A DNA stretch of 64,000 nt, taken from assembly GCF_900177345.1 (NCBI RefSeq), contig NZ_FWZT01000001.1, positions 372,001-436,000 on the forward strand, written 5' to 3'. The DNA is from Pseudobacteriovorax antillogorgiicola (GTDB lineage Bacteria; Bdellovibrionota_B; Oligoflexia; Oligoflexales; Oligoflexaceae). The translations under genes were made by a program, and so were the position numbers. The notes beneath the pieces were generated by a model. That model ran no database searches, was not told the origin of the DNA, and was given only the letters and a program-made list of their open reading frames with translations. Positions 1 through 64,000 of the stretch are shown piece by piece. How positions within the stretch are numbered: the stretch's first letter is position 1; every line of letters begins with the position of its first letter.

Positions 1-1
1 C

Positions 2-184
2 TTTGGGCTAGGTTTCCCTCCATTCTGGGGAGGACCTTTTAAATATGTTGATCACATGGGCGCAAAAGTCATTGTGGATCGCCTCCGCGGTCTCGCCGAC
101 AAGTACGGAAAGCGCTTCGAGCCCGCTAAAGCACTCGTAAAGATGGCTGAAGAAGGTGGTAAGTTCTTCCCCGAAGAGAATTAA
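2..184 (+). CDS. 3-hydroxyacyl-CoA dehydrogenase C-terminus (FadB/FadJ-like), 5' truncated
   Basis: Only the last 60 residues lie in the window. The reading frame enters from the left edge and stops at a TAA at 182-184. The segment GLGFPPFWGGPFKYVD is the conserved C-terminal signature of the multifunctional beta-oxidation alpha subunit (enoyl-CoA hydratase / 3-hydroxyacyl-CoA dehydrogenase, FadB/FadJ family). It is followed by a short helix and the tail GGKFFPEEN, typical of that family. The protein would act in cytoplasmic fatty-acid breakdown. FadB and FadJ, or a stand-alone dehydrogenase, cannot be told apart from this fragment. A 130-bp repeat begins 40 bp downstream. Confidence 0.8.
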   Translation, partial: FGLGFPPFWGGPFKYVDHMGAKVIVDRLRGLADKYGKRFEPAKALVKMAEEGGKFFPEEN

Positions 185-224
185 CATCCCGCTTGAGAGG
201 CTACTCAAACCTCTCAAGCTCTCT

Positions 225-354
225 CTAGTGCCAAGTCAAGTTGAATTCTCGGCTAGGCGACAAGGAGCGAGCGAGGAGACAGTACGGGCTGGACATGGTG
301 ACGAGCGAGTGACAAAGTCAACATCGCCGAGGCTTCAAATCGACTAGGCACTAG
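225..354 (+). repeat. 130-bp imperfect inverted-repeat element, copy 1
   Basis: This is one of two dispersed copies; the other is at 3276-3405 in the same orientation. The copies have the same length and differ at about 15 of 130 positions by eye. The ends are inverted: CTAGTGCC at the left and GGCACTAG at the right. The complementarity extends imperfectly over about 29 bp per arm (left arm to CTCGGC, right arm from GCCGAG). The interior has no reading frame of note. The right end overlaps the stop codon of the convergent PAP2 gene. It could be a MITE-like or REP-like mobile repeat, or a structured RNA/terminator; no transposase is visible. Confidence 0.85.
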
Positions 355-932
355 AAGACGTTGATCATCCTCACCCTGACCCACTCAACCCGCTTCATCA
401 TTAAAGACAAAACACTAGCCCAAGTTAGTCCAAGCAAAAAACCGAAGCTAATATCGAGAGGGTAGTGAACACCTAGATACACACGAGATAAGCCGACGAG
501 CAAACTAATAGCGACAAAAACCCCACCTACCAATGGCCGCGACCACCACAAAAGAATCCCAGCCAATACCATAGAATTAGTGGCATGATTCGACGGGAAA
601 CTATACATCCCGCCACATGAATGCACCACCCGTACCATCTCATCAACCTTACAAGGCCTCAAACGACCAAAGTATGGCTTGAGAACTTGATAGGCAAATA
701 AGTCTGCGAGCCCGACACCGATGAGTAGCAAGAGTACTCCTAGCCACCAAAACTTTTGCTTCCTTCGGATGCAAAGATAAGCCCACCCCCCAAGGGGAAT
801 AAGCCATATTGTATGACTTGAAATAGCTCTCATGATGAGATCAAGAGCTGGATTAGACCATCCCAAATTGACTTGATATAGAAGGTAGAGGTCTGCAGAT
901 TTTAAGAAATTGAGCACGTCACCAAAATTCAT
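351..932 (-). CDS. PAP2-family membrane phosphatase
   Basis: A 193-residue membrane protein with about five hydrophobic helices and the complete three-part PAP2 active site: KX6RP at 85-93 (KPYFGRLRP), PSNH at 113-116 (where PSGH is usual) and SRX5HX3D at 149-160. Family members hydrolyse phosphatidate, phosphatidylglycerophosphate or undecaprenyl pyrophosphate with the catalytic His residues on the periplasmic side; the substrate here cannot be assigned. The ATG is preceded by an AGGAG ribosome site 5 nt upstream, which supports the start. The TAG stop lies in the terminal CTAG of repeat copy 1. Confidence 0.88.
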   Translation of the reverse strand: MNFGDVLNFLKSADLYLLYQVNLGWSNPALDLIMRAISSHTIWLIPLGGWAYLCIRRKQKFWWLGVLLLLIGVGLADLFAYQVLKPYFGRLRPCKVDEMVRVVHSCGGMYSFPSNHATNSMVLAGILLWWSRPLVGGVFVAISLLVGLSRVYLGVHYPLDISFGFLLGLTWASVLSLMMKRVEWVRVRMINVF

Positions 933-1114
933 GAATCTCCTGACACCAAAAAAGATTTTTTAATTGACCAGCCAGCCAGATATTGCTAGAAAAACGTCCA
1001 TACACATTCAAAAAAGACAGTCTGAACGGCGGCACAAAACGGGAAAGGGCACCCCGATCTATATATCGCGATGGATCGGAGAAAACCAGGAACAATGGGA
1101 TGCCAGGGGAGCCT

Positions 1115-1546
1115 TTAACGAGAGCTCTTGCGAGCGTGATGTTCTTGCTGGCTTGCTTGCCTAAATAGCCTAGTTTTCAAGGGGATATTTAGCTCTTGAT
1201 CGGCTCTGTATAGATCCAGGGGCTCTAGTTGGAACTGCACTCTGGGTGATGCAATTCGGCCTTTGATGGCAAGTGATGAAAATTTAAGCTGTGATTCCTT
1301 TCGAGGCTCCATCCCAGGATCGCGGAACTCAATCTCCCGCCTTCGTGTCAGGCCAGCTTCGCCCAACGGAATGGGGTCCCTGAGAACACCTCGGCGTCGG
1401 AGGGGCTTTTGTTCGCCTTTGATTGTCACTGGGGCATATAGTGCTTCATCCTCGATGATGTAAACTCGCTTGCCAACCGGTGGTAACGATTTTGCCTGCG
1501 AAACTTCTGCCAGCAATAGAGCTACATATAGGTATGTAATTCTCAT
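1115..1546 (-). CDS. small secreted protein of unknown function
   Basis: A 143-residue protein with an N-terminal hydrophobic stretch ending AEVSQA-KS that reads as a Sec signal peptide cleaved after about residue 18. The mature part is basic and polar with an Arg-rich segment (PLRRRGVLRD) and no recognisable domain. The ribosome site is weak (GGGTGA). It lies on the same strand as, and upstream of, the PAP2 gene, separated by about 180 bp with no recognised feature. The length and the plausible signal peptide argue for a real gene, but a spurious ORF is not excluded. Confidence 0.5.
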   Translation of the reverse strand: MRITYLYVALLLAEVSQAKSLPPVGKRVYIIEDEALYAPVTIKGEQKPLRRRGVLRDPIPLGEAGLTRRREIEFRDPGMEPRKESQLKFSSLAIKGRIASPRVQFQLEPLDLYRADQELNIPLKTRLFRQASQQEHHARKSSR

Positions 1547-1709
1547 CGGTCACCCATCAAAGGTAGTTTCTTAGTTGTTCGGAACTTGCTGTCAAAACTT
1601 TAGACACACTGCTATGTATCCTTCCGAAACTAGTTGGAAAAATATTCCCTCAAGGGCTCCTCTCAACGAGCCGATAAGTCGGGCAGAAAAATAGACACGT
1701 GGGGCGAAG

Positions 1710-3257
1710 ATGACGTTTCTGGCAGTGGAGCGGGGAAAAGAAGCGGGAAAAAGATATGAGTTGCAGGTGTTTCCAGCCACAATTGGCCGGGACCCTAAGA
1801 ACGTTGTTGTCATCGCTGATGGCGAGGCATCCCGATATCATTTTCGGATCAAACAACGGGGTCGGCTGTATATCCTGGAAGACCTGGAATCCCGAAATGG
1901 CACCTATGTGAATGGTGACAGAGTCATCAACACAACCTTGAAAGGCGGCGATAAAATTTTGCTTGGTAGCACCGAGCTTATATTTTTTGCACCGGACAGT
2001 GAAATCACAATTCCAACTGACTTCCTATCGTTTGACATGCAGATTGATGAAAAGGCTGGTATCAAAGGCCCTATCGGGATCAGCGAGATCGCTAGCAGCA
2101 CCCCTTTCATTGCCAATCGCTTGGACCCAGCGGTCCTTGCAAATAACGTGATGTCTAACGAATCTACGATCAAGCAGGTTTTTAATTACCACAGTAATCT
2201 TATGGTTATTCGAGACCTCAATGAGATGTGTTCGACATTGCTAAAATCCATCGGCAAGATGATCCCTAATTCTTCACGGGCCGCGCTTTTTATCTGGTCT
2301 GAGAAAAGCAGACAACTTCTACCGTTTGCTAAGAAGGACTTTCAGCTCTCAATTCCATTTCAGTTAAGCCAAAGAGCGTTCGAGGATTGTCTATCTCGTA
2401 AGCAAGTTGTCTTACTAGAGCCGGATACCCGGACAACCCAATCGGGTCGTAACAGGGCTATCATGCCGATCACTCATAATGATAGCATCATAGCACTAAT
2501 CCATGTAGAGATCGACAATCCGAGACACAAGTTCCGCTCTGCTGAGTTAGAGGCCGCCCAAGCCCTGCTATTTAGAGCATCTCCTATCATGGAGTCTCTA
2601 CTTTTAAGAAGAGAAATAGATAGCTGGCTCGTCGGAATCATGGATACGATTATCGCAACCGTTGAAGCAAAAGATACCTATACCAGAGGTCATTCCGAAC
2701 GCGTGGCCAATTACTGTATGGCTATCGCTGATGAGTTAAAACTGAATAAAGAGATCAAACGTCTTTTAATGATCAGTGCTCTTTGTCATGATATCGGGAA
2801 GATTGGGATTCCTGATTCCATACTCAAAAAGGCATCCCTACTTAGTGCAGAAGAATACGCTGAGATGAAGCTTCATCCCACTATCGGAGCAAGTATCATC
2901 AGTCACCTTCCAAATGCCCAGAGAATCATCTCTGGCGTGAAGTACCACCACGAAAAATGGGATGGCACAGGATATCCGGATGGACTAGCAGGCGAAGACA
3001 TTCCCTTCTTCGGACGTATCGTTGCACTGGGCGACGTTTATGATGCGATGATCTCTGGGCGGTCGTATTCGGGCTTTGTTAACGAAGATGATGCGATCGA
3101 GCGAATTCACGAGGAGCGGGAGTTATTTGATCCTGAAATTCTAAGGGCACTCATTCGGGCCCATGAAAAAGGAACTCTCACCCAAAAAACATCGACTCAA
3201 AACAATGCTCTTGCTGAAGAGTCTAGAGTTGTCACAGAAATCACAAAAATCAAATAA
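1710..3257 (+). CDS. FHA - GAF-like - HD-GYP regulatory protein
   Basis: A 515-residue cytoplasmic protein. Residues about 20-92 form an FHA phosphothreonine-binding domain (GRD at 26-28, SRYH at 41-44, SRNGTYVNG at 61-69). Residues about 165-295 resemble a GAF sensor domain. Residues about 310-480 form an HD-GYP domain with GHSERV, CHDIGKIGIPD (HD at 360-361) and HHEKWDGTGYPDG (GYP at 421-423). HD-GYP domains are cyclic-di-GMP phosphodiesterases, and the visible metal and GYP residues are intact, so an active enzyme is expected. The FHA domain implies control by binding a Thr-phosphorylated partner. A ligand for the GAF region is unknown. Confidence 0.92.
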   Translation: MTFLAVERGKEAGKRYELQVFPATIGRDPKNVVVIADGEASRYHFRIKQRGRLYILEDLESRNGTYVNGDRVINTTLKGGDKILLGSTELIFFAPDSEITIPTDFLSFDMQIDEKAGIKGPIGISEIASSTPFIANRLDPAVLANNVMSNESTIKQVFNYHSNLMVIRDLNEMCSTLLKSIGKMIPNSSRAALFIWSEKSRQLLPFAKKDFQLSIPFQLSQRAFEDCLSRKQVVLLEPDTRTTQSGRNRAIMPITHNDSIIALIHVEIDNPRHKFRSAELEAAQALLFRASPIMESLLLRREIDSWLVGIMDTIIATVEAKDTYTRGHSERVANYCMAIADELKLNKEIKRLLMISALCHDIGKIGIPDSILKKASLLSAEEYAEMKLHPTIGASIISHLPNAQRIISGVKYHHEKWDGTGYPDGLAGEDIPFFGRIVALGDVYDAMISGRSYSGFVNEDDAIERIHEERELFDPEILRALIRAHEKGTLTQKTSTQNNALAEESRVVTEITKIK

Positions 3258-3275
3258 AGCAGCGACCAAATGCTG

Positions 3276-3405
3276 CTAGTGCCTAGTCAAATTGAATTCT
3301 CGGCTCGGCGACAAGGAACGATCGAGAAGACAGTACGTGCTAGGTAGGGTGACGAGCGAGTGACAAAGTCAACAACGCCGAGGCACAAAATCGACTAGGC
3401 ACTAG
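3276..3405 (+). repeat. 130-bp imperfect inverted-repeat element, copy 2
   Basis: Second copy of the element at 225-354, 18 bp after the HD-GYP stop codon and 73 bp before the ExbB-like start. Its outer 13 bases are a perfect inverted pair: CTAGTGCCTAGTC at the left and GACTAGGCACTAG at the right. Long shared blocks with copy 1 include TTGAATTCTCGGCT and GGTGACGAGCGAGTGACAAA. It occupies most of the intergenic space and may also act as a transcript end or processing hairpin between the two genes. Confidence 0.85.
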
Positions 3406-3478
3406 TAAGATTTTTCCCAGGACATAAGATTACAATCAAAGGGACGAATATTAATCTTTCTTAGAAAGAGGAAGTCCC

Positions 3479-4276
3479 ATGTGGAGTCAGCTAGCCGTCA
3501 GCTTGCAGAATGGTAATACCTACCTCATTCTGATATTAATTCTAGGTTTTCTAGGCACAACGATCATTTTCGAGCGATTCATCAACCTACAGTTTCGCTA
3601 TTACGTAGATTTTGGAAAATTTCTCAACAATTTGAGGCGTTCAGTTCAAGCAGAAGACCTCGATCGAGCTGTCAGTATATGCAAGAACGCATCAAACACG
3701 TCACTGCCAGCAATCGGACTTAAAGCTCTTGAAGCTGCTGAGCGGGATCCAACAACAGTTCGAGGGACCATTGAAGAAGAAACTATAGACTTCCTTCCCA
3801 AGTTGGAAACCCGAATCGGCATTCTACCGGCACTCTCTACTTTAATCCTGCTCATCGGCGTTCTAGGAACTATTGACGGATTATGGAATGCATTTGATTC
3901 AATTGAGATTCTCGACACATCCGAAAAACAAGCTCGGCTAGCTAACGGTATAGCTGAATCACTAAACCCCACAACAATGGGCTTGCTTATATCCATGATA
4001 TTTCTAACCGGCCACCAAATCCTAAAAGGCATGGCCATCAAGCTCACGGAGCGACTTCACTACGGAGTCTCAGTTATCATGAACTTACTAGTGCCGAACG
4101 AAGTACCAACGTATGTCGCAGCCGCACCTATTGAGGCGCCTGTCGCCATGGCTCCGCAGCAGCCTGATGATTCGGCTGCAGACTTGGATGAACCAGAAGC
4201 CGAACCAGAGGAAGAAGATGATAGCTTCGACGATGCTTCAGTTGAAGATATTAAGGACGAAGAAGAGATTATCTAA
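3479..4276 (+). CDS. MotA/TolQ/ExbB-family proton channel subunit (AglR-like)
   Basis: A 265-residue inner-membrane protein with the three-helix plan of the TolQ/ExbB family: TM1 at about 14-34, a cytoplasmic loop, TM2 around GVLGTIDGLWNAF and TM3 around AESLNPTTMGLLISMIFL. The last two match the family blocks that line the ion path. The C-terminal 50 residues are strongly acidic (runs of D and E), which is unusual for TolQ. The ribosome site AGAGGAA sits 6 nt before the ATG. It heads a tight operon with two ExbD-like genes and a TonB/AgmX-like gene, so it probably forms the stator of an envelope motor. TolQ, ExbB and AglR cannot be separated by sequence alone. Confidence 0.85.
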   Translation: MWSQLAVSLQNGNTYLILILILGFLGTTIIFERFINLQFRYYVDFGKFLNNLRRSVQAEDLDRAVSICKNASNTSLPAIGLKALEAAERDPTTVRGTIEEETIDFLPKLETRIGILPALSTLILLIGVLGTIDGLWNAFDSIEILDTSEKQARLANGIAESLNPTTMGLLISMIFLTGHQILKGMAIKLTERLHYGVSVIMNLLVPNEVPTYVAAAPIEAPVAMAPQQPDDSAADLDEPEAEPEEEDDSFDDASVEDIKDEEEII

Positions 4277-4784
4277 TATTATATGGTACTTACCAATTAT
4301 CGTTCTAAGTACCATGGGATTATTTCTTCTTTTATCCTTCGCCTTGCGCTCTATTTCCATGGCCGGGAAATACGGGCTCATTCCTGTTGAAATTCCAGTC
4401 TTGTCGGTTCCTATTGTCGATCCGACATTATCCAACTTTCAAGCCGCAACATCAGGAGAGATTGCTAGCACGACGCCCATGGTAGTTCTAACAAAGGAAG
4501 AATTTATCTTTGGTGATGTAAACGCTTTCTCTGAAGAAATATCGAGTGTTCGAAACAAATTCATTGTAAAGCACGTTGAAGGATCGCCAGACATCAACAC
4601 TTTAGTCAAAGATATTGAAAAGTGGGTCTATGCTCGCAGTAGCAAAAAGAAAATCACTAATCAGGGTATTGTGATCCTGCTTCCTACTGACAGCATTCCG
4701 TCACCTCTGGTCGTTCAGACAATAGATGGTCTTAGAAAGACGGGCACCTTCACCCGCGTGGTGCTTGCGGGGGGACTTAAATGA
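4233..4784 (+). CDS. ExbD/TolR-like single-span membrane protein 1
   Basis: About 183 residues: a short basic N-terminus, one membrane helix (WYLPIIVLSTMGLFLLLSFA) and a periplasmic domain. The C-terminal block (PSPLVVQTIDGLRKTGTFTR then VVLAGG) has the shape of the ExbD/TolR C-terminal domain. The usual TM Asp of ExbD/TolR is not evident, so the family call is moderate. The start is uncertain. The frame is open back to 4113 inside the preceding gene, but the ATG at 4233 gives a normal short cytoplasmic tail and a 44-nt overlap. The stop overlaps the next start in an ATGA, which indicates translational coupling. Confidence 0.7.
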   Translation: MLQLKILRTKKRLSNIIWYLPIIVLSTMGLFLLLSFALRSISMAGKYGLIPVEIPVLSVPIVDPTLSNFQAATSGEIASTTPMVVLTKEEFIFGDVNAFSEEISSVRNKFIVKHVEGSPDINTLVKDIEKWVYARSSKKKITNQGIVILLPTDSIPSPLVVQTIDGLRKTGTFTRVVLAGGLK

Positions 4785-5305
4785 AATCACCCAACGCCTT
4801 CGATCGCCCTTGGGTCTTGGCGATAACAAAACTTAAAGAACGATTGGAGGAGCCGGTTCAGTGGTACCCCTTTCCAGCAATGATAGGCTTTATGTTGGTC
4901 ATGATACTCGGTGGCCATCTCTTAACAGACTTAAATCCGAGACTCGGAGCCCGTGTAGATGTTCTACCTCTCGATGCACCTCGTCACCAGGATGGTGGGA
5001 TCTGGCTGGGGATTTATGAAGACAATGGTAGGATCAATGTTGTAACCTCCGATCGGAAAAAATTTTCCTGGCCCAGCAATACAGAGAACTTAGAATCCAT
5101 TGAGCCACTCATCAACTACCTTAAACGCCAAACCCATCATGAATCTTTTTCAATGGCACTCAAGATGGAGAGTAGTTTAACAAAGATCACTGCAGTAATA
5201 GCAATTGATCAACGACTAAAATATGCACATTTGAAACCCTTAATTTTTGCACTATCGTCAGCTAAAATCACTCGCTATGGATTCGAAACAAGGATTATAA
5301 ACTAA
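4781..5305 (+). CDS. ExbD/TolR-like single-span membrane protein 2
   Basis: A 174-residue protein with a cytoplasmic N-terminus of about 33 residues, one helix (FPAMIGFMLVMILGGHLL) and a periplasmic domain. The segment GGIWLGIYEDNGRINVVTSD and the end LIFALSSAKITRYGFET follow the ExbD/TolR beta-alpha layout. It overlaps the previous gene by 4 nt and is followed 3 nt later by the TonB/AgmX-like gene. Two divergent ExbD-type proteins behind one ExbB-type channel resemble the AglR-AglQ/AglS arrangement of myxobacterial gliding motors. That parallel is an inference from gene order and topology. Confidence 0.65.
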   Translation: MKSPNAFDRPWVLAITKLKERLEEPVQWYPFPAMIGFMLVMILGGHLLTDLNPRLGARVDVLPLDAPRHQDGGIWLGIYEDNGRINVVTSDRKKFSWPSNTENLESIEPLINYLKRQTHHESFSMALKMESSLTKITAVIAIDQRLKYAHLKPLIFALSSAKITRYGFETRIIN

Positions 5306-5308
5306 GGA

Positions 5309-6964
5309 ATGTTTCGCCGAAGAAAAAAATCTGAAGAATATAAGATTTTTGTGGAAGTTCTACAGAACGGTGAACTCCTATCAAAAATATCACGACCGTT
5401 CGATAAAATGGGCACCATCCGACTCACATCTAAACCAGATGGCGACTTAACAGCTCCTTTCTACCCGCTACCAACTGATATTGATCTTATCAAGATCACC
5501 AAGCGTGGCGCAGAGGTTGACCTCGACCCCAATTGGGAAGGCTTTACGACTTTTGAAGGTCGCATTGAAGACATCAGCTCTCATCGTAATACTCAGTATA
5601 CTCATATTATGAAGAAGGGTGATTATGGGAGTATCGCCTATAATGACTTAAGAGTGCTGATTCGCATTGGGAAGGAACGCCCAAAAACTAAACGCCAAGC
5701 AGATCGCAAGCCTACAGGAGAATACCGAGGTAAGATTTTCAATCTTTGGATTGGTGAGAAGCGGGATTTTCAAATACTGGCTATAGGATTTCTAGCGGCC
5801 GCATGGCTATTTGGTTCGTTTACATTGGCCCTTCTAAAGAGGCCTGACACGCGACCGAAAAACTTCTTTGATCTACAACCAGTTTACACCCTACCCTTCA
5901 TTCACCCTAAACACCTTGCGCTATTGCCAGAAGCGCTACAGCTGCGACTGGATCGTACCGATCTTATTGGTTCATCCTTCGAATACTATATGAACCTTGC
6001 ATCGACGATCCTTGGTTTTAGCAGTCGTTGGAACCCTGCGATATATAAGTCAACTTACAATATGTACGAAGACCTTCACCGAGATCAGAAAGTTGAAATT
6101 CGCCAGCTATTAACCGAACAAAGCCTGATCGATAGAAAAATTTCCCAGGATAAGCTTAGCTCATTAATTGTAATTCCGGCTATTAAAGGGGAAACCTTGG
6201 ATCAGCAGCTTCTGCGACTTCACGACAAAATCGAAATCATTCACAAAAATCTTGAACTTTCCTTGAAATATCGGCGTAAAGTATCCAAAGCCTGGGAGAA
6301 CGATGAAAAGTATGCTTTTAGCAACTATCGAAGCGTGAAACCGATTCGACGAGGACTTATGACTGGCCCCGCTGTGAAGGATGAAGAGGAAGACGAACCC
6401 AACACAGCAGACGAAAAAGCGATGTACAAAGAAGCTAAGGAACTTGCGAACTTTGCAGCGGTGCAGCAAAGCGATATGAGACGAATGCGGGAAAAGTCTG
6501 TGGCCCTAAATCCTGATAATGCTAAGCCGATAGCAGTAAGTCCAAAAAATCCATATGTCAGCTTTTTAAGCCCGGAGGGTCTCTCTCAACTAAATGAGAA
6601 ACTTAGTTTGATCAAAGCGTCTACATTTGACCTTCGAAAAACAGGTATGCTCAAGGAGCCTTTGCTAGGAGAGATCAACCCAGAATTGATCAACAAAACA
6701 ATCACCCGCAACAAATTCCAACTTCAGCTATGTTTCGAGTTAGCATTGAGGCGCAACCAAAACCTTCAAGGCAGCATGGAGTGGCAGTGGCGGCTCGACT
6801 CACGAGGGAGAATTTCTGACATTGAACTTTTGGATACAACCATCTCTGACCGGAGAATGATTCGCTGCGTTCGAAAGAAAATTGCAAATTGGAGATTTCC
6901 CCGACCTCGTCGAGGTAGTGTTGAAATTAAGTACCCCTTCTATTTTGCACCAGCCAAGGGGTAA
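5309..6964 (+). CDS. TonB-like protein with AgmX/PglI-type C-terminal domain
   Basis: A 551-residue protein. Residues 1-150 are a cytoplasmic, beta-rich domain. Residues about 155-176 are a single membrane helix (ILAIGFLAAAWLFGSFTLAL). A long charged region follows, with an acidic patch KDEEEDEPN. Residues about 455-551 match the AgmX/PglI-type C-terminal domain, a TonB-like fold (ITRNKFQLQLCFELALRR, GRISDIELLDTTISD, CVRKKIANWRFPRPR). Such domains are thought to transmit force from an ExbB/ExbD-type motor to the cell envelope. It is the last of four genes with minimal spacing, which supports that partnership. The role could be gliding, envelope constriction or import. Confidence 0.8.
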   Translation: MFRRRKKSEEYKIFVEVLQNGELLSKISRPFDKMGTIRLTSKPDGDLTAPFYPLPTDIDLIKITKRGAEVDLDPNWEGFTTFEGRIEDISSHRNTQYTHIMKKGDYGSIAYNDLRVLIRIGKERPKTKRQADRKPTGEYRGKIFNLWIGEKRDFQILAIGFLAAAWLFGSFTLALLKRPDTRPKNFFDLQPVYTLPFIHPKHLALLPEALQLRLDRTDLIGSSFEYYMNLASTILGFSSRWNPAIYKSTYNMYEDLHRDQKVEIRQLLTEQSLIDRKISQDKLSSLIVIPAIKGETLDQQLLRLHDKIEIIHKNLELSLKYRRKVSKAWENDEKYAFSNYRSVKPIRRGLMTGPAVKDEEEDEPNTADEKAMYKEAKELANFAAVQQSDMRRMREKSVALNPDNAKPIAVSPKNPYVSFLSPEGLSQLNEKLSLIKASTFDLRKTGMLKEPLLGEINPELINKTITRNKFQLQLCFELALRRNQNLQGSMEWQWRLDSRGRISDIELLDTTISDRRMIRCVRKKIANWRFPRPRRGSVEIKYPFYFAPAKG

Positions 6965-6975
6965 TTGACTTTCTA

Positions 6976-8661
6976 ATGTCTGTGATCCATGTTAGTTCCG
7001 ACAAAATTTGCTCGGACAAAGAGACTGATATGAGCCATTTAAAAACCACAATTGAATCTTTAGACCCAAAAAAGCTCCACGTTCTGTTTATGGGCGGCTG
7101 TGGATCATTTGGAATGAATATAACTGCTTACATTTACGGGGATAAGCTCTATCTCGTGGATGTGGGCCTCGCCTTTGCCAGCGACTATGAGATTGGCATC
7201 GATAGCCACGTGCCCGACTTGACCTCCCTGATGGAATGCTTCGATCAAGTAGAAGCCTATTTCATCACCCATGGACATGAGGATCATGTGGGAGCCTTGC
7301 CGCTGATATTAGAGCGGTGGCCGGCTCCTGTTTACATGACTGCTTGGACCGAAAAAATTTTTATGGATCGAATTCAAAAGTTTGGCTCTCGAATCCAGCC
7401 AGAGGTCCATGTGGTCAGCCCCGGTGATCGTATTCGTGGCGGAAATCTTTTTGTCGATTGGGTTCATATCCCTCACTCAATTCCAGGATGCTGCTGTCTC
7501 TTGATAACTGCTGATAAGACCACAGTTTTTCATACAGGAGATTTTAAATTCGACCATCAGCCTTTTGGAGAGCCAGGACCTGATGTGGGCTTCCTTAAGT
7601 CGATAGCCCCTGTGACAGCAATGATTGCCGACAGCACAAACAGCGGTCATGAAGGAAAATGTCCCAGTGAAACAAGCGTCCAGGAGACGATCTACCAATG
7701 CTTTAAAACCAGTCAAGGGATGATTGTTTTTTCCACGTTCTCAAGCAATTTCTGGCGACTCCGTATTGTCTTAGAGGCTTGCTCAAAGCTGAAGAAAAAG
7801 GTGTTCCTTTCGGGTGCTTCCATATTAAAGACCTTAGAGATAGCCAGCCAAGTCTTTGGATATCATCCGCCAGAAGGATTGATTATTGACGAAAGCCAAA
7901 TTCCACACCAAGAGCGATCTAGTCTAGTGGTGATTGCAAGTGGTAGCCAAGGAGAACCCCGATCTGGTCTGCGACGAATCGTATTTGGTGAACACAAACA
8001 TGTGAGCTTGAATGCAGGTGATACCATCATTCTATCGTCACGAGTCATCCCAGGAAATGAAAAGTCAGTGGCTATGATTACCAGTGAAGCGCATAAAAAG
8101 GGCGTCTATGTTCGTACCAATAAATCAGATCCAGGAATTCATGTGAGTGGCCATGCTCATCGTGGTGATCTATCAGAACTCATTGAACTGATTCAACCCA
8201 AGCACTATATCCCTGTTCACGGAACATTTACTCAGCTAAAAGCCAATGAAGAGCTACACCCCCATTCTGTTTCAGTAGAAAACGGTAGTCTCGTTCGAGT
8301 TGCCGAGCGTAACGTAAAGGTTGAGGACACTTTCGACTTCGATAAGCTATTTGTTGACTCCTGGTCGCAGAGGCCTATGAGCTACGAATCCATGCGAAAG
8401 CGACATAAGATTGGTGATTCAGGGCTTGCCGTTATAAGCGGCCACCTATTCAACATTGACGTTGAGTTCTTTGGTCTGCCATTTGACAATGAAGCCCATC
8501 AAACCAAGAGTGCAGAAGACATCAGAGCCATTATCGCCGAGGGTCACCACAAAACCGAGAATCTCGACGATCTTAACGAGTGGGCCAGGCTTCACTGCCG
8601 GCGCTACCTTTCTAGCCTATTTGTTAAAAAGCCCGTGGTCATTTCAAAGATTTTCTCTTAA
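6976..8661 (+). CDS. rnj: RNase J-type metallo-beta-lactamase ribonuclease
   Basis: A 561-residue protein of the beta-CASP metallo-beta-lactamase group. The metal-binding motif THGHEDHVG is at about 98-106, and GDFKFDH and a late SGHAHRGDL block are also present. The order and length fit RNase J, a 5'-3' exo/endoribonuclease in RNA maturation and decay. An alternative start is the ATG at 7030, which gives a more usual N-terminus; neither has a strong ribosome site. It begins 11 nt after the AgmX-like gene and ends 13 nt before the NUDIX gene, so all six genes from 3479 may share a transcript. Confidence 0.88.
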   Translation: MSVIHVSSDKICSDKETDMSHLKTTIESLDPKKLHVLFMGGCGSFGMNITAYIYGDKLYLVDVGLAFASDYEIGIDSHVPDLTSLMECFDQVEAYFITHGHEDHVGALPLILERWPAPVYMTAWTEKIFMDRIQKFGSRIQPEVHVVSPGDRIRGGNLFVDWVHIPHSIPGCCCLLITADKTTVFHTGDFKFDHQPFGEPGPDVGFLKSIAPVTAMIADSTNSGHEGKCPSETSVQETIYQCFKTSQGMIVFSTFSSNFWRLRIVLEACSKLKKKVFLSGASILKTLEIASQVFGYHPPEGLIIDESQIPHQERSSLVVIASGSQGEPRSGLRRIVFGEHKHVSLNAGDTIILSSRVIPGNEKSVAMITSEAHKKGVYVRTNKSDPGIHVSGHAHRGDLSELIELIQPKHYIPVHGTFTQLKANEELHPHSVSVENGSLVRVAERNVKVEDTFDFDKLFVDSWSQRPMSYESMRKRHKIGDSGLAVISGHLFNIDVEFFGLPFDNEAHQTKSAEDIRAIIAEGHHKTENLDDLNEWARLHCRRYLSSLFVKKPVVISKIFS

Positions 8662-8674
8662 AGGGAGGCGTCCT

Positions 8675-9220
8675 ATGCAGTGGACGGTGAAGCAAGTTAG
8701 AACGCTGTTAGAGGCCAGACCATTTGCCGTACAAGCTATCGATCTGATCGATAATCGCAAAAAGAAGGAGTTGAACTACCCATTTTATAGACTGAAAGCC
8801 CCTGATTGGGTCAATGTCCTCGCCATTACAGAGGGTCAAAAAGCCGTGCTTGTGAAGCAGCAACGTGTGGGGACTATGACAGATACTCTGGAAATTCCAG
8901 GGGGCGTGATTGATGAAGGTGAAGACCCTAAGGTAGCAGCCATTCGAGAGCTTGAGGAAGAAACTGGTTACCGAGCAAAACGTGTTGAGCACGTCGCAAC
9001 AATCAACCCCAATCCGGCAATAATGACAAACAATGTCCATATGTTCGTCGCTTTGGATTGCGCCATACCGCAAGACCGAAAGCTCTTCCCCGATGAAAAC
9101 GAGTCTATCGACATTATCACCTGTGACGTTAAGGAACTGATACCTAAAACATTGAACCAGGAAATCAACAGTGCCCTTGCAGCCTTAACCATTCACATGT
9201 GCCGGGACTACTTTTCCTAG
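8675..9220 (+). CDS. NUDIX hydrolase (ADP-ribose pyrophosphatase-like)
   Basis: A 181-residue protein with a perfect NUDIX box at 77-99 (GX5EX7REUXEEXGU; core RELEEETGY), preceded by LEIPGG, as in ADP-ribose/ADP-sugar pyrophosphatases. The start is fixed by AGGGAGG about 7 nt before the ATG at 8675; the frame is open further upstream only inside the RNase J gene. The reaction is hydrolysis of a nucleoside diphosphate linked to another group; the precise substrate is not readable. Coupling with an RNase J gene could hint at RNA 5'-end or nucleotide clean-up work, but that is inference. Confidence 0.9.
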   Translation: MQWTVKQVRTLLEARPFAVQAIDLIDNRKKKELNYPFYRLKAPDWVNVLAITEGQKAVLVKQQRVGTMTDTLEIPGGVIDEGEDPKVAAIRELEEETGYRAKRVEHVATINPNPAIMTNNVHMFVALDCAIPQDRKLFPDENESIDIITCDVKELIPKTLNQEINSALAALTIHMCRDYFS

Positions 9221-9266
9221 AATGTCCTGACGCAGGTAGGTGTCAATGTGTCTTTGGAACTTAGTC

Positions 9267-9295
9267 TTGCAAAACGACGGACTCTTGGCTATAGA
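9267..9295 (+). promoter_or_regulatory. sigma-70-type promoter for the isocitrate dehydrogenase gene
   Basis: TTGCAA at 9267-9272 and TATAGA at 9290-9295 are separated by 17 bp. The pair lies in the 112-bp gap before the dehydrogenase gene, leaving a leader of about 30 nt. The match is good at both elements. No operator was recognised. Confidence 0.5.
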
Positions 9296-9332
9296 GATCA
9301 TCCCTCGATAGAATCAACGATCGGAGACACCA

Positions 9333-10328
9333 ATGAGAAAAGTTACTTTAGTCGAAGGTGATGGCATCGGACCAGAGATCACCCAAAGCGTTCAGCACAT
9401 TTTAGAAGCTGCTGGTGCCCAAATTGAGTGGGACGCACACGAAATCGGCCTTACAACATATGAAAAAACTGGCACACTTATTCCGCAGGAATTCATCGAT
9501 AGCCTTGAAAATAATGGCGTTGCTCTCAAAGGCCCCACGACAACTCCCGTTGGCGGTGGCCATCGGTCAATTAATGTATCCATGAGACAACTCTTTAAGC
9601 TCTATGCGAACGTACGCCCCATCAAGACCATCAAAGGACTCCCGAGTCGATACGAAAATGTCGATATGATTATCGTCCGTGAAAACTCGGAAGACCTTTA
9701 CAAAGGTATCGAGTACAAAGTCTCAGAAGGTGTTGCCCAGGGTATTAAATTGATTACTGCCGAGGCTTCGGAGCGCATTGGCCGTCATGCATTCGAACTT
9801 GCTCAAAAGCTTGGTCGGAAAAAAGTTACCGTCGTCCACAAAGCGAATATCATGAAGTTTACTGACGGTCTCTTTTTGGAGTCCGTTCGAAAGGTCGCTG
9901 CAAACTACACAGGCATCGAGCTGGATGAGCTAATTGTCGACAATTGCTGTATGCAGATGGTGACGAAGCCGGAGCAGTTTGATGTGATTGTCACCGAAAA
10001 TCTATACGGAGACATTCTTTCGGATTTAGCTGCTGGATTAATTGGCGGCCTAGGACTAGCTTCCGGTGCCAATATCGGGCAAAAGCAGGCGATCTTTGAG
10101 GCTGCTCATGGATCTGCTCCAGACATTGCCGGCAAAGACTTAGCAAACCCGACCGCCCTCCTTATGAGTGCGACGGCGATGCTCGATCATATCAACCAAA
10201 GTGATGTGGCTGCTAGAATCGAATCGGCCTTGAAAAAAACGCTCGCGAACCCAGAGACGCGAACAAAAGACTTAGGTGGGACACTAGGGTGCAAAGGCTT
10301 TACAGAAGCCATTATATCCAACCTCTAA
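9333..10328 (+). CDS. NAD-dependent isocitrate dehydrogenase (IDH3-like)
   Basis: A 331-residue beta-decarboxylating dehydrogenase. It shows VEGDGIGPEI at the N-terminus, the substrate block SINVSMRQLFKLYANVRP, IVRENSEDLYKGIEY, the metal-binding ENLYGDILSDLAAGL and the cofactor-region block EAAHGSAPDIAGK. The Ser-Ile-Asn block and length fit the short NAD-type isocitrate dehydrogenases rather than 3-isopropylmalate dehydrogenase. It would convert isocitrate to 2-oxoglutarate in the TCA cycle, the same pathway as sdhCAB at 18-21.6 kb. A GGAG site lies 6 nt before the ATG. A homoisocitrate dehydrogenase role is less likely but possible. Confidence 0.85.
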   Translation: MRKVTLVEGDGIGPEITQSVQHILEAAGAQIEWDAHEIGLTTYEKTGTLIPQEFIDSLENNGVALKGPTTTPVGGGHRSINVSMRQLFKLYANVRPIKTIKGLPSRYENVDMIIVRENSEDLYKGIEYKVSEGVAQGIKLITAEASERIGRHAFELAQKLGRKKVTVVHKANIMKFTDGLFLESVRKVAANYTGIELDELIVDNCCMQMVTKPEQFDVIVTENLYGDILSDLAAGLIGGLGLASGANIGQKQAIFEAAHGSAPDIAGKDLANPTALLMSATAMLDHINQSDVAARIESALKKTLANPETRTKDLGGTLGCKGFTEAIISNL

Positions 10329-10337
10329 TCTCCCTCC

Positions 10338-10394
10338 AAGAGAGCGTACATCGCTCTCTTAACTCCCTTCTTTAACTTGGAAATCTAAGTTAAA
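10338..10394 (+). terminator. double hairpin downstream of isocitrate dehydrogenase
   Basis: A perfect 9-bp stem (AAGAGAGCG, loop TACAT, CGCTCTCTT) at 10338-10360 is followed by an 8-bp stem (TTTAACTT / AAGTTAAA) at 10371-10394. Both sit directly after the stop codon in a gene-free interval. Neither has a good U-run, so transcript-end stabilisation or Rho-assisted termination is as likely as intrinsic termination. Confidence 0.45.
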
Positions 10395-10475
10395 GAATGT
10401 CTCAATCAAGCCGATACCTTCCATGTAATCTAGCATTTACATCATTAATTTTATTGCAAAAAAGGCCGTTTCCAA

Positions 10476-11225
10476 GTGAGAATCAAGCGAGTTAAAGGAG
10501 TCGGAGCTACCGATGTTGGTCGTGTCAGATCAACAAACCAAGACTCTTTTTTAGTGAATAACGAACTTGGCCTTTTTATAGTGGCAGACGGCATGGGTGG
10601 TCATGCTGGTGGAGAAATCGCCAGTAGAATTTGCGTTGAGCGAATTCAGCAGTGGGTGCAGGATAAGAAGGCTGAGATGGAGAAAGCAGAAAGGCACCCT
10701 GATCCAAAGATCATGACCAGCCTAGCGAATTCGGTGAATTTTGCCTCAGCTAAAATCTACGAACATTCTCTCGAAGACCCCACACTTCGAGGTATGGGTA
10801 CGACGGCAACTGCGGTTAAAATTTTCAATAATTACGCATATTTTGCCCATGTGGGTGATAGTCGGCTTTATTTGGTCCGAAAAGGTTTTATATACCAGAT
10901 CACCTTCGATCACTCGTTGGTGAATGAGCAGGTGAGAGCTGGTATTTTAACCCCAGAGGAGGCGGAAGTTCATCACTTAAAGAATGTTATCACCCGTAGT
11001 GTAGGATATCAGGAAGAAGAGGACGTCGATGCCTCATGCCTCGCACTAGAGTCGGATGACTACCTCTTACTATGCAGCGATGGTCTTCATGGTAAAATAA
11101 GTGATGCAGAGCTATCGAATGCTGTCAGTCGAAACGGCTTAAACTCTGTCAATAGTATGGTAAGGCTGGCAAATGAGCGCGGAGGGGAGGATAATATTAC
11201 TGCCCTCGTGGTCGAAATCGAATAA
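10476..11225 (+). CDS. PP2C-family serine/threonine protein phosphatase
   Basis: A 249-residue cytoplasmic phosphatase with the PP2C metal-binding series: RSTNQDS at 18-24, ADGMGGHAGG at 37-46, HVGDSRLYLV, CSDGLHGKISD and a C-terminal GGEDNITALVVE. It would remove phosphate from Ser/Thr residues, opposing Hanks-type kinases; no kinase gene lies in the window. The FHA-containing protein at 1710 is a possible reader of the same phosphorylation. The start codon is GTG with a weak ribosome site. It is followed 17 nt later by the M23 peptidase gene, probably in one operon. Confidence 0.9.
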   Translation: MRIKRVKGVGATDVGRVRSTNQDSFLVNNELGLFIVADGMGGHAGGEIASRICVERIQQWVQDKKAEMEKAERHPDPKIMTSLANSVNFASAKIYEHSLEDPTLRGMGTTATAVKIFNNYAYFAHVGDSRLYLVRKGFIYQITFDHSLVNEQVRAGILTPEEAEVHHLKNVITRSVGYQEEEDVDASCLALESDDYLLLCSDGLHGKISDAELSNAVSRNGLNSVNSMVRLANERGGEDNITALVVEIE

Positions 11226-11242
11226 TGGAGTGAGCCTACGCA

Positions 11243-12187
11243 ATGAAGCGTTTGACAATACTAATTATCCCTGAAAATGCGAGCCAAACCAAGCAACTGA
11301 AGATCCCCAAGTTTGCCTTACGTTCCTTGGCTGTTGGGTCCCTATTTCTAACCAGTCTTTTGGGCTATTTAGTATTCGATTATATCGAACTGCGTTCGAT
11401 CAGGACCTCTTACAAAAAAATACTTGCTGAAAATCAGGGACTCAAAGGCGAGGCCCGTCTTCTTATGAGCAATCTAGATGAGGTAAAAAACTCACTCCAG
11501 AGAGTTCAGGACTATAGTGAGAAACTAGGTGATCTTACCCAGCTCAAGGTTAAGAAGTTCTCTCGCAAAACGGGCATTGGCCCTCTCACCCCCGAAGAGT
11601 TTCGCTATGCCGAAAAGAATATGACCGAAAACACGGCCCAGAAGAATTTACCCCTGGGGATCGATATGGACAAACTTGTGTTTCGCTCCGTCTTCGATCG
11701 GGTCCAAAGCATTGGTAATCGTGCCAATCGCAATGCTCTTGAGATGCAAAAGCTTTTGTCGACGCTTAGCCAGCAACGCAGCCTCCTATCATCGATTCCG
11801 TCGGCCACACCAGTTGATGGCTGGATCACCTCTGGCTTCGGCCCTAGGATTTCGCCTTTCACCGGACAAAAGACGATGCATAAAGGTATTGATGTCGCCG
11901 CCCCCATGGGAACTCCCATCTACGCCCCTGCAGATGGAGTTGTGATCTTCAGTGGGGCCAAGGCAGGCTTTGGCAACTTTATCATGATTGCACATGGCTA
12001 CGGGGTTGTATCCCGCTTTGGTCACAATGCGCAGAATATGGTTCAACCCGGTCAAAAAGTCAAGAGAGGCGACCAAATCGCCACCGTTGGAATGACTGGA
12101 AGATCCACTGGACCTCACCTCCACTACGAGATTCTGGTCAATGGCAGATACTCAGACCCCAAGAAATTCATCCTGGATATCCAATAA
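11243..12187 (+). CDS. membrane-anchored M23 (LytM) peptidase
   Basis: A 314-residue protein with a cytoplasmic N-terminus, one helix (ALRSLAVGSLFLTSLLGYLV at about 27-46), a coiled-coil-prone segment at about 50-100 and a C-terminal M23 domain. The domain shows SGFGPRISPFTG, the metal-binding HKGIDVAAPMGTP (H and D) and HLHYEI (HxH). These residues are intact, so it should be a zinc endopeptidase cutting peptidoglycan cross-bridges, rather than a degenerate EnvC/NlpD-type activator. The anchor and coiled coil resemble the MepM group. It follows a PP2C gene by 17 nt. Confidence 0.9.
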   Translation: MKRLTILIIPENASQTKQLKIPKFALRSLAVGSLFLTSLLGYLVFDYIELRSIRTSYKKILAENQGLKGEARLLMSNLDEVKNSLQRVQDYSEKLGDLTQLKVKKFSRKTGIGPLTPEEFRYAEKNMTENTAQKNLPLGIDMDKLVFRSVFDRVQSIGNRANRNALEMQKLLSTLSQQRSLLSSIPSATPVDGWITSGFGPRISPFTGQKTMHKGIDVAAPMGTPIYAPADGVVIFSGAKAGFGNFIMIAHGYGVVSRFGHNAQNMVQPGQKVKRGDQIATVGMTGRSTGPHLHYEILVNGRYSDPKKFILDIQ

Positions 12188-12254
12188 GTCTATATTTTGA
12201 CCTGCCACACCGTCAATAACCCTTAAAGTTCTTTAATGGTTCTCGACCTATAGT

Positions 12255-12290
12255 CACATTGTTAGTAAATGTGGATTTTGGGTTTTTTTT
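12255..12290 (+). terminator. candidate intrinsic terminator after the M23 gene
   Basis: A 6-bp stem CACATT / AATGTG with a 7-nt loop is followed within 8 nt by TTTTTTTT (GATTTTGGGTTTTTTTT). It lies about 70 bp after the M23 stop and before secA. The stem is short, so efficiency is doubtful. Confidence 0.45.
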
Positions 12291-12376
12291 CTCGCCACGC
12301 AGCAAGTATACTTACCAGCGTTTTAGTGAGTCTAAACAACATACAAGAAGAGCATCATAAATAAAACGAGACAAGC

Positions 12377-15010
12377 ATGTTAAATCTGGCCAAGAAAATC
12401 TTTGGGACTAAAAACGATCGGGAACTCAAGCGATATCGTATGATCGTCGACGACATTAACAAACTAGAATCAAGTTTGGAGAAGCTGAGCGACGACGAGC
12501 TACGGCAAAAGACCCAAGAGTTCAAAGACAAACTGGCTAAAGGGGCAACTCAGTACGATATCTTACCAGAAGCTTTCGCCACAGTCCGCGAGGCTTCGAA
12601 GAGAACCCTTGGCATGCGCCACTTTGATGTTCAGATGGTTGGTGGTATCGCGCTGTTCGAAGGACGTATCGCTGAGATGAAAACTGGTGAAGGTAAAACC
12701 CTCACAGCAACCCTTCCTGTGTATTTACATGCCTTGTCAGGCAAAGGCGCCCACGTGGTGACCGTCAATGACTACCTGGCTTCGACTCAATCAGAAGAAA
12801 TGGGCCAGCTTTACGGCTTCCTTGGAATGACTACGGGCCTGATCGTTCATGGACTCAATGATGAGCAACGTCGCGAAGCCTATCACTCAGATATTACCTA
12901 CGGGACCAATAACGAATTCGGTTTTGACTACCTCAGAGATAATATGAAAACCGATCTCGGCCGCTATGTGCAGCGAGATCACAACTTCTGTATCGTCGAT
13001 GAGGTTGACTCCATCCTTATCGACGAGGCGCGAACGCCTCTCATCATCTCTGGCCCTGCAGAAACCAACACCGAAATCTATGCAACGGTCAATGCGACAA
13101 TTCCTGGCTTGCAAAAGGATAGCGACTATATAGTCGACGAAAAGTCGCGGAACGTTTCTCTAACAGAAGATGGCATCAGCAAGCTTGAGAAAAGGCTGCG
13201 GGTTGAAAATCTTTACGATCCATCTAACATTGAGTACCTCCACCACGTTCAGCAAGCTCTGAAGGCCCATGTAGTCTTTAAGAAGGACGTTGATTATGTT
13301 GTCCGTGATAATAAAGTCATCATCGTTGATGAGTTCACCGGACGATTGATGCCTGGTCGACGTTACTCTGATGGCCTTCATGGTGCACTGGAAGCCAAAG
13401 AGCATTTACCCGTTGAAAACGAGACCCAAGTTCTCGCTTCGATTACCTTTCAAAACTATTTCCGACTCTACAGTAGCCTCGCTGGTATGACTGGTACTGC
13501 TGATACTGAGGCGGTTGAATTTAAGAAAATCTATGAGCTTGACGTTGTTGTCATCCCCACGAACAAACCCATCGCTCGTCAGGATGATCAAGATGAGATC
13601 TACCGCACAGCACGGGAGAAGTTCAATGTGATCGCCGACGAGATTGCTAAGGCTCAAAAGCAAGGCCAGCCGGTCCTTGTGGGTACCGTATCGGTTGAGA
13701 AATCAGAGTTATTGGCGTCGCTACTACGCCAACGCAATATTCCCCACGAGATCCTTAACGCGAAAAACCATGGCCGTGAGGCGTCAATCATTGCTAACGC
13801 GGGCCAAAAGGGAAATGTCACAATCTCCACAAACATGGCCGGCCGAGGTACTGACATTAAGCTCGGTGAAGGGGTTTCAGCGGTAGGCGGACTTTTTGTT
13901 ATCGGTACCGAACGCCATGAGTCGCGACGTATCGATAATCAGCTTCGTGGTCGTTCTGGACGTCAAGGTGACCCTGGTCGCAGTAAGTTCTTCCTTTCTC
14001 TCGAAGACGATCTCATGAGAATCTTCGCCTCCGACCGACTGTCAGCAATTATGAGCAGGCTCGGCATGAAGGAAGGGGAAGCGATTATTTCTCCCATGGT
14101 TACAAGAGCCATCGAAAAAGCTCAAAAACGTGTGGAAGAGCAAAACTTTTCCAGCCGAAAACACGTCCTTGAGTACGACGATGTCATGAATCAGCAGAGA
14201 AAAGTGGTCTATGGTCGTCGCCGTAACATCTTGGACGGTACGGTTGACTTATCCTTCATGAAAGACTCCGTCGAGGGAATCACAGAGGGTATATGCGCAA
14301 AGTACTCTCCTGAGCTTACCAATCAGCCGTCGTATGATATGAAGGCCATTCAAGAAGAGCTCAGCAACGAATTCCATATGGATTTAGATCTCAATATCGA
14401 TGCCGAAGATGCAAGTATGGACGCTCTCCTTCATGCAACACAGGAAATCGTCCTTAAGCACTACAATGACAAGAAACTCAAGGTTAGCGAAGATATCATG
14501 AAAAAGGTGGAAGCCTTTGTTTATCTTCAAATTCTTGACCAAACTTGGAAAGATCATCTCCGGGCGATGGATCAATTGCAAGACAATGTTCGCTTGCGTG
14601 GCTATGCACAGCGAGACCCACTTCAAGAATACAAAAAAGAGGCTTTCAATCTATTCGAAAGCATGATGGGCCGCATTGAAGACGAGACAACTCTAGCACT
14701 TGTACGGATGCCTCCACCGGAGCTAGCCACAGAGCAAGATTTGGAAGTCGAAGAGCCCGACACAACGCAAATGAACTTCGCACACCCTGAAGCTGGCCCC
14801 GCACAAGCGGCTCCTGCTCCAAGTGGCAATGCAGAAGATGATGGCATGATCTACCATGGCTCTCGTTCAGGGCATGTCGAGACCGAGCCAAAAGCTCAAC
14901 CATTTAAGCGGGATCTGGATAAAATTGGGCGCAATGATCCTTGTCCCTGTGGTTCTGGCAAAAAATTCAAGAAGTGTCACGGTCGCCCCGGAGCTGAACC
15001 TCTCGCCTAG
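12377..15010 (+). CDS. secA: preprotein translocase ATPase SecA
   Basis: An 877-residue motor ATPase that drives Sec-dependent export through SecYEG. It shows the Walker A region [14 protein letters not shown], the DEAD-like block [17 protein letters not shown], the preprotein cross-linking domain and the helicase-like motif [13 protein letters not shown]. The C-terminal zinc-binding tail [17 protein letters not shown] fits SecB/ribosome contact. Length and order are normal for proteobacterial SecA. A strong hairpin terminator follows the stop. YajC, an accessory Sec subunit, is encoded at 25.4-25.8 kb. Confidence 0.98.
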
Positions 15011-15038
15011 GGGCAAGCTCATACAGATGGAAAATTAA

Positions 15039-15068
15039 AAGCCAAGCTTACGAAAGCTTGGCTTTTTT
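15039..15068 (+). terminator. Rho-independent terminator of secA
   Basis: An 11-bp perfect stem AAGCCAAGCTT / AAGCTTGGCTT with the loop ACGA, running into a T-run (TTTTTT). It starts 29 bp after the SecA stop codon. Confidence 0.9.
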
Positions 15069-15104
15069 GTCATAATAAGCACTGAATGTCACGGGGAGGA
15101 GCTG

Positions 15105-15476
15105 GTGAAGCGGGTTTTTGAATTTATCCCAACGGACCATGATATCATCGTCTCACGTACCTTGGTCATGGTTCATCAGGCCATTGATGCAGCGTTCCCG
15201 AATGCTGCACCCGCATCACAAAGATTTGCAAAAACTGCTTTTGGGGGCGATGAACCTACCCTCACCCAAGGTGTTGGTGGAGGAGAGTGGGCTCAGATCA
15301 ATATGGAAGACACCGCTCCCAAGAAGAAACTCTATGTTTCCGAAGAATCCGTGCTTCCCGAAGACGAACCAACACTTTCAAAAGAACTATTTCAGCAGAA
15401 ACTCTGGAAGCAGAGCTTGATTGGCATTATCACAATCGCGATCTGCGCTCTTATTGTTTACTTCGTTATTGGCTAG
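15105..15476 (+). CDS. small tail-anchored membrane protein of unknown function
   Basis: A 123-residue protein with a soluble N-terminal part and one C-terminal hydrophobic helix (LIGIITIAICALIVYFVIG at about 105-123) that ends the protein, a tail-anchor layout. The motifs FEFIPTDHDIIVSRT and the acidic linker EDEPTLS match no family known to me. The GTG start is well supported by GGGGAGGA 4-11 nt upstream. It sits between the secA terminator and rph as a single gene. Function is unknown. Confidence 0.7.
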   Translation: MKRVFEFIPTDHDIIVSRTLVMVHQAIDAAFPNAAPASQRFAKTAFGGDEPTLTQGVGGGEWAQINMEDTAPKKKLYVSEESVLPEDEPTLSKELFQQKLWKQSLIGIITIAICALIVYFVIG

Positions 15477-15603
15477 TATCTTGGATTTTTACCGAGCAAG
15501 AGCCTGGTAGAATCATTTTCTTAGTTCTTGTCAAGAGCTGCTCGGTTAGTTAAACAGAACAATCTGCGTTTTATACTGCGCCTCTTACTTGTAAGGAATC
15601 TAT

Positions 15604-16338
15604 ATGTTACGACACGACGGACGGTCTTCAGACCAGATGCGCCCCCTCAGAATAGTCCCAAACTACACGAAACACGCTGCTGGTAGCGTACTTCTCGAAT
15701 TTGGCGAAACAAAAGTTATCTGTACGGCATCGGTTGACGAGGGAGTCCCTTCATTTCTACGCAATGCAACACCGGCTCAAGGTTGGCTTACTGCAGAGTA
15801 CTCAATGCTTCCCGGCTCCACGCAAACTCGTTCAAGGCGCGAGCGCCCTTCCCCATCAGGTCGGTCGCAGGAAATCCAACGACTTATTGGTCGCTCAATA
15901 CGCGGCATCATTGATTTAACCAAATGCCCTGATTTCACGTTTACACTGGATTGTGATGTCATACAGGCAGATGGCGGCACGAGAACGGCTTCGATCACTG
16001 GTGCCTACGTGGCCCTGAAGATCGCCGTGGATAAGCTTCTTCGATCTGGCAAACTAAATCAGAACCCGCTCACAGATGCTGTCGCTGCAGTATCTGTTGG
16101 TCTTCGTGATAGCGCAGTTTTGGTTGATCTCGACTACCAAGAAGATAGTACCGCTGACCTAGATATGAATGTCGTCATGACTCAGAGTGGAAAGTTCTTA
16201 GAGATCCAAGGAACAGCTGAAAGAGCAGCCTTCTCCAAAGAGCAGGTTCTTGAGATCATGAATGCAGCTGAAGCCGCACTAAACCCTGTGTTTGACCTGC
16301 AGCATGAAGCAGCTGACGGCCGTGAGGTTGAGTCTTAA
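15604..16338 (+). CDS. rph: ribonuclease PH
   Basis: A 244-residue phosphorolytic 3'-5' exoribonuclease that trims tRNA 3' ends. It has the family N-terminus RHDGRSSDQMRPLRI, GSVLLEFGETKVICTASV, the Arg-rich RSRRERPSPSGRSQEIQRLIGRS phosphate-binding region (within about residues 78-100), DCDVIQADGGTRTASITGA and the acidic EDSTADLDMNVVM block. All expected motifs and the length are normal. A TATACT element about 25 bp upstream is a weak promoter candidate. The stop codon overlaps the stop of a small convergent gene by 3 nt. Confidence 0.97.
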   Translation: MLRHDGRSSDQMRPLRIVPNYTKHAAGSVLLEFGETKVICTASVDEGVPSFLRNATPAQGWLTAEYSMLPGSTQTRSRRERPSPSGRSQEIQRLIGRSIRGIIDLTKCPDFTFTLDCDVIQADGGTRTASITGAYVALKIAVDKLLRSGKLNQNPLTDAVAAVSVGLRDSAVLVDLDYQEDSTADLDMNVVMTQSGKFLEIQGTAERAAFSKEQVLEIMNAAEAALNPVFDLQHEAADGREVES

Positions 16339-16505
16339 GATTTTGGCTTGGAGGGCCTTTCATCTGGCTCTCCTTCATAGGGGCAATGGCGACAGCCGTT
16401 GCCACAGCAGTACCCTCGCTTTTTCAGATAGGCCTCTGTTAACACCATCAAGCCATCTTCGAAGTAATAATCCTCATTCTCGATCAGCTTTTCCAAGCTC
16501 GCCAC
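16335..16505 (-). CDS. 56-residue Cys-rich protein, DUF5522-like
   Basis: A very short gene convergent with rph. The translation shows IENEDYYFEDGLMVLTEAYL followed by KKRGYCCGNGCRHCPY, then a polar tail ending in KPKS. The four-cysteine C-C-x3-C-x2-C core with RGYCCGNGCRHCPY is characteristic of the small DUF5522-type proteins found widely in Gram-negative bacteria; their function is unknown, and metal binding is plausible. The start is taken as the GTG at 16505 because a stop codon lies four codons upstream; the TTG at 16496 is an alternative. The stop codons of this gene and rph interlock. Confidence 0.8.
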   Translation of the reverse strand: MASLEKLIENEDYYFEDGLMVLTEAYLKKRGYCCGNGCRHCPYEGEPDERPSKPKS

Positions 16506-16601
16506 ACCTGTAATTTATAAATTAATATTCGGTAGTTATCGTCTAATTCTCATGATTTTTCTAATCTTTCCGATACTATAGCATAATCTCACGAGGCTAC
16601 T

Positions 16602-16805
16602 GTGAAAAAGCGGGAAACGAAGTCTCGCATGGTTTCCATGCGAATCACTGAAAAGCAATTTCAATATCTTGAGGATGTAGCCAAGCGCATCAGGCGTGAA
16701 ACAGGCTTTCACGTCACCCGTGCGTCAATCATCTTAAAACTGATGGAGTATGGGGTTCCCTACCTAGACCGAGAGTTCCCCCCTGATGACGATCTAAATT
16801 CCTGA
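16602..16805 (+). CDS. small ribbon-helix-helix-like protein
   Basis: A 67-residue basic protein. A short beta-strand-like segment (RMVSMRITEKQF) is followed by two helices (QYLEDVAKRIRRETG and TRASIILKLMEYG), the layout of CopG/Arc ribbon-helix-helix DNA-binding proteins. The GTG start has ACGAGG 5 nt upstream. Its last 12 nt overlap the end of the convergent purF gene. It may be a transcriptional regulator; the target is unknown and no toxin partner is adjacent. Confidence 0.65.
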   Translation: MKKRETKSRMVSMRITEKQFQYLEDVAKRIRRETGFHVTRASIILKLMEYGVPYLDREFPPDDDLNS

Positions 16806-18218
16806 GCGAAGCCCAGGCCCTCGATCATCTGTTGGCTGAGGTTCGATTTCGCGGCCTGTGTCCTCAGGATAGTCGCCATTAAAGCAACCGTAGCAGTAGT
16901 TATGACTATTTGCCGCTCCTAAAGCTTCTTTCAAGCCTTCGATGCTAAGGAATCCTAGGGAGTCAGCCCCGATAAAGTCTCTCATTTCCTCAACATCACG
17001 TTGGGCTGCTAGAAGCTGACTTCTTTCCGGAGTATCAACACCGAAGTAACACGAGTGCGTAATCGGTGGAGAACCGAGCCGCATATGGATCTCTCGAGCA
17101 CCCGCTTGTCGAATCATCCTAAGAATTTTTACAGATGTTGTCCCTCGAACTAGGGAATCATCAACGACAATCACTCGCTTATCCTTGAGGCAAGACATGA
17201 CCGGATTGAGCTTCAGCTTGACCCCAAAATCTCTTATGGACTGCGAAGGCTCAATAAATGTGCGTCCCACATAGTGATTTCGGACCAGACCAAGTTCCAT
17301 AGGAAGACCCGTCTGATTGCCATACCCAAGAGCCATAGGCACTCCTGAATCTGGTACAGCAATGACAACATCAGCATCTACATGAGATTCCCGAGCAAGT
17401 ATTGCTCCCATCTTCTTGCGAAGCTCATAGATTTCCTCGTTGAAAATCTGGCTATCCGGTCTGGCAAAATAAATGGGTTCGAATGAACAAAACGCCTTGC
17501 GACTCGACTCAACTGGAAAGTAAGACTTCACTGAGCCATCGTTATGAATCTCAACCACTTCCCCTGGTGCAATCTCACGCTCAAATTCAGCATCGATCAG
17601 ATCGAGAGCACAGGTTTCACTCACCACAACGACAGCTTCTCCACGACGCCCGAGTACTAGAGGGCGAAACCCAAAAGGATCGCGAAGGGCGAAGAGCCTG
17701 TCCTTCGTAAGAAGGAGTAAAGAGTATGCACCTTTGACCACCTTCATCACTTCGATGATCCTCTCCAATATGGACTCCTCATTGCTTCTCGCTAGGAGGT
17801 GCATGAAAATTTCCGTATCCGAAGTGGATTGAAATATGCTGCCTGATTTTTCGAGATCTTTCCTCAATTGAGAGGCATTGGTGAGATTTCCGTTGTGGGC
17901 AATGGCTAAGGAGCCGATCGCTGTATTAAATGAAAAAGGCTGGATATTTTGGACCATCTTCCCACCCGCAGTTGAGTAGCGATTGTGCCCAATTCCAACC
18001 TTTCCTTCTAACTTATCAAGGATGTCCTTGTTGAAGCCATCCCCTACGAGCCCGAACGCTTTATGGCCGGAGAAAGAGCCCTCTTTATTGAGGGTTACTA
18101 TGCCTGCAGCCTCCTGTCCGCGGTGCTGCAGCGCATAAAGGGAGAGGTAGATGAGGTTTGCTGCTTCTTTGTCGCCGACGACACCTACTACCCCGCATTC
18201 TTCGCGGAATCCAGCCAT
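16794..18218 (-). CDS. purF: amidophosphoribosyltransferase PurF
   Basis: A 474-residue enzyme for the first committed step of purine synthesis (PRPP plus glutamine to phosphoribosylamine). The N-terminus MAGFREECGVVG puts the catalytic nucleophile Cys8 after a short propeptide, as in the Bacillus-type enzyme. The Ntn glutaminase domain follows (YALQHRGQEAAGI, GHNRYSTAG, AHNGNLTN). The C-terminal phosphoribosyltransferase domain has VIVVDDSLVRGTTS, and a Cys-containing tail NYCYGCFNGDYP could ligate an Fe-S cluster with other cysteines. It starts 15 nt after the sdhB stop codon, so it may be co-transcribed with sdhCAB. Confidence 0.97.
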   Translation of the reverse strand: MAGFREECGVVGVVGDKEAANLIYLSLYALQHRGQEAAGIVTLNKEGSFSGHKAFGLVGDGFNKDILDKLEGKVGIGHNRYSTAGGKMVQNIQPFSFNTAIGSLAIAHNGNLTNASQLRKDLEKSGSIFQSTSDTEIFMHLLARSNEESILERIIEVMKVVKGAYSLLLLTKDRLFALRDPFGFRPLVLGRRGEAVVVVSETCALDLIDAEFEREIAPGEVVEIHNDGSVKSYFPVESSRKAFCSFEPIYFARPDSQIFNEEIYELRKKMGAILARESHVDADVVIAVPDSGVPMALGYGNQTGLPMELGLVRNHYVGRTFIEPSQSIRDFGVKLKLNPVMSCLKDKRVIVVDDSLVRGTTSVKILRMIRQAGAREIHMRLGSPPITHSCYFGVDTPERSQLLAAQRDVEEMRDFIGADSLGFLSIEGLKEALGAANSHNYCYGCFNGDYPEDTGREIEPQPTDDRGPGLRSGI

Positions 18219-18233
18219 ATGTAGCTCCCGGAT

Positions 18234-18983
18234 TTAATCCTTACTGGTTAAACCGGCCTTTAAATACTCCCGATTCATCTTAGCGATGAAGTCAACAGAA
18301 ATACCCTTCGGACAAGCCGCTTCGCACTCAAATTGATTGGTACAATTGCCAAAGCCTTCTTTGTCCATTGTTTCTACCATGTTGAGAACCCTACGAGTAC
18401 GTTCTGGTTGACCTTGAGGGAGCGTGGCCAAGTGTGAAACTTTCGCAGCGACAAATAACATCGCAGACGCGTTCTTGCAAGAGGCAACACAGGCGCCACA
18501 GCCAATACACTCCGCTGCATCCATTGCTTGATCTGCACTCTCCTTAGGAATGGGTAAGGCATTGGCATCTGGAACACCGCCGGTGCTTATGGTCACGTAC
18601 CCACCCGATTGAATAATGCGATCGAAGGCACCGCGATCCACCATCAAATCTTTGATAATAGGGAAAGCCTTTGCCCGCCAAGGCTCTATGAAGATCTCAT
18701 CGCCATCCTTAAAGCTGCGCATATGGAGCTGGCAAGTCGTGGTGCCTCGATCCGGACCATGGGCCACCCCATTGATAACCATCGAGCAGGCACCGCATAT
18801 TCCTTCCCGGCAGTCGTGATCGAAGGTGATTGGTTCAATCCCCTTCTCAATCAACTCTTCGTTCACTTGATCCAACATTTCGAGAAAGGAGCTATGCTCA
18901 GAAATGTTTGACGCCTTGTAAGTTTCTAGCTTGCCTTTATCGTTGGCAGATTTTTGTCTCCAAACGTGTAGCGTGAGGTTCAT
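18234..18983 (-). CDS. sdhB: succinate dehydrogenase / fumarate reductase iron-sulfur subunit
   Basis: A 249-residue electron-transfer subunit. The N-terminal ferredoxin domain carries the [2Fe-2S] ligands in [15 protein letters not shown] and TTTCQLHM. The C-terminal domain carries [12 protein letters not shown] and [11 protein letters not shown] for the [4Fe-4S] and [3Fe-4S] centres. It works on the cytoplasmic face of the inner membrane with SdhA and the SdhC anchor. Its start overlaps the SdhA stop by 1 nt. Direction of catalysis (succinate oxidation or fumarate reduction) cannot be read from sequence. Confidence 0.97.
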
Positions 18984-20896
18984 TACTTGTAACTCCTTGT
19001 GGCTAGCTTGACGTTTTCAAATTCAAGTTGTTCTTTATGGCGAACAGGTTCTTGCCCCTCTCCCTTGTATTCCCAGACAGCAGCGTGAGCAAATTGATCG
19101 TCGTGACGAAGAGCTTCCCCTTCTTCTGTTTGGTGTTCTTCTCGGAAGTGACCACCACAAGACTCTTCACGAGCCAATGCGTCTCGACACATCAACTCTC
19201 CGTGCTCAAGGAAGTCTGCAACTCGTCCTGCTTTTTCCAAAGATTGGTTAGTGCAGTCTCCATCACCGAGCACGCGAACGTTTTGCCAGAACTCTTCTTT
19301 GATAGCCGGGATCTTTTGAATCGCTTCTTCGAGCCCAGCCTTATTGCGGGCCATACCACACTTATCCCACATCATCTTGCCAAGCTCTTTATGAAATGAA
19401 TCAACACTCCGCTTGCCATTGATGTTTAGAAGTTTTTTAGTTTTTTCGGTAACCTCTTTCTCGACTTGCTTGAATTCGGGGCGATCTGTATCGACCTTAT
19501 CTAGCTTGTGATTGGCTAGGTAATTGGCGATGGTGTAAGGGATCACAAAATAGCCATCCGCGAGACCTTGCATCAAAGCGCTTGCCCCCAAGCGGTTTGC
19601 ACCGTGATCTGAGAAGTTAGCTTCACCGAGAACGTGCAAACCTGGAATGGTACTCATGAGGTTATAGTCGACCCAGAGTCCACCCATTGTATAGTGGACC
19701 GCAGGAAATATCCGCATCGGGACCTGATAAGGATTCTCTGCGGTAATCTTTTCGTACATTTGGAATAAGTTGCCGTACTTCTGCCGGATCGTATCTTCAC
19801 CGTCGCGCTTGATCGCATCAGCAAAGTCGAGATAGACACCAAGGCCCGTTTCGCCAACACCATTGCCAGCATCGCAAGCTTCCTTGGCACTTCGAGACGC
19901 GATATCGCGAGGACTCAAGTTTCCAAAGCTTGGATATTTTCGTTCCAAGTAGTAATCCCGTTCTGACTCTGGAATGTCCCCAGGTGCCCGCTTGTCTCCT
20001 TGTTTCTTTGGCACCCACACGCGCCCATCATTCCTTAGAGACTCCGACATCAAAGTCAGTTTCGATTGATGGTCACCACTCACCGGAATACATGTAGGGT
20101 GAATCTGGGTGTAGCATGGATTGGCAAAGCCAGCACCTTTCTTGTAAGCGCGGAAAGCCGCAGTTACGTTGCAACCTTTCGCATTGGTTGAGAGGTAAAA
20201 GACATTCCCATACCCGCCCGTCGCAAGAACTACAGCTTCTGCTGCGTAAGACGATATTTTACCGGTTGTCATATCGCGAACAACGACACCTCGTGCTTGG
20301 CCATCAACCAAAACGAGATCCAACATTTCCGTTCGGGGAAACATCTTAACCTTACCAGCACCAACTTGCTTGCTTAGCGCGGAATATGCACCCAATAGAA
20401 GCTGCTGCCCCGTTTGGCCACGAGCGTAGAAGGTCCGAGACACTTGAGCGCCTCCAAAGGAGCGGTTCGCTAGTAGACCGCCATATTCCCGAGCAAAGGG
20501 AACGCCCTGGGCCACGCACTGGTCAATAATATCCACTGACACCTGAGCAAGACGATAAACGTTGGCCTCGCGAGACCTGAAATCGCCACCTTTTACCGTG
20601 TCGTAGAAAAGTCGAAAGACGCTGTCTCCGTCTCCCTGATAGTTTTTGGCTGCGTTGATTCCGCCTTGAGCCGCAATACTGTGAGCTCTTCGCGGGCTAT
20701 CTTGATAGCAGAAGTTATAAACCTCGTAGCCTAGCTCTGAGAGAGTCGCAGCAGCCGAGGCTCCTGCAAGGCCTGTACCCACGACAATCACACGATATTT
20801 TCTCTTGTTTGCTGGGTTCACCAACTTCATTTCGAATTTATGCTTTTCCCACTTCTCTGCAATGGGTCCACTTGGGATTTTAGCATCTAGTTGCAT
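18983..20896 (-). CDS. sdhA: succinate dehydrogenase / fumarate reductase flavoprotein subunit
   Basis: A 637-residue catalytic subunit. It shows the FAD-binding [20 protein letters not shown], the [12 protein letters not shown] block with the His that covalently binds FAD in this family, [20 protein letters not shown] in the active site, and [20 protein letters not shown]. It belongs to the sdhCAB type with a single cytochrome b anchor seen in Bacteroidetes, Bdellovibrio-like and other lineages. It lies 41 nt after sdhC and is coupled to sdhB. Confidence 0.97.
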
Positions 20897-20937
20897 GTCG
20901 ACTCCTTTTGCGTTCTTTGCAATGACTTCTTATCGGT

Positions 20938-21615
20938 TTACTTGACAATACCCAAGAGCACAGCGAGCGGAATACTGACGCCAGCGAGTGCTACGAGCCA
21001 ACCGATCGAAGGGGGAACTAAGTTGATGAATGTACGATATTTGGGATGATTGAGACCCAGCGACTGAAACATACTCTTCGATCCGTGGCTGAGATGTATT
21101 CCCACTAGTATCACAGCGGCCATATAGAAAACTGACAATAAAGGTTGCTGGAAGCCTGCAACAACCATGGTGTAGACATCATCGCGACCCATGCTATCTA
21201 CATAAGGCCCATCGTAGGCGACAACACGCCAGGTAAAGTGAGCCAAATGAAAGATGACGAAGGCAAGAATGATCATGCCAGTTTGCGGCATGAAACGGGA
21301 CGCGAATGACGCTTGAATTGTATTGCCCTTTGCATAGCCCTGCGGGCGGGCGCTCTTGTTGGCCGCAGTGAGGCGAATCGCGGTAACAATGTGAATCGCA
21401 AACATGGCCACAAGACCTAACCGAGCGATCCAAAGCCCGCCAAAGGGAATTTCCCTCAGAGCGATCGCATAATTGTTCATCGCATCCTGACCAGCGAATA
21501 ATGTGAGATTGCCGAGGATGTGAACGATGAAAAAGCCATAAACCCCCAGCCCGGTGATTGCCATAAGGTACTTTGAACCTAGTGACGAACGAAAAAAGTG
21601 TAGCATCCAGCTCAT
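20938..21615 (-). CDS. sdhC: succinate dehydrogenase cytochrome b subunit, single anchor type
   Basis: A 225-residue protein with about five membrane helices that anchors SdhAB and passes electrons to quinone. The helices include ITGLGVYGFFIVHILGNLTL, ARLGLVAMFAIHIVTAIRLT, MIILAFVIFHLAHFTWRV and a C-terminal WLVALAGVSIPLAVLLGIV. Several helix His residues (HILGN, HIVTA, HLAHF, GIHLSHG) can ligate two b hemes, as in the B. subtilis-type anchor. No separate sdhD is present, as expected for this type. It is the first gene of sdhC-sdhA-sdhB; the promoter probably lies in 21616-21806, where no clear element was seen. Confidence 0.93.
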   Translation of the reverse strand: MSWMLHFFRSSLGSKYLMAITGLGVYGFFIVHILGNLTLFAGQDAMNNYAIALREIPFGGLWIARLGLVAMFAIHIVTAIRLTAANKSARPQGYAKGNTIQASFASRFMPQTGMIILAFVIFHLAHFTWRVVAYDGPYVDSMGRDDVYTMVVAGFQQPLLSVFYMAAVILVGIHLSHGSKSMFQSLGLNHPKYRTFINLVPPSIGWLVALAGVSIPLAVLLGIVK

Positions 21616-21806
21616 AAATGATGTCTCCGCACGGAAATAAACATAGTCGCAAAACGGAATTAACCCGCTGTTACTTAACTGATCGGCAAAAGTTTTTCCA
21701 CGATAAAGGCGAAATAGGTGCGGCTATGGCGCACCAAGCTTTGACAAGATAACATGAAAAGAAGATTAAGCATATAGAGAGGACTGGGGCGGTCCACCCA
21801 CCGCAG

Positions 21807-24377
21807 TTACTGCCGACCTACAGTCACCATTGTCAAGCGATCAGGATCGAGAAGACGGGTTGCGACGCGCATGACATCCTCTGCTTTCACAGAGCGGACA
21901 CGGTCAGAATAAAGCAGGAAGTCATTATAGCCTAGGCCGTAAGCTTCCATCAGAGCCATGGTCATTGCCTGAGCATCGCCCCGCTGCATCTCGGATTCGT
22001 GGGAGCCAATCAGATAGTTTTTGGCTCGATCTATTTCATCGGCGGACGAAAGTTCTTTGCCAATAGTCATAAACTCACGACGAAGCTCCTGTAGAGCTTG
22101 ATCGACCTTCCTAGGGGCGCAAGCCATGTAAGCTCCAAAAGCTCCTTTATGACGACCATATGTGAGCATTGGCGTCACCGTGTAGGCAAGACTTTCCTTG
22201 TCCCTTAAGTTGACAAAAAAGCGTCCCCCGCTTCCGCCAAGGATGGTAGATAGTACATCTAAGGCACATCGGTCGGGATCATCCCAGCTCAACCCAGCTC
22301 CACCATAAACAATATGAGTTTGCTCCTTATCAGCCTCAATCTTGGCATGCTCTGAAACCACCTCGAAGTCTTTAGCAGGGTAAAGGCTACGGCGACCGGC
22401 CTGAGGTTCCCAAGAATCGAAAAGCTCTCGGACTAAATCTTCAACCTCCTCTTCGGGAAGATCACCTACCGCACCCACCACCCAAGGGCCTTGATCACGA
22501 AAACTTTGAAAGTCGCTGACTAAGGCTGATGGAGTCATTGCTGACACTGAATCCCAGCTACCATAGAGTGGATAGCGATAGGGGTGATCGCCAAAGACTC
22601 TTTCTTGAAACCGTCGCACAGCAAGACTTGCAGGAGAATCCTGTTCGGACCTCATATCATCTTGGATCTCAAGTTTGGTAATTTCCCATTGCCTCTCAGG
22701 GAATACCGGATGCAGAAGACAGTCGCGCCAAATTTTCGCCATATGGTGAACGTGATCCGAGAAACACTGAAGCTTGATGCCAAGACTGTCCTTCCCCGAG
22801 AAACCAGCCATTACAGCGCCGTTACTTTCAATCTCTTCGATGATCTCTTCGTAGCTTGCAGACTTGGATGCGCAGGTTAATAAGTTCGCAAAGCAGTTTT
22901 GGATCCCCGGATTAGAGCCATCAGCCCGCAAACCACCTTCTGTCACGGCCACAAGATTGAAAAGCGATGGACCGGCATGACGTCTGTAGACCAGTTTTAA
23001 ACCTGGCTTGATATCTAGAATCGTGGGTCCAAGCTTCTTACTAACTGAATTGACAACCGCCGAAGGAGCAGCCTCCTTGAGATCTCCAGTTCCGGACGTG
23101 AAGCCCTTGATATAAGCCTGCCGCACATTCTCTTCCGCCAGTGTCATGCCTTTAGGAACAATAGCCACAAGAACTGCCTGGTCCCGCTTTAGCCAGCCAT
23201 TAATAGCATTCGTAACTGAATCACTACTCGCATGCAAAACCTTTGCTTCATAGACCACATCATACTGGGTTTTGTGACTGGTGCTAAGACTGAAGCCGAG
23301 GGAGCGCGCTTGACCATTGACTGTTTCCTCTTGATAGAGCTGATCAGCTCTCAGGTTTGTAATCGCCCGACTTAACTCGCGGCTGGTCACTGGCTCGACA
23401 GCTTTCAAACGACCTAATTGCTCCGCAAGGCTAGAAATGCACTCTAAAATTTTACTAGGTTCGGGAATCGCACTCACACCAAATATCCCACCGAACTTAG
23501 GACTATAAAGCGAGCAGCCCACGGAACTTGCAACACCTTGCTCATCCCGAAGCTTGCGAGTTAAACGTGACGAGTCTCCAGCCCCTAGGGCAAAAGCAGC
23601 GAGATCCAGATCCACGTGATCAGGGTGTTCCATCGCAGGCCCCGGGTAGGCAATTTCAATCCTAGGCTGTGCATATTCACCTTCGATTAGATGAACAGGA
23701 ATTGTAGACGGATGAGAGCAATTGAGGGGAATTTCCACATGAGGCGCTTGCCCTTCAACTTTGCCAAACAGGCTCTTGATGGCTTCATAAATCTCTGCCG
23801 TATCAACATCACCGGTTACAACCACCTTCATGTTGTTCGGCTGATACCATCGCTGATGAAAGCCCTTCACTTTATCACGATCAAACCCTGAAACTGATTC
23901 CACTGTGCCAATGATCGGCCTGGCCGCGGGGCTCCCTTGGTACAGCTCTTCGAATACCTTGCGGCCCAACTGGTTGCCAGGATTGTCGAGACCTTGCCGG
24001 ATTTCTTCTAGGATGACTTCCTTTTCACGGGTCAACTCGTCTTCATCAAAGGCACTGTTAAAAACTGCATCAGCAAGAAGCTCAAGCCCCTTCCGCCAAT
24101 GTTCCGTGGTCAGGGTTAGGTAGAATACCGTGTGATCGAAGGTGGTGAAAGCATTGATATCGCCACCGTAACTTTCGACGAGACGCGAGATTTCGCCAAC
24201 TCCATGGGCCTCTGTTCCCTTGAAGAGCATGTGCTCAAGAACATGAGCCATCCCATATTCGTCAGGTTGTTCGTGAATCGAGCCAGCTCCCACCCAACAC
24301 TGAATGGCTACCATTCGTGAAAAGTGGGTTTCCTTGATTGCAACTTCAGTTCCGTTGCTAAGCTTTCTGTGGAGCAT
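21807..24377 (-). CDS. M16-family metallopeptidase, fused two-unit form
   Basis: An 856-residue zinc peptidase made of two consecutive M16 units. The first has the inverted zinc motif HVLEH at 45-49 within AHVLEHMLFKGTE, and the third-ligand block EKEVILEEIRQ. The second unit (from about 440) lacks HxxEH but keeps the substrate-side AYTVTPMLTYGRHKGAFGAY. This pattern of an active plus an inactive half is normal for fused members. No signal peptide is seen, so location is probably cytoplasmic. Substrates are unknown. It starts 19 nt after the outer-membrane protein gene on the same strand. Confidence 0.92.
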   Translation of the reverse strand: MLHRKLSNGTEVAIKETHFSRMVAIQCWVGAGSIHEQPDEYGMAHVLEHMLFKGTEAHGVGEISRLVESYGGDINAFTTFDHTVFYLTLTTEHWRKGLELLADAVFNSAFDEDELTREKEVILEEIRQGLDNPGNQLGRKVFEELYQGSPAARPIIGTVESVSGFDRDKVKGFHQRWYQPNNMKVVVTGDVDTAEIYEAIKSLFGKVEGQAPHVEIPLNCSHPSTIPVHLIEGEYAQPRIEIAYPGPAMEHPDHVDLDLAAFALGAGDSSRLTRKLRDEQGVASSVGCSLYSPKFGGIFGVSAIPEPSKILECISSLAEQLGRLKAVEPVTSRELSRAITNLRADQLYQEETVNGQARSLGFSLSTSHKTQYDVVYEAKVLHASSDSVTNAINGWLKRDQAVLVAIVPKGMTLAEENVRQAYIKGFTSGTGDLKEAAPSAVVNSVSKKLGPTILDIKPGLKLVYRRHAGPSLFNLVAVTEGGLRADGSNPGIQNCFANLLTCASKSASYEEIIEEIESNGAVMAGFSGKDSLGIKLQCFSDHVHHMAKIWRDCLLHPVFPERQWEITKLEIQDDMRSEQDSPASLAVRRFQERVFGDHPYRYPLYGSWDSVSAMTPSALVSDFQSFRDQGPWVVGAVGDLPEEEVEDLVRELFDSWEPQAGRRSLYPAKDFEVVSEHAKIEADKEQTHIVYGGAGLSWDDPDRCALDVLSTILGGSGGRFFVNLRDKESLAYTVTPMLTYGRHKGAFGAYMACAPRKVDQALQELRREFMTIGKELSSADEIDRAKNYLIGSHESEMQRGDAQAMTMALMEAYGLGYNDFLLYSDRVRSVKAEDVMRVATRLLDPDRLTMVTVGRQ

Positions 24378-24396
24378 ACTTATCCATTCTTAGCCA

Positions 24397-25368
24397 CTAG
24401 ATCTTCATGAACACTTGCAGCGTGAGAGCAGACTGTAAATCGCTGTAATTCATGTGGGGTTGAGAAACCGTGTACACGAATGAGTAGTCTTTTTGATAAA
24501 CACCGATACTGCCTGCAATGCTGCTACGACGCTCATCGTCGCCTACCGTAGTTCCAAAATTTGTGGCCACTTTTAAGAGATTATATACGGTTGCTTTTCC
24601 GCCCAAAAATACCATTTTTTCTGGGGATTGTAGACCCTTTAAGGAAGACTCATCTAACTCCAGCCCCGGAATCGCTACAAGCGAGCCTTCAAAGTCCTTC
24701 ACCCTTTCTCGTTGCCGGTAGTCCGCATGCAAGGAGACTAGGTTTTCGATCATATCCCAGGAGAGACCTGCCTTATAGAATCGAGGAGCAAAGGCCTGGA
24801 CTTTGTCATTATTGAGGTTTTGGGCCGACAACCCCACTCGTAGTGAGCGTGCTAGGTATGCCACTGCCCCTACACCGAGGGATAAGCCATCAACGACTTT
24901 CTGCTGTTCTAATTCCGGCTCAAGTCCTTCGACATAGTAGCCTGCGATACCGACAGCAAACCACCTAAAAGGATAAGCCACCCCGAGCGAGGCACGCTTT
25001 AGAACGCGGCTATCCCGGCTAAGTGGGTCAACAAATGAATCGTTGGCATCTCCTTGAAAACCAACATAAGACGCACCCGCAGCATACTGAGACGTCTTAC
25101 CATCGACTATTCCTAAACGGTAATAATCTCGCCCCTCGGTAGGCCAGTGATAACTTGCGGAGACCGAGTACTCACGATCGAGGACTAGCAATGCAGGATT
25201 GATGTAAATAGCGTCGATCCCTGTAGCCTGAGCTACACCTGCATTCATGACCCCAAGAGTCGAAGAGCCAGCTAACTCGTATTCATCCGGTATTCTAAAG
25301 TCTCTCTCGACCCCATGGCAGGGCGAGCTTAGGGCCCCCATCAAGGACACCCGAGCAATCCACTTCAC
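24397..25368 (-). CDS. predicted outer-membrane beta-barrel protein (PorV/FadL-like repeats)
   Basis: A 323-residue protein. The start is set at a GTG because AAGGAGG lies 5 nt upstream and the product then begins with a signal peptide (KWIARVSLMGALSSPCHG); a longer frame exists but lacks these features. The mature part has alternating amphipathic strands. GVMNAGVAQATGIDAIYINP, SASYHW, AAGASYVGF, SLGVGAVAYLARSLRVGLSA and a C-terminal strand ending LTLQVFMKI resemble PorV/PorQ/FadL-type barrels. Ligand and role are unknown. It lies between yajC and the M16 peptidase on the same strand. Confidence 0.75.
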   Translation of the reverse strand: MKWIARVSLMGALSSPCHGVERDFRIPDEYELAGSSTLGVMNAGVAQATGIDAIYINPALLVLDREYSVSASYHWPTEGRDYYRLGIVDGKTSQYAAGASYVGFQGDANDSFVDPLSRDSRVLKRASLGVAYPFRWFAVGIAGYYVEGLEPELEQQKVVDGLSLGVGAVAYLARSLRVGLSAQNLNNDKVQAFAPRFYKAGLSWDMIENLVSLHADYRQRERVKDFEGSLVAIPGLELDESSLKGLQSPEKMVFLGGKATVYNLLKVATNFGTTVGDDERRSSIAGSIGVYQKDYSFVYTVSQPHMNYSDLQSALTLQVFMKI

Positions 25369-25438
25369 AGAAACCTCCTTACAGATAGAGCTTGTTTCTT
25401 GGGCAATGGACAGCTGGTCCTGGCTTCCCAAGAAACTC

Positions 25439-25795
25439 TTATTTTTTGGCGGCAGCTTTTGGCGAGAGACTCACAACGTGATGTTTTTGAATCTTCAGCT
25501 GATTGTTGGCGCCCGCGTCGATCGTCACAAACGCGTCCGAGACAGCCTTGATACGACCGATAATCCCACCAGTTGTGACAACTTCATCTCCAGACTTTAG
25601 GTTCTGAAGCAGCTCTTGGTGCTCTTTTTGTTTTTTCTGCTGAGGCCGAATCATAAATAAGTACATGATCACAAGGATCATTGCAGGCATCGCCAGCAGT
25701 TCTAACATAGACGGCTCAGCTGCCGCCTTACCTTGTGCGAGGGCCGTTCCAACAAAAAGATTATTAATCATTGACATACTCCAGACAACGGACAT
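25439..25795 (-). CDS. yajC: Sec translocon accessory subunit YajC
   Basis: A 118-residue protein with one helix (LLAMPAMILVIMYLFMIRP) followed by the family signature RPQQKKQKEHQELLQNLKSG and DEVVTTGGIIGRI. YajC associates with SecDF and SecYEG in the inner membrane. The N-terminal about 30 residues before the helix are longer than usual and look signal-like (FVGTALAQG). secD and secF, which often follow, are absent here; an outer-membrane protein gene follows instead. Confidence 0.93.
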   Translation of the reverse strand: MSVVWSMSMINNLFVGTALAQGKAAAEPSMLELLAMPAMILVIMYLFMIRPQQKKQKEHQELLQNLKSGDEVVTTGGIIGRIKAVSDAFVTIDAGANNQLKIQKHHVVSLSPKAAAKK

Positions 25796-25828
25796 TTTGA
25801 TTAGCCCACGAATCTACTTTAGTCGAAG

Positions 25829-26410
25829 CTAGTTTGCAACGGCTGACGGCCCTTGCTTAGCAGAGTCAAAATGAGGAGGCTGTAAGTTTTGGTAAGCCAT
25901 GGTTTGAATCTGTAAACGCTCTAGGGGCAACATCTTCGCCAAACTGACTACCATCATAATCTGGCACATGAAACCGGAATAGTAGCTTGCCAAGACAAGG
26001 GCAATACCTGTGATTTCAAGGAACCGTGAAAGGTACTCGGGATGTGCGCAAAAACGGTACGGCCCTGATTCAACTTTCGGCACTCCATAGATGTAGATGC
26101 AGTAGCGAGACCACATACGCCCTAAAGAGTGCATCGACCATGTGCGTAGACTTAAACCCATGAATGTCAGTAAGCACCCTAGGAGCTGACTGACTTGACT
26201 TGGGTCTCGGTCAATCACAAAAAACTCTATGATACCAAGGGGAACAGCTAAAAAGTGCCAGACGTAGAAGCGCCGAAATAAACTTCGGCCTAGCTCCTCA
26301 CCCCCAGCGTGCTTCAAAAAAGGGAGATTCATACGCTGTAATCGAGCTTCAGCCAGTATACTAAGAGCAAACCCTGATACAACGGAACTTGCTAGTAACC
26401 ATGGGGTCAT
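25829..26410 (-). CDS. ICMT/PEMT-like membrane methyltransferase
   Basis: A 193-residue protein with four to five hydrophobic helices. The segment SGPYRFCAHPEYLSRFLEITGIAL matches the isoprenylcysteine carboxyl methyltransferase / phospholipid methyltransferase core (GPYR..RHP.Y). The usual Arg before HP is Ala here (CAHPEY). The upstream LRTWSMHSLGRMWS is also typical. Such bacterial proteins methylate lipids or other hydrophobic substrates; the natural substrate is unknown. It lies 33 nt before yajC and probably shares its transcript. Confidence 0.75.
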   Translation of the reverse strand: MTPWLLASSVVSGFALSILAEARLQRMNLPFLKHAGGEELGRSLFRRFYVWHFLAVPLGIIEFFVIDRDPSQVSQLLGCLLTFMGLSLRTWSMHSLGRMWSRYCIYIYGVPKVESGPYRFCAHPEYLSRFLEITGIALVLASYYSGFMCQIMMVVSLAKMLPLERLQIQTMAYQNLQPPHFDSAKQGPSAVAN

Positions 26411-26430
26411 GGGTACTCCCTCAGTGGATT

Positions 26431-26461
26431 CTATTATACATTTGGACGCTCAGTATAATAG
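26431..26461. promoter_or_regulatory. symmetric divergent promoter / operator candidate
   Basis: A perfect 9-bp inverted repeat, CTATTATAC at 26431-26439 and GTATAATAG at 26453-26461, with a 13-bp spacer. Each arm carries a TATAAT: plus strand at 26454-26459 toward the helicase gene, minus strand at 26433-26438 toward the methyltransferase-yajC genes. It lies in the 143-bp gap between these divergent genes. No good -35 elements were found. Confidence 0.45.
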
Positions 26462-26553
26462 ATTGCCATAAAGAGCTAGTGCACGAAAACCCTCTTTCAA
26501 AAAAAACCGGTTCCGCGTATGAAGCCCAATGCAACGAGCAGTCGGAGGATTTG

Positions 26554-28611
26554 ATGATCGACATAAGCGGACTCAATAGCCAACAACATGAGGCAGTTAC
26601 CACGATATCAGGGCCATCTATGATCCTTGCGGGCGCTGGCACAGGTAAAACGCGGGTCATCACTTATCGGATCGGTCATATGATCGATCAGGGGATTCAG
26701 CCCGAGCAAATTGTCGCTATGACATTTACTAATAAAGCAGCTCGGGAGATGAAAGAGCGGCTGATTTCTTTAGTGGGAAGTCATGGTAAAGGTATCATGG
26801 TAGGTACCTTTCATAGCTTCTGCATTAAGATTCTGCGGCGTTTCGCTGAAGAAGCTGATCTCGATCCACGGTTCTCCTTGGCTGGTACCTCTGATCAACT
26901 TGACTTAGTTCGTCGCTCCCTAGAAGAAAAAGGCTGGCACGGTCTCTACAAGCCAGATGATATACTTTCTAGAATCAGTCGCGCTAAAAACGCATTGCTA
27001 ATTCCTGAAACAATGCTTGAAGAAGCTTTACAGGCTAAGTTTGAAGATGAAGACCTTAGCTTCCTCAAAGAAGTTTACCAACTCTACGAACGGCAACTCA
27101 AACTCAACAGGGTCATCGACTTTGATGACTGTATCTTGAAGACTGCTCTGGTGTTGCGTCGCCGTTCGGATGTCTTAGAGCGTCTTCAAGGGGAATACAC
27201 CCACTTTCTAGTGGATGAGTTTCAAGATACCAACTTTGCTCAGCTCTCAATCCTGGAGCTACTAGCCGGTAAGCTCAACAATATTTGCGTTGTCGGCGAC
27301 GATGATCAATCGATTTATAGCTGGCGAGGAGCGATGGTCGAGACACTTGACCGATTTGAAAACATCTTCAAAGGCACCAAGCTTATCAAACTCGAACAGA
27401 ACTACCGCTGCACCAACGTGATCCTCAATGCAGCTAACAACGTGATCAAAAACAATCAAGGTCGGAAAGATAAGACCCTTTGGAGTAAATCCCAAAGTGA
27501 AGAGTATATCACGCTTACCTCGAAACGAGACGATGGCGAAGAAGCCCGTTGGATTGCTCAAAAGTGCTTCGGTCTCCTGGGTCAGGGCTATCGCCCCAAG
27601 GATATAGGTATTCTGTATAGAGCTAACTCTCAGGCGAGATCTCTTGAGACGGCCTTGCGAGAAAGGAACCTTGTTTACAAGGTGTATGGCGGATCAAGCT
27701 TCTTTGAAAGAAAGGAAGTGCGTGATTTTCTTGCTTATTTCAAATTATCCCTCGATCCTCACGACCGCATGAGCTTTTGGAGAGTGATTAATACGCCCTC
27801 ACGAGGGGTTGGCCTCAAAACATTGGAACGGATCGAAGAGCGTTCCAAGGAGCTTAAAATTTCACCATTTGAAGTTCTAGTCAGAAATGAAGTGAAACTC
27901 GTAGGCAAGGCCAATGACGCTGTGGGTCAATTCGTGAAAGATGTCCAATCACAATCCAAGTGGCCTATCATCCACATTGACGATTTAGAAAAACGAGGCG
28001 GCGAAATTATCAAAGCTTTTGGCTTAGAGGATGACATTCGGCAAAAGACAAGTCACGAAGGGGCTAAAAAACGGAAATTGGAGTCTCTCAAAAAACTCCC
28101 CGAGTGGATCAAAGGCATTGGTGAAAACCAGGTCGAGGAACGTGGATCTCTGAATATACTAGACTTACTTGACCAGCTCACCCTTTCAGATGACAAGTCG
28201 GGAAAGAATGATAAGGGCCCTGAAAACCACATCTCACTGATGACAATCCACGCATCCAAAGGCCTAGAGTTCCCAGCAGTATTCGTTTGCGGTATTGAGG
28301 ATGACCTGCTTCCCCACAAAAATAGCATCGACTGCCCTATGTCTGTCCAAGAAGAGCGGCGGCTTTTTTATGTTGCGATCACTCGTGCGAAGGTAAAACT
28401 ACACCTCAGCTTTGCCCGCGAGAGATTTTCCAATTTTCAAAAGCAAGATCGCAAGCCTAGTCGCTTCCTAAAAGAACTCCCTAAAACCGGTGTCGTAACC
28501 GATACGGAGCTCCAATCGCTGAATCACCTTACAAGCGAGCAGGATAGAAGGGAGCGAAATGCTAAAAGGCTAAGCCGACTTCGCGATAGTATTAAGGGTG
28601 GATTCAGTTAG
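26554..28611 (+). CDS. UvrD/Rep-family superfamily 1A DNA helicase
   Basis: A 685-residue helicase. Motifs in order: the Q-motif region LNSQQHEAV, Walker A AGAGTGKTRVI, MTFTNKAAREMKER, FLVDEFQDTN (motif II), GDDDQSIYSWRGA (III), QNYRC (IV), LMTIHASKGLEFPAVFV (V) and RRLFYVAITRAK (VI). It unwinds DNA 3' to 5' in repair or replication restart. Length is closer to Rep than to UvrD/PcrA, and the C-terminal tail is short. The start is chosen at ATG 26554 because GGAGG lies 5 nt upstream; the frame is open further back without support. Confidence 0.93.
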   Translation: MIDISGLNSQQHEAVTTISGPSMILAGAGTGKTRVITYRIGHMIDQGIQPEQIVAMTFTNKAAREMKERLISLVGSHGKGIMVGTFHSFCIKILRRFAEEADLDPRFSLAGTSDQLDLVRRSLEEKGWHGLYKPDDILSRISRAKNALLIPETMLEEALQAKFEDEDLSFLKEVYQLYERQLKLNRVIDFDDCILKTALVLRRRSDVLERLQGEYTHFLVDEFQDTNFAQLSILELLAGKLNNICVVGDDDQSIYSWRGAMVETLDRFENIFKGTKLIKLEQNYRCTNVILNAANNVIKNNQGRKDKTLWSKSQSEEYITLTSKRDDGEEARWIAQKCFGLLGQGYRPKDIGILYRANSQARSLETALRERNLVYKVYGGSSFFERKEVRDFLAYFKLSLDPHDRMSFWRVINTPSRGVGLKTLERIEERSKELKISPFEVLVRNEVKLVGKANDAVGQFVKDVQSQSKWPIIHIDDLEKRGGEIIKAFGLEDDIRQKTSHEGAKKRKLESLKKLPEWIKGIGENQVEERGSLNILDLLDQLTLSDDKSGKNDKGPENHISLMTIHASKGLEFPAVFVCGIEDDLLPHKNSIDCPMSVQEERRLFYVAITRAKVKLHLSFARERFSNFQKQDRKPSRFLKELPKTGVVTDTELQSLNHLTSEQDRRERNAKRLSRLRDSIKGGFS

Positions 28612-28658
28612 CAATTCAGGTAGGGTTGTAGGGAGAACCTAATATGGTGGACGCCTGA

Positions 28659-29552
28659 TTAATCGCCAAGATCCACATCGATCACACCCTTATCTTTCAC
28701 AAATTGCCTTAGGTTCTTTATGATCTTAACTTCCAACTGACGTGCTCGCTCACGACTCACTCCGTAGCGATCCCCAATTTCTTGCAAGGTCAATGGGTTT
28801 TCGGAAATAATCCGATCTTCAAAAATCTCTAAGTCCCGATCTTTAAGAGTGTCCTTGAACTCCTCAAGATGCTCAGCGAAAAGATCGATCACTTCCAGTT
28901 CGGCCAGTTGGTCTTCGGCAGATTCTTCCTGAGTGGGTATCATTGAGCCACGACTCACGCTTTCGCCACCATCTTTTTGAATAGGAGCATCCAAAGAATA
29001 GTCCGGAGCACTCAGACGCATCTGCATTTCAATAACGTCTTTCTCCTTCACATTCAGATTTTCAGCCAGCAACTTCGTATCGATCCGATCGTACTCCGCT
29101 AAAAGACGATCAGCTTCCTTCTTGAGATTAAAAAACAATTTACGCTGAGCCGCTGTTGTTCCAATTTTGACCTGGCTCTTATTATCCATGATATGCTTCA
29201 AGATAAAGGCTCGGATCCACCAAGCCGCGTAACTTGATAATTTGACACCCTTATAGGGGTTGTATTTTTTGACGGCCTGCATGAGGCCGTAGTTTCCCTC
29301 TTGAATGAGATCGAGGAGATTCACTTGTGCCTGCCGGAAGTCATTGGCAATTTTGACAACGAGGCGCAGGTTCGAGGTTACCAGACGATGAGCTGCTGTG
29401 ATATCACCGTCTTCGAAATGCTGCCGAGCTGTTTCAAACTCCTCTTCAGGGGAAAGTAAGGGATATTTTGCAATTTCTTGTAAATAAAGTTGAAGAGGCG
29501 ACATTTTTGCGGGAACGCCGCCTGACTGCTTCGCAGGTAACTTTTGACTCAT
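28659..29552 (-). CDS. rpoH: RNA polymerase sigma-32-like factor
   Basis: A 297-residue group 2/3 sigma factor. Region 1.2/2.1 is LQLYLQEIAKYPLLSPEEE, region 2.2-2.4 is LDLIQEGNYGLMQAVKKYNP and KLSSYAAWWIRAFI. The RpoH-type box follows (AAQRKLFFNL). Region 4.2 is LTLQEIGDRYGVSRERARQLE. The box points to the heat-shock sigma factor family. The start is taken at the ATG at 29552 (AAGG 8 nt upstream), which avoids an overlap with the divergent lipid-kinase gene; an upstream ATG at 29603 is possible. The distance between the divergent starts is only 31 bp. Confidence 0.9.
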   Translation of the reverse strand: MSQKLPAKQSGGVPAKMSPLQLYLQEIAKYPLLSPEEEFETARQHFEDGDITAAHRLVTSNLRLVVKIANDFRQAQVNLLDLIQEGNYGLMQAVKKYNPYKGVKLSSYAAWWIRAFILKHIMDNKSQVKIGTTAAQRKLFFNLKKEADRLLAEYDRIDTKLLAENLNVKEKDVIEMQMRLSAPDYSLDAPIQKDGGESVSRGSMIPTQEESAEDQLAELEVIDLFAEHLEEFKDTLKDRDLEIFEDRIISENPLTLQEIGDRYGVSRERARQLEVKIIKNLRQFVKDKGVIDVDLGD

Positions 29553-29583
29553 ATCTAACCTTTTCAACCTTGAGGGCTCAACT

Positions 29584-30516
29584 ATGTCGAGAATCGGGAT
29601 CATAGCAAATCCCTACTCTAAATTAAATAAGCGAAATCCAGCCCAAATTGAGACTCTGCGTACCATTGCTAGCAAGCATGCGGACTTCTTCGTCACCGAC
29701 TCCCTTCAAGACCTTAGCCAAAAAGTGAAGACAATGGCAAACACAGGTTTCGATGTCATTGCAATTTGCGGTGGTGATGGCACCATTGCACTCACTATGA
29801 CCGAAATTATTCGTTGGTACACCAGAAAAGAACTACCCAAAATCGCAATTTTAAAGGGCGGTACCATGAATCTGGTGGCATCGCAAATCAATATCCAAGG
29901 CTCCCAGGCCTCGGTCCTACGGCGTTTGATCCGACGCGTTGAGCAAAGGTCAGCACTCACTACATCGAAACTTCAGACATTACAAGTTGGCGATCATTTC
30001 GGCTTTCTCTATGCTGATGGATCAGCCGTTAGAATCCTGAAAGAGTTTTATAGAAAAAAGTCCGGAATTTTAGGAGCCATCTGGCTCGGGCTTAGACTGG
30101 TCTCATCATTTCTGCGCAAGGGTCGCCTGGTGAGCAAGCTTATTTACGAAGAAACGGTCAAAGCCAAGAGCGGCGCTCAAACCATGGAGTTTACAAGTCT
30201 AGGTAATTTTGCAGGCACCATTCGTAAGTTACCGTTGGGCTTTCCCCTTCTACCTCTTGCTATGAAACAGAAGGGTCTGTTTCAGGCGACGTTTATCACC
30301 TGTCCCAAGGAAAAACTATTATGGCAATTGCCATTGATCATGATAAAACATAAGGAAGGAACTTCATTAGGGAAATATTCCATTTGCTGCGATGAGCTAG
30401 AAATTTCTTCTCAATCTCCACTGCACTACACCCTAGATGGTGAACTCTTTATTCATGATGAGACCACACCGTTGAAAATTTCCCAAGGGCCAGAGGTTGA
30501 GTTCATAAAGCTGTGA
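29584..30516 (+). CDS. diacylglycerol/sphingosine-kinase-like lipid kinase
   Basis: A 310-residue protein of the DAGK-catalytic family. It has the nucleotide-binding ICGGDGTIALTM at about 60-71 and KGGTMNLVA at about 97-105 (GGTxN motif), with the N-terminal IGIIANPYSKLN. Members phosphorylate diacylglycerol or related lipids with ATP at the membrane. GAGGG lies about 7 nt before the ATG. The gene lies 13 nt before amgK, suggesting one envelope-related operon with amgK and murU. Substrate preference is not readable. Confidence 0.85.
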   Translation: MSRIGIIANPYSKLNKRNPAQIETLRTIASKHADFFVTDSLQDLSQKVKTMANTGFDVIAICGGDGTIALTMTEIIRWYTRKELPKIAILKGGTMNLVASQINIQGSQASVLRRLIRRVEQRSALTTSKLQTLQVGDHFGFLYADGSAVRILKEFYRKKSGILGAIWLGLRLVSSFLRKGRLVSKLIYEETVKAKSGAQTMEFTSLGNFAGTIRKLPLGFPLLPLAMKQKGLFQATFITCPKEKLLWQLPLIMIKHKEGTSLGKYSICCDELEISSQSPLHYTLDGELFIHDETTPLKISQGPEVEFIKL

Positions 30517-30529
30517 TGGTCAGACGAAC

Positions 30530-31630
30530 ATGGATAAAGAACCGCTACACGGAACGAAATTAATGAATAAGCCTTTAAAAGATTCATTCACCAGTAAGAA
30601 GCGCGGCGATGCCTTACCACCGCCGCCCCCAAGCGCGATATGCGATGCCTTAGGTGTCACTCAGATAACAATCGATTGGTTGGCGGGGGATGGCTCCGAC
30701 CGCTGCTACTACCGGCTATTTTCTCCAGAAATCCCCAGCTCCTTGGTTCTTATGCAACTCTCGGGACAAGACGCTGAAGCACTACGAGAGAACGGCTATG
30801 AGTGGATTCAAATTGGAGATATTCTAAGCCAGTACCAAATATTCGTACCAAAGACCGTACGAACAATGCCTGACTTCGCTGCTATTATCATCGAAGACTA
30901 TGGCGATATTATGATGGAGTCAGTGGCCCAGCAAGCTCTATCCGAAGGCTCCTCAGATGAGGTTCTAGAGCTTTATCGAAGCAGCTTCTATATACTAAAA
31001 AAGTTTCTCAAAATTTCCGGTGAGCCAAATGCTCCTTGGTGCAAACGAAAATTCGATTCAGAGCGTTTCCAGTGGGAACTCAATTTCTTCCGTAAAGAAT
31101 TTCTTGAACCTGTTGCCGGCATTCATTTGAATCACGAAGACTTAAAGATCTTTGAAGAAGAGTCGATGCGGCTCTCGGATCACATTTCATCTTCTTCAGA
31201 CTACTTTGTTCACCGAGACTTCCACTCACGAAACATCATGGTCCACGATAATACTCTCGCTGTAATCGACTTTCAGGATGCTCGATACGGTCCGGCCGCA
31301 TATGATCTCGTATCTCTTTGCTTCGACTCCTACGTACCTCTACCAAACGAAACTCGGCACTTCTTATTGGAAGAAGGTATTCAGATCTTGTCTGACGGTG
31401 ACCCAGCTCTGCAAGATACCTTGAAAAAGCAATGGTCCGCCACTCTTCTACAAAGGCAGATTAAGGCCATTGGTAGCTTCGGCTACTTATCCATGAAGAA
31501 GAACCGTGGCAACTACCTAAAATATGTCAAGCCAGCCTTGAATACGCTAAGCTCGGACCTTGTTTACGACGAACGTTGGCCAATGCTTTCAGCTAGTCTA
31601 CTCGCAAGAATCGAACAAAGTATAGGTTGA
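30530..31630 (+). CDS. amgK: anomeric MurNAc/GlcNAc kinase AmgK
   Basis: A 366-residue aminoglycoside-phosphotransferase-fold kinase. It has SDRCYYRLF near the N-terminus and the catalytic and metal-binding pair FVHRDFHSRNIMV and LAVIDFQDARYGPAAYDLVSL. The same fold covers many small-molecule kinases. The assignment to AmgK, which phosphorylates MurNAc/GlcNAc at C1 in peptidoglycan recycling, rests on the sequence type and on the directly following murU-like gene (8 nt gap). The first 25 residues, including a PPPPPS run, look disordered. Confidence 0.82.
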   Translation: MDKEPLHGTKLMNKPLKDSFTSKKRGDALPPPPPSAICDALGVTQITIDWLAGDGSDRCYYRLFSPEIPSSLVLMQLSGQDAEALRENGYEWIQIGDILSQYQIFVPKTVRTMPDFAAIIIEDYGDIMMESVAQQALSEGSSDEVLELYRSSFYILKKFLKISGEPNAPWCKRKFDSERFQWELNFFRKEFLEPVAGIHLNHEDLKIFEEESMRLSDHISSSSDYFVHRDFHSRNIMVHDNTLAVIDFQDARYGPAAYDLVSLCFDSYVPLPNETRHFLLEEGIQILSDGDPALQDTLKKQWSATLLQRQIKAIGSFGYLSMKKNRGNYLKYVKPALNTLSSDLVYDERWPMLSASLLARIEQSIG

Positions 31631-31637
31631 TAATTTC

Positions 31638-32588
31638 ATGAAATCTCTCATATTGGCTGCTGGATTCGGAACTAGGCTGAGACCTCTAACCAACAGCCGA
31701 CCAAAACCTCTATGTCCCTTCTTTGGAGTTCCATTTTTAGAGCTTGCATTGTCACGAGTAAGCAAGGAAGCTAAAGATATTGCGGTGAATACCCACTACC
31801 TTGGTGAAACCATAGAAAAATACTTGGCATTACACCACCAAGAGAAGCCACTCAAAGTATTCCATGAACCTGAAATCCGTGGGACCGGAGGAGCACTTTT
31901 TCCTCTCCGCTCCTGGTTAGGCGACGAACCACTATTGATATATAACGCTGATATTATCAGCAATATCGACATTTCTAGGGTGATCAATGCCCATCGCAAA
32001 TCGAATTCCATTGCAACCATGGTGATGCTTCCCCACGCTATTCCTTTAAAAACCCCTGTTTATTGTCAAGACTCTCAAGTTCTCGCATTTGGGGACAAAC
32101 CACCAAGTTCAAACGGAAAATTCACGTTTTCAGGTATCCATATTGTATCTTCTGAGTTTGTCTCTCGTATTCCCGAAACAGTCCCATGGAGCGTGATCGA
32201 TACTTACAAAAAACTCATTGCAGAAGGCCATCGAGTCCAGGCTTATTTTCACTCTGGATTCTGGTCCGACCTAGGAACTCCCCAAAGTCTTTGGGAAAGC
32301 CATATTGAAGTCTTGAAGAGCAACCCAAACAAACTCTTATCCGAACTTGGGGTCACTGAAGCACGGGCGAAATTTATGTACCCCTCTTTGGTCTGTGATA
32401 CGAAGAACCACTCTGCCTGGCGAGACACGATCAATCTTCAAGGGCGGTGCTTTAATAGCCTGGTCGACAGTGATCAGTCTATTCAACAGACTATCCACGA
32501 TAGTCTGATCATTCATCCCAAGATGACCATTCATAATCAGCCTATACAGCGGCGACTATACATCGATGAAGTGGAGCTTTCTTTCTAG
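31638..32588 (+). CDS. murU: MurNAc-1-phosphate uridylyltransferase-like nucleotidyltransferase (MurU)
   Basis: A 316-residue sugar-phosphate nucleotidyltransferase. The N-terminal signature AAGFGTRLRPLTNSRPKPL, FHEPEIRGTGGALFPL and IYNADIISNID are intact, and FWSDLGTP is typical of the family. With AmgK it forms the anabolic recycling route MurNAc to MurNAc-1-P to UDP-MurNAc, which bypasses MurA/MurB. Characterised MurU proteins are about 225 residues; this one has roughly 90 extra C-terminal residues of alternating hydrophobic pattern that could be a small beta-helix. Another NDP-sugar role remains possible. Confidence 0.78.
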   Translation: MKSLILAAGFGTRLRPLTNSRPKPLCPFFGVPFLELALSRVSKEAKDIAVNTHYLGETIEKYLALHHQEKPLKVFHEPEIRGTGGALFPLRSWLGDEPLLIYNADIISNIDISRVINAHRKSNSIATMVMLPHAIPLKTPVYCQDSQVLAFGDKPPSSNGKFTFSGIHIVSSEFVSRIPETVPWSVIDTYKKLIAEGHRVQAYFHSGFWSDLGTPQSLWESHIEVLKSNPNKLLSELGVTEARAKFMYPSLVCDTKNHSAWRDTINLQGRCFNSLVDSDQSIQQTIHDSLIIHPKMTIHNQPIQRRLYIDEVELSF

Positions 32589-32691
32589 TGAGTTGGGAGG
32601 ACTCTAATTTGGAGGATTTGCTTTTGAGGATGCTTTGAAGTTGATATTTGGTGCTTAAAGGTATCTATTTTTAAATTTCTTCTAAAAACAA

Positions 32692-32720
32692 GTCTTATCT
32701 TAGTAAGTTATTTATAAGAC
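32692..32720. terminator. weak hairpin between convergent murU and LysM genes
   Basis: GTCTTAT at 32692-32698 pairs with ATAAGAC at 32714-32720, with an inner CTTAGTAAG. On the plus strand it is followed by an A/T-rich stretch (AAATTTTAAAA). It lies in the 216-bp AT-rich interval between the two convergent genes. The stem is AT-rich and weak, so this is a tentative bidirectional terminator. Confidence 0.3.
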
Positions 32721-32804
32721 AAATTTTAAAACAAATTCCTTTTAGCATCTCTAATCTAAGGTTTATGTCGAAAACTAAATCTTAAAAAATTGAGATGTTA
32801 ATCG

Positions 32805-34028
32805 TTAAATCACTCGTTCAAAATCACTGGTGTTCATCATTGCAAATTCGTCGTCTAGTTCTGCGGTTACTGAGTTAATTGTTTCTGGCTTATCTTCTAG
32901 CTTATCACCCTGATCTACTTGAGACTGTGTTGCCTCGGCTAAGTCAACCATTGTATCTGATGCTTGGACAAAGAAATCTCTCGCTGTTTCTAAAGTTGCG
33001 GACAGCATTCCTGGCTCGATGTAATAAAGAGTAGAACCAACTTCAAGCCGATCTGGATTAGCGATGTTGTCGTTCTGACGCCAGATCATTTTCCAGTTCG
33101 CAGCATTACCTAGAACACGACTTGCTATCGTTGAAAGTGTGTCGCCCTCCATCACTCTAACTTCAGAGCGAGTCACTGACTCGTAGCTCGATGCAAATGC
33201 CATGGTCTGTTCTGTAAGTTGGTAGTAGACCACATCCCCAGGGTAGATTAACTTAGGGTTGGCAATTCCAGTAAAGTCCGCGATCTCTGCCCACTTCTGC
33301 GGATCACCGTAGACGCGAGTTGCGATCTTAGCAAGAGTATCTCCCTTCTGGACAATGTAAGACATCTTTGAACCCAACTCTGGGAGCCCAGGTGCCATAG
33401 GGCTACCAGCCGTCGCCATAGACTGTTGCTCCATAGGAGCCTGAGCCATGTTTTCCATACCCTGGTTCATCATGCCCTGATCCATAGCTTGGTTCATGCC
33501 CTGATTCATCATCATGCCTTGGTCCATACCCTGGTTGATGTTTTCCATCATCTGGTTGCCCATACCCTGGTCGTTCATCAGCATCCCGTTGTTCTGCATC
33601 ATTGGGTTATTTAGTGCAGCATCTTGTTGAGCGAACTGATCACCATTGCTAGCGTTCATGTCCTCAATAATTTGTTGCAGCTCACCCTCATTTTGCAGTT
33701 CTTCGTTGCCTAGATCAGATTGAAAATTGTTGTTTGCGAATTGATTACCTTCGTTGTTGAGAAATTGGTTATTGCCTCCTGCAGCATTGTTGAATCCTGC
33801 ACTTTCCAGGTTCTCATTCATATTGTTAAAGTTGTTAAGGTTGTTGAGGTTATCCTCACCCTCTTGGTTTTGGAGCTGTTCCTCATCTGCAAAATTCTCC
33901 TCTTGCCCATCCTCCTGATCACCAAACTCTTCCTGAGATTCTTCCTGACCGGACGTTGAGCACGATGTCGACATCATGGGGACACCGAACATCATAAGGA
34001 GAATCAATAGGCCTGACCTAAGTCTCAT
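32805..34028 (-). CDS. LysM-domain lipoprotein with Asn/Gln/Met-rich region
   Basis: A 407-residue protein. Residues 1-23 are a lipoprotein-like signal ending in PMMSTSC, with Cys23 as the likely lipidated residue, although Ser at -3 is unusual. Residues about 24-80 are acidic and Gln-rich. Residues about 80-215 are very rich in Asn, Gln and Met, with loose repeats of MDQGMMNQGM. Two LysM domains follow, at about 223-272 (IVQKGDTLAKIATRVYGD) and 288-338 (VMEGDTLSTIASRVLGN), so it should bind peptidoglycan in the periplasm. The start is fixed by AGGAGGAA about 6 nt upstream; the frame is open further back. The role of the low-complexity part is unknown. Confidence 0.85.
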   Translation of the reverse strand: MRLRSGLLILLMMFGVPMMSTSCSTSGQEESQEEFGDQEDGQEENFADEEQLQNQEGEDNLNNLNNFNNMNENLESAGFNNAAGGNNQFLNNEGNQFANNNFQSDLGNEELQNEGELQQIIEDMNASNGDQFAQQDAALNNPMMQNNGMLMNDQGMGNQMMENINQGMDQGMMMNQGMNQAMDQGMMNQGMENMAQAPMEQQSMATAGSPMAPGLPELGSKMSYIVQKGDTLAKIATRVYGDPQKWAEIADFTGIANPKLIYPGDVVYYQLTEQTMAFASSYESVTRSEVRVMEGDTLSTIASRVLGNAANWKMIWRQNDNIANPDRLEVGSTLYYIEPGMLSATLETARDFFVQASDTMVDLAEATQSQVDQGDKLEDKPETINSVTAELDDEFAMMNTSDFERVI

Positions 34029-34071
34029 CCTGATTCCTCCTGCTAAGTGTTGACGATCGTTTTCGTGCCAT
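34018..34071 (-). CDS. 17-codon leader ORF coupled to the LysM lipoprotein gene
   Basis: A short frame, MARKRSSTLSRRNQDET, begins with an ATG that has GGAGGTG exactly 5 nt upstream (34077-34083), a stronger ribosome site than most in the window. Its TAG stop lies 8 nt inside the start of the lipoprotein gene, and the ribosome site of that gene lies within this ORF. The layout suggests translational coupling or a regulatory leader peptide. Whether it is translated is not known. Confidence 0.45.
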   Translation of the reverse strand: MARKRSSTLSRRNQDET

Positions 34072-34481
34072 CTAAACACCTCCATGTCGTTCACGTTAAA
34101 ATTTTTCGAGATCTCGTAAAGGTTCATCGGCAAGCGCATGCCTGCCTTTAATTATTATCCCGGGGGATGAAATGAGGGAACAAGAGGCAGCTATTTCCAT
34201 GAAGACCAGAACGATCTCGCCTTCTCACATGACTGATCATCGTGGGTAAACAGGGCTGCTAAGTGACGGAATCGATTGCCCTACAAAGTCTAAGCAGTGA
34301 TGACTAGGCAACAAGGTTCTGGTCAACAGCATGATGAGTAGGTAAAAAGAGGTCAGATACGCCAGTTTGCTTAGGTTTTAGGGTTCCGCTATGATGGAAA
34401 GAGACCAAACTGCTGTTTTTCAGCCTTTGGTCGGGTATCGCTTGCCACTGGGTACTGCTTATCCTATAGCAGAAGATCCTG
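34072..34481. other. intergenic region between divergent LysM lipoprotein and dcw cluster
   Basis: About 410 bp without a convincing gene. It should hold the promoters for the minus-strand lipoprotein and the plus-strand rsmH cluster. On the plus side a TTGCCA-17-TATAGC pair is seen at 34442-34470. On the minus side a GATAAT about 125 bp before the lipoprotein start, with TTGTTC 18 bp upstream, is a weak candidate, giving a long leader that would include the 17-codon ORF. No terminator or RNA gene was recognised. Confidence 0.5.
34442..34470 (+). promoter_or_regulatory. candidate promoter of the dcw cluster
   Basis: TTGCCA at 34442-34447 and TATAGC at 34465-34470 with a 17-bp spacer. Transcription would start near 34477, which leaves almost no leader for an ATG at 34482 but about 26 nt for the ATG at 34503. 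Confidence 0.4.
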
Positions 34482-35462
34482 ATGACTAAAGCTGAGATAT
34501 TCATGTTCGATCACATTACAGTACTTAAAAACGAAATGGTGCAAAGCCTCAACCTCCCAGTCGATGGGATTGCAATTGACTGCACTGCTGGAGGCGGCGG
34601 CCACACGGCTGCCTTGCTCGATGCTCTAGGACCTGGGGGTAAAGTTTTTGCGTTTGATAGAGATCCTATGGCATTTCAGTTCCTGTCTGAAAGGTTCGCC
34701 AAGGACCTCGCTACAAAGCGCTTAGTCTTATGCCCTAACCCTTTCTCAGAAATTCAGGAAGTTGCTGAGAAGTATGAAATTGCGGGAAAAATCGATGGTA
34801 TCTGCGCAGACATAGGGGTTTCAAGCCCACAGCTTGATCTTGGGGAGCGGGGCTTCTCCTTCAATAAGGACGGTCCCCTTGATATGAGAATGGATACGAG
34901 CTCAGGCGACAACGCGGCTCACGTGATCAATGAGTACAACGAACAAGAACTTGCAGACATTATCTATAAATTCGGTGAAGAGCCGAAAAGCCGATTTGTT
35001 GCCAGGGCTATTGTACAGGAACGAAGCAAGGAGCCTATTACTAATACCTTACGCCTAGCAGAAATCGTAGCAAACGCCATTCATTACAAGACAAAGAGTA
35101 AGAAGCACCCTGCGACCAAGACATTTCAAGCCCTGCGAATCTATGTGAATCAGGAACTCGAAGAACTTGAAACCCTGTGCAGAGATGGCTTCGATATTCT
35201 GAAACCAGGTGGCCGTATCGGTATTATAACGTTCCACTCTTTAGAAGATAAGTTTGTGAAGCAATATTTCAATACTTTGGGAAAAGGCAAAAAAATCCCT
35301 GCTCATCTTTCTAGAGCCCCACTCACAGAAGATCAAGTAGCAGCCTATAAGGATGTTAAGGGCAAGATCGTTAAACCCTTTCCGTTGATTCCTAGTGAAG
35401 AGGAACAATCTGAAAACCCGAGGAGCCGTAGTGCCAAACTGCGGACGATTGAGAAACTATGA
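34482..35462 (+). CDS. rsmH: 16S rRNA (cytosine-1402-N4) methyltransferase RsmH (MraW)
   Basis: A 326-residue SAM-dependent methyltransferase. It shows FDHITVLKNEMV, the SAM motif IDCTAGGGGHTAALLD, GICADIGVSSPQLDLGERGF, AFQALRIYVNQELEEL-type block and the C-terminal ENPRSRSAKLRTIEKL. It N4-methylates C1402 of 16S rRNA and is the usual first gene of the division and wall cluster. The internal ATG at 34503 gives the typical family N-terminus and fits the predicted promoter better; neither start has a strong ribosome site. mraZ, often upstream, is absent. Confidence 0.96.
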   Translation: MTKAEIFMFDHITVLKNEMVQSLNLPVDGIAIDCTAGGGGHTAALLDALGPGGKVFAFDRDPMAFQFLSERFAKDLATKRLVLCPNPFSEIQEVAEKYEIAGKIDGICADIGVSSPQLDLGERGFSFNKDGPLDMRMDTSSGDNAAHVINEYNEQELADIIYKFGEEPKSRFVARAIVQERSKEPITNTLRLAEIVANAIHYKTKSKKHPATKTFQALRIYVNQELEELETLCRDGFDILKPGGRIGIITFHSLEDKFVKQYFNTLGKGKKIPAHLSRAPLTEDQVAAYKDVKGKIVKPFPLIPSEEEQSENPRSRSAKLRTIEKL

Positions 35463-35469
35463 GGTCTTC

Positions 35470-35754
35470 ATGAAGATTAAGTGGATCGACGTCACCCTGC
35501 TTACCGTATCAATGGGTGCTGCATTATTTGCAGCCTACATGAGAATTCAGTGTACCCTCGTTGGCTATCAGATCGGTGATCTTAAGGACCAAGAATCTCG
35601 CTTGATGGATGAGCGAAGCTCTTTGAAGATGACTCTAGCCAAGTTGACTAGTAAGCAAAATTTAACCATACTGGCTTCTAAAGACCCCATGCATCATGAT
35701 CCATTTGAGGTTCTAGCAGCCATTGAAAGCCAAGAGCCAAACTCAAGAAATTGA
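35470..35754 (+). CDS. ftsL: cell division protein FtsL
   Basis: A 94-residue bitopic membrane protein: a short cytoplasmic tail, one helix (IDVTLLTVSMGAALFAAYM) and a periplasmic coiled-coil-like segment (LKDQESRLMDERSSLKMTLAKL). The sequence is weakly conserved in general; the call rests on size, topology and position between rsmH and ftsI. The ATG at 35470 has GAGGT 4 nt upstream, 8 nt after the rsmH stop. FtsL would form a complex with FtsB and FtsQ in the divisome. Confidence 0.8.
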   Translation: MKIKWIDVTLLTVSMGAALFAAYMRIQCTLVGYQIGDLKDQESRLMDERSSLKMTLAKLTSKQNLTILASKDPMHHDPFEVLAAIESQEPNSRN

Positions 35755-37519
35755 GCACTTTACCCACCAAAGATTGCCTAACGAATCGTCCCTACAATTT
35801 AAAAAAAGTCGCCTGCGTCTCGTATCTTTTGCATTCTTTATGACCTTTCTAGCGCTCTTGGTGAGAGCCGGGTTAATTCTAATCACCCCACCTTCTGCAG
35901 ATGTCTTATCCCAACTCGCTCAACGGCAGTACCATCGATCCATCGACCTCTCCCCATATCGAGGAACTATTTTCGATCGTCGGGGTGAACCCCTTGCCAT
36001 CAGTATTCGGAAACCTTCCTTGTTCATAAACCCCCGGGTATTCGACCCTAGCCCCACGGAAACAAAGGCTCTTGGCAAGATTCTGGATATTCCACCAAAT
36101 CGAATTAGAAAAGCAGGCCAAAAGCGATCATACTTTTCTTGGATCAAGCGTAAGATCGATAGCAAGCTAGCTGATCAAGCAATGGCCCTTAACATAGATG
36201 GCTTGCACTCTGTACTCGAACCTTCACGATATTATCCATCAGGCCTTGCCAGTCAGCTTATAGGCTATGTTGGTACAGATAACAAAGGACTGCTGGGCTT
36301 GGAGCTTCGATTCGATGAAACTCTCCGCGGTAATAGCGAAACAAACCTCCTGACCCGTGATGCTAGGGGCAAGATAATCCGTGGTGAATCCGATGCGGCA
36401 GAGCCACAAAAGCCTGGTCAGAAAATATACTTAACACTCGACCGCGTGGTTCAAGAAATATCAGAAAAAGCACTCGAACGAGGTATCAAAAATGCAGAAG
36501 CCAAATCAGGTTTTGCCATCGTTTCAGATCCTCACACGGGCCATATCCTTGCCATAGCAAACTACCCTAAATTTAACCCAAACGACTCGTCTACCATTGA
36601 CCAATTTAATACCAGAAACCATGGACTGATGGATCTTTACGAACCCGGATCAGTGGTGAAGCCGTTCGTTGTGGCCCGCGCCCTAGCCCTTGGCAAAACG
36701 AGTATGGCCGAAGCCTTTGAAACCCATAAAGGGCTATTTCGAGAAGGATCTCTGCGCATCCGAGACTCTCATCCATCCGAAGAACTGTCGACTGCCGAAA
36801 TCATAATTGAATCGAGTAATATTGGAACTTACAAAATTGCTAAGAAGATGGGGCCGCAAGCCCTCTACCAAGTTTACGAAGATTTTGGTCTCGGCGAGGC
36901 TGCATTCAAAACTGAGGCCGCGAATCAAGCAGCTGGTCGGATGATGCCTTGGCAAAAGTGGCGAGAGGTACGGTTCGCTAATATATCATTCGGCCAAGGC
37001 TTAATGATGACTGGGCTTGAAATCGTTCAAGCCTATGGTGCCATCGCCAATGGTGGCCAGCTTATGAAGCCAATACTGGTCGAGAGAATTGAAGATCACA
37101 AGGGGCAAGTACTTCGCAGTCAAAACCCTACGGTCATTCGTCGAGTGCTTCCTCATAGAGTCGCAAAAGTCATGTCCAAGACTCTCGCTGAGGTGGTTGA
37201 AGTCGGTACGGGCAGCAATGCAAAAAGTTCCGATTACCACGTTGCTGGTAAAACAGGCACCTCTGAAAAAGTTGACCCGGAAACCAGGCGCTATGCTAAA
37301 CACTTGCGTATCGCCAGCTTTGCAGGTTTCAGTCCAGTAAAAGATCCCCATCTTGTGATCTACGTTGTGATTGATGAACCAAGGAAGAAGCCTTACTATG
37401 GTGGGGTTTGGGCTGCTCCGGTATTTAAGGAAATCAATGAAAAATCTCTACGCTATCTCAACGTAGCCCCAAGCAAGCGCCACCAAGCCACACAACCTCT
37501 TAAGAAGGCGATTCACTGA
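35723..37519 (+). CDS. ftsI: division transpeptidase FtsI (PBP3-like)
   Basis: A 598-residue class B penicillin-binding protein. One N-terminal helix (LVSFAFFMTFLALLVRAGLIL) is followed by the dimerisation/pedestal domain (SPYRGTIFDRRGEPLA) and the transpeptidase domain. Active-site motifs are YEPGSVVKPF (SxxK), ESSNIG (SxN) and VAGKTGTSEK (KTG). It cross-links septal peptidoglycan with FtsW. No PASTA domain is present. The start is uncertain: the TTG at 35723 overlaps ftsL by 32 nt and has a distant GAGG. The stop overlaps the murF ATG by 1 nt. Confidence 0.95.
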   Translation: MKAKSQTQEIEHFTHQRLPNESSLQFKKSRLRLVSFAFFMTFLALLVRAGLILITPPSADVLSQLAQRQYHRSIDLSPYRGTIFDRRGEPLAISIRKPSLFINPRVFDPSPTETKALGKILDIPPNRIRKAGQKRSYFSWIKRKIDSKLADQAMALNIDGLHSVLEPSRYYPSGLASQLIGYVGTDNKGLLGLELRFDETLRGNSETNLLTRDARGKIIRGESDAAEPQKPGQKIYLTLDRVVQEISEKALERGIKNAEAKSGFAIVSDPHTGHILAIANYPKFNPNDSSTIDQFNTRNHGLMDLYEPGSVVKPFVVARALALGKTSMAEAFETHKGLFREGSLRIRDSHPSEELSTAEIIIESSNIGTYKIAKKMGPQALYQVYEDFGLGEAAFKTEAANQAAGRMMPWQKWREVRFANISFGQGLMMTGLEIVQAYGAIANGGQLMKPILVERIEDHKGQVLRSQNPTVIRRVLPHRVAKVMSKTLAEVVEVGTGSNAKSSDYHVAGKTGTSEKVDPETRRYAKHLRIASFAGFSPVKDPHLVIYVVIDEPRKKPYYGGVWAAPVFKEINEKSLRYLNVAPSKRHQATQPLKKAIH

Positions 37520-38919
37520 TGCTTAAACGACAAGATTTGATCCAACACCTGAATGCGACGATTCCTGATGAAATCAGAGATATTCCTTCCAATCTTCCCA
37601 ATATAATCCAGACGGATAGTCGATCCATCAGGCCGGAGCATTGGTTTTTACCAATTATTGGTGAGACGTTTGACGGCCACGACTTCATTAGGCAGGCTAT
37701 GGAAAAAGGCTGCCAAGGCTTCTTCTACCAGGCGGATCATTGTGATCAGATACCATCCGATCTTCGTAGCCGAGGAATAGAAATTCCAGACTCTCTAGAG
37801 TTTTTTCAAGGTCTTGCCTCATTTTGGAGAAACCTGCACAAAGCCAAAGTCGTTGCTATTACCGGTTCAAACGGTAAAACCACAGCCAAAGAAATGCTCA
37901 GCCATATCCTTACAAAAGCAGGAAATACACTCTACACCAAAGGTAGCTACAATAACGAAATCGGAGTACCCATAACTCTTTGTCAGCTGACTACAGACCA
38001 CCAATTCGCAGTGATTGAGATGGGGGCCCGCCATAAGGGAGATATCGAGGCACTGTGCAACATTGCCAATCCCGATATCTGCATCGTCCTCAATATAGGG
38101 GTTGCTCACCTTGGGGAGTTCGGTAGTCGTGAAACCCTAAGATCAACCAAGCAAGAAATGCTCACGACCACACGCAAGGATGCGATCGCGATTGTCCCTC
38201 ATGATGACTCTGACACTGTGAATGTCGCTAAAAAGCATCATGACCGAGTATTGACCTTCGGCCTTGAAGAGGGAGACATTCAAGTTAAGCTCAAGTACTT
38301 GACAGATGGAGCTATGACACTCGCTATCACATCTCCTCAGGAAGCATTTCAAGAAACGGTTCCCGTTTACCACCAAGCCTACCCTATCAACTTCGCTGCT
38401 TCCGTGGCTGCTAGCTTCGGGCTGGACCTTTCTTCCCTGAGTATACGTCAAGGAATGAAGAGCTTTGGTGGGGTCAGCCAGCGGTTTAGTATCTCTCGAT
38501 TTCCAACGATGACTTTAATCGATGACACATACAACGCGAATCCACAGAGCATGGATGCTGGCCTTTCTTCAGTGAATGCAGCTTTTCCTAACGCCGACAC
38601 GATCCTGGTTCTCGGTGACATGCTGGAACTTGGGGATGAAAGCCAGCAAGCTCATTATAACGTTGGATATTATTGTGCAGAAAGTGTTAGACCTAAGATG
38701 CTTGTTGCGATTGGACCACTAAGTCGCGCCATGCTTGATGGCGCTCGCAAGGGGGGAATCTCAGAAGACAAGCTCTTGCACTTTGATAGTGCTGACGACT
38801 TTGTTCCTCAATTAGAGGAGATTCTTCAAAAGGGGAACCTTCTTTACGCTAAGGCATCCAATGGCATAAAATTGAACCGAATTATCCAGAATGCGAGGCA
38901 AATTCTTGAGAAGGCTTAA
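37519..38919 (+). CDS. murF: UDP-MurNAc-tripeptide D-Ala-D-Ala ligase MurF
   Basis: A 466-residue Mur ligase. It has the N-terminal substrate domain (TDSRSIRPEHWFLPIIGETF), the ATP loop AITGSNGKTTAKEML, the MurF-specific SYNNEIGVPITL, IEMGARHKGDI and the C-terminal IDDTYNANPQSMDAGL. These features separate MurF from MurE. It adds D-Ala-D-Ala to the peptidoglycan precursor in the cytoplasm. MurE, normally just upstream, is missing from this cluster. Confidence 0.96.
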   Translation: MLKRQDLIQHLNATIPDEIRDIPSNLPNIIQTDSRSIRPEHWFLPIIGETFDGHDFIRQAMEKGCQGFFYQADHCDQIPSDLRSRGIEIPDSLEFFQGLASFWRNLHKAKVVAITGSNGKTTAKEMLSHILTKAGNTLYTKGSYNNEIGVPITLCQLTTDHQFAVIEMGARHKGDIEALCNIANPDICIVLNIGVAHLGEFGSRETLRSTKQEMLTTTRKDAIAIVPHDDSDTVNVAKKHHDRVLTFGLEEGDIQVKLKYLTDGAMTLAITSPQEAFQETVPVYHQAYPINFAASVAASFGLDLSSLSIRQGMKSFGGVSQRFSISRFPTMTLIDDTYNANPQSMDAGLSSVNAAFPNADTILVLGDMLELGDESQQAHYNVGYYCAESVRPKMLVAIGPLSRAMLDGARKGGISEDKLLHFDSADDFVPQLEEILQKGNLLYAKASNGIKLNRIIQNARQILEKA

Positions 38920-38963
38920 CAACAATCTAACTTGCCGCACATATCGATCGTGAGGGTCTAACT

Positions 38964-40037
38964 TTGCTTTATCACTTACTCGTTGAATTAACTGATTATG
39001 TCAGTGTTTTTAATGTCAGTCGCTATATTACTTTTCGGGCTCTCGCTGCTTTGTTAACAGCCTTAGGGATGTCCTTTCTTCTTTCACCTTGGTTCATTCG
39101 CAAACTAAAAAGTAAGCAGATTGGCCAGCAAGTTAGAAATGACGGACCTGAAAGCCACTTTTCAAAAGCTGGCACTCCCACCATGGGTGGTGGTCTGATA
39201 CTTTTTGCGACCCTACTACCAGCTTTGCTTTGGATGGACTGGCGAAATCCCCTTCTTTGGTATGTTTCAACGATTACGTTTATCTATGGCCTGATTGGTT
39301 TCTTAGACGACTATCTCAAGGTTTCCAAGAAGAACACCAAAGGCTTGTCCGGCAAACTCAAGCTGCTGGGGCAATTTGGTGCAGCCGGTGGTGCTTGTAC
39401 TCTTTATTACTTGCAAACTGGTAATGGCGAGCTTCACTTCCCTTTCTTCAAAGCACTGACCTTCGACCTTGGATGGTTATACGTACCATTCGGCATGTTT
39501 GTAATCGTCGGCGCAAGTAATGCTGTCAACCTAACTGATGGCCTTGACGGCCTCGCAATCGGGCCCGTAATGACAACAGCCTCAACCTTTGCAATCTTAT
39601 CTTATGTCGCAGGGCATATTAAGATCGCTGAATATCTCCAGATACCCTTTCTTTCTGGAGCTGGGGAGCTCGCGATTTTCTGTACCTGCCTTGTAGGAGC
39701 TGGTATGGGCTTTCTTTGGTATAACACCTACCCTGCTCAAGTCTTTATGGGGGACGTTGGTTCCTTGCCGCTTGGCGGCGCTCTAGGAGCCATTGCTGTA
39801 TTTACCAAAAACGAAATAATTCTCGCTATTGTCGGTGGGGTGTTTGTAATGGAAGCCTTATCCGTTATAACTCAGGTCGCTTCATTTAAGATGACCGGCA
39901 AGAGAGTTTTTAGAATGGCTCCCATTCATCATCACTTTGAGCTAAAAGGTTGGCCTGAACCGAAGGTGATTGTTAGATTCTGGATCATATCCATCATTTT
40001 GGCTATCGTTGGCCTGATGAGTCTGAAGCTACGATGA
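38964..40037 (+). CDS. mraY: phospho-MurNAc-pentapeptide transferase MraY
   Basis: A 357-residue protein with about ten membrane helices that makes lipid I from UDP-MurNAc-pentapeptide and undecaprenyl phosphate. Signatures: [65 protein letters not shown] and the [12 protein letters not shown] block. The start is a TTG with TGAGGG about 8 nt upstream. The stop overlaps the murD start in an ATGA. Confidence 0.97.
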
Positions 40038-41380
40038 ATAACTACCTCATACTTGGCACGGGCCTAAGCGCCCTTGCCGCTGCAAGACTGCTGCACAAAA
40101 AAGGCCTCCAAGGCCGCGCATCGACGTTAAAACCTCCTTCGAAGGAGGAGCAGTCTGAATTTGCCAAGGTTAGCTGCCCCATAGTCGTTGGCCCACAAGA
40201 TTCGCGGCTTCTTGACAATATCGATGTCATCATTCCGAGCCCCGGAATACCACTGAATATCCCACTACTCCAAACTGCTAGGGAACAAGGTATCGCCATT
40301 ATCAGCGAAATTGATCTAGCTTTAGAGTTTTACAGTGGCGTTACCATCGGCGTTACCGGGACTAATGGTAAATCTACGACAGTCACGATGCTAGAGCATA
40401 TTTTAAAGGGGATAGGCAAAGACTGTCTTGCAGGGGGCAATCTCGGAAGACCACCATCCGAGATTCTGGCAGCAGATGAAAGCCCCAAGATTCTTGCTCT
40501 CGAACTTTCAAGCTACCAACTAGAGGCCACCGAGAAGCTAGCCGCAGCAGTCTCTATATTCACATCTTTCTCAGCGGATCACCTCGAACGGCACAAAACC
40601 CTTGAAGGCTATTTTAATGCTAAATGGCGTCTTGCCCACCAAACAAACTCTGGAGGTATCATCATCTTATCCGAGTCGGTTTTGGAGGCACTTCTGAGTT
40701 TCAATAGCGAGATACCAAAGGTACACAAAATCTATGCATTCGTATCGAAGTACCCCAAAGGCTTGCCTCCAGGCATTGAGCCTATCCTCGTAGATCATGA
40801 GCGCTGTCAACTATCAGTTGAAGGCGAAACTGTACCGTTGGCGGAATCATTTAGTATTCACGATAACTTGAACCTTGCATCCTGCCTCCTTGCTACTAGG
40901 CACCTTTTCCCGAATCAATCGCTCGATCAAGCCTGTCTAATTGCACAAAACTATCGCAAGCTGGCTCACCGTTTTGAAACCGTTTGTCATCGTAGCAACC
41001 AAATAGTTATCAATGACTCTAAGTCGACCAACGTCGAATCCACTCTTGTTGCTCTTAAATCTATGAAGCAACCTTGCTATCTGCTTTTGGGTGGCAAAGA
41101 CAAAGGCGCACCCTATCAAGAGATTTTGCAGCTAAAAGATCATATTTTTAAGGTAATTACCTTTGGTGAAGCGGGTGCTATGATCAGTTCACAGCTCAAG
41201 TCTCTTAATCCCATCTCTTATAAATCATTGAAGAATGCACTCGTTGGGCTGAGCAAACTGTTTCACGAGAATCCAGCTCCCATTCTATTCTCACCGGCGT
41301 GTTCTTCGTTTGATGAGTTTTTGAATTTTGAAGAAAGAGGACTATACTTTAGCAAGGAGATTCAACGACTCATCAATTAA
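40034..41380 (+). CDS. murD: UDP-MurNAc-L-alanine:D-glutamate ligase MurD
   Basis: A 448-residue Mur ligase: an N-terminal Rossmann-like domain ([17 protein letters not shown]), [14 protein letters not shown], the ATP loop [45 protein letters not shown] and LLLGGKDKG. It adds D-Glu to UDP-MurNAc-L-Ala. It overlaps mraY by 4 nt. The order mraY-murD-ftsW-murC is typical of the dcw cluster. Confidence 0.97.
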
Positions 41381-41388
41381 GGCTTTCA

Positions 41389-42501
41389 GTGAAATCTGCC
41401 TCAAGCTATAGCGCTAACCTAATCATATCTGCGATTATTCTTTCGGTATTTGGCATTATTTTCATTTTCACGGCATCCAGTATTCCTGCTGCACAGCGGT
41501 ATGGTGATCTATTTTTTTTTCCTAAAAGGCAACTTATCTCACTTGGCCTTGGAGTTATCTCTGGTGCCCTCCTATTGAAGCTACCTATCCGTAATATCGC
41601 AAGGTTGGCATTTCCGGGTTTTATACTCACTACACTTTTACTCGTCGCGACCCTTATTCCCTATTTTGGTCACACAGTAAATGGTGCTTCTCGATGGCTG
41701 CGCTGGGGCATGATCTCGTTTCAACCTGCAGAACTCAGCAAGTTGGTGCTAATTCTATTTCTTGCCAAAAACCTTGCTCGTCCAAACTTTTCAGGACTTC
41801 ATCGCCTATCGGGCTTATTGTCCTGCATATTCCCCTTGATGGTTTTTTCGATCTTGCTCATGTTACAACCAGACTTTGGCACGACCTTTCTTCTCTCACT
41901 TATCTGTTTCTCTATGGTTTTCGTTTGCGGCTTGCCAATCAAACTTGTCGCATCAGGACTGATTACTGGCCTGCTCGCGATCGGCATTGCTATCTGGCAG
42001 GCACCATATCGGATGAAGAGAATCACAAGCTTCATTGATCCGTGGGAGAGCGCCCAATCTGGGGGATTCCAAATCATCCAAAGTTACCTTGGTTTTCATA
42101 ATGGCGGCCTCTTAGGGGTAGGTTTAGGGGGTTCACGTCAAAAACTCTATTTTCTTCCAGAGGCCCACACCGATTTCATTCTTTCGGTGATAGGAGAAGA
42201 GCTTGGTTTAATTGGTGTTTCCTTTATCATCTTGCTATTCGGTTTCATGATCTGGAATGGCTTCAAAATTACAGAACGTCAGACAGACATTTTTGCCAAA
42301 CTACTAGCCTTCGGACTCACTTGCCTAATTAGCGTTCAAGCTACTATCAACATGGGTGTCGCTATGGGTTTGCTCCCAACAAAAGGCATGCCTCTCCCAT
42401 TTATTAGTCATGGATCTAGCTCTCTTGTGGTATTCCTTTGGGTGGTTGCTATTCTGGCAAGACTCAACTACGAATCGGACCACCTTCATGAGCGACAATA
42501 A
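41389..42501 (+). CDS. ftsW: lipid II polymerase FtsW
   Basis: A 370-residue SEDS-family protein with about ten helices: FGIIFIFTASSIPAAQRYGD, NGASRWLRWGMISFQPAELSKLVLILFLA, LMLQPDFGTTFLL, GGFQIIQSYLGFHNGGLLGVGLGGSRQKLYFLPEAHTDFILSVIGEELG (within residues about 220-270) and PTKGMPLPFISHGSSSL. The catalytic-loop Asp equivalent is in HTDFI. It polymerises septal glycan with FtsI. The start is a GTG with AAGG upstream. The end overlaps murC by 14 nt. murG, usually next, is missing. Confidence 0.96.
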   Translation: MKSASSYSANLIISAIILSVFGIIFIFTASSIPAAQRYGDLFFFPKRQLISLGLGVISGALLLKLPIRNIARLAFPGFILTTLLLVATLIPYFGHTVNGASRWLRWGMISFQPAELSKLVLILFLAKNLARPNFSGLHRLSGLLSCIFPLMVFSILLMLQPDFGTTFLLSLICFSMVFVCGLPIKLVASGLITGLLAIGIAIWQAPYRMKRITSFIDPWESAQSGGFQIIQSYLGFHNGGLLGVGLGGSRQKLYFLPEAHTDFILSVIGEELGLIGVSFIILLFGFMIWNGFKITERQTDIFAKLLAFGLTCLISVQATINMGVAMGLLPTKGMPLPFISHGSSSLVVFLWVVAILARLNYESDHLHERQ

Positions 42502-43885
42502 TCAAAGGCATTTTCATCTGATTGGAATCGGCGGCTCGGGAATGACACCTCTTGCAGAGATTGCGTCATTCCGTGGGTATAAAATATCTGGCAGTGATCA
42601 AAAAATAAATTCTAACTGTGAAAGACTCATTGCCAGCGGCATTCAAATCTTTAAGGGTCACGAGGCCTCAAACCTTGATTCACAAGCCATAGTTGTCTAT
42701 TCATCTGCTATTCGGCAAGACAACCCTGAGCTGGTCCAAGCCAAGAATTCGGGACAAACACTTTGGCACCGATCGCAGTTATTGGAATTCTTGATCGGTG
42801 ATCAAAAGCTTATTGGAGTTTCTGGAACCCATGGAAAAACATCAACCACAGCGATGATTGCTCACATCCTAGATCAATGTGGATGTCAACCAACAGCGTT
42901 TATTGGTGGCGAAGTAGGAGGGCGAAAATCCTATAGCTATACAGGACATGGCGAATACTTTGTGGCTGAATTAGATGAATCAGATGGTAGCTTCCTAAGA
43001 TTTTCCCCTTTTGTTAGTGTGATAAACAATATTGATTTGGATCATTTGGACTTCTATAAGAACCTTGAGGAAATCAAAGCAGCCTTTCACAAATTTGCCA
43101 AACAAACCGATCCGGATGGGGCTATTGTCTTGAATTGGGATAATGGCCATTGTCAGGAGCTAGGCCACGAAATTGATTTGAATCATCGACTTAGCTTTGG
43201 GCGAAGAATTGGCTGCGATGTACGCGGTATTTCATTTACAACAAAACAGGATGCTTCGTTTTTTAAGGCAGTCGTAGAACGAGACTTGGTGGAAGGAACG
43301 ACTCCCCTTATAGGTCAGCACAACTTCCAGAATATCCTTTGTGCCTTAAGCGTAGTCCGGGCACTTGAAATACCCATTGAAGAAGCCGTTACAGCTCTGG
43401 CTAGCTTCCCTGGAGTCAAGCGGCGGCTAAATCGCTTATACAATAGTAAGAGTATCAAAATTTTAGATGATTACGCTCATAATCCCGGCAAGATCAAAGC
43501 ATGCATTGAAGCTGTTCGAGAAGCATACCCTGATCACTGGAATACTGTCGTCTTCCAGCCCCATCGCTATAGTCGGATGAAAACCATGTATAATGAATTT
43601 GTGGACTCTTTTAAAGATGCCGACACTCTTGTACTGCTGCCGATTTTTTCTGCTGGGGAAGAAGACTGTGGTTCATATTCTCCTCAGCAATTCGCAAACG
43701 ATATCGAACAGCAATGTGATACCAAAGTTGTGGTCTTCGATCGATTTCCGAATCCAGAAATGCTGTTAAGCCTTGTGGAAACAAAAGATCGATCAGTTCT
43801 TCTTAGTGTTGGCGCTGGCAATGTATACCAGGCGAGCAATGATTTGAGGGACTTTATCAATGGCCAAGATCAGAAAGAAACATGA
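42488..43885 (+). CDS. murC: UDP-MurNAc:L-alanine ligase MurC
   Basis: A 465-residue Mur ligase beginning FHLIGIGGSGMTPLAEI (Rossmann-like) with SGSDQKIN, VYSSAIRQDNPEL, the ATP loop GVSGTHGKTSTTAMIAH, AELDESDGSFL, NNIDLDHLDFY and DDYAHNPGKI. It adds L-Ala to UDP-MurNAc. The ATG at 42488 is chosen because the N-terminal motif follows directly; the frame is open further upstream within ftsW. In many genomes MurB or Ddl genes follow, but here ftsQ follows with a 26-nt overlap. Confidence 0.96.
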   Translation: MSDNNQRHFHLIGIGGSGMTPLAEIASFRGYKISGSDQKINSNCERLIASGIQIFKGHEASNLDSQAIVVYSSAIRQDNPELVQAKNSGQTLWHRSQLLEFLIGDQKLIGVSGTHGKTSTTAMIAHILDQCGCQPTAFIGGEVGGRKSYSYTGHGEYFVAELDESDGSFLRFSPFVSVINNIDLDHLDFYKNLEEIKAAFHKFAKQTDPDGAIVLNWDNGHCQELGHEIDLNHRLSFGRRIGCDVRGISFTTKQDASFFKAVVERDLVEGTTPLIGQHNFQNILCALSVVRALEIPIEEAVTALASFPGVKRRLNRLYNSKSIKILDDYAHNPGKIKACIEAVREAYPDHWNTVVFQPHRYSRMKTMYNEFVDSFKDADTLVLLPIFSAGEEDCGSYSPQQFANDIEQQCDTKVVVFDRFPNPEMLLSLVETKDRSVLLSVGAGNVYQASNDLRDFINGQDQKET

Positions 43886-44684
43886 ATCTTTACTGACCAA
43901 GCAAAAACTTAAGCGTAGACATCATATTCCTACCGTGTGGTTTACTAAAGTCAGCGCTCCTATAATCGTCATAGCCATGTTTTCACTATCTTTCTTGGGT
44001 GTTCTCAAATCTCTTGAACAGTATGCTATCCCACTTCCCTTAAGCCCCATCCAAGTGCATCCTCATCAGATTGCCATCCAGCATCAGGAGTTTATTAAGG
44101 ATTATATTAGCCGCAATCCGATTCAAGACCTTCAGCAGGTCGAGTCATTCAAGCTAGATCTCCAGAAGAAACTTGCAGCGAAATCTCTAAGCACACTTGC
44201 TTTGACACCATATAAAATCCTTCTAAAAGCAGAGTTCCACCAATCTCTAGCAGCTATAGAATACGGGATTAAGCGCCTACTTTCCGACAAAGGTAAGGTT
44301 TTTGGCCAGTATAGTGAGAAGCACCATCATCACCTGCCAATGATTAGCGGTATCTCGATAGACAGGAAACTAGATCTCGATAACGAGCAAAGTGTTGTCA
44401 TGAGTGAGAGAAATAATGAGGTCCTTCAAGAGGCCCTTCTACTAATCAATGATGGTTTGCGCTACAATATAAGGTACAAGGCAATTCACTTCGATTCATT
44501 TCGAGGTTTTCAAGTTTTGTTGTTTGACAAACGCATTCGCGTTGAAATGGGCCGTCGCCCCTTTAATAAGAGATATATCAAACTCGAAAAAATACTTTCA
44601 AACCTCTCCAAGAAACGAGTAAATACAGCCCGCATAGAGCTGGATTACCAAGGGAAGGCTTTTATAAAAGAATCTACCTTATAA
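43860..44684 (+). CDS. ftsQ: cell division protein FtsQ
   Basis: A 274-residue protein with a basic cytoplasmic tail, one helix (APIIVIAMFSLSFLGVL at about 33-50) and a periplasmic domain of POTRA/beta type with the C-terminal RVNTARIELDYQGKAFIKE. FtsQ sequences diverge strongly; the call relies on topology, the C-terminal beta strand and the position between murC and ftsA. It would scaffold FtsL/FtsB in the divisome. It ends 9 nt before ftsA. Confidence 0.85.
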   Translation: MAKIRKKHESLLTKQKLKRRHHIPTVWFTKVSAPIIVIAMFSLSFLGVLKSLEQYAIPLPLSPIQVHPHQIAIQHQEFIKDYISRNPIQDLQQVESFKLDLQKKLAAKSLSTLALTPYKILLKAEFHQSLAAIEYGIKRLLSDKGKVFGQYSEKHHHHLPMISGISIDRKLDLDNEQSVVMSERNNEVLQEALLLINDGLRYNIRYKAIHFDSFRGFQVLLFDKRIRVEMGRRPFNKRYIKLEKILSNLSKKRVNTARIELDYQGKAFIKESTL

Positions 44685-44693
44685 GGACAACGA

Positions 44694-45890
44694 GTGGCTC
44701 GTTCTAAACAAATCTTTGCTCTCGACCTAGGTACAACAAAATTCTGTCTTGCAGCTTTACATCAATCTGCAGGAAGACCAGATATTCAAGTATGTGAAGT
44801 GCCAGCTCTTGGAATGAAACGGGGGATGCTGGTTGATTTTGAAGAAGCCTCCCGCGCCCTCAACAAACTTGTTGAAGAAGCAGAGGCACGTTTCAAATGC
44901 GATATCCGTCGTGTTGTAGTTGGTGTCGCTGGCAGTCATTTGAAAAGTCGTACTGTGACTGGAAACATGGAGATTCAAGATAGCCTTATTAAGACGATTC
45001 ATGTGCAAAGCCTAACAGTCGACGTGGAAAATCAGTGTCGCTCCTCTCATCGTGAAATTCTTCACTGCATTCCCATACACTTCGATGTTGATAGTCGGGA
45101 TTCTGTTAATAACCCTATTGGTCTCTCTGGGTCTCATCTCTCAGGCAGCTTTTTTGTCATAGACGCCGATCGTTCATACCTAAAAGACATGATAAGACTT
45201 TGCAATCACTGCGGCCTTGAAGTTTGCCAACTCTATTCCGAACCCTTTGCTTCAGCGTCAGTGACCGTTGACGATCAACTCAAAAACCTAGGTGTTGCCC
45301 TTGCTGATATCGGCGGTGGAACCACCGATGGAATTATATTCCAACATGGTAGACCAGTTAGTATGTTTACCATCAATACAGCTGGTAATCATATGCATCG
45401 AGATCTATCCGTTGGTCTCAATATTCCCCTCTCCGATGGCCTCAGGATTAAGGAGCATTACGGCCTAACAGATTTACCAGGATTTCTGGACCTAAAAGAT
45501 ATCCATGGAACACTGGTTCGTTTTTCAGATCAGCGAATTCGCGGTATTTTGGAGGCAAGGATCTTGGAGCTTGGTAAATTTATGTTCCACTCACTCGTTG
45601 ACCATCAAGGCAACTTAGGTGGAGGAATCCTTTTCACAGGTGGAGGCAGTTATCTCAAGGGAATTGATAAATTCTTAGGTGCAAAGTTCGGAGTTTCTGT
45701 AAAATCGCAACAACCCCACATTTCACTCGGGATGTCCCACGACTGGGAGTATCCTGCAACTTACGCAACAGTGATCGGTCTTATCAATCTTGAAATTGGT
45801 CGGCGTAAGATTCTTCACGATGAATCCAGTGCTTCTTGGCCCAAGCGCTACGTTTACCAATTTGTGAACTGGATTCGGGAGCTATCCTAG
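44694..45890 (+). CDS. ftsA: cell division protein FtsA
   Basis: A 398-residue actin-like ATPase that tethers FtsZ to the membrane. Signatures: ALDLGTTKFCLAAL (phosphate 1), VVGVAGSHLKS, the 1C subdomain around HCIPIHFDVD, GVALADIGGGTTDGII (phosphate 2) and GGILFTGGGSYLKGID (adenosine). The C-terminal KRYVYQFVNWIRELS is the amphipathic membrane-targeting helix. The GTG start has AAGGA 9 nt upstream. A separate promoter lies between this gene and ftsZ. Confidence 0.96.
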   Translation: MARSKQIFALDLGTTKFCLAALHQSAGRPDIQVCEVPALGMKRGMLVDFEEASRALNKLVEEAEARFKCDIRRVVVGVAGSHLKSRTVTGNMEIQDSLIKTIHVQSLTVDVENQCRSSHREILHCIPIHFDVDSRDSVNNPIGLSGSHLSGSFFVIDADRSYLKDMIRLCNHCGLEVCQLYSEPFASASVTVDDQLKNLGVALADIGGGTTDGIIFQHGRPVSMFTINTAGNHMHRDLSVGLNIPLSDGLRIKEHYGLTDLPGFLDLKDIHGTLVRFSDQRIRGILEARILELGKFMFHSLVDHQGNLGGGILFTGGGSYLKGIDKFLGAKFGVSVKSQQPHISLGMSHDWEYPATYATVIGLINLEIGRRKILHDESSASWPKRYVYQFVNWIRELS

Positions 45891-45934
45891 AAGCTACGGC
45901 AAGATCTTGTTCCTAAGAACTCAAATTAATCAAT

Positions 45935-45964
45935 TTGACACCCTAAGTCATTCCTTCCTATAAT
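45935..45964 (+). promoter_or_regulatory. consensus sigma-70 promoter of ftsZ
   Basis: Perfect TTGACA at 45935-45940 and perfect TATAAT at 45959-45964 with an 18-bp spacer, in the 118-bp gap between ftsA and ftsZ. Predicted transcription start is near 45971, giving a leader of about 38 nt that contains the GGGAG ribosome site. This is the strongest promoter match noticed in the window. Confidence 0.8.
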
Positions 45965-46008
45965 TGCAAAGATCACCCAAAAAATTCCAATCTCGCTGGG
46001 AGAGCACC

Positions 46009-47382
46009 ATGACGTTCGATCCTGAAAACTTCGTCCCGCCTGCCGCCAATATTAAGGTTATCGGCATCGGTGGAGGCGGTGGCAATGCCGTCAATACCAT
46101 GATTCGGACCAATATCGAGGGCGTAGAGTTTATAGCTGCCAATACTGATGTCCAAGCATTACGGTTCTCACTTGCCGAGCGCAAGATTCAGATAGGTAAG
46201 GAACTCACAAAGGGTCTTGGTGCTGGGGCTGACCCTGATATTGGACGAGATGCTATGCTAGAAGACCGTCATGCGATTGCAGAAGCGTTGCAAGGCTCAC
46301 ATATGGTCTTTGTCACTGCTGGTATGGGTGGTGGAACAGGGACAGGTGGTGCAGCGATCGTGGCTCAAGTTGCTCGTGAGCAGGGGGCACTCACAGTTGG
46401 AGTCGTGACAAGGCCATTCGCGTTTGAGGGCAAACGCCGTCGCAAGCACGCCGAAGAAGGCATTCAGAGACTAAAAGAAAATGTCGATACCCTCATAACA
46501 ATTCCGAATCAGAGGCTTCTTCAGGTAGCTAGTCCCGATTTGAGTATGATTGACGCTTTCCGGATGGCTGATAATGTCTTGGTAAATGCCGTTAAAGGCA
46601 TCTCAGATATTATCAATATTCCAGGTACGGTGAATGTTGATTTCGCTGATGTAAAAACAGTTATGGCGAGCATGGGAATGGCCTTGATGGGCATCGGTGA
46701 AGCAGAAGGCGAAGGTCGGGCCCCAGAGGCGGCACGTCGTGCCATCCAATCACCACTTCTCGAAGATGTTGACATTGAAGGGGCGACAGGAATTCTCATC
46801 AACATTACAGCAGGGGAAAATGTATCGTTGATGGAGGTCAACGAGGCCTGCTCCATAGTGCAAGAGGCAGCCCATGAAGATGCCAATATTATCTTTGGTG
46901 CCGTGATCGATGAAGACATCGGGCAAAAATTGAGGGTCACAGTCATCGCTACAGGGTTTCCCATTGACGATGAACTGGAAACACCAGACAAGACAAGCCT
47001 CCAAGGGGCATTGCGGGCTCAACCAGATCCTGCATTTTCTCTCTCTAGCCCTGAAGAGAGTCACAAGCAAGAAAGCTTGGAACTTAAACAAACACCCCTA
47101 TTTGATGATGATCTAGAAGATGGTTCTGAGCCAGAGCCTACACCAGTATTAGCAGATAAAGACCTAGAGCAGAGTAAGACCAGAATCGAAGGCGCACGAT
47201 CTAGTAAGGAGCAGGAAGCTGAGTTCGAGATCAATAGCGAACAAGACGATATGGACAAGAAAATTGACGCTGCCCTTAAGATTGCTGAAAAGCTGAGTCA
47301 GGAAACTAAGGCGGAATCCGATGATGAACTAGATGTTCCTTCTTTTCTCCGTGGGGAAAGCCGAGACCTTAGCCTTAGCTAA
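46009..47382 (+). CDS. ftsZ: cell division GTPase FtsZ
   Basis: A 457-residue tubulin homologue that forms the Z ring. It shows [26 protein letters not shown], the tubulin signature [22 protein letters not shown] and [11 protein letters not shown]. After about residue 320 comes an acidic, variable linker of roughly 115 residues, then the conserved C-terminal peptide [12 protein letters not shown] that binds FtsA and other partners. The ATG at 46009 is chosen because GGGAG lies about 7 nt upstream; an upstream extension has no support. A perfect 8-bp hairpin covers the stop codon. Confidence 0.98.
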
Positions 47383-47385
47383 GGT
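47366..47385 (+). terminator. hairpin overlapping the ftsZ stop codon
   Basis: A perfect stem ACCTTAGC / GCTAAGGT with a CTTA tetraloop spans the last codons and the TAA stop of ftsZ. It lacks a U-run, so it may protect the 3' end or aid Rho-dependent ending rather than act as an intrinsic terminator. The next gene is convergent. Confidence 0.35.
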
Positions 47386-47413
47386 TGAATTAAACACCAC
47401 TGGGGCAAGATGA

Positions 47414-48406
47414 TCACTTCGAGATAGCACCGAGAGCTTCTCGAAACCCTCTTGTTTTCTTTAGTAGCACTCCCGAGATAGGGTTATCTGTCTCGGTATT
47501 GCTATCCCGGATATTAGCAATCGATAGGTAGTCCTTTACCTTCGGGCCCGAAGGTGAATAATGCTCCCCTCGCCTTTCGAAAATTGGTACCAGGCTATTT
47601 CCAAGCGAACCCCTCAGCTGTATTCGAGCACCTTTTGAAAATTTTTCCGATACCAAACGAAAAATATCCTCTACCCGCAGGTCATCTGGGCCAGCAACCT
47701 CTACAATCGCCGAAGGTTGCTCCATTTCGTACTCGCTGGCATCGCCAAGTATCTGACATAGGTCATCGATATGAACAGGAGCAATTTTATCATCGACCCG
47801 TGGGACAGGGTACACCCCAGGGAACTTCATTACATTCATCACGGACTTAATGAATTGATCGTGGGCTGAATCTGGATGGTACACTAGATTGCTTCGTACG
47901 ATGATTTTTTCAGGGACCTTGGAATTTAGGACGGCGACTTCGGCAAGGTATTTCTCTTTAAGGAATGGTAGCTTTGCCCGACGATTGGCACCAACTGCGC
48001 TTAAGAAGATGATTCTCTTAGTTTCAGCTTTTTCCATTGCCGTAAGTAAGTTACTCAAAAGTCGCACGTTGGTACTACATCGCTTATAGCTTGGGTCAAA
48101 CTTTATCTCATCGGATGAGCCCATGAAGTTATTTTCCCAGGCTAGAAAAATAACAGTTTCTACTCCTCTCAAAGGAGCTGCAAGGAGGTCAACAGAACCA
48201 AGGTCTGAGCATACAGGAAATACATTGGGATAAGGTTCCGGTAGACGCATATGATACATGGAGACAACTGAATGACCTCGATCGGCTAAGAATGGCACGA
48301 GGTGACGCCCGATAAACCCTGACCCCCCCGCCACCAGTATAGCGTCCTCAGCAGAATCCGTTCGTGTCACGTCTTGTTTGTTTTTTCCCACATCATCCCT
48401 CGGCAA
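47414..48406 (-). CDS. atypical SDR (NDUFA9/epimerase-like) NAD(P)-binding protein
   Basis: A 330-residue protein. After about 20 polar residues comes the Rossmann motif ILVAGGSGFIGRHLVPFLADRGH, then TVIFLAWENN, KRIIFLSAVGANR and KEKYLAEVAVL, where the usual YxxxK Tyr lies in the EKYLAE block. The pattern fits atypical extended SDR proteins related to the complex I subunit NDUFA9 and sugar epimerases. Substrate is unknown. It lies 23 nt after a glycosyltransferase gene on the same strand, so a role in surface polysaccharide is possible. Confidence 0.8.
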   Translation of the reverse strand: MPRDDVGKNKQDVTRTDSAEDAILVAGGSGFIGRHLVPFLADRGHSVVSMYHMRLPEPYPNVFPVCSDLGSVDLLAAPLRGVETVIFLAWENNFMGSSDEIKFDPSYKRCSTNVRLLSNLLTAMEKAETKRIIFLSAVGANRRAKLPFLKEKYLAEVAVLNSKVPEKIIVRSNLVYHPDSAHDQFIKSVMNVMKFPGVYPVPRVDDKIAPVHIDDLCQILGDASEYEMEQPSAIVEVAGPDDLRVEDIFRLVSEKFSKGARIQLRGSLGNSLVPIFERRGEHYSPSGPKVKDYLSIANIRDSNTETDNPISGVLLKKTRGFREALGAISK

Positions 48407-48429
48407 CGTTTTGATCCAGTAGCTTACGG

Positions 48430-49503
48430 CTAACTCAATGCGTTCAATGAACTCTCACCATTATAGACAGTGCATGTCTTTTTTGCCACTGCCTCCCAAG
48501 ATAGAAGCTTATGGAAGGCTGAAGAGGTTTTGCTCTGCCAGCGGCTGTAATCACAAAACAAGGCTTCAAGGGCGTCGGCCCAATCTCTTGCGTGTGCATA
48601 GGGACTCATACCGATTCCCCCATCTCCAACGACCTCATCAATTCCGCTACCGCTGCAGTACAGAATAGGTTTTCCGTTGGCAAGGGCTTCGGCTGCTGGA
48701 AGGCAAAAGCCCTCTAACTTGCTACCATGGATCAGCACATCAGCGGATGACAGTAACGCATCTAAGGAAGTCTGAGCTATTCCCGCGTGAATTCTGAGGC
48801 GTTGTCCGCCAAGCTGTGGCACCCCGTGCTTACTGAGCCAGCATGCCCCCTTCTTATCAGTGATCCAATCGATCTCGTATTCCCTGTCCAAAAGAGAGAG
48901 GGTTGAGACCACACGGTCGAAGCCTTTATAAGGCTCATACCGTGAGATCTTTATGAGCCTTTTCGACACTGTTCCACGTGAAACACTGCCTTTCCACTTG
49001 GTTCGACCATTCGGTATATAGACAAGCTTTTTAGAGCTTTCTGGAAACAAGTCTGCCAGCACTTTGAGCGTCCATTGAGATACGCAGATCACGATGTCTG
49101 CATCTGATATTGCTCGCGGCATCAAAAATTTCATCTGTTCTCTTAGAGTCCATGACACTTCCTTTGGCGCAATAAGTGGTATCGCATCGTGCACTGTCAA
49201 AACTCTGAGGCCACCAATCTCAGACGGCGGTACATTGAAATTGCTCAAGCCGTGAAATACATCGACTTTCTGGTCTAGACTTGTGATGCTTTTGAGAATC
49301 TGATGAGGATAAAGAAGTTTTCCGGGGAGAGTCTTATTCGAAAAGACCTGCGATAAACCTAAATGCTCGATCGGCCCGTACCCGAGGATGATTGGGTATC
49401 GCCCCGAATTTTTCAATTGTTGAGCTAGGTAAAAACCATGACGGCCGATACCTGAGTATCGACCCCCTAGTCCATAGCCATCCCATACAATGTTTTGAGT
49501 CAT
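48430..49503 (-). CDS. GT-B glycosyltransferase (GT4-like)
   Basis: A 357-residue enzyme with the two-domain GT-B plan. The N-terminal part has GLGGRYSGIGRHGFYLAQQL, VDVFHGLSN, VLTVHDAIPL and DIVICVSQWT. The C-terminal donor-binding part has LIKISRYEPYKGFDR and GSKLEGFCLPAAEALANGKPIL, the E-x7-E-type block of GT4 enzymes. It probably adds a sugar to a cell-surface glycan; donor and acceptor are unknown. GGGGGAG lies about 8 nt before the ATG. It begins 57 bp after atpC with no obvious terminator. A parS-like site lies inside the gene. Confidence 0.87.
   Translation of the reverse strand: MTQNIVWDGYGLGGRYSGIGRHGFYLAQQLKNSGRYPIILGYGPIEHLGLSQVFSNKTLPGKLLYPHQILKSITSLDQKVDVFHGLSNFNVPPSEIGGLRVLTVHDAIPLIAPKEVSWTLREQMKFLMPRAISDADIVICVSQWTLKVLADLFPESSKKLVYIPNGRTKWKGSVSRGTVSKRLIKISRYEPYKGFDRVVSTLSLLDREYEIDWITDKKGACWLSKHGVPQLGGQRLRIHAGIAQTSLDALLSSADVLIHGSKLEGFCLPAAEALANGKPILYCSGSGIDEVVGDGGIGMSPYAHARDWADALEALFCDYSRWQSKTSSAFHKLLSWEAVAKKTCTVYNGESSLNALS
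48970..48985. other. parS-like site inside the glycosyltransferase gene
   Basis: TGTTCCACGTGAAACA differs at one base from the palindromic parS consensus TGTTTCACGTGAAACA, which occurs twice near parA in this window. It is about 8.3 kb from the parA-proximal cluster and lies within coding sequence. Confidence 0.65.
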
Positions 49504-49560
49504 AGTAATGGCTCCCCCCTTGCACCTTAGAGCTACTTAGGAGGATACTGGCTTATGATT

Positions 49561-49977
49561 TTAACTTGCAACAGACTTTGCGACTTTAATGCGGTACTCA
49601 GCTTCCTTCAAAGCCTTTGTAGACTTATCAATGTCACCTTGGTCCTTCTTACCTTCCAGTGCGAGTAGCGCTTCCTTGCGGGCTTCCTCAGCAGCTTCCA
49701 GCTGAATTTCCTTCTGTGACTCGACAATATCAGCCAGCACCACAACGTCGTCACCTCTCACTTCTACAAATCCACCAGAAATAAAGAAGCTTTCTTTTTC
49801 CTTGGTCGTTGCGTTGGTGACGATCATTTCGCCGATACCGAGTTCAGCAACCATTGCTGAGTGATCAGGCAAAATAGTCATATAGCCCTGGGAACCGGGC
49901 AAAGTCACTGCTGTCGATTTCTCAGACGCAATAGACTTGCTCGGGGATACAATACTTAATCCAAATTCTGTGGCCAT
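49561..49977 (-). CDS. atpC: F1 ATP synthase epsilon subunit
   Basis: A 138-residue subunit. The N-terminal beta domain has LSIVSPSKSI, GSQGYMTILPDHSAMVAELGIGEM and ISGGFVEVRGDDVVVLAD, and two C-terminal helices follow (residues about 90-135). It couples rotation and can inhibit ATP hydrolysis. It is the last gene of the atpF'-F-H-A-G-D-C block, 10 nt after atpD. Confidence 0.95.
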   Translation of the reverse strand: MATEFGLSIVSPSKSIASEKSTAVTLPGSQGYMTILPDHSAMVAELGIGEMIVTNATTKEKESFFISGGFVEVRGDDVVVLADIVESQKEIQLEAAEEARKEALLALEGKKDQGDIDKSTKALKEAEYRIKVAKSVAS

Positions 49978-49987
49978 AATTTCCTAC

Positions 49988-51400
<1,413 letters not shown>

Positions 51401-51426
51401 TTACCTCTCACAAGGTTGTTTCGTCT

Positions 51427-52299
51427 TTAGTTGAGGGCTTCAGCGCCACTAATGATCTCTGTTAGCTCAGTGGTAATCGCAGCCTGTCGTGCTCGGTTGT
51501 ATTGCAGAGTTAACTTCTTAATTACTTCTTGAGCATTGCTCGTCGCTGAGTCCATGGCCGTCATACGGGCTCCGTGCTCCGAGGCGCAACCGTTTAAGAA
51601 GGCGTTGTAGACACTGCCAAGGAGCTTCTTCTCGAGCAAACTATCGAGAAACTCATGGAGCGAAGGTTCGACAATCAAATCGCCCTCTCCAGCTTCTTGA
51701 TCTGCTGACTGAGTATCCATCACTAGTGGCAGTATTTTCTCTACAGTCGGAGCCTGATCCAGCGCGGAGTTAAACTTTGGAAAGAGCACGTAAACAGACT
51801 CGTAAGTAGAGTCTTTGAATCCATCGAGCCATCCCGCTGTCATTTCACGAGCCAATTCAATCGTTGGCTTTTCGAGCACTTTTTCACGTGTTCCCACCGT
51901 ACGGTTTCGCATCCGCTTGGTGAATGAAATGGCACGACGACCGCAGGCGAAGAGATCGACATCAACCCCTTCACTCTCCTTAAGCTCTATAAATGTTTGC
52001 GCTTCCTTGAATAAGTTAGTATTCAGACCACCACAAAGACCACGATCGGTCGCCAGAAGAACCAAAAGCACCCTCTTTTCAGACTTCTGTTTTAGAAGCT
52101 CTGAATTCAGGTTTGCCCCTTCCGAAGCAATCAATCGAGAAACCATACCCTTGAAGGCTTCTGCATAGGGACGAGAGGCCTCGACAGCAGCATTCGCTCG
52201 CGCGAACTTTGCTGCTGATACAAGCTTCATGGCATTGGTAATCTTCTGAGTACTCTTAACACTACCAATTCGACGCTTAATATCTTTCAGGTTAGCCAT
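51427..52299 (-). CDS. atpG: F1 ATP synthase gamma subunit
   Basis: A 290-residue central stalk. The N-terminal helix [42 protein letters not shown], and the C-terminal helix [19 protein letters not shown] with [23 protein letters not shown] are the family signatures. It rotates inside the alpha/beta ring. Its start overlaps the atpA stop by 8 nt. Confidence 0.97.
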
Positions 52300-53806
52300 T
52301 GGCCTTGAATCCTTCGTCGTAAGACTTAATCGCTTGTTTTAGTTCTTCTTCAACAGCATCGAGCTTAGCGCGACCTTCGATCTTTTTGAGCATCTCGCCA
52401 TGATTAGCTCTCACGTGACTGATGAAGCCAGCTTCCCATTCCTTCACCTGGCCTACTTCGTAGTTGTCTAGGAAGCCTTTTGTACCAGCATAGATAACGG
52501 CAACCTGTAAACCTACTTCCTGTGGCGAGTACTGGTATTGCTTCAGGAGCTCTGTGAGCAGCGCACCGCGCTTCAACGTCCTTTGCGTCGCAGCATCCAA
52601 GTCCGACCCGAACTGAGAGAATGCCGCAAGTTCGCGATACTGAGCTAATTCAAGGCGAAGAGTACCAGCAACCTTCTTCATCGCGGGAACCTGTGCTGAA
52701 CCACCAACCCTGGACACTGAAAGTCCAGCGTTTACAGCTGGGCGAATACCACTGTGGAAAAGGTCTGACTCAAGGAAAATCTGGCCGTCGGTAATAGAAA
52801 TAACGTTGGTCGGGATATAAGCCGAGATATCGCCAGCTTGAGTTTCAATGATTGGGAATGCCGTGATTGATCCCGATCCTAACTCATCGTTGAGCTTACA
52901 AGCACGCTCTAAGAGACGACTGTGGAGATAGAATACATCACCTGGGTATGCTTCACGACCAGGTGGTCGACGAAGGAGAAGCGAGAGTTCACGGTAAGCA
53001 GCCGCCTGCTTAGACAAATCGTCGTAAAAAATGACAACGTGCTTGCCACTATCACGGAAGAACTCTGCCATACGGCAACCAGAGTATGGTGCTAAGAACT
53101 GCATTGGAGCAGGGTCAAGAGCGGTCGCAGCAACCACGATCGTGTAATCCATGGCGCCTTCACGCTTTAGTTTGTCTACAACCTGTGCAACAGTCGAAGC
53201 CTTTTGACCAATAGCAACATAAACGCAGACAACATCCTTACCTTTTTGATTGAGGATAGTATCGACTGCGATTGCTGTTTTACCTGTTTGCCGGTCACCA
53301 ATAATAAGCTCTCGCTGACCGCGCCCAATTGGAACCATTGAGTCGATCGCCTTTAGACCAGTCTGAAGTGGCTCGTGGACTGACTTTCTAGCAATAATAC
53401 CAGGTGCCTTCACTTCGACTTTTCCAAGTTCGGCATTTTCGATAGGTCCTTGCCCATCTAGAGGATTACCAAGAGCGTCAACGATACGGCCAACGAGACC
53501 CTGACCGACTGGTACAGAGTTAATTTCCTTCGTTCGCTTTACAGTTTCACCTTCTTTAATGCCCTTGGTTGAACCGAGAACCGCAACACCGACATTATCT
53601 TCTTCGAGGTTGAGAACAACCCCTTTGATGCCGCTGGAGAACTCTACTAGTTCACCAGCCATTGCCTTTTCCAAACCATAGATACGTGCAATGCCGTCAC
53701 CTACGGTAAGTACGGTTCCAGTTTCTTCAAGCTCGACCTTGTGGTCGAAGTTCTTGATTTTTTCACTGATTATCTTACTGACTTCTTCTACACGGATTTT
53801 TTCCAT
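52292..53806 (-). CDS. atpA: F1 ATP synthase alpha subunit
   Basis: A 504-residue non-catalytic nucleotide-binding subunit beginning [17 protein letters not shown]. It has the Walker [19 protein letters not shown], the [35 protein letters not shown] region (residues about 255-290) and [13 protein letters not shown]. The ATG at 53806 is used because it gives the normal N-terminus; AAGGAG is 12 nt upstream. A longer frame reaches back into atpH without support. Confidence 0.98.
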
Positions 53807-53822
53807 GGTAAACCCTTGCTCC

Positions 53823-54362
53823 TTACCTGACGGCACTTTGTGTCATTGCATCTAGTTTGGTTTTGAGACTCATATCTAAGACACTATTCTCGATGCGGAC
53901 CACAAACCCACCTAGAATAGACTTATCGACTTTATTGAATAGTTGAACCTTAGTCTTCGTTAGATCTTCGAGCGAGGTTTTCACTGAAGAAAGACTCTCG
54001 TCATCTAGTTCGAAAACTGTCAAGACTTCTGCTTCCACAATTCCCTCTTGCTTGAGAATCATCTTGTGGAGAGACTTCGAGATTTCTGGAATAACCCCAA
54101 CACGATTTGCCTCGGCAATGGAGTCAAGGAAGAGACTCAAAAGGCGATCAGCTTCGATCTGCTCAGCTACGTCTTTTAGCACCTTGCGTTTCAATTCAGA
54201 ATTCACTACAGGGCTAGCCAGAACTTTACGAATATCTTCATGCTCGAAAATCTCGGAAATAGCTCCAAAAGCCTCCCGATAGATCTTAGCTTTAGCAAGA
54301 TCACCTTCGCAGAGATCAAATAGAGCTTTAGCGTAGCGCTTGGCGACTCGTTCTGCACTCAT
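53823..54362 (-). CDS. atpH: F1 ATP synthase delta subunit
   Basis: A 179-residue peripheral-stalk protein. The N-terminal helical domain starts [15 protein letters not shown], and the C-terminal block [24 protein letters not shown] is the family signature. It links the b/b' stalk to the top of F1. It lies 2 nt after atpF and 16 nt before atpA. Confidence 0.95.
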
Positions 54363-54364
54363 AT

Positions 54365-54865
54365 TTAAGCTTCCCCTTTCGCCTGGCTAATGTTTTTTAG
54401 CTGCTCGCTAAACATGCTTTTTTGACGATCCAATGTCATCTCAGCCTTGATCCGAGAAACAACTTTTTCTTTAACACCGCTCAGAATCTCATCACGGAGA
54501 GTAGCTTTAGCCTTCGCAACTTCGGCGTCGGCGATACGGCGCGCTTCGTTGGTCAGGTGAGCCGCGAGTGTCTCAGCGTCAGAGATAATCTTCTTAGCTT
54601 CCAACTCAGCTTGGCTCTTGGCCCTCGCCTTGATTTCAGCAACTTCATCATTTAGCTTCGCAAGCTTCTCTGACAAGTCTCGATGCTTAGCTTCCGCCTC
54701 TTCTTTAGCCCGATTAGCCTCTTTTAATTGAGAGACATACTCGTCTTTTCGTCCAGACAGTGCGCCCATCAGGGGACCTTTGAACACCTTCACAGCTAGA
54801 AAAAGGAAAATAGCTAAGTTGGCATAAGGTATTACAGCACCCATGACCCAATTAAAGTTTTCCAC
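54365..54865 (-). CDS. atpF: F0 ATP synthase subunit b
   Basis: A 166-residue stalk protein with an N-terminal helix (MGAVIPYANLAIFLFLAVKVF) and a long charged coiled coil (EANRAKEEAEAKHRDLSEKL onward) to the C-terminus. It is paired with a second b-type gene just upstream, so the stalk is a b/b' heterodimer, the form known from several deltaproteobacteria, alphaproteobacteria and cyanobacteria. Confidence 0.92.
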   Translation of the reverse strand: MENFNWVMGAVIPYANLAIFLFLAVKVFKGPLMGALSGRKDEYVSQLKEANRAKEEAEAKHRDLSEKLAKLNDEVAEIKARAKSQAELEAKKIISDAETLAAHLTNEARRIADAEVAKAKATLRDEILSGVKEKVVSRIKAEMTLDRQKSMFSEQLKNISQAKGEA

Positions 54866-54875
54866 AGTCCCTCAC

Positions 54876-55310
54876 TTATGCATTTATTACTTGATTAACG
54901 ATGGTCGCAGTCAAATCATCTACGAGATTTGGAATTTTGCGTCGCTCCTCCGCTAAAGATTCGGTGATCTGGCTACGGACCGACTCAATGGTAGCCTTAG
55001 CTTCTTGCTCAGCAGACGAGATTAGCTGACCCTTTTTAACGGAAGCCTGAGCCGTAAGCTCGGACCGAATGCTGGTAGCTTCGTCTGACGCTGCTTGCAA
55101 TGTCTCTTTAATTTGCTTAAGAGTCGTTTCGTTCTTTTGCAGCAAAGACTCCGCCTCAGACTTATTGCCGACTGTCAGATTCTGACGCTTGTCATAAACT
55201 TTCAGATAGGGCTCAAGCAGAAGCTTTTTTATGACAAAAAAGTTTGCGATGAATATGCCCGCTTGCACGGTCATAACTGTTGGATTAGGAACCAAATTTA
55301 GTGAGGACAT
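54876..55310 (-). CDS. atpF': F0 ATP synthase subunit b'
   Basis: A 144-residue b-type protein: an N-terminal helix (VMTVQAGIFIANFFVIKKLLLEPYLKVYDKR region at about 13-42, with the conserved L.P..K..D.R block) and a charged coiled coil. It is 10 nt upstream of atpF and is the first gene of this ATP synthase block. Of the two stalk genes this one carries the shorter coiled coil, as is usual for b'. Confidence 0.88.
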   Translation of the reverse strand: MSSLNLVPNPTVMTVQAGIFIANFFVIKKLLLEPYLKVYDKRQNLTVGNKSEAESLLQKNETTLKQIKETLQAASDEATSIRSELTAQASVKKGQLISSAEQEAKATIESVRSQITESLAEERRKIPNLVDDLTATIVNQVINA

Positions 55311-55341
55311 GTAATGAAAACCCCATTTGCTATGAGATCAG

Positions 55342-55359
55342 AAAAGCCTTTCGTAAGGC
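55342..55359 (-). terminator. short hairpin between parB and atpF' (minus strand)
   Basis: On the minus strand GCCTT-ACGA-AAGGC is followed by TTTTC. It lies about 100 bp upstream of the parB stop side and about 30 bp before atpF'. The loop ACGA is the same as in the secA terminator. The 5-bp stem is weak. It could be an atpF' leader structure instead. Confidence 0.3.
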
Positions 55360-55458
55360 GTACCTAAGTATCTTATTATGATCATCTTCTCAACATCTGA
55401 TTTATGCATTCAGAATTAGAGCTGATATTAAAGGAACTTACAAATCAACATCTTTTTA

Positions 55459-56376
55459 CTAGGAATCAAACTGCGGCCCGCCAATAGAACGCAAGAGTCT
55501 TTCTAGTTCGGCAGCAGAAAAATAGGATATTTCAATACGCCCTCTTGAACCATTACCAGCAACTCTTACTTTGGTACGGAGAAAGCTTCTCAAGCTTTCG
55601 GCCAGGTATTCCAAGTTTGGATCATCGGCCTCAGGGTCCGCAATAGGTTCTTCACCTTGTTTTTTAAACTTTTTAACCAATTGCTCAGTCTGACGCACAC
55701 TAAGCTTCTTTTTAACTATGATGTCTCTAGCTCTAAGGATGAGCTTTTTTTCACTCAGGCCAAGCATTGCTCGGCCATGCCCCATGCTGAGTGTCCCTTC
55801 CATCAGGTCGTCTTGAACTTCCCGCGGAAGAGCAAGAATACGCAGCAGGTTTGTTACAGTCACACGATCCTTGCCGACTTTCTTAGCACATTCCTCTTGA
55901 GTTAAGCCAAAGTCTTTGATGAGAGTCGCATAAGCTTCAGCTTCCTCAATCACGTTTAGATTGGACCTTTGAACATTTTCGATAATTGCAATGCGTAGCA
56001 TTTCATCGGGGCTAACGCTCTTCACAAGAACTGGAACCTGGCTAAATCCAGCTAATTTGGAGGCTCTCCAACGGCGCTCCCCTGCTATTAGGGTATATCC
56101 ACCATCAGTTTTTGAGACGATAAGTGGTTGTACGACGCCATCTTCCTTTAGACTTCTTGAAAGCTCTTCAAGCTCGACCTGATTGAAGACCTTCCGAGGC
56201 TGCCTTGGGTTCGGACGAATTGAGTCAACCGGAACTTCAATGAGGTTCGCAGCCTCTCGCTCCTGCTTGTTATTGTTGGAGCTAAGGTCTAATTCTACGT
56301 TATCTTCAAATCCCAGCAGGGAATTCAAGCCCTTCCCTAACCCACCTTTTTTTGGTGTTTTTGCCTTATTAGCCAT
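55459..56376 (-). CDS. parB: chromosome partitioning protein ParB
   Basis: A 305-residue CTPase and parS-binding protein. It has the N-terminal LGKGLNSLLG (ParA-interacting), IRPNPRQPRKVF, the CTP-binding AGERRWRASKLAG and IENVQRSNLNVIEEAEAY boxes, and the helix-turn-helix LTQEECAKKVGKDRVTVTNLLR. A basic linker and a C-terminal dimerisation domain follow. It loads at the parS sites found just upstream of parA and slides as a clamp. It overlaps parA by 8 nt. Confidence 0.97.
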   Translation of the reverse strand: MANKAKTPKKGGLGKGLNSLLGFEDNVELDLSSNNNKQEREAANLIEVPVDSIRPNPRQPRKVFNQVELEELSRSLKEDGVVQPLIVSKTDGGYTLIAGERRWRASKLAGFSQVPVLVKSVSPDEMLRIAIIENVQRSNLNVIEEAEAYATLIKDFGLTQEECAKKVGKDRVTVTNLLRILALPREVQDDLMEGTLSMGHGRAMLGLSEKKLILRARDIIVKKKLSVRQTEQLVKKFKKQGEEPIADPEADDPNLEYLAESLRSFLRTKVRVAGNGSRGRIEISYFSAAELERLLRSIGGPQFDS

Positions 56377-57214
56377 CTAAGCTAGCTCCTTCATCTTCGA
56401 TTCTTACAGATCTCATGACCTGCTTTCTACTAATTGAAACATCCTTTCCATTTGGGTAGCGACTTAGTATCTCATCGGCAACCCGGATATATGCTACGCT
56501 ACCAAGCGAGGAATAGTCATAAAGTATGGCTGGTTTCCCATAAGACGGTGCTTCAGATAATTTCACATTCCGTGGAATGACTTGTTTGAATACTTCCCCT
56601 TCGAAATGCTTCCGGATTTCTTTTTCCACCTGCTGGGAAAGATTATTGCGACGATCGTACATCGTTAAGAGGATTCCCTCTCGCTCCAACCTCGGGTTCA
56701 GGCGTTTCTTGATGAGGCTTGTGGTCTTTAAGAGCTGAGAAAGGCCTTCGAGTGCATAGTATTCAGACTGAAGAGGTATTAGAACCGAGTCAGCAGCAGT
56801 TAATGCATTAACGGTCACAAGTCCGAGAGTTGGAGGAGTATCAATGATAATAAAATCATACTCGGCTAAAGCTGGTTCAATAGCATCTTTTAGGCGGGAC
56901 TCCCGCCCGATAGTAGATACCAATTCAATCTCAGCCCCACTCAAATCTTGGCTAGAAGGGGCGACGTCTAGGAACGTCAACTCTGTTCCCTGAACAACAT
57001 CGAGCAGAGGCAAATCGTCTACTAGCACATGATACATACTTTTTAACTCAGAGTTCTGATAAATCCCGAGCCCGCTCCCCGCATTTGCTTGAGGGTCCAT
57101 ATCAATTAAGAGAACTCTTCTTTCACTCGCAGCGATACAACTTGCGATGTTGATAGCAGTGGTAGTCTTGCCAACTCCACCCTTCTGGTTAGAAATCGCA
57201 ATCACTCGTGCCAT
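56369..57214 (-). CDS. parA: chromosome partitioning ATPase ParA (Soj)
   Basis: A 281-residue deviant Walker ATPase beginning ARVIAISNQKGGVGKTTTAINIA (residues 2-24, with the signature Lys of KGGVGKT). It has LLIDMDPQANAGSGLG, FIIIDTPPTLGLVTVNALTAADSVLIPLQ-type blocks and a C-terminal LSEAPSYGKPAILYD. It segregates ParB-parS complexes on the nucleoid. The start at 57214 is fixed by AAGGAGAG 7 nt upstream. The upstream open frame only reads through a parS site. Confidence 0.97.
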   Translation of the reverse strand: MARVIAISNQKGGVGKTTTAINIASCIAASERRVLLIDMDPQANAGSGLGIYQNSELKSMYHVLVDDLPLLDVVQGTELTFLDVAPSSQDLSGAEIELVSTIGRESRLKDAIEPALAEYDFIIIDTPPTLGLVTVNALTAADSVLIPLQSEYYALEGLSQLLKTTSLIKKRLNPRLEREGILLTMYDRRNNLSQQVEKEIRKHFEGEVFKQVIPRNVKLSEAPSYGKPAILYDYSSLGSVAYIRVADEILSRYPNGKDVSISRKQVMRSVRIEDEGASLDG

Positions 57215-57295
57215 GAAAGCTCTCCTTGAGTTTGGTGATCGAATTGTTTGGAAATCGCAGACACCGAACCAACTTATTATCACAAGTTGATCCAA

Positions 57296-57311
57296 TGTTT
57301 CACGTGAAACA
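57296..57311. other. parS site 1 (perfect)
   Basis: TGTTTCACGTGAAACA, a perfect 16-bp palindrome equal to the widely conserved chromosomal parS. It lies 82 bp upstream of the parA start codon, so ParB bound here may also influence parAB transcription. Confidence 0.92.
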
Positions 57312-57322
57312 TATTCTTTCAA

Positions 57323-57338
57323 CGTTCCACGTGGAACA
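57323..57338. other. parS-like site 2
   Basis: CGTTCCACGTGGAACA: two symmetric changes in the arms plus one outer base relative to parS. It remains nearly palindromic. It lies 11 bp from site 1. Confidence 0.75.
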
Positions 57339-57390
57339 TTCTCAGAACATTATGTAGGCCATTTTTACCTATCAAACAAAACCTCATATA

Positions 57391-57406
57391 TGTTTCACGT
57401 GGAACT
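57391..57406. other. parS-like site 3
   Basis: TGTTTCACGTGGAACT: the left half is perfect and the right half has two changes from consensus (GGAACT for GAAACA). Confidence 0.75.
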
Positions 57407-57644
57407 AGTCTTCAATTAAGCCTTCGCCCCCAATCCAAGATCAATCCAGCTATATCATCGAATAGTGGTGAAAATCGAAAATAATATGTTTTCGATACAA
57501 AAACCTTGCATTTCTGCAGAATGTAAGCTTTTGAGACAAATTTTTGCACTCTCTACTGTTAGAGAATTAATTAAATAGAATTTCTTATCTAATGTATGGA
57601 ATCTGTTCAAAGAGAAGCTAAATCTAGCCCAAACAGATTGATTA

Positions 57645-57668
57645 AGTATGTTTCACGTGAAACATACT
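57645..57668. other. parS site 4 in an extended 24-bp palindrome
   Basis: The perfect 16-bp parS TGTTTCACGTGAAACA at 57649-57664 is extended by AGTA on the left and TACT on the right, making a perfect 24-bp palindrome. It is the most symmetric site of the cluster. Confidence 0.93.
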
Positions 57669-58094
57669 GATTGGATAAAATTTTGAGAGATCATTTAGAA
57701 TACAAGACTTGGATTAGTCTTTAGTATTAGATAGAGATGTATGGAAGAGCTTTAGAATAAGTATTACTAGTTAGAAGTTGCTGATCAAAATTTGATACTT
57801 TTATAAGAAAATTTCTATGTCTTTAAGACAAGTATGTATGATGCTATTCAACTGAGTCGGAAGTATTAATGGTTCAAGCACAAGCACTTGATACATGTAG
57901 ACAAATACAACTTGCTGTCGTGCAGTATGACAGCATTTCCAAATTGACTTTTTCTTGATCTCCTAACCTTGGTTTATTCAGCAATGATGCCAACCTCGCA
58001 TATTCCCGAATGCCAAAATTTTCCAGTAAAGAAGACTCAATAGATTTGATGCTAGGAAATATATCTGTCTATACCACCAAGTAGCTTTGCCTTA

Positions 58095-58110
58095 TGTTTC
58101 ACGTGGAACT
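58095..58110. other. parS-like site 5
   Basis: TGTTTCACGTGGAACT, identical over 16 bp to site 3, about 300 bp from atpE and 700 bp from site 3. Confidence 0.75.
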
Positions 58111-58183
58111 AGGTATGCTCACTCAATCTTTGAGAAGTATGTTAATCAGAACGATGAATGGAGATCAGAGTTGGAAAGAAAAG

Positions 58184-58218
58184 AGAAAAGGCTCGACCAT
58201 TGGTATAGAGCCTTTTCT
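58184..58218 (-). terminator. terminator hairpin downstream of atpE
   Basis: An 11-bp perfect stem AGAAAAGGCTC / GAGCCTTTTCT with a 13-nt loop. On the minus strand it is followed by CTTTTCTTTCC, a pyrimidine-rich tail. It lies about 195 bp after the atpE stop and would end transcription of the atpZ-I-B-E block before the parS region. Confidence 0.6.
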
Positions 58219-58384
58219 ATAAGCGCCATATATACATAGCAAGTAGCTACAAATGTTTGTCCCATCAGATTGAATAGAAGAAAACTTTCGTGCCTCTACA
58301 CGGAAAATTTAGCATTGGATTGTGAATTTCAGAGAATAAGATCGGGGAGTTTATATTGAAGGAGTTCGAGTAGAAGAGAGGTTT

Positions 58385-58406
58385 ATGGCGTATAAAAATA
58401 CGCCAT
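58385..58406 (-). terminator. hairpin directly after the atpE stop codon
   Basis: A perfect 9-bp stem ATGGCGTAT / ATACGCCAT with a 4-nt loop, 5 bp beyond the atpE stop. There is no U-run after it on the minus strand, so it is more likely a 3'-end stabilising structure than an intrinsic terminator. Confidence 0.45.
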
Positions 58407-58411
58407 AGTCA

Positions 58412-58717
58412 TTACTTGCTGTACCACAAGAATGCAATGATGAAGCCCATGATAGCCTGGAACTCGATCAAAGCGAGAGCGATGATCATAGGTGTAAAAA
58501 CCTTGTCCGCAGACGTTGGGTTTCTTGCGATACCAGAAAGAGCAGCATCAGCAGCACGACCCTGAGAATAGGTACCACCTAGAGCAGCCAATCCGATTGC
58601 CAAACTGGAACCAATTGCCATCCAGCCAGTCGCGTCTCCACCTTCCGCTGCAAAAGCGAAAGAACTGATTAAAAGACCACCTAGAACGGTCAAAACATTT
58701 CCAAGATTACGCTTCAT
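58412..58717 (-). CDS. atpE: F0 ATP synthase subunit c
   Basis: A 101-residue rotor-ring subunit with two membrane helices joined by the polar loop IARNPTS. The N-terminus (NVLTVLGGLLISSFAFAAEGG) resembles a cleavable signal and is longer than in E. coli. Helix 2 carries the ion-binding Glu in IALALIEFQAIMGF. Gln is present in helix 1 (YSQGRAADAAL) at the place used in Na+-type rings, but the residue after the Glu is Phe, not Ser, so proton coupling is more likely. It lies 35 nt after atpB. Confidence 0.95.
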   Translation of the reverse strand: MKRNLGNVLTVLGGLLISSFAFAAEGGDATGWMAIGSSLAIGLAALGGTYSQGRAADAALSGIARNPTSADKVFTPMIIALALIEFQAIMGFIIAFLWYSK

Positions 58718-58752
58718 GAATCCTTACCCCGCAAAAAGTAAAAAAGATAAAA

Positions 58753-59559
58753 TTAATGGTCATGAGAAACTGCAAGAGAGATATAAATACCACTGAGAAG
58801 GGTAAACACAAAACTCTGCAAGCAAGCTACCATCAAACCAAAGAAAAGAAGAAACGAAGGCAAAACTAAATAAGTCAAGCCTGTGAATACTGAAAGTACT
58901 AAGTGATCACCAAATATATTTCCGTAAAGCCTTAAGGCTAGTGATACTGGCCTCACAAAAGACCCGATCATTTCTATTGAAAATATGAATGGTGCCATGA
59001 TCGCCATAGGCCCAGCGAATGTTTTCAAATATCCAAAAACACCGTGTTCTTTGACACCTGCGATATTGAAAACGATGAAGATAAAAAGCCCAAGAGCTAA
59101 ATTTGTGCTAATACTTTCAGTGGCTGGTGTGAAACCAGGAACCAAACCAGACACATTGCTGATCAGAATAAACAAAAAGAGTCCAAATAACACCGAAAGG
59201 TAGGGACGAACCTCGGTTTCGCCGATGATTCCTTTGCCGAGATTATGAACGAAATCCATAATCATCTCCATGATGCTTCGCACACTAAATCCCGCATCAG
59301 GCGTCACATCGTCTCCTGCTGCAGCAACTTTAGCGCGATACTTCAGTCCTATCAACAGAGTGATAATAAGTGTGAATGCCGCACCTAGAACCGGCTTCCA
59401 CTCTTCGATGACATGTTCATCAGAGATACCAAAAGTGTTAAGCAACATTTGGTAGTAGCTAATAAATTGAACACCACCACCGGCTGCGTAGGCATTAATT
59501 GAGCTGAAAAGGCCGGCAATTGCGCCTAGCTTTGCTTTTGTCGAACGCGGAAAATTCAT
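58753..59559 (-). CDS. atpB: F0 ATP synthase subunit a
   Basis: A 268-residue multi-span stator that, with the c-ring, forms the ion half-channels. It contains LFLFILISNVSGLVPGFTPATESISTNLALGLFIFIVF (residues about 131-168) and SLALRLYGNIFGDHLVLSVFTG with the essential Arg of ALRLYGN. An N-terminal signal-like stretch (IAGLFSSINAYAAGGG) precedes the first helices. The gene lies upstream of atpE and about 100 bp after the atpI-like gene. Confidence 0.96.
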   Translation of the reverse strand: MNFPRSTKAKLGAIAGLFSSINAYAAGGGVQFISYYQMLLNTFGISDEHVIEEWKPVLGAAFTLIITLLIGLKYRAKVAAAGDDVTPDAGFSVRSIMEMIMDFVHNLGKGIIGETEVRPYLSVLFGLFLFILISNVSGLVPGFTPATESISTNLALGLFIFIVFNIAGVKEHGVFGYLKTFAGPMAIMAPFIFSIEMIGSFVRPVSLALRLYGNIFGDHLVLSVFTGLTYLVLPSFLLFFGLMVACLQSFVFTLLSGIYISLAVSHDH

Positions 59560-59660
59560 TGGGAGAGCTTCCTTTTACTTGAACCTCTAAAAAACAAAAA
59601 TGGAAGTCCTTACTATATGATTTTCAGAACAATTAATAGACAATTTTTTTGACAAAAAAG

Positions 59661-60047
59661 CTACTCTGACGCAGTCGCATTCATTGATTTAAGGTACTGA
59701 GTCGTATAATTCCAAAGGATCACAACAAGAGCTAAAAGTGCACCGCAGCCTAGGTATATCCCTGGGAGTTTATAGTGTATCAAGCTCAAGTAAAGCCCTA
59801 GAACTAGAATCGCGAACTTGAATAAGCCGAGCAACAAGGCCAGCGGCTTTTGCGCCCGACTGACCTGCCCTTTCGATGCCCGTACGGTCATCAGAGCAAG
59901 AAATCCCATGGTCATAATATTGAGGGCAAAAAGCAAGAAACCGATCATGAGAGCCAGAGCTTCCAATGGCTTCAAAAACTGAAGCCCGCCAACCAAGATG
60001 ACAAGTCCAACGAAACCAAGAGACATTAATATAGGTTTGAAGTTCAT
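59661..60047 (-). CDS. atpI: AtpI-like four-helix membrane protein
   Basis: A 128-residue protein with four hydrophobic helices (PILMSLGFVGLVILVGGLQF, ALALMIGFLLFALNIMTMGF, LALLLGLFKFAILVLGLYLS and GIYLGCGALLALVVILW). Size, topology and position just before atpB match the ATP synthase subunit I family, which helps assemble the c-ring. Sequence conservation in this family is low. It overlaps the preceding small gene by 4 nt (ATGA). Confidence 0.7.
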   Translation of the reverse strand: MNFKPILMSLGFVGLVILVGGLQFLKPLEALALMIGFLLFALNIMTMGFLALMTVRASKGQVSRAQKPLALLLGLFKFAILVLGLYLSLIHYKLPGIYLGCGALLALVVILWNYTTQYLKSMNATASE

Positions 60048-60289
60048 GATCCTGATCCCTCGTTTTTATCTCTATTCTGTGCTCGAATCATTATGCGAAA
60101 CATGACATACCAGGATCTGATGATGAGAATCAAGCCCAAAAGGTATGTTACTATGGACCAGGTGAAATCTCTGGGATAATTCTCGTCCAGCCAGTCTCCA
60201 GCAAACCAAGCAGCGATAATGTAGGTAATCGACTCAAAGTTTGCACCCACGACTAATGCGTACATTCGATATTTTTCTTGCGGCTTCAT
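60044..60289 (-). CDS. atpZ: AtpZ/AtpI-like two-helix membrane protein
   Basis: An 81-residue protein with two helices and the segment YIIAAWFAGDWLDENYP between them, matching the G.w.G..lD..f core of AtpZ/AtpI-type small proteins encoded at the head of ATP synthase operons. It has been linked to ion uptake or assembly in other bacteria; the function here is inferred. It is the first gene of the atpZ-I-B-E block and is divergent from dnaA. Confidence 0.75.
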   Translation of the reverse strand: MKPQEKYRMYALVVGANFESITYIIAAWFAGDWLDENYPRDFTWSIVTYLLGLILIIRSWYVMFRIMIRAQNRDKNEGSGS

Positions 60290-60309
60290 AAGCTCCCTAA
60301 TTCATTGAC

Positions 60310-60318
60310 TTATCCACA
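60310..60318 (+). promoter_or_regulatory. DnaA box upstream of dnaA
   Basis: TTATCCACA, the consensus DnaA box, 152 bp before the dnaA start and 20 bp from the divergent atpZ start. It overlaps TTGACT at 60305-60310, a possible -35 element, so DnaA autoregulation is plausible. Confidence 0.7.
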
Positions 60319-60470
60319 GGTACTGCGATCTGTAAACTCTTGTTTCTATTGAACTTTTAGTGAATCTTTTAACCTTGATTGGGACATCAAACTTATGGTA
60401 CTTTTCCTGTTTCGTAGACATGCCTATACGCGTCGTCCAATCTCGGAGCATATAACCCAGGAATCTCCTA

Positions 60471-61940
60471 ATGCAAACGCTCTTTCCTCCAGAGTCTGGT
60501 GAGTCAAACGAATCCAGCAAAAATCTCGACCCTAAGCAAAGCCCCTGGCTAAAAATTAAGCAGCAGCTTAAAGAGCTTATCGAGCCTGATGAGTTTGACA
60601 AATGGATCGCACCCCTCGACTCTAAATCTCACAGTGACGACGAAGTGGTTATATCTCTGCCCGATATGACTTCCTACCAAGTGATCTTGGATCGCTTTAT
60701 AGATCAATTTGACTACTGCAAAGCAACCCTAGGGCTTCAGGTTTTCTTCCGGTTCGAGATAGAAGGCACCGAGTCTACGGCCTCTGAAGTTTTTGAAGAT
60801 GATAGCTCTACGCTTAATGAACTTCTAAGCCACAACGAAGTTTCCGACCCCGACCCACAACCTGACTACACGAGAGAGCCTTCAAGTCCGGTGTCAAGAG
60901 CACTCACCCATCACTCTCAGCTCAACACCGAATACACGTTCCAAAACTTTGTTAACGGCCCGAGTAATCAGTTCGCTCATGCTTCTTGCCTCGCGGTAGC
61001 AGATGCTCCAGGTCAACACTACAACCCGCTATTTCTATATGGCAGCACCGGCTTGGGCAAAACCCACCTACTCCACGCTGTTGGCAATAAAGTGCTGAAA
61101 GTCAAAGAAAATGCCGTCATTACCTACATCACTAGCGAACGATTCATGAACGAAATGATATACTGCCTTCGTTTTAATAAGATGTGGGACTTTCGTCGCA
61201 AGTACCGAAACTGCGACGTTCTGTTGGTTGATGATATCCAGTTCATCTCTGGTAAAGAACGGACTCAAGAAGAATTTTTCCATACCTTCAACGCCTTGTA
61301 TGAAGCCAAAAAACAGATTGTTGTGACATCAGATATTTTTCCCCAGGACATTCCAGACATAGAAGACCGTCTACGAAACCGCTTCCAATGGGGGCTGATA
61401 GCCGATATTCAACCACCAGATATTGAGCATCGTGTCGCTATTCTGATGAACAAAGCCGACAAGCAAGGAGTACCACTAAGTCAGCATGTCGCTGAATATA
61501 TTGCAAACCACGCAAAAGGTAATGTGCGCGTCTTGGAGGGAGCACTCCGGCGAGTGGCTGCGTTTGCTGCACTGCAAGGGGTCCCGATTGATATTGAACT
61601 GGCATCCCAGATTCTCCAAGATGTCCTTGGTGACACTGGCACTAAGAATATTACTATCGAGAGCATTCAAAAAATTGTCGCTGAGCACTTCAAAGTCAGA
61701 GTCGCCGACCTGAAGTCTAAGAAACGGCAACGAGCCTTCTCAATCCCCCGGCAAATTGCTATGTTTCTGTCTCGCAATCGCACACAGTCATCTTTTCCAG
61801 AGATTGGCGCTGGTTTTGGTGGTAAAGACCACACCACTGTCATGCACGCTGTCAAGAAAATCGAGCAGGATAAGAAACGTGACATAGAGGTAAAAACCCA
61901 TATTGAAGCCATTGAACGCAAACTTGACCAACTACATTAA
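60471..61940 (+). CDS. dnaA: chromosomal replication initiator DnaA
   Basis: A 489-residue AAA+ initiator. Domain I is at about 22-95 (WLKIKQQLKELIEPDEFDKW), followed by a linker at about 100-155 rich in acidic residues and Ser. The AAA+ domain has FLYGSTGLGKTHLLHA (Walker A), VLLVDDIQFISGKERTQEEFFHTFN (Walker B region) and the arginine-finger region DRLRNRFQWGL. Domain IV carries the DnaA signature GGKDHTTVMHAVKKIE. It opens oriC, which lies directly downstream. AGGAA is about 10 nt before the ATG. Confidence 0.98.
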   Translation: MQTLFPPESGESNESSKNLDPKQSPWLKIKQQLKELIEPDEFDKWIAPLDSKSHSDDEVVISLPDMTSYQVILDRFIDQFDYCKATLGLQVFFRFEIEGTESTASEVFEDDSSTLNELLSHNEVSDPDPQPDYTREPSSPVSRALTHHSQLNTEYTFQNFVNGPSNQFAHASCLAVADAPGQHYNPLFLYGSTGLGKTHLLHAVGNKVLKVKENAVITYITSERFMNEMIYCLRFNKMWDFRRKYRNCDVLLVDDIQFISGKERTQEEFFHTFNALYEAKKQIVVTSDIFPQDIPDIEDRLRNRFQWGLIADIQPPDIEHRVAILMNKADKQGVPLSQHVAEYIANHAKGNVRVLEGALRRVAAFAALQGVPIDIELASQILQDVLGDTGTKNITIESIQKIVAEHFKVRVADLKSKKRQRAFSIPRQIAMFLSRNRTQSSFPEIGAGFGGKDHTTVMHAVKKIEQDKKRDIEVKTHIEAIERKLDQLH

Positions 61941-62196
61941 CCAGTTCGACGCTGTGGATAAGCTGTTGAAAACCTATGGACAAGCCGTGGATAAGTTCAG
62001 GTGAAAAAGTTATCCACATTTTTATCCCTAGCTTATCCCCCGAGTTATCCATAACTTAACCACAGGCTGCGACCATGATTTTTAATAATATATTAGGCAC
62101 TTACAATCTTATCCACAAAATCAAGCCTACAACTACTATTACTACTATTTAAAGAGATAACTATTTATTTATCTAATAACAGGCAACGGAGCTCAG
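61941..62196. other. predicted chromosomal origin oriC
   Basis: The dnaA-dnaN interval of 256 bp. DnaA boxes seen: TGTGGATAA at 61953-61961 (reverse), CGTGGATAA at 61986-61994 (reverse, one change), TTATCCACA at 62010-62018, TTATCCATA at 62045-62053 (one change), TTAACCACA at 62056-62064 (one change) and TTATCCACA at 62109-62117. An AT-rich stretch covers about 62080-62180. The cluster together with the dnaA and dnaN neighbours strongly indicates oriC. A further box lies upstream of dnaA, so the origin may be bipartite. Confidence 0.85.
62109..62150 (+). other. basal unwinding element with DnaA-trio-like tract
   Basis: A consensus DnaA box (62109-62117) is followed after about 10 bp by CTACAACTACTATTACTACT running into ATTTAAAG. 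The complementary strand reads as TAG/TAA triplets (TAGTAGTAATAGTAG). This is the layout of the bacterial basal unwinding system: DnaA box, short spacer, DnaA-trios, AT-rich unwinding region. It closely resembles the tract known from Bacillus subtilis. Confidence 0.7.
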
Positions 62197-63315
62197 ATGA
62201 AAGTTAGCATTGGAAAAAGCCAGCTCAGCACAGCTACCACCAGATCCCAAGGTGCTATCTCAGAACGAAGCCTAGCCCAGATTGGGCTCCGGGCAGAAGA
62301 CGGTCGGTTGCATGTCTCAGTAGCGGATCGAGTTCTTGTGATTTATTGCAGTATGGAATGTACAGTTCATGAAGACGGTGAGTCATTTGTTCCAGCTAGA
62401 CTGTTCGCGGATGTCGTTCGCCAGTTACCTGACGGGCCTGTCATCTTAGAACTCACAGGCAGCTTTTTAACAATCACTGCTGGAGAACGAGGTGAATTCG
62501 AAATGAAGCTGCCTCGCATTGACTCTAAGGTTTGGAGAGAGCCCCCTAGCATCAACTCCAGTAACACTGCTGAGCTTCCTACCGAGAAACTTTCCTATAT
62601 GATCGATCAGGTTCAGTTTTGTGTCGCGCACGAATCTCCTCGTAACTATGGGGCAGTAGGATTCCTTCACAAACCCGAAGGCAATAGAATGCGCTTAGTT
62701 GGCACAGATGGCTACCGTTTATCATTTTCCGAAATGGAGAGTGAACTCCCAGAAAACTTTCTCGACAGCGGCGTTTGTTTATCTAAGCGGGCGCTAAACG
62801 AGCTTCAGCGGATGTGTGGTGAGGGCTTCGAAACGGTGAAAGTTTCAATCTCGGAAGATAAAACAACTCTCCTCACGGAAGTCCCCGACTATCAAATCTA
62901 TGTGCGCCTTTCTGCTGTAAAGTACCCGAACTATCAAGGGGTTTTGCCTAAGAAAAAACTAACTCCTATTTCAATACCAAGGCCTTACTTTCAAAGTGTT
63001 ACTAAGAGGGTGCTTTTAGCGTCTGATAAGACTCGTGCTTTACAGTTGTGCTTTTCAGATTCCTCGCTTACCTTAAAGTCTAGAACCGTTGGAAGTTCAG
63101 AGAGCCAGGAGAGTATCGCGCTTTCCAACTACAAAGATGGCGATCGCGAGTTGGCCATCAATGGGAAGTTTTTAACTGATGTTTTCTCGACAATAAGTAG
63201 CGACGAGGTGACGCTGAACTTTCATTCAGAAGAGGATCCCATTGTCTTGGTGCCTAACTCTGAGCCAGCCTCATGCCAATCGATGCATGTTCTTGTGCCA
63301 ATTCGCGAAAGCTAG
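62197..63315 (+). CDS. dnaN: DNA polymerase III beta sliding clamp
   Basis: A 372-residue clamp of three repeated domains. It begins MKVSIGKSQLSTATTRSQGAI, with FVPARLFADVVRQLPDG in domain 1, LVGTDGYRLSFSE in domain 2 and a C-terminal block ending SMHVLVPIRES in domain 3. It encircles DNA and tethers the replicative polymerase. GGAG lies 6 nt before the ATG. It follows oriC and is itself followed 55 bp later by gyrB. Confidence 0.97.
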   Translation: MKVSIGKSQLSTATTRSQGAISERSLAQIGLRAEDGRLHVSVADRVLVIYCSMECTVHEDGESFVPARLFADVVRQLPDGPVILELTGSFLTITAGERGEFEMKLPRIDSKVWREPPSINSSNTAELPTEKLSYMIDQVQFCVAHESPRNYGAVGFLHKPEGNRMRLVGTDGYRLSFSEMESELPENFLDSGVCLSKRALNELQRMCGEGFETVKVSISEDKTTLLTEVPDYQIYVRLSAVKYPNYQGVLPKKKLTPISIPRPYFQSVTKRVLLASDKTRALQLCFSDSSLTLKSRTVGSSESQESIALSNYKDGDRELAINGKFLTDVFSTISSDEVTLNFHSEEDPIVLVPNSEPASCQSMHVLVPIRES

Positions 63316-63370
63316 CCGTTAGGGCCAAATATAATCGGATCGAATTAATTTGTAAGAAGGATCTCCCATA

Positions 63371-64000
63371 GTGAGTACCACCGAAGTTCAAAGCAACGAA
63401 TACTCTGCCGACAATATACAGGTTCTAGAAGGTCTCGAAGCGGTTCGAAAACGACCTGGTATGTACATTGGCTCCACTGGCCTTGATGGCCTCCACCACT
63501 TGGTCTATGAAATCGTCGATAACTCGATAGATGAGGCGATGGGCGGACACTGTGATAGGATTGAAGTTGCCATACATATGGATGGTTCCGTATCGATCCG
63601 TGATAACGGTCGCGGAATTCCCGTGACCCAGCATGCTAAGGAGCAAAGGTCAGCTGTCGAAGTCGTTATGACTGTGCTCCATGCTGGTGGGAAGTTTGAT
63701 GACAAGGCCTTTGCTTTCTCAGGTGGATTGCATGGTGTCGGAGCTTCTGTGGTGAATGCACTCTCAGAGTGGTGTTTTGTAGAAGTTCGTCGCGAGGGTC
63801 ACCTTCACAAGCAGAGCTACGGACGTGGTCAGCCAACTAGCCCTCTTGAGATCGTTGGCACGACAGATGATCATGGCACCCATACCTGCTTTAAGCCAGA
63901 TCCAGAGATCTTCCAAGAAACAAATTTTGTATTCGATACCCTAGGCAAGCGGCTCCGAGAACTAGCTTTCCTAAACAAAGGTGTCCGTATTCATCTCAAA
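63371..64000 (+). CDS. gyrB: DNA gyrase subunit B, 3' truncated
   Basis: The first 210 residues, open to the window edge. The start is a GTG with AAGGA about 11 nt upstream. The GHKL ATPase motifs are present: [41 protein letters not shown] and [17 protein letters not shown]. Position after dnaN favours gyrB over parE. recF, normally between dnaN and gyrB, is absent. Confidence 0.95.

Follow-up and report, generated by a model that had tools for sequence, protein, structure and literature searches.

Complexes of the ExbB-ExbD type are regarded as proton-driven, by means of a single Asp and a threonine ring. According to PMC10666116 the Tol and Ton motors require both elements. The Agl gliding motor of Myxococcus xanthus combines one channel protein, AglR, with two ExbD-like proteins, AglQ and AglS, in the gene order R-Q-S, and PMC3169522 describes an interaction of AglR with GltG in a two-hybrid test. 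In the GldL-GldM motor of Bacteroidota gliding and type IX secretion it is the ring protein, not the dimer protein, that carries the acid in its helix 2, and PMC8986121 gives Glu49 in transmembrane helix 2 of GldL as the essential residue.

Here we describe a gene cassette from a 64,000-nucleotide stretch of Pseudobacteriovorax antillogorgiicola DNA (the window), which is very probably a divergent sister or paralogue of the AglR-AglQ-AglS-GltG core. Its family extends across most of the phylum with the architecture kept and the Asp dropped in both axle proteins, which implies either that complexes of this kind can find new use as scaffolds without power or that the route of the protons is able to shift. 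A survey of the literature by title (Oligoflexia gliding, AglRQS/GltG, Bdellovibrio, RNase J at the membrane or in degradosomes, Asp-less ExbD/TolR) returned nothing that names the cassette, and we found no literature on ribonuclease J together with ExbB in an operon.

Organisation of the locus

The cassette and its surroundings comprise the following features, in window coordinates:

1710..3257, + strand: FHA-GAF-HD-GYP protein, upstream context outside the conserved core
3479..4276, + strand: B, channel protein of three helices resembling ExbB, TolQ and AglR, 265 aa with an acidic tail at the C-terminus (PF01618, 60 bits, cut-off 22.9)
3875..3877, + strand: codon of B Asp133, helix 2, two residues past the pore threonine
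4256..4273, + strand: codons of the DEEEII tail at the C-terminus of B, in a stretch also read in the D1 frame
4221..4784, + strand: D1, protein resembling the ExbD/TolR fold, with no transmembrane Asp, 187 aa when counted from the probable start
4781..5305, + strand: D2, ExbD-like protein lacking the transmembrane Asp, 174 aa (PF02472 in 19/27 relatives)
5309..6964, + strand: T, GltG-like TonB-type protein, 551 aa (NF033768, 89 bits; AlphaFold2 pLDDT 79.5)
5330..5680, + strand: T N-terminal cytoplasmic domain, modelled FHA fold, residues 8-124 (VIA-align, Foldseek)
5759..5836, + strand: T transmembrane helix, about residues 151-176 (model helix 151-176, hydropathy)
6665..6961, + strand: T C-terminal TonB/TolA-type domain, residues 453-551 (VIA-align, Foldseek, alignment)
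6976..8661, + strand: RNase J, closing gene of the five-gene block (PF22505, 107.5 bits, cut-off 27; THGHEDH motif)

Open reading frames, profiles and relatives all support four real, tightly coupled genes at 3479-6964 of the + strand, as the sequence-only reading had proposed, and inspection of the locus agrees with its remark that tolB and pal are missing beside them. The longest D1 reading frame opens at 4113 and ends at 4784; the best candidate for the true start is the ATG at 4221, which lies behind AGAGG and nearest to the starts in relatives. Counted from this start B and D1 overlap by 56 nt; D1 and D2 overlap by 4 nt, D2 and T are separated by 3 nt, and RNase J begins 11 nt past the end of T. 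Gene order and couplings of the cassette recur in relatives from the same phylum and are thus not due to chance. The proposed unit of four genes holds for the genes and their couplings but falls one short of the conserved block, in which RNase J is the fifth member. No Rfam family matched between 3200 and 9400.

Kinship with the Agl/Glt machinery

Members of the B family score 202-404 bits, with the next paralogue at 123 or less. Profile-profile comparison relates B to AglR (hhalign 99.7%, E 1.6e-26), and in a tree of its own paralogues, which has an arbitrary root and long branches, the B clade is the sister of the AglR clade rather than nested inside it (support 96/95). Together with the architecture of T, which shares with GltG an FHA domain, a transmembrane helix and a TonB-like tail, this substantiates the suggestion that the cassette is closer to AglRQS/GltG than to TolQRA. 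It differs from the Agl/Glt system in that the transmembrane Asp of AglQ and AglS is absent from both ExbD-like proteins, B has weaker pore threonines than AglR and carries the acidic DEEEII tail, and GltC/D/E and other glt-type genes are absent at the locus, where RNase J follows instead. A complete aglRQS-glt-type cluster lies elsewhere in this genome (contig C21); the cassette is not the Agl/Glt gliding motor itself.

T matches the AgmX/PglI C-terminal domain model NF033768 well above its cut-off of 40 bits, in line with its earlier description as a large TonB-like protein with that type of C-terminus, whereas it reaches 63.2 bits against a cut-off of 650 with the GltG equivalog NF033760, and over the C-terminal part only. 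The modelled C-terminal domain gives a VIA-align Z of 9.0 to the TonB-CTD 5lw8 and a Foldseek match to 6fip, and its alignment contains two conserved cysteines, C475 and C520. The N-terminal domain, previously left unassigned, has no sequence match to Pfam FHA; its model nevertheless has the FHA fold by structure comparison, with nearly all VIA-align rows being FHA domains (Z about 7-8.2) and Foldseek matches to 4h87 and 5xzw. By a crude count neither of the FHA motifs for phosphothreonine binding is conserved in T (SxxH 7/32, NG 5/32); in GltG SxxH is also rare (1/19), while NG occurs in 16/19. A search of the PDB with the T profile yielded nothing at E 0.01, and a first scan of genome contigs with T gave no match. 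The possibility of recognising a TonB-like transmembrane helix by its His motif was discarded as non-discriminating, the His being missing from the helix cores of both the window T and GltG.

Loss of the proton-carrying residues

D2 scores 15.9 bits against ExbD PF02472, under the cut-off of 25.4, with 19/27 of its relatives matching at E values up to 0.1 (best 1.7e-5). In profile searches D1 matched no ExbD model, PF02472 included; its AlphaFold2 model (pLDDT 79.1), on the other hand, resembles the periplasmic ExbD/TolR fold, with VIA-align Z scores to ExbD of 8.3 (8vgc) and 8.1. The top Foldseek match is TolR 5by4 (E 2.9e-3, prob 0.99), in a search where no E fell below 0.001 and some unrelated chains scored equally high. 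D1 and D2 of the distant group f12 align with those of the order at hhalign 92.5% and 96.6%, respectively.

The PxxDxF motif is found in 0/32 D1 and 0/32 D2 sequences (one D2 being truncated) but in 19/19 AglQ and 20/20 AglS sequences from this phylum, many of them sharing a genome with the cassette sequences, after removal of three AglQ or AglS rows that were wrong-strand ORFs (L146, L147, L154). Counted by alignment column, with the truncated D2 of L068 set aside, the transmembrane cores of D1 and D2 contain no acidic residue. This column-wise count supersedes a cruder one of acids near the transmembrane segments (12/32 D1, 12/31 D2), which had included residues from the ends of the helices. 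In B the pore threonine of helix 2 is present in 21/32 sequences and that of helix 3 in 19/32, compared with 21/21 for both in AglR, so that as judged from the alignments at least one third of the family has a decayed threonine ring. The earlier proposal of a variant motor is not supported, given the absence of the proton-carrying Asp from D1 and D2 and this decay of the B ring, and the canonical proton drive has probably been lost. Roles in gliding, predation or envelope constriction, as put forward in the sequence-only reading, would be conjectural.

Gene linkage to RNase J

The fifth gene is the sole PF22505 (beta-CASP) match in the genome. It carries the MBL motif THGHEDH and has long matches to solved RNase J structures, while remaining under the cut-offs of TIGR00649 (297 against 400) and NF047419 (319 against 820). 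Within our thin sample of genomes RNase J lies 3.0-3.6 kb downstream of B on the same strand in 41/46 genomes having B, and in the remaining 5/46 the block is broken at contig ends. The five-gene block is common to the order and to f12, between which the flanking genes differ; the upstream FHA-GAF-HD-GYP gene, for instance, is linked in most order members and not in f12.

In seven genomes (G008, G009, G016, G017, G018, G026, G038) RNase J persists although no cassette can be recognised, and G039 has a second RNase J of this kind; the enzyme is thus not dependent on the cassette. The loci of G008, G016 and the second copy of G039 may be reduced cassettes; a single ORF there matches B weakly (L163, 14.8 bits) and the others match nothing. 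The RNase J sequences of 30 cassette loci share 76 alignment columns with a conservation of 90% or more. In 29 of these columns one or more of eight cassette-less sequences deviate, with 3-10 breaks per sequence compared with 0-11 in a leave-one-out control; no clear loss of a docking surface is seen in these eight.

On the side of the cassette, the DEEEII tail is exact in 37/38 distinct B sequences, and is also kept in f12, while the overlapping D1 residues vary, which argues that selection acts on the tail of B. The tail may bind the FHA-type domain of T or something else instead of RNase J. Linkage of the genes is not interaction, and RNase J as a functional partner of the cassette is a possibility we regard as doubtful. 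The fixed link makes it a testable claim that an envelope-spanning machine contacts RNA turnover. RNase Y, over its cut-off in 54/58 genomes, offers another possible membrane route for RNase J; in B. subtilis it serves as one anchor of RNA decay at the membrane, according to PMC7509114.

The downstream NUDIX gene was considered as an RNA pyrophosphohydrolase and rejected, its best matches being ADP-ribose pyrophosphatases. The structure 3ees, which we take to be Bdellovibrio RppH, was matched only at E 7.4e-4.

Putative function of the cassette

Our preferred reading, held tentatively and at somewhat less than an even chance, is a trans-envelope complex of gliding-motor descent, not driven by protons in the canonical way and serving as a sensor or scaffold with a probable tie to RNase J. 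All four proteins of the cassette would assemble together, with the B ring encircling the D1/D2 helices; T would cross the inner membrane, its FHA-type domain lying in the cytoplasm and its TonB-type tail close to the outer membrane. Such a complex would have ceased to be a canonical proton motor and would work, passively or with little energy input, as a sensor of the envelope or a scaffold. Its cytoplasmic face, formed by the DEEEII tail of B and the FHA-type domain of T, would contact a partner in the cytoplasm, for which RNase J is the most plausible candidate, and the contact could place or tune RNA decay according to envelope state. That the cassette is specifically a retired gliding motor turned trans-envelope mechanosensor or anchor, in which T senses the outer envelope while DEEEII and FHA recruit or tune the sole RNase J, seems unlikely; were it so, RNA decay would answer directly to envelope state.

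Alternatively, the motor may have been rewired, the proton-carrying acid having shifted out of the ExbD helix into helix 2 of B (Asp133) with T still pulling or turning an outer-membrane target, an explanation we consider somewhat improbable. An Asp or Glu occupies this position in 23/24 order members, the window B included, and in 0/21 AglR, leaving a rewired proton path possible. The window B retains both pore threonines, the force-transducing architecture is wholly kept, TonB-type tail included, and GldL E49 may serve as a precedent (PMC8986121), by likeness of residue position. In group f12, however, which retains both the block and the DEEEII tail, this position is taken by Gln, Asn or His (acidic in 0/8) and the helix 3 threonine is present in 0/8, so that the acid is not the functional basis if function is shared.

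An ordinary force-coupled envelope machine, be it gliding accessory, outer-membrane tether or agent of envelope constriction, with RNase J a mere housekeeping neighbour in a stable operon, appears rather unlikely. The close kinship to AglRQS-GltG would suit it, as would the survival of RNase J alone after cassette loss, for example in G018, where an FHA-HD-GYP gene is followed directly by RNase J; yet the neighbours change between the order and f12 while RNase J stays, and separate aglRQS-glt-type clusters are retained in genomes that lack the cassette (G008, G009, G016, G055). As for the idea of a canonical Tol-Pal or Ton system whose sequences are unusual, TolQ-TolR-TolA and ExbB-ExbD-TonB do share fold classes with the cassette (channel, periplasmic ExbD/TolR domain, TonB-type tail), the modelled folds of D1 and the T tail match TolR, ExbD and TonB, and B matches the TolQ equivalog TIGR02796. 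This match is at 33.6 bits against a cut-off of 221, however, and the cassette has two unlike ExbD proteins, an FHA domain on the TonB-like protein and neither tolB, pal nor the Asp, making such a system extremely improbable. The genome has its own tolQ-tolR-tolA-tolB run on contig C10 and a Pal match over cut-off at C1:330786, both outside the cassette; the very low equivalog scores and the separate run rule out canonical TolQRA and bear out the view in the sequence-only reading that this is no standard tolQRAB cluster.

Cassettes outside the phylum

The four-gene arrangement of channel, two ExbD proteins and AgmX-tailed protein is not in itself new, as similar AglR-AglQ-AglS-GltG-like cassettes occur outside the phylum (L178, L179, L180, L184, L189, L194). 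These have the same order, with a channel, two ExbD-like proteins and an AgmX/PglI-tailed protein of 320-480 aa; the channel of L180 and the AglQ-like gene of L184 were identified by eye from reading frames, and the AglQ-like gene of L194 was left out. The outside-phylum loci have no RNase J, and the seven channel proteins inspected carry no DEEEII. With L177 and L195 included, by our own reading of the sequences, the Asp is kept in 8/8 AglS-like proteins, and 7/7 readable AglQ-like proteins have Asn.

Organisation and conservation of the block

The cassette, on contig C1 of the 7.28 Mb home genome, comprises an ExbB/AglR-like channel gene (B), two ExbD-like genes (D1 and D2) and a GltG-like, TonB-type gene (T), with the following neighbours (window coordinates):

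1710-3257, FHA-GAF-HD-GYP protein, upstream of B, linked to the block in most members of the host's order
3479-6964, + strand, four-gene cassette B, D1, D2, T, tightly coupled
6976-8661, RNase J

The coupling by overlaps or 3-nt gaps described in the sequence-only reading holds: B and D1 overlap by 56 nt if D1 begins at 4221, its likely start, D1 and D2 overlap by 4 nt, D2 and T are separated by 3 nt, and RNase J starts 11 nt past the end of T.

The conserved unit in relatives is B-D1-D2-T-RNase J. B is present in 46 of the 58 phylum genomes searched, and an RNase J domain, single copy in the home genome, lies 3.0-3.6 kb downstream of B on the same strand in 41 of these. The remaining five are broken at contig ends: G006, G014, G030 and G040 have the two halves of the block on separate contigs, while in G002 the contig stops before RNase J, which was not found in that genome. 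Contig ends in G003 and G056 bear T-RNase J or D1-D2-T-RNase J. A recognisable cassette is missing from ten of the 58; RNase J is present in seven of them (G008, G009, G016, G017, G018, G026, G038) and was not found in the other three (G011, G055, G057), all less than 90% complete. Members of the host's order often have further genes linked to the block, FHA-HD-GYP on the upstream side and NUDIX, IDH, PP2C and M23 on the downstream side; in f12, a more distant group of the same phylum, all of these flanking genes are different and the five-gene block is retained. In several f12 loci B is preceded by genes for an N6/N4 DNA methylase and for a small protein (101-108 aa) that looks secreted (L071 6708-7964, L078 2481-3731). 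Residue 330 of RNase J is Ser in 29/30 cassette-linked sequences and another residue in 6/8 cassette-less ones, a difference that may be due only to descent.

In G008 and G016 two small ORFs stand right before RNase J, one with hydrophobic stretches and one a small domain, in G016 directly after the FHA-HD-GYP gene; the G008 ORF alone shows a match to B, limited to the first helix (14.8 bits). Small ORFs occupy the position immediately preceding RNase J at the loci below, either in genomes that have no recognisable cassette or, in G039, in front of its second RNase J:

L163, 6782-7685
L165, 6310-7373
L171, 74-852

If real, these are possibly reduced cassettes that would have lost their periplasmic parts and stayed beside RNase J. 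In G018, which has no cassette, RNase J follows FHA-HD-GYP directly.

Relationship to Tol and Agl systems

A profile search found PF01618 at 18 places in the home genome. A tolQ-tolR-tolA-tolB run (tolA named by position) is on contig C10; Pal-type matches lie outside the cassette, one above cut-off (C1:330786). Contig C21 carries a channel-ExbD-ExbD cluster, behind which lie large periplasmic genes and the gene of a 719-aa protein whose tail matches AgmX/PglI (113 bits); the cluster is called aglRQS-glt by gene order and match, after the Myxococcus xanthus gliding motor. Among clusters of this type fetched from 20 further phylum genomes the channel gene is present in 20/20; ORFs called on the wrong strand mask three ExbD positions, and L144 and L147 stop early at contig ends. 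Since the home genome has both the Tol run and an aglRQS-glt-type cluster, the cassette is a further, separate system.

The AglRQS resemblance was borne out by profile-profile comparison, B matching AglR at 99.7% (hhalign, E 1.6e-26). A 65-row maximum-likelihood tree, arbitrarily rooted and with a tool warning on long branches, places all 32 B sequences in a single group (100/98) and AglR in its own (98/97); B and AglR then group together, separate from the other own paralogues (96/95). T aligns locally with GltG across the C-terminal domain (99.5%, E 7e-23). Its N-terminal domain, previously unassigned, adopts an FHA fold over residues 8-124 of the predicted model (pLDDT 79.5; highest VIA-align Z 8.2); single Z values of about this size are near tool noise, yet nearly all matches listed for the N-terminal part are FHA domains. 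A TM helix (151-176), further helical segments and a tail of TonB type (Z 9.0) complete the model. For D1 (pLDDT 79.1) the top Foldseek match is TolR 5by4 (E 2.9e-3), and its Z of 8.3 to ExbD is equalled by an unrelated mitochondrial ribosome chain. D2 matches PF02472 in 19/27 relatives (best E 1.7e-5), and local profile comparisons are weak (D1-D2 51.5%, D1-AglQ 29.7%, D2-AglS 15.6%).

Motor residues and proposed function

One account of TolQR and ExbBD calls a threonine ring and an Asp essential (PMC10666116), and a conserved Asp is predicted for AglQ and AglS in another (PMC9389320). The PxxDxF Asp is present in AglQ (19/19) and AglS (20/20) and absent from D1 (0/32) and D2 (0/32, one truncated). 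No acidic column was found in the TM core of D1 or D2; some members have acids at helix ends, such as a Glu at the D1 periplasmic end in five f12 sequences. The pore Thr residues, invariant in AglR (21/21 each), occur in 21/32 (helix 2) and 19/32 (helix 3) B sequences, the window's own B having both. Of the variant motor first suggested, the resemblance to AglRQS is supported and the motor part is not.

The proton path may instead have moved to B itself, because an Asp/Glu lies two residues past the helix-2 Thr in 23/24 order members (AglR 0/21) and GldL is described as requiring a Glu within helix 2 (PMC8986121); however, f12 retains the block with no such acid in B (0/8). We favour a putative trans-envelope complex of B, D1, D2 and T, unpowered or weakly energised; RNase J is the likeliest candidate for a partner that its conserved cytoplasmic parts would contact. 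RNase E or RNase Y is reported to anchor RNA-decay complexes at the membrane in other bacteria (PMC7509114); RNase Y is above cut-off in 54/58 phylum genomes, which weakens the need for a second membrane anchor.

Distribution outside the phylum and the B tail

The search covered 287 genomes, 229 of them from outside the phylum; B was found in none of these 229 at E 1e-45, a thin sample that does not establish absence from Bdellovibrionota or Myxococcota. The T profile matched 17/229 at E 1e-18, through its C-terminal part only. Several of the 20 stretches opened from 14 T-matching genomes hold channel-ExbD-ExbD-AgmX-tail cassettes, and none of the 20 has RNase J. Read by eye, the AglS-like protein of these cassettes has the Asp (8/8) and the AglQ-like protein an Asn in its place (7/7 readable: L177, L178, L179, L180, L184, L189, L195), possibly an asymmetric motor. 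With these Asn/Asp cassettes, ExbD pairs of Asp/Asp, Asn/Asp and none/none all occur.

B ends in DEEEII in 37/38 distinct sequences (DKEEII in the other). These codons double as the D1 start, where D1 residues vary (Thr/Met, Lys/Arg, Leu/Ser, Ser/Phe/Tyr); from this constancy in one frame and variation in the other we infer that selection acts on the B frame of the overlap. A scan for the tail pattern across 84,980 species (one genome each), which detects only B relatives carrying the tail, returned 580 stretches, 29 encoding a B relative; informatively named loci are Oligoflexia, the others metagenome bins, broadly or doubtfully labelled.

Between the FHA-HD-GYP gene and B lies a 130-base element (3276-3405) with 12-base inverted ends and a second, 88% identical copy at 225-354, which looks like a miniature inverted-repeat element; the region 3270-3480 folds much better than shuffled sequence (z -4.8).
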